This document shows, piece by piece, positions 1 to 11,693 of a stretch of DNA of 11,693 nt. Source of the stretch: Chloroflexota bacterium (GTDB lineage Bacteria > Chloroflexota > Dehalococcoidia > Lucifugimonadales > UBA826); assembly GCA_002718095.1 (NCBI GenBank), contig PBDP01000004.1:41782-53474 (forward strand). Direction: 5' to 3'. How positions within the stretch are numbered: the first letter of the stretch is position 1; each line of letters starts with the position of its first letter. Under the pieces are notes generated by a model. That model was given only the letters and a program-made list of their open reading frames with translations. It had not been told where the DNA came from and did no database searches. The position numbers and the translations under genes are program-made.

Positions 1-32
1 ATATATTCAGTCATTATTTGTCACCTTTTTAA

Positions 33-500
33 TTAAGATATTGGGCTAGCTAAGAAAATAGGTATTAATCGGTCAGTTCTACCTTGGTAAACTTCGTATG
101 GAGGGTAAGCAGCTACTGCTAAGTCCCATAGTCTAGACCTCTCGCCAGGCTCTGTTACTTCAGATACAAGCATATCGAATACTTCAGTTTTATCTCTTAA
201 TTGAACTTTTGGATTAGCTTTAAAATTATAATACCAAACAGGATTTTTAGGTCTCCCACCTTGTGAGGCAACTAAAATATAATTGTCACCATCAACAACT
301 TTCATTAAAGGATTTTTTCTAATAGCACCTGTTTTTCCACCAATACTAGTTACTAAAACTACAGGCAATTTAGTATCCCATGACATACCTGTAATTTGAC
401 CTGTATCCCACAAAGTATTTCCTTCAAGGCCGCCACTACTTTCGTAAAGTTCAACTTGATCTGCAACCCATTTAATTGGACTAGGTATATATTCTGGCAT
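33..500 (-). CDS. DDN-family (F420H2-dependent-type) nitroreductase/quinone reductase
   Basis: 155 aa. Seen: the central block at residues 54-103 (GGKTGAIRKNPLM, then GDNYILVASQGG, then NPVWYYNFKANPKVQLRD) is the hallmark of the deazaflavin-dependent nitroreductase family (PF04075). Members are split-barrel proteins that bind F420H2 and reduce quinones or nitro compounds, usually at the membrane face. Length is normal for the family (about 140-160 aa). The N-terminal helix (PIKWVADQVELYESSGG) matches the family's membrane- or substrate-facing helix. Start: a GTG at 507-509 extends the frame by 3 codons, but AGGTGA at 506-511 sits 5 bases before the ATG at 498-500, and the GTG lies inside that Shine-Dalgarno, so the ATG is preferred. 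It is the last visible gene of the operon, 29 bases after the NHL gene. The physiological substrate cannot be told from sequence. Use of F420 rather than FMN is inferred from the family. Confidence 0.88.
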   Translation of the reverse strand: MPEYIPSPIKWVADQVELYESSGGLEGNTLWDTGQITGMSWDTKLPVVLVTSIGGKTGAIRKNPLMKVVDGDNYILVASQGGRPKNPVWYYNFKANPKVQLRDKTEVFDMLVSEVTEPGERSRLWDLAVAAYPPYEVYQGRTDRLIPIFLASPIS

Positions 501-505
501 TATGG

Positions 506-511
506 TCACCT
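506..511 (-). promoter_or_regulatory. Shine-Dalgarno deciding the DDN start
   Basis: AGGTGA on the minus strand, 5 bases before the ATG at 498-500. It overlaps the upstream in-frame GTG, which argues against the GTG as start. Confidence 0.6.
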
Positions 512-529
512 ATGAAAAATTTTAAATTA

Positions 530-1543
530 TTATTTAATTGGATCAAAAATTTGTACACGATGTCTATTTGTCTCTAACGCATATACTCTTGAATCTTCAT
601 CGACAGTTACAGCTGTAAGTCCCCAAAAATATTTATCTATATAAGAAGAAATAGTGTGAGGGGAGCTGTTTTCAGGTATATCTAAATCGTATTCTAGATT
701 TGATGATTTTCTGGGATCTGCTTCGTCTGGGTTTACGTCTAAGAATTCTTGCCCCCACTGTGACATGGTTGCTTGCCCCCTAGTTGAGAATACAGGTTCG
801 CCTTCTGGAGATAATACTTGAAGACTTTCATTGCCAGAATCAGCAACGTATACAATCCCACTTTTGTCTATAGCTACTCCAGATGGGTTTTTAAGTATAC
901 CGTTTCCAGTCATTTCAGAAATCAAGTTCCCGTCTGTTGAAAATTTTAATATCCTATTATTTCCCCAATCTGCTACGTAAATATTTTCTTGACTGTCTAG
1001 ATTAATTCCCCAAGGTAAATTGAATAAATTTGAGTCTCCAAAGCAAAATTTTTGATTTCCAAATTTGTCGTATTGTTGTACGCGATTATTTTTATGGTCG
1101 ACAACCCATAAATTATCATCTTTATCGAATTTGATTCCGGAGGGGCCAGAAAATTCACCTTCTCTAGTTCCAAATTGACCCCATTTGTATTGAAAATTAC
1201 CTTCAGGATCAAATACAGTTATTGTATTTTTGTATTCACAACTTACATATATCATGCCTTCAGAATCTAAATCTATAGATGTTGGCCAAATAAATTGACC
1301 GTCAGCCTCTCCAAAATGACCAGCAACACCGTGAAACCCATCATTAATATCACAAATCACTACCCTTACAGATTCAGGCTCTCCGTAAGAATCAACTTCA
1401 TGAGACCTATTTAGCACATACATTTTCTTGTTAGAACCTATAGCTATATCTCGTGGATAAAAGAATCCTCGGCCTCTTTTTCCGGAAAAACCAATGGTTT
1501 TTTTATATTTCAAAGAAAAATTTTTTGAGTTTGCTGTTACCAT
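530..1543 (-). CDS. NHL-repeat beta-propeller protein
   Basis: 337 aa, with no signal peptide or membrane segment, so probably cytoplasmic. Seen: six NHL-type blades with the pattern P-x-[GD]-I-[AK]-hD-x2-[GN]-x-[IL]-[YW]-V-x-[DE]-x2-N-x-R-[IV], at about residues 28-60, 85-113, 131-160, 176-206, 218-248 and 306-335. The clearest are residues 134-160 (DNLWVVDHKNNRVQQYDKFG) and 178-203 (NIYVADWGNNRILKF). Glycine-rich connectors (FGEADGQF, FGTREGEF) precede blades 2 and 3. About 50 residues (255-305), rich in D, E, P and S, interrupt the propeller between blades 5 and 6. Family: NHL propellers bind proteins, RNA or small ligands, and some are lyases, so no reaction can be assigned. Start: the frame extends 11 codons upstream into the DUF1800 gene, but AAAGGG 6 bases before the ATG at 1541-1543 favours this start, 13 bases after the DUF1800 stop. 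Likely co-transcribed with both neighbours. Confidence 0.85.
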   Translation of the reverse strand: MVTANSKNFSLKYKKTIGFSGKRGRGFFYPRDIAIGSNKKMYVLNRSHEVDSYGEPESVRVVICDINDGFHGVAGHFGEADGQFIWPTSIDLDSEGMIYVSCEYKNTITVFDPEGNFQYKWGQFGTREGEFSGPSGIKFDKDDNLWVVDHKNNRVQQYDKFGNQKFCFGDSNLFNLPWGINLDSQENIYVADWGNNRILKFSTDGNLISEMTGNGILKNPSGVAIDKSGIVYVADSGNESLQVLSPEGEPVFSTRGQATMSQWGQEFLDVNPDEADPRKSSNLEYDLDIPENSSPHTISSYIDKYFWGLTAVTVDEDSRVYALETNRHRVQIFDPIK

Positions 1544-1549
1544 ATATTT

Positions 1550-1555
1550 CCCTTT
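1550..1555 (-). promoter_or_regulatory. Shine-Dalgarno deciding the NHL start
   Basis: AAAGGG on the minus strand, 6 bases before the ATG at 1541-1543. The same AAAGGG hexamer precedes the DUF1800 ATG at about the same spacing. Confidence 0.55.
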
Positions 1556-1556
1556 A

Positions 1557-2999
1557 TTAGCATAGCTGGTATTCACGGGTGGTTGTTATTAATTGCAGCA
1601 TAGTTTTAACATAATCTGTAGGAGTTAAAGACTCTTCCGATTTATGCTCCTTCGCAAATGAGATTAATGTCTTTTTTGTTTCTTCTCCTATTTCTATGGA
1701 ACCCAATATTTCCATACAAGAATCTATAAAATCTGAAGGGGTTTCACTGTATCTCGATACAAGGCTATCTACCATTTTTTTAACTCCAGGAGATTCTGTG
1801 TCCCCGAATTGCTCAGAACAGAAGTTGATTCTCTCTACGAGTGTTCCTGTATCAGACCATTCCAATCCCCCATGCCAACCTTCTACAGTTGGAGGATTGT
1901 AAATATGTTGACCCATATTAACCATTGCTAAAAACACATTTCTTGCATCGAGTCTGGGGCCATTTCCAAATTTATCTGTTAGCCGCATTACACTAATTAC
2001 TAGTTCAGATGGGCTTTTCACTTTTTTGTAAAAATTGGATCTGTCTTTAAACTCTTCTGACAAAAATAAAACCCTGAGCATTTCTTTTATATTGTAGTTA
2101 GTTTCAAAATAAACTTTTTTCAATTTTTTTATAAGTTTAGGGTTATTTGGTGCTTCATATGGCCATTGAGTTACAGGAACTTCATCAGCAAGAAAGAAAT
2201 TGCATATATGCCTTGATATGAATGTTGCGGTTGCGTCCTGTTTGCAAATAATTTGAACTATATCTTCGCCTGTAAAGTTGCCTTTTTCTCCTAAGAATTC
2301 TTTTTCACCATCGTCATGATCTTCAGGTAAATATTGAAATTGCCAAGCATATCTTCCGTATGGCTGAAATGAACACTTAGAAGCTTGTGCGTCTATATAA
2401 TCACCATTTACAACAGTCCATCCGGTAAATGAACGTGCGCATTCCTTGACATCTTTTTCGGAATAATTTCCTACTCCCATAGAAAACAGTTCCAGCAATT
2501 CGCGTCCGTAGTTTTCATTAATTTCATCTTTATGATTGGTCCAATTGTCTAGCCAATAAATCATTGCAGGGTCTTTTGATAAAGATATTAGCAAATCAGA
2601 AAATGAACCTAATCCCTTATCCCTGAACATAGATATTTGGCGCCTCATGGGAATTGCTCCAGATAATTTTGTAACACTAGTCGCAAAAATTGTGTGCCAG
2701 AACAAAGCGATTTTTTCGCTTAGAGGAGCATTTGTAGAAACCATTCTGTAGATCCATTCAGTTGGTCCCCCGTACGGACCCATGGTTGCAGAAGTTTCAG
2801 TATGGTATCTCGTGATAAGGGAGTCAGGCATTCGCGTGATATTAACGGGAGTTAAGAGCTCTTCTACTGTTTTTTCGTACCCAATAGAATCATAATAATC
2901 TAACTCATCCGAAGAAGACCCAAAACCCGCTCTTCTCAATAAGTGCGCAATTTGGTACCTGTGTTCTGTTTTTGGTGAGAATTTAGTTTTAGTAACCAT
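1557..2999 (-). CDS. DUF1800 domain-containing protein
   Basis: 480 aa, the usual length for DUF1800 (PF08811) proteins. Seen: the N-terminal signature HLLRRAGFG (19-27); FWHTIFATS (100-108); DPAMIYWLDNWTN (143-155); the strongest block NENYGRELLELFSMG (161-175), followed by YSEKDVKECARSFTGW (179-194); NPPTVEGWHGG (368-378) near the C-terminus; and a closing TTREYQLC. All family blocks are present, so the gene looks intact. Family: the biochemical function is unknown. DUF1800 proteins are commonly encoded next to a DUF1501 (alkaline phosphatase/sulfatase-like) protein and often carry export signals. Neither a DUF1501 neighbour nor a signal peptide is seen here. Start: a GTG at 3012-3014 extends the frame by 5 codons, but AAAGGG (3006-3011) lies 6 bases before the ATG at 2997-2999, which is preferred. 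First gene of the minus-strand operon, followed after 13 bases by the NHL gene. Confidence 0.93.
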   Translation of the reverse strand: MVTKTKFSPKTEHRYQIAHLLRRAGFGSSSDELDYYDSIGYEKTVEELLTPVNITRMPDSLITRYHTETSATMGPYGGPTEWIYRMVSTNAPLSEKIALFWHTIFATSVTKLSGAIPMRRQISMFRDKGLGSFSDLLISLSKDPAMIYWLDNWTNHKDEINENYGRELLELFSMGVGNYSEKDVKECARSFTGWTVVNGDYIDAQASKCSFQPYGRYAWQFQYLPEDHDDGEKEFLGEKGNFTGEDIVQIICKQDATATFISRHICNFFLADEVPVTQWPYEAPNNPKLIKKLKKVYFETNYNIKEMLRVLFLSEEFKDRSNFYKKVKSPSELVISVMRLTDKFGNGPRLDARNVFLAMVNMGQHIYNPPTVEGWHGGLEWSDTGTLVERINFCSEQFGDTESPGVKKMVDSLVSRYSETPSDFIDSCMEILGSIEIGEETKKTLISFAKEHKSEESLTPTDYVKTMLQLITTTREYQLC

Positions 3000-3005
3000 A
3001 AACAA

Positions 3006-3011
3006 CCCTTT
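3006..3011 (-). promoter_or_regulatory. Shine-Dalgarno deciding the DUF1800 start
   Basis: AAAGGG on the minus strand, 6 bases before the ATG at 2997-2999. It overlaps the codons of the longer GTG-initiated reading, which makes that reading less likely. Confidence 0.55.
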
Positions 3012-3032
3012 CACAAATTCCAGTATTTATTG

Positions 3033-3052
3033 ATTATAAAGCACGAGTCAAA
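3033..3052 (-). promoter_or_regulatory. Possible -10 region for the DUF1800 operon
   Basis: A perfect TATAAT (3033-3038, minus strand) lies 33 bases before the DUF1800 ATG, which would give a leader of about 25-30 bases. A TTGACT (3047-3052) sits only 8 bases further upstream, too close to act as its -35 box. No good -35 is seen at 16-18 bases, so only the -10 is credible. Confidence 0.35.
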
Positions 3053-3112
3053 CTCCACAGTGTTTAAAAAAAAACATTCTATAGGCACAAATGTGTACTT
3101 TAAATAAACTAC

Positions 3113-3141
3113 TTGTGTTTTATTACAAATACATGTATTAT
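3113..3141 (+). promoter_or_regulatory. Sigma70-like promoter of the zinc-ribbon/DICT operon
   Basis: TTGTGT (3113-3118), a 17-base spacer, then TATTAT (3136-3141). This is optimal spacing with one mismatch from TATAAT. Transcription would begin near 3148, giving a leader of about 30 bases before the ATG at 3180. Confidence 0.55.
3128..3139. promoter_or_regulatory. 12-base perfect palindrome overlapping the -10 box (candidate operator)
   Basis: AATACATGTATT reads identically on both strands and covers the end of the spacer and the first four bases of the -10 at 3136-3141. The position fits a dimeric repressor site that blocks RNA polymerase. The regulator is unknown, and palindromes of this size can arise by chance in AT-rich DNA. 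Confidence 0.35.
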
Positions 3142-3179
3142 GTTTATCATAATGCAATTACTTAGAAGGAGAGTGTATT

Positions 3180-3320
3180 ATGTACAACAAATGTTCAAGG
3201 TGCGGTGGGGCTTACGTGGAAGTTATTGAAATAGGTGCGGTTTTAGTCAAGTGCATTATGTGCGGACGTGCACCTTCATCGAGTATTAAAACATCTAAAC
3301 ATAAGTCTAAAGCGGCTTAA
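3180..3320 (+). CDS. 46-aa zinc-ribbon protein
   Basis: Seen: ATG at 3180, stop TAA at 3318-3320, and a strong Shine-Dalgarno (AGAAGGAGAG, 3164-3173) 6 bases before the ATG. The protein has two Cys-x2-Cys knuckles, C5-SR-C8-GG and C25-IM-C28-GR, separated by 16 residues with alternating hydrophobics (YVEVIEIGAVLVK). This is the standard layout of a rubredoxin-like zinc ribbon. The tail (residues 33-46) is rich in Ser and Lys. Family: such mini zinc ribbons bind Zn2+ and act in nucleic-acid or protein contacts; no specific family is recognised. Context: first gene of a plus-strand operon, 17 bases before the 69-aa gene, directly downstream of the promoter at 3113-3141. The ribosome-binding site, the paired CxxC motifs and the position make it a real gene despite its size. 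Confidence 0.85.
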   Translation: MYNKCSRCGGAYVEVIEIGAVLVKCIMCGRAPSSSIKTSKHKSKAA

Positions 3321-3337
3321 TAAAGGAGAAGAAAGAA

Positions 3338-3547
3338 ATGGATAAAGAAACAAAACTTAGTTCTTGGATAGAGATGGCGGAAGGATTGTATGATTTTTTA
3401 AATCGTAGAAATACAACCATTAATTATAGTTTTCAAGATTTGGACGTATTTGTGCCTCAAGCAACAGGTGAAAATTCAGAGAGAGCAAAGTGGACAATCG
3501 ACGGAACGGTTAGCTTAAGCACCTTTGAAAACGGTGAAACCAAATAA
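3338..3547 (+). CDS. 69-aa hypothetical protein
   Basis: Not recognised. Seen: a good Shine-Dalgarno (AAGGAGAA, 3323-3330) 7 bases before the ATG. The N-terminal third (about residues 6-22, LSSWIEMAEGLYDFLN) looks like an amphipathic helix. It is followed by segments with beta-like alternation (TINYSFQDLDVFVPQ; AKWTIDGTVSLSTF). It is acidic, soluble, has no cysteines and no signal peptide. It lies 17 bases after the zinc-ribbon gene and 9 bases before the 118-aa gene, so it is almost certainly part of the same transcript. Function unknown; a small accessory or partner of the downstream DICT protein is the only hint, and it comes from position alone. Confidence 0.75.
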   Translation: MDKETKLSSWIEMAEGLYDFLNRRNTTINYSFQDLDVFVPQATGENSERAKWTIDGTVSLSTFENGETK

Positions 3548-3556
3548 TTATTATTG

Positions 3557-3913
3557 ATGAAAACTATAAAAAGTAATTTTAATGCCCAAGGCCTAGTTCG
3601 AATTGATTCAGATGATTTAAAACTTGAGATTAAGTTTGAAGCAAGTCAAATATACGTGAATGTTATTAGCGTAAATCCTCGAAACTTGAAAACGTTTTTT
3701 AATTTGTCTGACTTAAAGAAACTAATGATTGATGTTGCAGACAAACTGGCATTTTGGAAATTTGACGTAACAATCACATGGGAAGGAGATGAACTGGCAT
3801 ATTTAGGTCAGCATGCTAACCCAAATATATTACAGAAATTTATTGTTGCAAAAAATGTTGAAATTAAAAATTTAAAAGGATTTGCGAAATTACTGGGAGG
3901 TAGATCGACATGA
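3557..3913 (+). CDS. 118-aa hypothetical protein
   Basis: Not recognised. Seen: mixed alpha/beta character, with strand-like segments (GLVRIDSDDLKLEIKFEASQ; IYVNVISV; KFDVTITWEGDELAYLG), a central helix around residues 48-67 (LSDLKKLMIDVADKLAFW) and a Lys-rich C-terminus. No cysteines, signal peptide or membrane segment. Start: an in-frame TTG precedes the ATG by one codon; the ATG is preferred. There is no clear Shine-Dalgarno, so translation probably depends on coupling with the 69-aa gene that ends 9 bases upstream. Its stop overlaps the ATG of the DICT gene (ATGA at 3910-3913), a strong sign of coupled expression and possibly of a complex with the DICT protein. Confidence 0.78.
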   Translation: MKTIKSNFNAQGLVRIDSDDLKLEIKFEASQIYVNVISVNPRNLKTFFNLSDLKKLMIDVADKLAFWKFDVTITWEGDELAYLGQHANPNILQKFIVAKNVEIKNLKGFAKLLGGRST

Positions 3914-5016
3914 CTTTCAAGTGGCAATTAGATAAGACCACTTCAGATACGAATAGAAGCAGTGTTAGGCAGCTGGTACTAGAAATGGATGAAGGGTTAA
4001 GGGGAAATGGATTACCGATAGAAGGTTTTGAATTTATGCATTCCTCTAAAAAAATGCTAGATATAACTAGACAGATTGAAAATGAAATATTACTTTCGGA
4101 GCAACCTTCATCTTTGTATGTTGGATTTCAAGCTATTGAAAAACTTGATACTGAAATTCCTAGATACGAAGAGCTTATAAAGAACAATATAGAGGTAAAA
4201 GCATTTGGTATAGGAAAACCTAGTGGAATACATGGGAAATCTTTAAGTACCTGGATAGAAATTCCAAAGTCTGTAAGTCTAGTAGAAAATCAGTGGTTTT
4301 TGGTATCAGAATCTCCTTCTCCTATAGCGTTTGTTGGGTGGGAGGTATCAGAAGATATATTTGCTGAAGGTAAGTTGTCAGATCCCGGTAAAATGTTTGA
4401 AGGATTTGTTTCGTCTGATGATCGTGTTGTTAAGTCATTATTACAACACTTAGATTCCGTTTGTATGGGGCAAGTTAACCAACCAATTGATGCTGACAAA
4501 CTATCTACTTTTATAGGAAGAAAGGTTGAAAAAGTTATGGTTGTTACACAAGATAAACCTGAAAACAATTTACCATTTGCGCCTACCTCAATGATAAAAG
4601 CTACTTCTGAACTTTGTGAAAAACTTGAATCTGAGGTTATTTTATATGACTTGTCAGCGGCATCTTTTTTTGTAGAACCAGGAGGGCATGGCGATAGTGC
4701 TGGTCAGAGATGGAAGGGGTTATTAAATAAACGAGATCTTGAACTACTTGGTAGAAATGATTTAAATAAACAGATGAGCGTTATGAATAACACGAACCTG
4801 AATTCACAAGCTTTACTGGCAGAAAAACATGGATTTGTGAACATACATAAGGCTGCCCTAGAGCATAATGTCGATTTAGTCATAGTTCCTGAATATTATG
4901 AAAACCCAAGTCTAATAGATCGAATTGTTGGTAATCAATTATCAAAATTAGACAACTATGAAGCTGCATCGTTTATCATATTGGATGGAGAAGGTAACTT
5001 TAGGCAATTTGAGTAG
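3910..5016 (+). CDS. DICT sensory domain fused to a USP-like domain
   Basis: 368 aa, soluble. Seen: residues about 65-185 fit the DICT domain (PF10069): SLYVGFQAIEKL, then PRYEELIKNNIEVKAFGIGKP, then NQWFLVSESPSPIAFVGWEV, then a helical end (DRVVKSLLQHLDSVC). Residues about 205-360 look like a universal-stress-protein-type alpha/beta fold: strand VEKVMVVTQ, a long helix, strand SEVILYDLS, an insert with a GGHGDSAGQRWKG loop (258-270), helix ending KAALEHNVD, strand LVIVPEYY, helix SLIDRIVGNQLSKL and strand AASFIILDG. The classic ATP-binding G-x2-G-x9-G[ST] motif is not obvious. Family: DICT domains occur in cyanobacteria and other bacteria with diguanylate cyclases and histidine kinases and are proposed light/redox sensors. 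Here there is no output domain of that kind. GGGAGG (3895-3900) precedes the ATG, which overlaps the upstream stop. DICT is assigned from pattern; the USP-like half is less certain. Confidence 0.75.
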   Translation: MTFKWQLDKTTSDTNRSSVRQLVLEMDEGLRGNGLPIEGFEFMHSSKKMLDITRQIENEILLSEQPSSLYVGFQAIEKLDTEIPRYEELIKNNIEVKAFGIGKPSGIHGKSLSTWIEIPKSVSLVENQWFLVSESPSPIAFVGWEVSEDIFAEGKLSDPGKMFEGFVSSDDRVVKSLLQHLDSVCMGQVNQPIDADKLSTFIGRKVEKVMVVTQDKPENNLPFAPTSMIKATSELCEKLESEVILYDLSAASFFVEPGGHGDSAGQRWKGLLNKRDLELLGRNDLNKQMSVMNNTNLNSQALLAEKHGFVNIHKAALEHNVDLVIVPEYYENPSLIDRIVGNQLSKLDNYEAASFIILDGEGNFRQFE

Positions 5017-5028
5017 AAGGTTATTTTG

Positions 5029-6471
5029 ATGAATATATTAGTAACTGGAGCGACAGGGTATGTAGGGTCTAGGCTTGTAGCTGCATTGTCCTCAGATCAT
5101 CAAGTAAAAAGTCTTGTTAGAGACGAGATTTCTTATAAAGATAAATTTGGTTATTTAAACACAACCATTTGTAAAGGCGACTTAGTTGACCTAGAAAGTA
5201 TAAAAGATTACTTTCAAAATGTAGATATTGCATTCTATTTAGTACATTCATTGTCTGCAGGAAACAAATTTTACGATAAGGAGCTTCTTTGTGCCCAGAA
5301 TTTTATTGATGCTGCTAAGAAGAATAATGTAAAAAGAATTATTTATTTAGGTGGCCTTTCTGACGATACTAAACCTCTGTCTCCGCATCTCAAGAGTCGA
5401 AATGAAGTAGGCGAGATACTTCGTTCTTCAGGTATTCCGTGTATTGAACTTCAATCTTCAATAATAATTGGAGAGGGCGGATTATCTTATGAAATAATGA
5501 AAAGTCTAGTCCATAAATTGCCTATCATGATCACTCCTAGATGGGTGTCGTCTTTATCTCAACCAATATGGATTAATGATGTTATTAAGTACTTGAAAGA
5601 AAGTATTTCTATAGATATATCAGATAGTCTGATTGTGCAGATAGGAGGCCCTAGTATAGTTACATATAAAAATTTAATGGCTACATATGCTGAAATATAT
5701 GGATTAAAAAGGTTTATGATTCCAGTTCCAGTTTTAACCCCAAGATTGTCTAGTTTATGGTTAGGATTGGTCACCCCTGCATATGCCCGAGCTGGGAAAA
5801 AATTAATTGAAAGCCTTAAAACAAACAGCATAATTACTGATAAAAAGGGTACAGGATTATTTAATATTACCCCTGTTGATTTCAAAGAAGCATTAAAAAA
5901 TGTCATAAGTATGAAAGAAACCGACATGATCGGAGCTCGATGGTTTGATCCAGTTTCTTCGGGACCTAGATTAAGCAATAAGGCCCCGTTAAAAGAAATC
6001 GAATATAAATATCAAATGACAGACGAGAGAAAGATAACAACAACAGCTAATACGACTCAAGCATTTAAGCCTATAAATGATATAGGTGGTCTTAATGGGT
6101 GGTATTTCGCCAATTTTTTGTGGAAAATTAGAGGCTGGTTAGATTTATTTGTAGGAGGAGTCGGGACAAGAAGAACTAGATTTAAAAAAGATAGGTTCGT
6201 TATTGGAGATACGTTGGATTGGTGGAGAATTTCAGACACGATTGAAGGAGAAATGGTCGAATTTAAGGCAGAGATGAAATTGCCTGGGGAAGCTTATCTG
6301 AAATTTTCAGTTAACCCTTCTGTTAAGGGTTCTGAAATTATTCAAACTGCTGGATTCAAAACTAATAATTTGGCTGGAATACTATATTGGTATTCTTTAT
6401 ATCCGCTTCACGCATTTATATTTTCAAGAATGATAAAAGCAATAAAAAAGCGTACTTTATTTGTCGGGTAG
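5029..6471 (+). CDS. SDR-family NAD(P)-binding oxidoreductase with C-terminal DUF2867
   Basis: 480 aa. Seen: N-terminal Rossmann fold with TGATGYVGSRL (G7-x2-G10-x2-G13), then YLVHSL (70-75), then the family block RIIYLGGL (103-110) with LSPHLKSRNEVGEIL (117-131). LPIMITPRW (164-172) and the 206-252 stretch (GGPSIVTYKNLM; PVPVLTPRLSSLW; GLVTP) also match YbjT-like atypical SDRs. From about 355 the DUF2867 part follows: GWYFANFLWKIRGWLD, GGVGTRR, GDTLDWWR, AEMKLPGEAYL and YWYSLYPLHAFIF. Domain order and length are normal. Family: binds NAD(P)(H); the substrate is unknown. The classical Tyr-x3-Lys catalytic pair is not evident, as is common in atypical SDRs. Start: a TTG lies one codon upstream; AGAAGG (5015-5020) is 8 bases before the ATG, which is preferred. 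Last gene of the plus-strand operon, 12 bases after the DICT gene. Its last 15 bases overlap the convergent lipoprotein gene. Confidence 0.92.
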   Translation: MNILVTGATGYVGSRLVAALSSDHQVKSLVRDEISYKDKFGYLNTTICKGDLVDLESIKDYFQNVDIAFYLVHSLSAGNKFYDKELLCAQNFIDAAKKNNVKRIIYLGGLSDDTKPLSPHLKSRNEVGEILRSSGIPCIELQSSIIIGEGGLSYEIMKSLVHKLPIMITPRWVSSLSQPIWINDVIKYLKESISIDISDSLIVQIGGPSIVTYKNLMATYAEIYGLKRFMIPVPVLTPRLSSLWLGLVTPAYARAGKKLIESLKTNSIITDKKGTGLFNITPVDFKEALKNVISMKETDMIGARWFDPVSSGPRLSNKAPLKEIEYKYQMTDERKITTTANTTQAFKPINDIGGLNGWYFANFLWKIRGWLDLFVGGVGTRRTRFKKDRFVIGDTLDWWRISDTIEGEMVEFKAEMKLPGEAYLKFSVNPSVKGSEIIQTAGFKTNNLAGILYWYSLYPLHAFIFSRMIKAIKKRTLFVG

Positions 6472-7848
6472 TATTTTCATTTGTTCTGAAATAGGTAATT
6501 TTAGAAAACTCTCAAAATCACTGTAAAAATCTTCAGATGACATTTCGTATGTCAGGTTGAAGGCTCCTTCCCAACCTAAATCATTTAGATTTGGATAGAA
6601 AGTGTCTATTAAAGAATTTTCTCCCACTTTATTATCAAGATAAGCAATAGCCCAGGCTCCTAAATCGTATCCAGCATTGTTACATGAATTTTGGTAGCTA
6701 AAATCTTTTATGGTTGAACCAGGGCAGTTATATTTAACACTGTCCTTGCCCCCAAGTAATTTGTTTCTCATGTTTTCTTTAAATTTATATGGACTTTTCT
6801 CCGGACCATCAGCATTAACAGGCTGAATAATTCCAGATGATATTGCATCAAAGTATTTAACTTGAGCCATATATTCAGCACCACCTTCAACAAACCAAAC
6901 TAAACCTAGTAACTCATCTCTTTTATTTCTGTCAGTAGTTTGAATATAGGAGTGTTGAACTGCATGAAAATATTCATGAAAAGCACCTTTTTGTTCTTGT
7001 CCACCACCAATAAATGGAAAATGATCAGTAAGTCCGAAGGGGATTGAAGAGGTAAAATAGTGAATTCCCCAATCACGCTCTCCGTTGAGTCCCATACTTC
7101 CCATTGGTTGCCCTTGATTTATCGCGTCCTCACTTAATTTTCGGTAAGATTCAAATCCATGATCACCACTTGGGCCATGTTTTTCTAAGCAATACTTCAT
7201 TGGCATTTGAGTCCCAGAGTAGACTAAAGACTCTGTAGTGTCTCTTCGTTCACAGTTTAGATCAGTGAGTTTTGATGCCGCATCTTTATCTGATCCCAGT
7301 ATCCAATATTCAACATTAGAATAGCTTCCCCACTCTATCATTGCTGCTATTAGGGAAGATGTTATGGTTGAACACACTAAGTCTGGTAGATCTGTTGCGC
7401 AAAAAACTTCTGGTGAATAGTTTGATATTTCACCCCAAGGAGGTATAACTCCTTTAGGGACAACAGGGGAATCTTTACTTTTACAATAAATATGAGTGTT
7501 CATGTTTTCACAGACTACTTCAGTATTTTGTAACTCTTCTGAGGGCATGGCGACTATAGGGGTGGGTTTCACATCAGGATTATTTGTAGATTCTGGTTTC
7601 ATATCGGGCTTTGGCTGCTCTGAATTTGACTGTTCTGAATTTGACTGTTCTGCTTTAGTAGAAGGAGTATCTTTTCCTTCTTTATTGACTTGAGTAACTT
7701 CAGAGCTTTCAGTTTTTGGATCTGGAGACATAACATTGGATGAATCAGAGGTTGAGCTATCGCTTGAACTACAAGCAACACTTAATATTAAAACCATTAG
7801 TCCTGTAATTAAAAATGTCTTTATATAGAGCTTAATTATATTTTCCAT
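6457..7848 (-). CDS. Lipoprotein with gluzincin-like zinc-peptidase signature
   Basis: 463 aa. Seen: a lipoprotein signal peptide, with Lys residues then a hydrophobic stretch (about 11-25) ending LSVAC at C26 (Ser at -3 makes the lipobox imperfect). A Ser/Glu/Pro/Asn-rich spacer (27-100) with a short tandem repeat would hold the domain away from the membrane. The extracellular domain has HEYFH (291-295), then WFVEGGAEYM (318-327), like the NEGFA motif of M1-type gluzincins. This suggests H291 and H295 as zinc ligands, E292 as catalytic base and E321 as third ligand, 25 residues after H295. Eight cysteines (C113, C122, C150, C159, C199, C220, C375, C389) may form disulfides, fitting export. 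No established peptidase family is recognised, so activity is inferred. No clear Shine-Dalgarno. It starts 48 bases after the deacetylase gene, which probably shares its transcript. The 3' end overlaps the SDR gene by 15 bases. Confidence 0.82.
   Translation of the reverse strand: MENIIKLYIKTFLITGLMVLILSVACSSSDSSTSDSSNVMSPDPKTESSEVTQVNKEGKDTPSTKAEQSNSEQSNSEQPKPDMKPESTNNPDVKPTPIVAMPSEELQNTEVVCENMNTHIYCKSKDSPVVPKGVIPPWGEISNYSPEVFCATDLPDLVCSTITSSLIAAMIEWGSYSNVEYWILGSDKDAASKLTDLNCERRDTTESLVYSGTQMPMKYCLEKHGPSGDHGFESYRKLSEDAINQGQPMGSMGLNGERDWGIHYFTSSIPFGLTDHFPFIGGGQEQKGAFHEYFHAVQHSYIQTTDRNKRDELLGLVWFVEGGAEYMAQVKYFDAISSGIIQPVNADGPEKSPYKFKENMRNKLLGGKDSVKYNCPGSTIKDFSYQNSCNNAGYDLGAWAIAYLDNKVGENSLIDTFYPNLNDLGWEGAFNLTYEMSSEDFYSDFESFLKLPISEQMKILPDK
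7611..7650 (-). repeat. 15-base tandem repeat in the lipoprotein spacer
   Basis: TGAATTTGACTGTTC occurs twice in tandem (7621-7635, 7636-7650), with a diverged partial third copy just before (7611-7620). Because the unit is a multiple of three, copy-number change would lengthen or shorten the EQSNS spacer repeat without breaking the frame. Confidence 0.8.
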
Positions 7849-7896
7849 AGTCGTTAAATTTTCTTACTAAAGAGGTTTATCGTCAATATATTAATG

Positions 7897-8643
7897 TTAT
7901 AGAGAAGTTAAATAATTTATTAGTTTTGTAGAATTTTCATCTAATTCATTTATAGGACTTATGGAGAAGGATTCATAAATGAAGTTATGCTCTGTGAATC
8001 GTTTGGCTAATTGCTGAGCATCTTCTTGGCTTTTATAATTTTTCAGCCCTTGAATTTTTGTTTCAAAAGTATCTTCTATATCGACAACAATATCTAATCT
8101 TTTTTCGTCTTCACTTAATTCAAGTCCATAATCTTTTGCTCGCTCTTCTGCAATTGCAGGATATATGAGCAAAGGATTTCGATCTGTTTCTGATTTATAG
8201 TATTTGTATGCGATTAATGCTGATTTATGTATAGCAATGTGGTCGGGATGATTAGATATACCAGTGGGGCCAAATGTAATAATGACATCTGGGGTTGTCT
8301 CTTTAAGTATTGTTAAAATTTTTTTAGCTAAAGTTTCAGGAATTTCTTTATCTAAATCTTGATCTCTATAATTAAATATATACGGTGGATTCACCCCATA
8401 TAAATCTAGATTATGTCGCAGTTCTTCTTCTCTTACTTTTCCTAGGTCTTCCCTTTTAATTTTTAAGTCTCCTGTACCTAAGGTGCCCTCTTCTCCTCTA
8501 GTTCCAGTAATGATGTATGCTTCATTATTTTTTTTAACCCATTTCATCATGGTTCCAGAACTACTGGTTGTTTCATCATCAGGATGTGCAAAAACTCCAA
8601 TCCATACGAGTGGTTTTCCATCAACGATTTTATTTGACATCAT
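7897..8643 (-). CDS. PIG-L/LmbE-family N-acetyl-sugar deacetylase
   Basis: 248 aa. Seen: the two zinc-site motifs of the family, AHPDDE (19-24) and HPDH (132-135), with GTRGEEGT (48-55) between them. H20, D23 and H135 would bind zinc and D22 would act as general base. VWIGVFAHPDDE and PDVIITFGPTGISNHPDHIAIH are textbook PIG-L (PF02585) blocks. Length is normal. Family: metal-dependent removal of an N-acetyl group from GlcNAc-type substrates (MshB, Mca, BshB, GlcNAc-PI deacetylase); the substrate here is unknown. Start: the frame can be opened up to 8700, but that would run through the promoter and up to the tRNA. TTGGAA followed 6 bases later by ATG at 8641-8643 is a better start; the next codon (8638-8640) is also ATG. 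Reads toward the lipoprotein gene, 48 bases downstream. Confidence 0.93.
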   Translation of the reverse strand: MMSNKIVDGKPLVWIGVFAHPDDETTSSSGTMMKWVKKNNEAYIITGTRGEEGTLGTGDLKIKREDLGKVREEELRHNLDLYGVNPPYIFNYRDQDLDKEIPETLAKKILTILKETTPDVIITFGPTGISNHPDHIAIHKSALIAYKYYKSETDRNPLLIYPAIAEERAKDYGLELSEDEKRLDIVVDIEDTFETKIQGLKNYKSQEDAQQLAKRFTEHNFIYESFSISPINELDENSTKLINYLTSL

Positions 8644-8671
8644 ATTAATTCCAAAATGTATTTGGTAGGTT

Positions 8672-8700
8672 ATAATAGGTACAGTCAATATTATATACAA
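8672..8700 (-). promoter_or_regulatory. Sigma70-like promoter of the deacetylase-lipoprotein unit
   Basis: On the minus strand, TTGTAT (8695-8700), a 17-base spacer, then TATTAT (8672-8677); the ATG at 8643 lies about 28 bases further on. On the plus strand a TATAAT (8671-8676) overlaps the same bases and could serve the tRNA gene, so the -10 boxes of the two directions may be superimposed. Confidence 0.5.
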
Positions 8701-8703
8701 TTT

Positions 8704-8779
8704 GGGGCTGTAGCTCAGCCGGGAGAGCGCTTCAATGGCATTGAAGAGGTCAGGAGTTCGATCCTCCTCAGCTCCACCA
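8704..8779 (+). tRNA. tRNA-Ala(GGC)
   Basis: 76 bases with CCA encoded. Acceptor stem GGGGCTG pairs with CAGCTCC (one G-T). The D-arm is GCTC/GAGC and the anticodon stem is CTTCA/TGAAG. The loop ATGGCAT has anticodon GGC at 8737-8739, which reads GCC alanine codons. The T-arm is AGGAG/CTCCT with loop TTCGATC. All stems are intact. A protein gene starts 22 bases downstream on the same strand with no terminator visible between. Confidence 0.97.
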
Positions 8780-8801
8780 TAATATTAATTAAGGGAAAAC
8801 C

Positions 8802-9122
8802 ATGAGTGAATGGAATTATACAAAATGCGCTAAGCCTTTTTCATCGGAAGAAGATGCTTTAGAGTTTATGGTCTCACAATCTTATGACGGACAGGTATTA
8901 AAAAGAAATGAAGGATATTCGGCAGTTTGTCCAACGTATCCAGATGGGTTTTATCCTGATGCGACTCCTGTCGCAGCATACTCTGTCAAAACTGGCATTA
9001 TTAGAGATGAAAAACTTTTCCATATTGTTATGGAACCCGATGAAAGTGAAAAAGAAACAATTATTTCAGAAGAGTGTTGCCCGACACCTGTAGCTACAAG
9101 TACTGGCGAAAAGTGTTGTTAA
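8802..9122 (+). CDS. 106-aa hypothetical protein with double-Cys C-terminal tail
   Basis: Not recognised. Seen: a compact, probably soluble domain (residues 1-78) followed by an acidic stretch (DESEKETIISEE) and a short tail carrying C92-C93 and C105-C106, 11 residues apart. Two more cysteines are at C9 and C43. Paired vicinal cysteines in a flexible tail suggest binding of a soft metal ion or a redox role, but this is inference. Start: GGGAAAA lies just before the ATG at 8802. It is 22 bases downstream of tRNA-Ala, so it may share the tRNA's transcript, and its stop is 6 bases before the acyltransferase start. No signal peptide. The good ribosome-binding site, tight spacing and non-random composition support a real gene. 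Confidence 0.78.
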   Translation: MSEWNYTKCAKPFSSEEDALEFMVSQSYDGQVLKRNEGYSAVCPTYPDGFYPDATPVAAYSVKTGIIRDEKLFHIVMEPDESEKETIISEECCPTPVATSTGEKCC

Positions 9123-9128
9123 GGATCT

Positions 9129-10229
9129 ATGGAAGAAAAAAGATTTCATGGTCTAGATGCGTTAAGAGGCATAGCAATGCTTTTGGGAATAGTTCTGCAT
9201 GCTGCACTGCCTTACATTCCTGACATTGATTCTATTTGGCCTGCAGATAGCGAATCATCTTATCTGATCACAGTTATATTTCAATTTATCCATGTTTGGA
9301 GAATGCCGTTATTTTTCATATTAGCAGGATTTTTCACAAAGGTGTTTATTGATAGAAAATCTTGGGAAAAATGGATTTCTAACAGAGTGCTTAGGATAGG
9401 GATACCATTATTGATATTTTCTCCATTAATGGCGTTAACGTTACCTTGGATTTTTAAATTCGGTAGAACAGAAGAATTAAGATTTTTCTATTCTATGGAA
9501 GGTTACCCGTTTCATTTATGGTTTTTGTGGCACCTATTAATTTTTGTTTTTCTATCTCTAATTTTTAAGCCTATTAATTCTTTACTTAAGAACAATATGA
9601 TTTTTGATCGTATTGCCAAGCAAATGTTCCAAGTAAGAATTCTTGTAATCTTAATTTTTTTAATTTCTATTTTAATTATATTTACAGGTGGTGAATTAAT
9701 TACTAATCCAATAGCGACAGGGCTATATTTTGTTTTAGGTTATTTGCTTTATAAAAATGTTAATCTGTTTGAAACAATGAAGAAAAATTGGCATGTGTAC
9801 TTATCAGTTGGATTAGTTGCTTTCGCACTATTTTTTGCCTTAGAAATCTTTAAGTATTATGAACCATTTAAAGATTTGCCTACCTCTCAAGAAAAGGAAA
9901 ATGCGGAAATTTTGCTATGGTTTCTGCAGCAACCTATAAAAGTTACTTCGGCACTATTCCTTTCCTGCTCTTTCATAGGGTTGATAGAGACTAAATTTGG
10001 AGATTATAGTTTTGCAAAAAGATTTATATCCGATGGGGCGTATTGGATGTATTTGATTCATCTTCCAATTGTTACGTTTATTACTTTTTTCATGTTTAGA
10101 TTTGATATAAATCCTGTGTTTAAATTTATTGTAGCTATTTTATTAACTTCTGCGATTTGTTTAGGTACCTATAAATACATAGTGAGACCTACGCTTATCG
10201 GGACACTATTAAATGGGAAAAGATCATAA
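9129..10229 (+). CDS. Acyltransferase family 3 membrane protein
   Basis: 366 aa integral membrane protein with about 10 hydrophobic segments. Seen: the N-terminal signature RFHGLDALRGIAMLLGIVLH (5-24), with D10, R13 and the probable catalytic H24 of family PF01757. RMPLFFILAGFF (58-69), WFLWHLLIF (131-139) and SDGAYWMYLIHLPIV (301-315) are also typical. The tone of the N-terminus (LRGIAMLLGIVLHAALPY) resembles the OpgC/MdoC-like branch. Family: transfers acyl groups from acyl-CoA to surface carbohydrates or lipids at the inner membrane; the acceptor here is unknown. Full length. AAGGA lies 3 bases before the ATG, which is 6 bases after the stop of the Cys-tail gene, so the two are probably co-expressed. 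The stop is 13 bases from the convergent permease gene. The stretch between (ATAATA/TATTAT, 10226-10239) is a weak AT-only hairpin. Confidence 0.92.
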   Translation: MEEKRFHGLDALRGIAMLLGIVLHAALPYIPDIDSIWPADSESSYLITVIFQFIHVWRMPLFFILAGFFTKVFIDRKSWEKWISNRVLRIGIPLLIFSPLMALTLPWIFKFGRTEELRFFYSMEGYPFHLWFLWHLLIFVFLSLIFKPINSLLKNNMIFDRIAKQMFQVRILVILIFLISILIIFTGGELITNPIATGLYFVLGYLLYKNVNLFETMKKNWHVYLSVGLVAFALFFALEIFKYYEPFKDLPTSQEKENAEILLWFLQQPIKVTSALFLSCSFIGLIETKFGDYSFAKRFISDGAYWMYLIHLPIVTFITFFMFRFDINPVFKFIVAILLTSAICLGTYKYIVRPTLIGTLLNGKRS

Positions 10230-10242
10230 TATTTATTATGGC

Positions 10243-10989
10243 TTAAAATAATTTAAATGCTTCTTTTAGAAGCGGTATGCTTCCTGCACATATTATGATA
10301 GTTAACAAATATTTTTTGTGTGATTCGTCCTTTACCTTGGAAATAACCTTAGAGGCTATTAAGAATCCTAAGATTACAGGAATTATCCCTATAGATGACA
10401 TCAACCATATTTCTTTGTTGTACTGGTCTGTGATCATGTATCCGATTACGGCTAATCCTTCTACAAGAAGATAAAATAAAGATAAAGATCCCCTAATTGA
10501 ATTTTTCCTCCACCCTTTAGATATAACGGCGATAGCCATTAATGCACCCCCTACTCCTGTAGACACTAGGGTTGCAGAGTTGATGAATGCTATTAATGAA
10601 AATTTAAAGGAATTTAGTTTTATTGTTTTGTCGCGAAAAATAATAGTATATAAAGCTAAAGTAATGATTAATATGGATATAATTATTCCCAAAAGAGTAG
10701 ATGACACTTTGGTAAAAAATATTAACCCAAAAGGTACTCCTGCTATTCCTGCAACGGAAGGAGAAATCATTGCCCTATAGTCAATGTAGGATCTGTTTTG
10801 CAATATTATCATTACGAAAAGTGGTAATGAAACGGTATTGATAACCACAACAATGGTTTTTGGGTCCATAGTCATTAACATAAACGGAGAGCCAGCGATT
10901 GCTATTCCAAATCCTGCTGAGCTAAATACAAAAGACCCAAAGAGCAATGCAAAAAAAGTGATTAAAATGTCTACTGTAAGCTCAGTCAC
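10243..10989 (-). CDS. TauE/SafE-family membrane permease
   Basis: 248 aa, eight or so hydrophobic segments in two related halves, as in the sulfite exporter TauE/SafE family (PF01925). Seen: SSAGFGIAIAGSPFMLM (about 23-39) in the first half and LVSTGVGGALMAI in the second, the glycine-rich signature helices of each half. Length is normal. Family: anion permeases proposed to move sulfite, sulfoacetate or other organosulfur anions; the substrate cannot be inferred here. Start: GTG at 10987-10989 with GGGA 5 bases upstream. The start overlaps the end of the transporter gene by 8 bases (GTGACTGA), so the two are translationally coupled. No other good in-frame start lies near. Confidence 0.9.
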   Translation of the reverse strand: MTELTVDILITFFALLFGSFVFSSAGFGIAIAGSPFMLMTMDPKTIVVVINTVSLPLFVMIILQNRSYIDYRAMISPSVAGIAGVPFGLIFFTKVSSTLLGIIISILIITLALYTIIFRDKTIKLNSFKFSLIAFINSATLVSTGVGGALMAIAVISKGWRKNSIRGSLSLFYLLVEGLAVIGYMITDQYNKEIWLMSSIGIIPVILGFLIASKVISKVKDESHKKYLLTIIICAGSIPLLKEAFKLF

Positions 10990-11693
10990 GAGGATCCCAA
11001 TTTTTTGTAAACATATTTGAACCTAATCCAAATCCTACTACTGCAAATCCCATTACTATTCCTGCAAAAATAGTATTTATACCCAAAGAAGATATTCCAA
11101 AATCAGCACTAAATATAGATATAACTATGCTGTAATCTGAAAGAGTGACAACTAATATACCTACAGACATGACTACTAACATACGTAAAACTCCTACAGT
11201 TACAGGAAGTATCATTTTTCCAGTTCCTTGGCTTGCAAAGAATAATGTCTGTCCTCCCGCAAATAAACAGAAAAAAGGAGCAGCAATGCTTAAATAAAGG
11301 GCACCGTATTGGTATGCTTCTGAGTCTGCAGTAAATAAGTTTAACCAGACATTTGGAAATATAGACAATGTAATTCCTACAATAAAGACAAAAATGAACA
11401 CAATAGAAGCTCCAGACCAGGCAATTTTTCGGGCTCTAGAATATTGTTTTGCTCCAAAATTAATTCCAACAGCTGCATTCAAAACCCCTCCAATCCCAAA
11501 AGATATTGGTATAAGGATTAGTTCTAACCTGTTACCAAGCCCATATCCAGCGATCGCAGCAGTTCCATATTTTGATATAAAAGCAGTTACAGTTAGAACC
11601 GTAATAGCAATGCTAAAGCTATTTATTAAGCTTATAGCCCCCACCTTTAAAATATCTATCATTGGATCCAATTTGATTCGTTGAGGTTGAATT
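10982..11693 (-). CDS. MATE-family efflux transporter, C-terminal half (partial)
   Basis: The reading frame is open to the right edge of the window, so the true start and N-terminal lobe lie outside; 236 residues are visible. Seen: about six hydrophobic segments with MATE C-lobe character, including the stretch AAIAGYGLGNRLELI, the PISFGIGGVLNAAVGINFGAKQ block and then the basic loop YSRARKIAWSG. The FASQGTGK loop and the final GLGSNMFTKNWDPRD follow. Family: sodium- or proton-driven export of cationic drugs and metabolites, normally 440-480 aa with 12 helices. The TTG at 11669-11671 is an internal codon, not a start. Its stop overlaps the downstream permease start, so the pair forms a transport operon. 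Confidence 0.88.
   Translation of the reverse strand, partial: IQPQRIKLDPMIDILKVGAISLINSFSIAITVLTVTAFISKYGTAAIAGYGLGNRLELILIPISFGIGGVLNAAVGINFGAKQYSRARKIAWSGASIVFIFVFIVGITLSIFPNVWLNLFTADSEAYQYGALYLSIAAPFFCLFAGGQTLFFASQGTGKMILPVTVGVLRMLVVMSVGILVVTLSDYSIVISIFSADFGISSLGINTIFAGIVMGFAVVGFGLGSNMFTKNWDPRD

Follow-up and report, generated by a model that had tools for sequence, protein, structure and literature searches.

Cobalamin-dependent light control is typified by CarH, in which a four-helix cap and a Rossmann B12 domain follow an N-terminal MerR DNA-binding domain, 11-bp direct repeats serve as the target, and the motifs Wx9EH and ExHxxG are said to define homologs (PMC8156234). Cobalamin light sensors with a helix-turn-helix at either end have been listed earlier, as have DICT fusions of light-responsive cobalamin proteins (PMC11796333). 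A light-induced Pseudomonas cluster under a LitR-type regulator (LitR/PplR) groups a photolyase, an SDR, a FAD-dependent oxidoreductase and a UfaM methyltransferase with a MerR-type regulator of the CarH/LitR family (PMC9758184). Furan fatty acids are made by UfaM, UfaD and UfaO (the last equivalent to DUF1365), and the Rhodobacter genes for them are under singlet-oxygen control by ChrR (PMC7380195). Proteins with the DICT domain (PF10069) carry it at the N-terminus, with GGDEF, HD-GYP or histidine kinase partners; a role of DICT in light response has been predicted (PMC8612252), and a 2022 review placed it among domains without discernible physiological purpose (PMC8846402). SAR202 is among the most abundant uncultured ocean lineages, and genes for proteorhodopsin and phr are known from its streamlined representatives in surface water (PMC11994032).

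The locus described here lies in a window of 11,693 nucleotides (G000:C4:41782-53474) from a 1.44 Mb genome of a SAR202-clade Chloroflexota; sequence searches point to SAR202 cluster bacteria as its named relatives. It consists of genes for a zinc ribbon, two small proteins (p69 and p118), a DICT-USP protein and an SDR-DUF2867 protein (Table 1). No paper on this gene cluster was found in the literature searched. In relatives the unit sits with rhodopsin, photolyase and photoprotective-lipid genes, near the gene of a B12 light sensor, so the five genes probably form one sunlight-response operon. The preferred reading places this operon in SAR202 members of the surface ocean and has a B12 photoreceptor keep it silent in the dark until light switches it on.

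Five genes of one direction at 3180-6471 had been given in the preliminary description, and the open reading frame coordinates match exactly, with intergenic gaps of 17, 9, -4 (ATGA) and 12 bases. Good ribosome-binding sites precede the genes of the zinc ribbon, p69 and DICT-USP; those of p118 and SDR-DUF2867 are weak. An alternative TTG start of p118 at 3554 would give 119 aa. The single promoter for the five genes is a prediction resting on the sigma-70-like site at 3122-3150, and such sites were about equally common in shuffled DNA. The unit is flanked on the left by minus-strand genes for an F420-dependent reductase, an NHL and a DUF1800 protein and on the right by a minus-strand gene for an M9-like lipoprotein and a PIG-L gene.

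Table 1. Features of the five-gene locus (window positions) and of the regulator gene elsewhere in the same genome.
Feature	Position	Strand	Size	Characteristics
Predicted operator	3113..3128	.		TTGTGTTTTATTACAA, TGT-N8-ACA dyad; perfect arms; two inner mismatches from consensus TTGTRYTATARYACAA
Predicted sigma-70-like promoter	3122..3150	+		ATTACA-17-TATCAT, 9/12 matches; overlaps predicted operator; weak alone
Zinc ribbon	3180..3320	+	46 aa	CxxC...CxxC; C5, C8, C25, C28 invariant in 7 orthologs
p69	3338..3547	+	69 aa	57-63% identity to 6 family orthologs
p118	3557..3913	+	118 aa	From ATG; immediately 5' of DICT-USP in 7/7
DICT-USP	3910..5016	+	368 aa	PF10069; orthologs 38-52% identical
DICT domain	4012..4470	+	residues 35-187	TrmB effector domain/phospholipase-D-like fold, Z up to 13.3; moderate-confidence model
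USP-like domain	4522..4989	+	residues 205-360	Universal stress proteins Z 9.4-10.6; Foldseek 3.2e-4 to 5ahw
SDR-DUF2867	5029..6471	+	480 aa	From ATG; NmrA 3.1e-19 and DUF2867 7.1e-27; downstream in 7/7 family loci
DUF2867 domain	6013..6432	+	SDR residues 329-468	PF11066, 94.9 bits
B12-HTH regulator of the window genome	C4:322535-323362 (L111:8500-9399)			B12-binding_2, B12-binding, C-terminal HTH_3

Gene order was compared across the family and the order, the window genome being covered by searches and by a choice of stretches. DICT-USP was present in seven of 16 family genomes, the same seven had p118 directly upstream, and the succession zinc ribbon-p69-p118-DICT-USP was identical in order and strand in the six relatives (7/7 with the window genome). 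SDR-DUF2867 followed DICT-USP in all seven loci, with a rhodopsin gene (226 aa, PF01036, 3.6e-49) inserted between the two in three of them. Order-wide, DICT-USP occurred in 19 and p69 in 16 of 250 genomes, 12 of which were shared (Fisher 9e-13, uncorrected for phylogeny); genome bins can miss genes, and G004, a family member, is 55% complete. Other families show rearranged versions: zinc ribbon, DICT-USP, photolyase, p69, p118, SDR-DUF2867 and SDR in G535 and G536; p69, p118, DICT-USP, photolyase and SDR-DUF2867 in G577; and zinc ribbon, DICT-USP and photolyase in G516. Adjacency, which scattered homologs would have spoken against, is thus kept in 7/7 family genomes and extends to other families. 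The five-gene unit is not indivisible, since DICT-USP is found without the small genes and p69-p118 away from DICT-USP. The p69-p118 pair persists where DICT-USP is absent or elsewhere (G162, G397, G575 and G576; loci with the pair away from DICT-USP are L065, L066, L145 and L146), and sponge-type Chloroflexota carry DICT-USP without the small genes and without light-related neighbours (L022-L025).

The neighbours of the unit in relatives are repeatedly connected with light. Rhodopsin was found in 4/16 family genomes, all four of which have DICT-USP. Outside the family, photolyase adjoins DICT-USP in four genomes, which belong to three families; three of the four genomes also have p69, p118 and SDR-DUF2867 there. 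Photolyase was detected in 14/16 genomes with p69 and in 28/234 without (Fisher 1.7e-10), and by genus in 9/10 with and 10/87 without p69 (5.8e-7), kinship being ignored in both tests. In relatives, the region 5' of the zinc ribbon encodes, in one direction, two CMAS methyltransferases, a FAD oxidase and DUF1365, usually joined by an SDR, and at the head of this upstream cluster lie, divergently, an SDR-DUF1731 gene and the B12-HTH regulator. In G002, G004, G005 and G008, CMAS-CMAS-FAD oxidase-DUF1365 and the divergent regulator form one contiguous stretch with the operon, and the clusters of G004 and G005 also contain a pyrimidine-dimer glycosylase; photolyase in these four genomes was at separate loci or not found.

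This contiguous cluster resembles the furan fatty acid pathway (PMC7380195) in having CMAS, a FAD-dependent oxidase and DUF1365, and shares gene kinds with the Pseudomonas LitR/PplR cluster; DICT-USP, p69 and p118 are not named in the accessible part of that report (PMC9758184). In the window genome the genes of such a LitR-type cluster are split over three loci. Its furan-fatty-acid-type cluster, the products of which are predicted, lies outside the window, together with the regulator in the stretch C4:314-323 kb (L111); the cluster itself occupies 314-319 kb, and the regulator gene is 277 kb from the five-gene unit. The light context of the unit is new relative to the preliminary description, which had proposed a sensory-redox unit. 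That proposal is partly supported: its light/redox side gains from the rhodopsin, photolyase, pyrimidine-dimer glycosylase, furan-fatty-acid-type and CarH-like B12 regulator neighbours of relatives, and no support was obtained for a DICT sensor that would signal via small partners or via the SDR.

The regulator of the window genome has CarH as its best solved relatives (1e-15). It shares with CarH (PMC8156234) the four-helix cap, the Rossmann B12 domain, Wx9EH, here WHSGKISIAHEH in the helical cap, and ExHxxG, here ETHWMG; the full cobalamin pattern ExHxxG...SxV/T...GG is present, loosely spaced. Among its homologs, those of L057 and L059 are without Wx9EH and those of L113, L121 and L056 without ExHxxG. 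No MerR domain was found at the N-terminus; DNA binding is instead predicted for a C-terminal HTH_3 domain (residues 237-287), an XRE helix-turn-helix, whereas both CarH and the Pseudomonas LitR/PplR regulator (PMC9758184) are MerR-type. This architecture has precedent, because cobalamin sensors with a terminal helix-turn-helix are already listed (PMC11796333). The predicted target also differs, being a palindrome and not a direct repeat.

The palindrome is a TGT-N8-ACA dyad, present in 13/13 regions first examined, comprising seven zinc-ribbon promoters and six regulator intergenic regions. Dinucleotide shuffles gave 1.5 and never more than 6 in 2000, figures to be read with the dyad having been spotted by eye before testing. 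Only a spacing of 8 was enriched, no other spacing exceeding 6 of the 13 regions, and this spacing was picked after looking. New regions were fetched because the first 13 are related and the spacing had been so chosen; three of four held the exact dyad, and the fourth was one base off. A search of 16 genomes for the consensus TTGTRYTATARYACAA gave exact matches at seven sites, each lying in the divergent promoter of the regulator; five of these had been used to write the consensus, and two (G001 and G014) were new. At two mismatches the window genome had no excess of matches (8 vs 13 for a reversed control), so the candidate operator of the window is assigned by conserved position only. The dyad was also sought in the rhodopsin and photolyase promoters of the window genome and is missing there. 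In other families a variant with a spacing of 12 was enriched, at 8/11 regions vs 0.9, an example being TGTAGATTATATACTACA before p69.

Predicted protein features bear on how the operon products may act. The DICT assignment is marginal for the window protein (hmmscan 23.2 bits and 25.1 in another profile search; cut-off 23.8) and clear for the orthologs, most of which exceed the cut-off, with up to 43.2 bits. An AlphaFold2 model of moderate confidence (mean pLDDT 69; residues 1-41 unreliable) has two domains, residues 35-187 and 205-360. The DICT domain likewise stands at the N-terminus, and its modelled fold resembles the archaeal TrmB effector domain and the phospholipase-D fold. The second domain matches universal stress proteins in fold over 115-129 residues; by HMM, USP (PF00582; cut-off 24 bits) stayed below threshold, with 16.1 bits for the best ortholog and the window protein not reached. 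Universal stress proteins usually bind ATP through a motif G-2x-G-9x-G(S/T). This motif is absent in seven DICT-USP orthologs, and ATP binding appears doubtful because the nucleotide motif is replaced by YYx2PxLxDRIxGN. Pfam finds DICT alone, with no kinase, cyclase or DNA-binding domain; where other DICT proteins are fused to GGDEF, HD-GYP or kinase output, the remainder of this protein is the USP-like fold. SDR-DUF2867 combines an NAD(P)-binding SDR/NmrA domain with PF11066.

The zinc ribbon reached no family cut-off, p69 and p118 gave nothing significant against Pfam or PDB sequences, and NCBIfam left all four proteins encoded upstream of SDR-DUF2867 unnamed. With a pLDDT of 82 the model of p118 is a good one, but it had no match of note in the PDB (best Z 3.6), which does not imply a novel fold. 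Kinship of p118 with p69 was considered and rejected, the profile comparison giving a probability of 1.8%. Although p69 and p118 belong to no known family, they adjoin each other and DICT-USP in every DICT-USP-bearing family genome, and these two conserved but uncharacterised families are now placed in a context.

In the proposed mechanism, the regulator, a CarH-type adenosylcobalamin sensor with a C-terminal XRE helix-turn-helix, would occupy the dyad over the promoter in the dark; in the light the Co-C bond would break, the repressor would leave and the operon would be transcribed, in time with the furan-fatty-acid-type cluster beside the regulator. The products would be photoprotective and regulatory, with SDR-DUF2867 as an NAD(P)-dependent enzyme on a hydrophobic substrate. 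DICT-USP, with neither kinase nor cyclase nor DNA-binding domain, may act through partner proteins in an adaptor or sensor complex, p69 and p118 being the likeliest partners and the zinc ribbon a further candidate. Against this scheme speak, in the window genome, the 277 kb between regulator and unit, the rhodopsin and photolyase promoters free of the dyad and the lack of excess at two mismatches; the sponge-type DICT-USP loci with no light-related neighbours and the regulator homologs lacking one CarH motif weigh against it as well. A bolder extension, in which DICT-USP, p69 and p118 are a new type of light-signalling complex under a new class of B12 photoreceptor (a CarH sensor with C-terminal XRE) acting via TGT-N8/12-ACA palindromes, is speculative and on present evidence unlikely; if true, DICT would for the first time have a physiological signal. 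In the present case DICT is linked to light protection by the order of genes, by their co-occurrence and by the DNA element that promoters share.

Four other readings were weighed against light-induced derepression by the B12 regulator. DICT-USP with p69 and p118 might itself be a photosensory or signalling complex parallel to the regulator, the idea of the preliminary description moved to light. This is conceivable, if somewhat unlikely: the predicted light role of DICT (PMC8612252), the listed cobalamin-DICT fusions (PMC11796333) and the strict adjacency of p118 and DICT-USP with its 4-base overlap speak for it, but no chromophore-binding feature was identified, and p69-p118 and DICT-USP each occur apart from the other. 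Oxidative damage, rather than light, could be the trigger of a redox or singlet-oxygen stress operon, with DICT-USP as the sensor of a redox ligand and the zinc ribbon and SDR as responders; light genes would then be neighbours only since light causes that stress. The ChrR control of furan-fatty-acid genes in Rhodobacter (PMC7380195) and the presence of a zinc ribbon, an NAD(P)-binding SDR and a USP-like domain agree with such an operon; however, the neighbouring regulator has CarH light-sensor motifs and is no anti-sigma or redox regulator, and photolyase and rhodopsin are light-specific, making a redox trigger rather improbable.

A chaperone or cofactor-loading role of the small proteins for a light-protection enzyme (photolyase, rhodopsin or the SDR), without any part in signalling, also seems improbable. 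Photolyase is tracked more closely by p69 (14/16) than by DICT-USP (11/19), and in G194 p69 is divergent to a photolyase-related DPRP gene, as helpers would predict; against this, p69 occurs in the family genomes G004 (55% complete) and G005, in which photolyase was not found. Streamlined genomes keep gene order, and a five-gene order alone requires no common signal, so the neighbours could be shared by chance or by such retention in an ordinary operon without common regulation. This is very improbable, since the neighbours are rearranged yet re-associated across families, presence is phylogenetically patchy (19/250) and the dyads are shared.

An ABC transporter pair adjoins the regulator with B12-binding and C-terminal HTH_3 domains (B12-HTH regulator) in genome G162, and in G004 and G005 such a pair is preceded by the palindrome ATGTACTATAATACAT or ATGTACTATAGTACAT. 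The transporter pair is a possible further member of the predicted regulon of the regulator. In G008, a 134-aa zinc-ribbon gene lies convergent to SDR-DUF2867 and carries its own copy of the predicted operator dyad (TGT-N8-ACA) immediately 5'. The genome of the window also encodes a second small zinc-ribbon gene, three genes ahead of its photolyase.

At the regulator locus of that genome (L111), two conserved proteins of 358 and 179 aa, neither with a match in Pfam, are encoded in the interval from the regulator promoter to the CMAS genes. In G194, a two-gene insertion-sequence-like element occurs in two direct copies (99.8% alike) bracketing a group comprised of SDR-DUF2867, SDR, p115, p69, and DPRP, an arrangement resembling a composite transposon.

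Features by locus (L, locus)
Feature	Position
ABC transporter pair / palindrome	L117 7541-12756; L170 4934-5652; L171 400-4558
134-aa zinc-ribbon gene and dyad	L169 1975-2443; L172 2252-2735
Second small zinc-ribbon gene and photolyase	L112 6202-9195
Conserved proteins, 358 and 179 aa	L111 5283-6359 and 6386-6925
Insertion-sequence-like element copies	L067 2412-3641 and 10930-12159
DUF1800 and NHL-propeller genes	window 530-3014; L068 4209-7804; L110 9659-13271 and 13995-16461; L111 10404-12858
tRNA-Ala (GGC) gene	window 8704-8779

DUF1800 genes with an NHL-propeller gene before or after them recur several times in the small genome of the window, where they form an expanded pair family. Small open reading frames overlapping the tRNA-Ala gene were rejected as artefacts.
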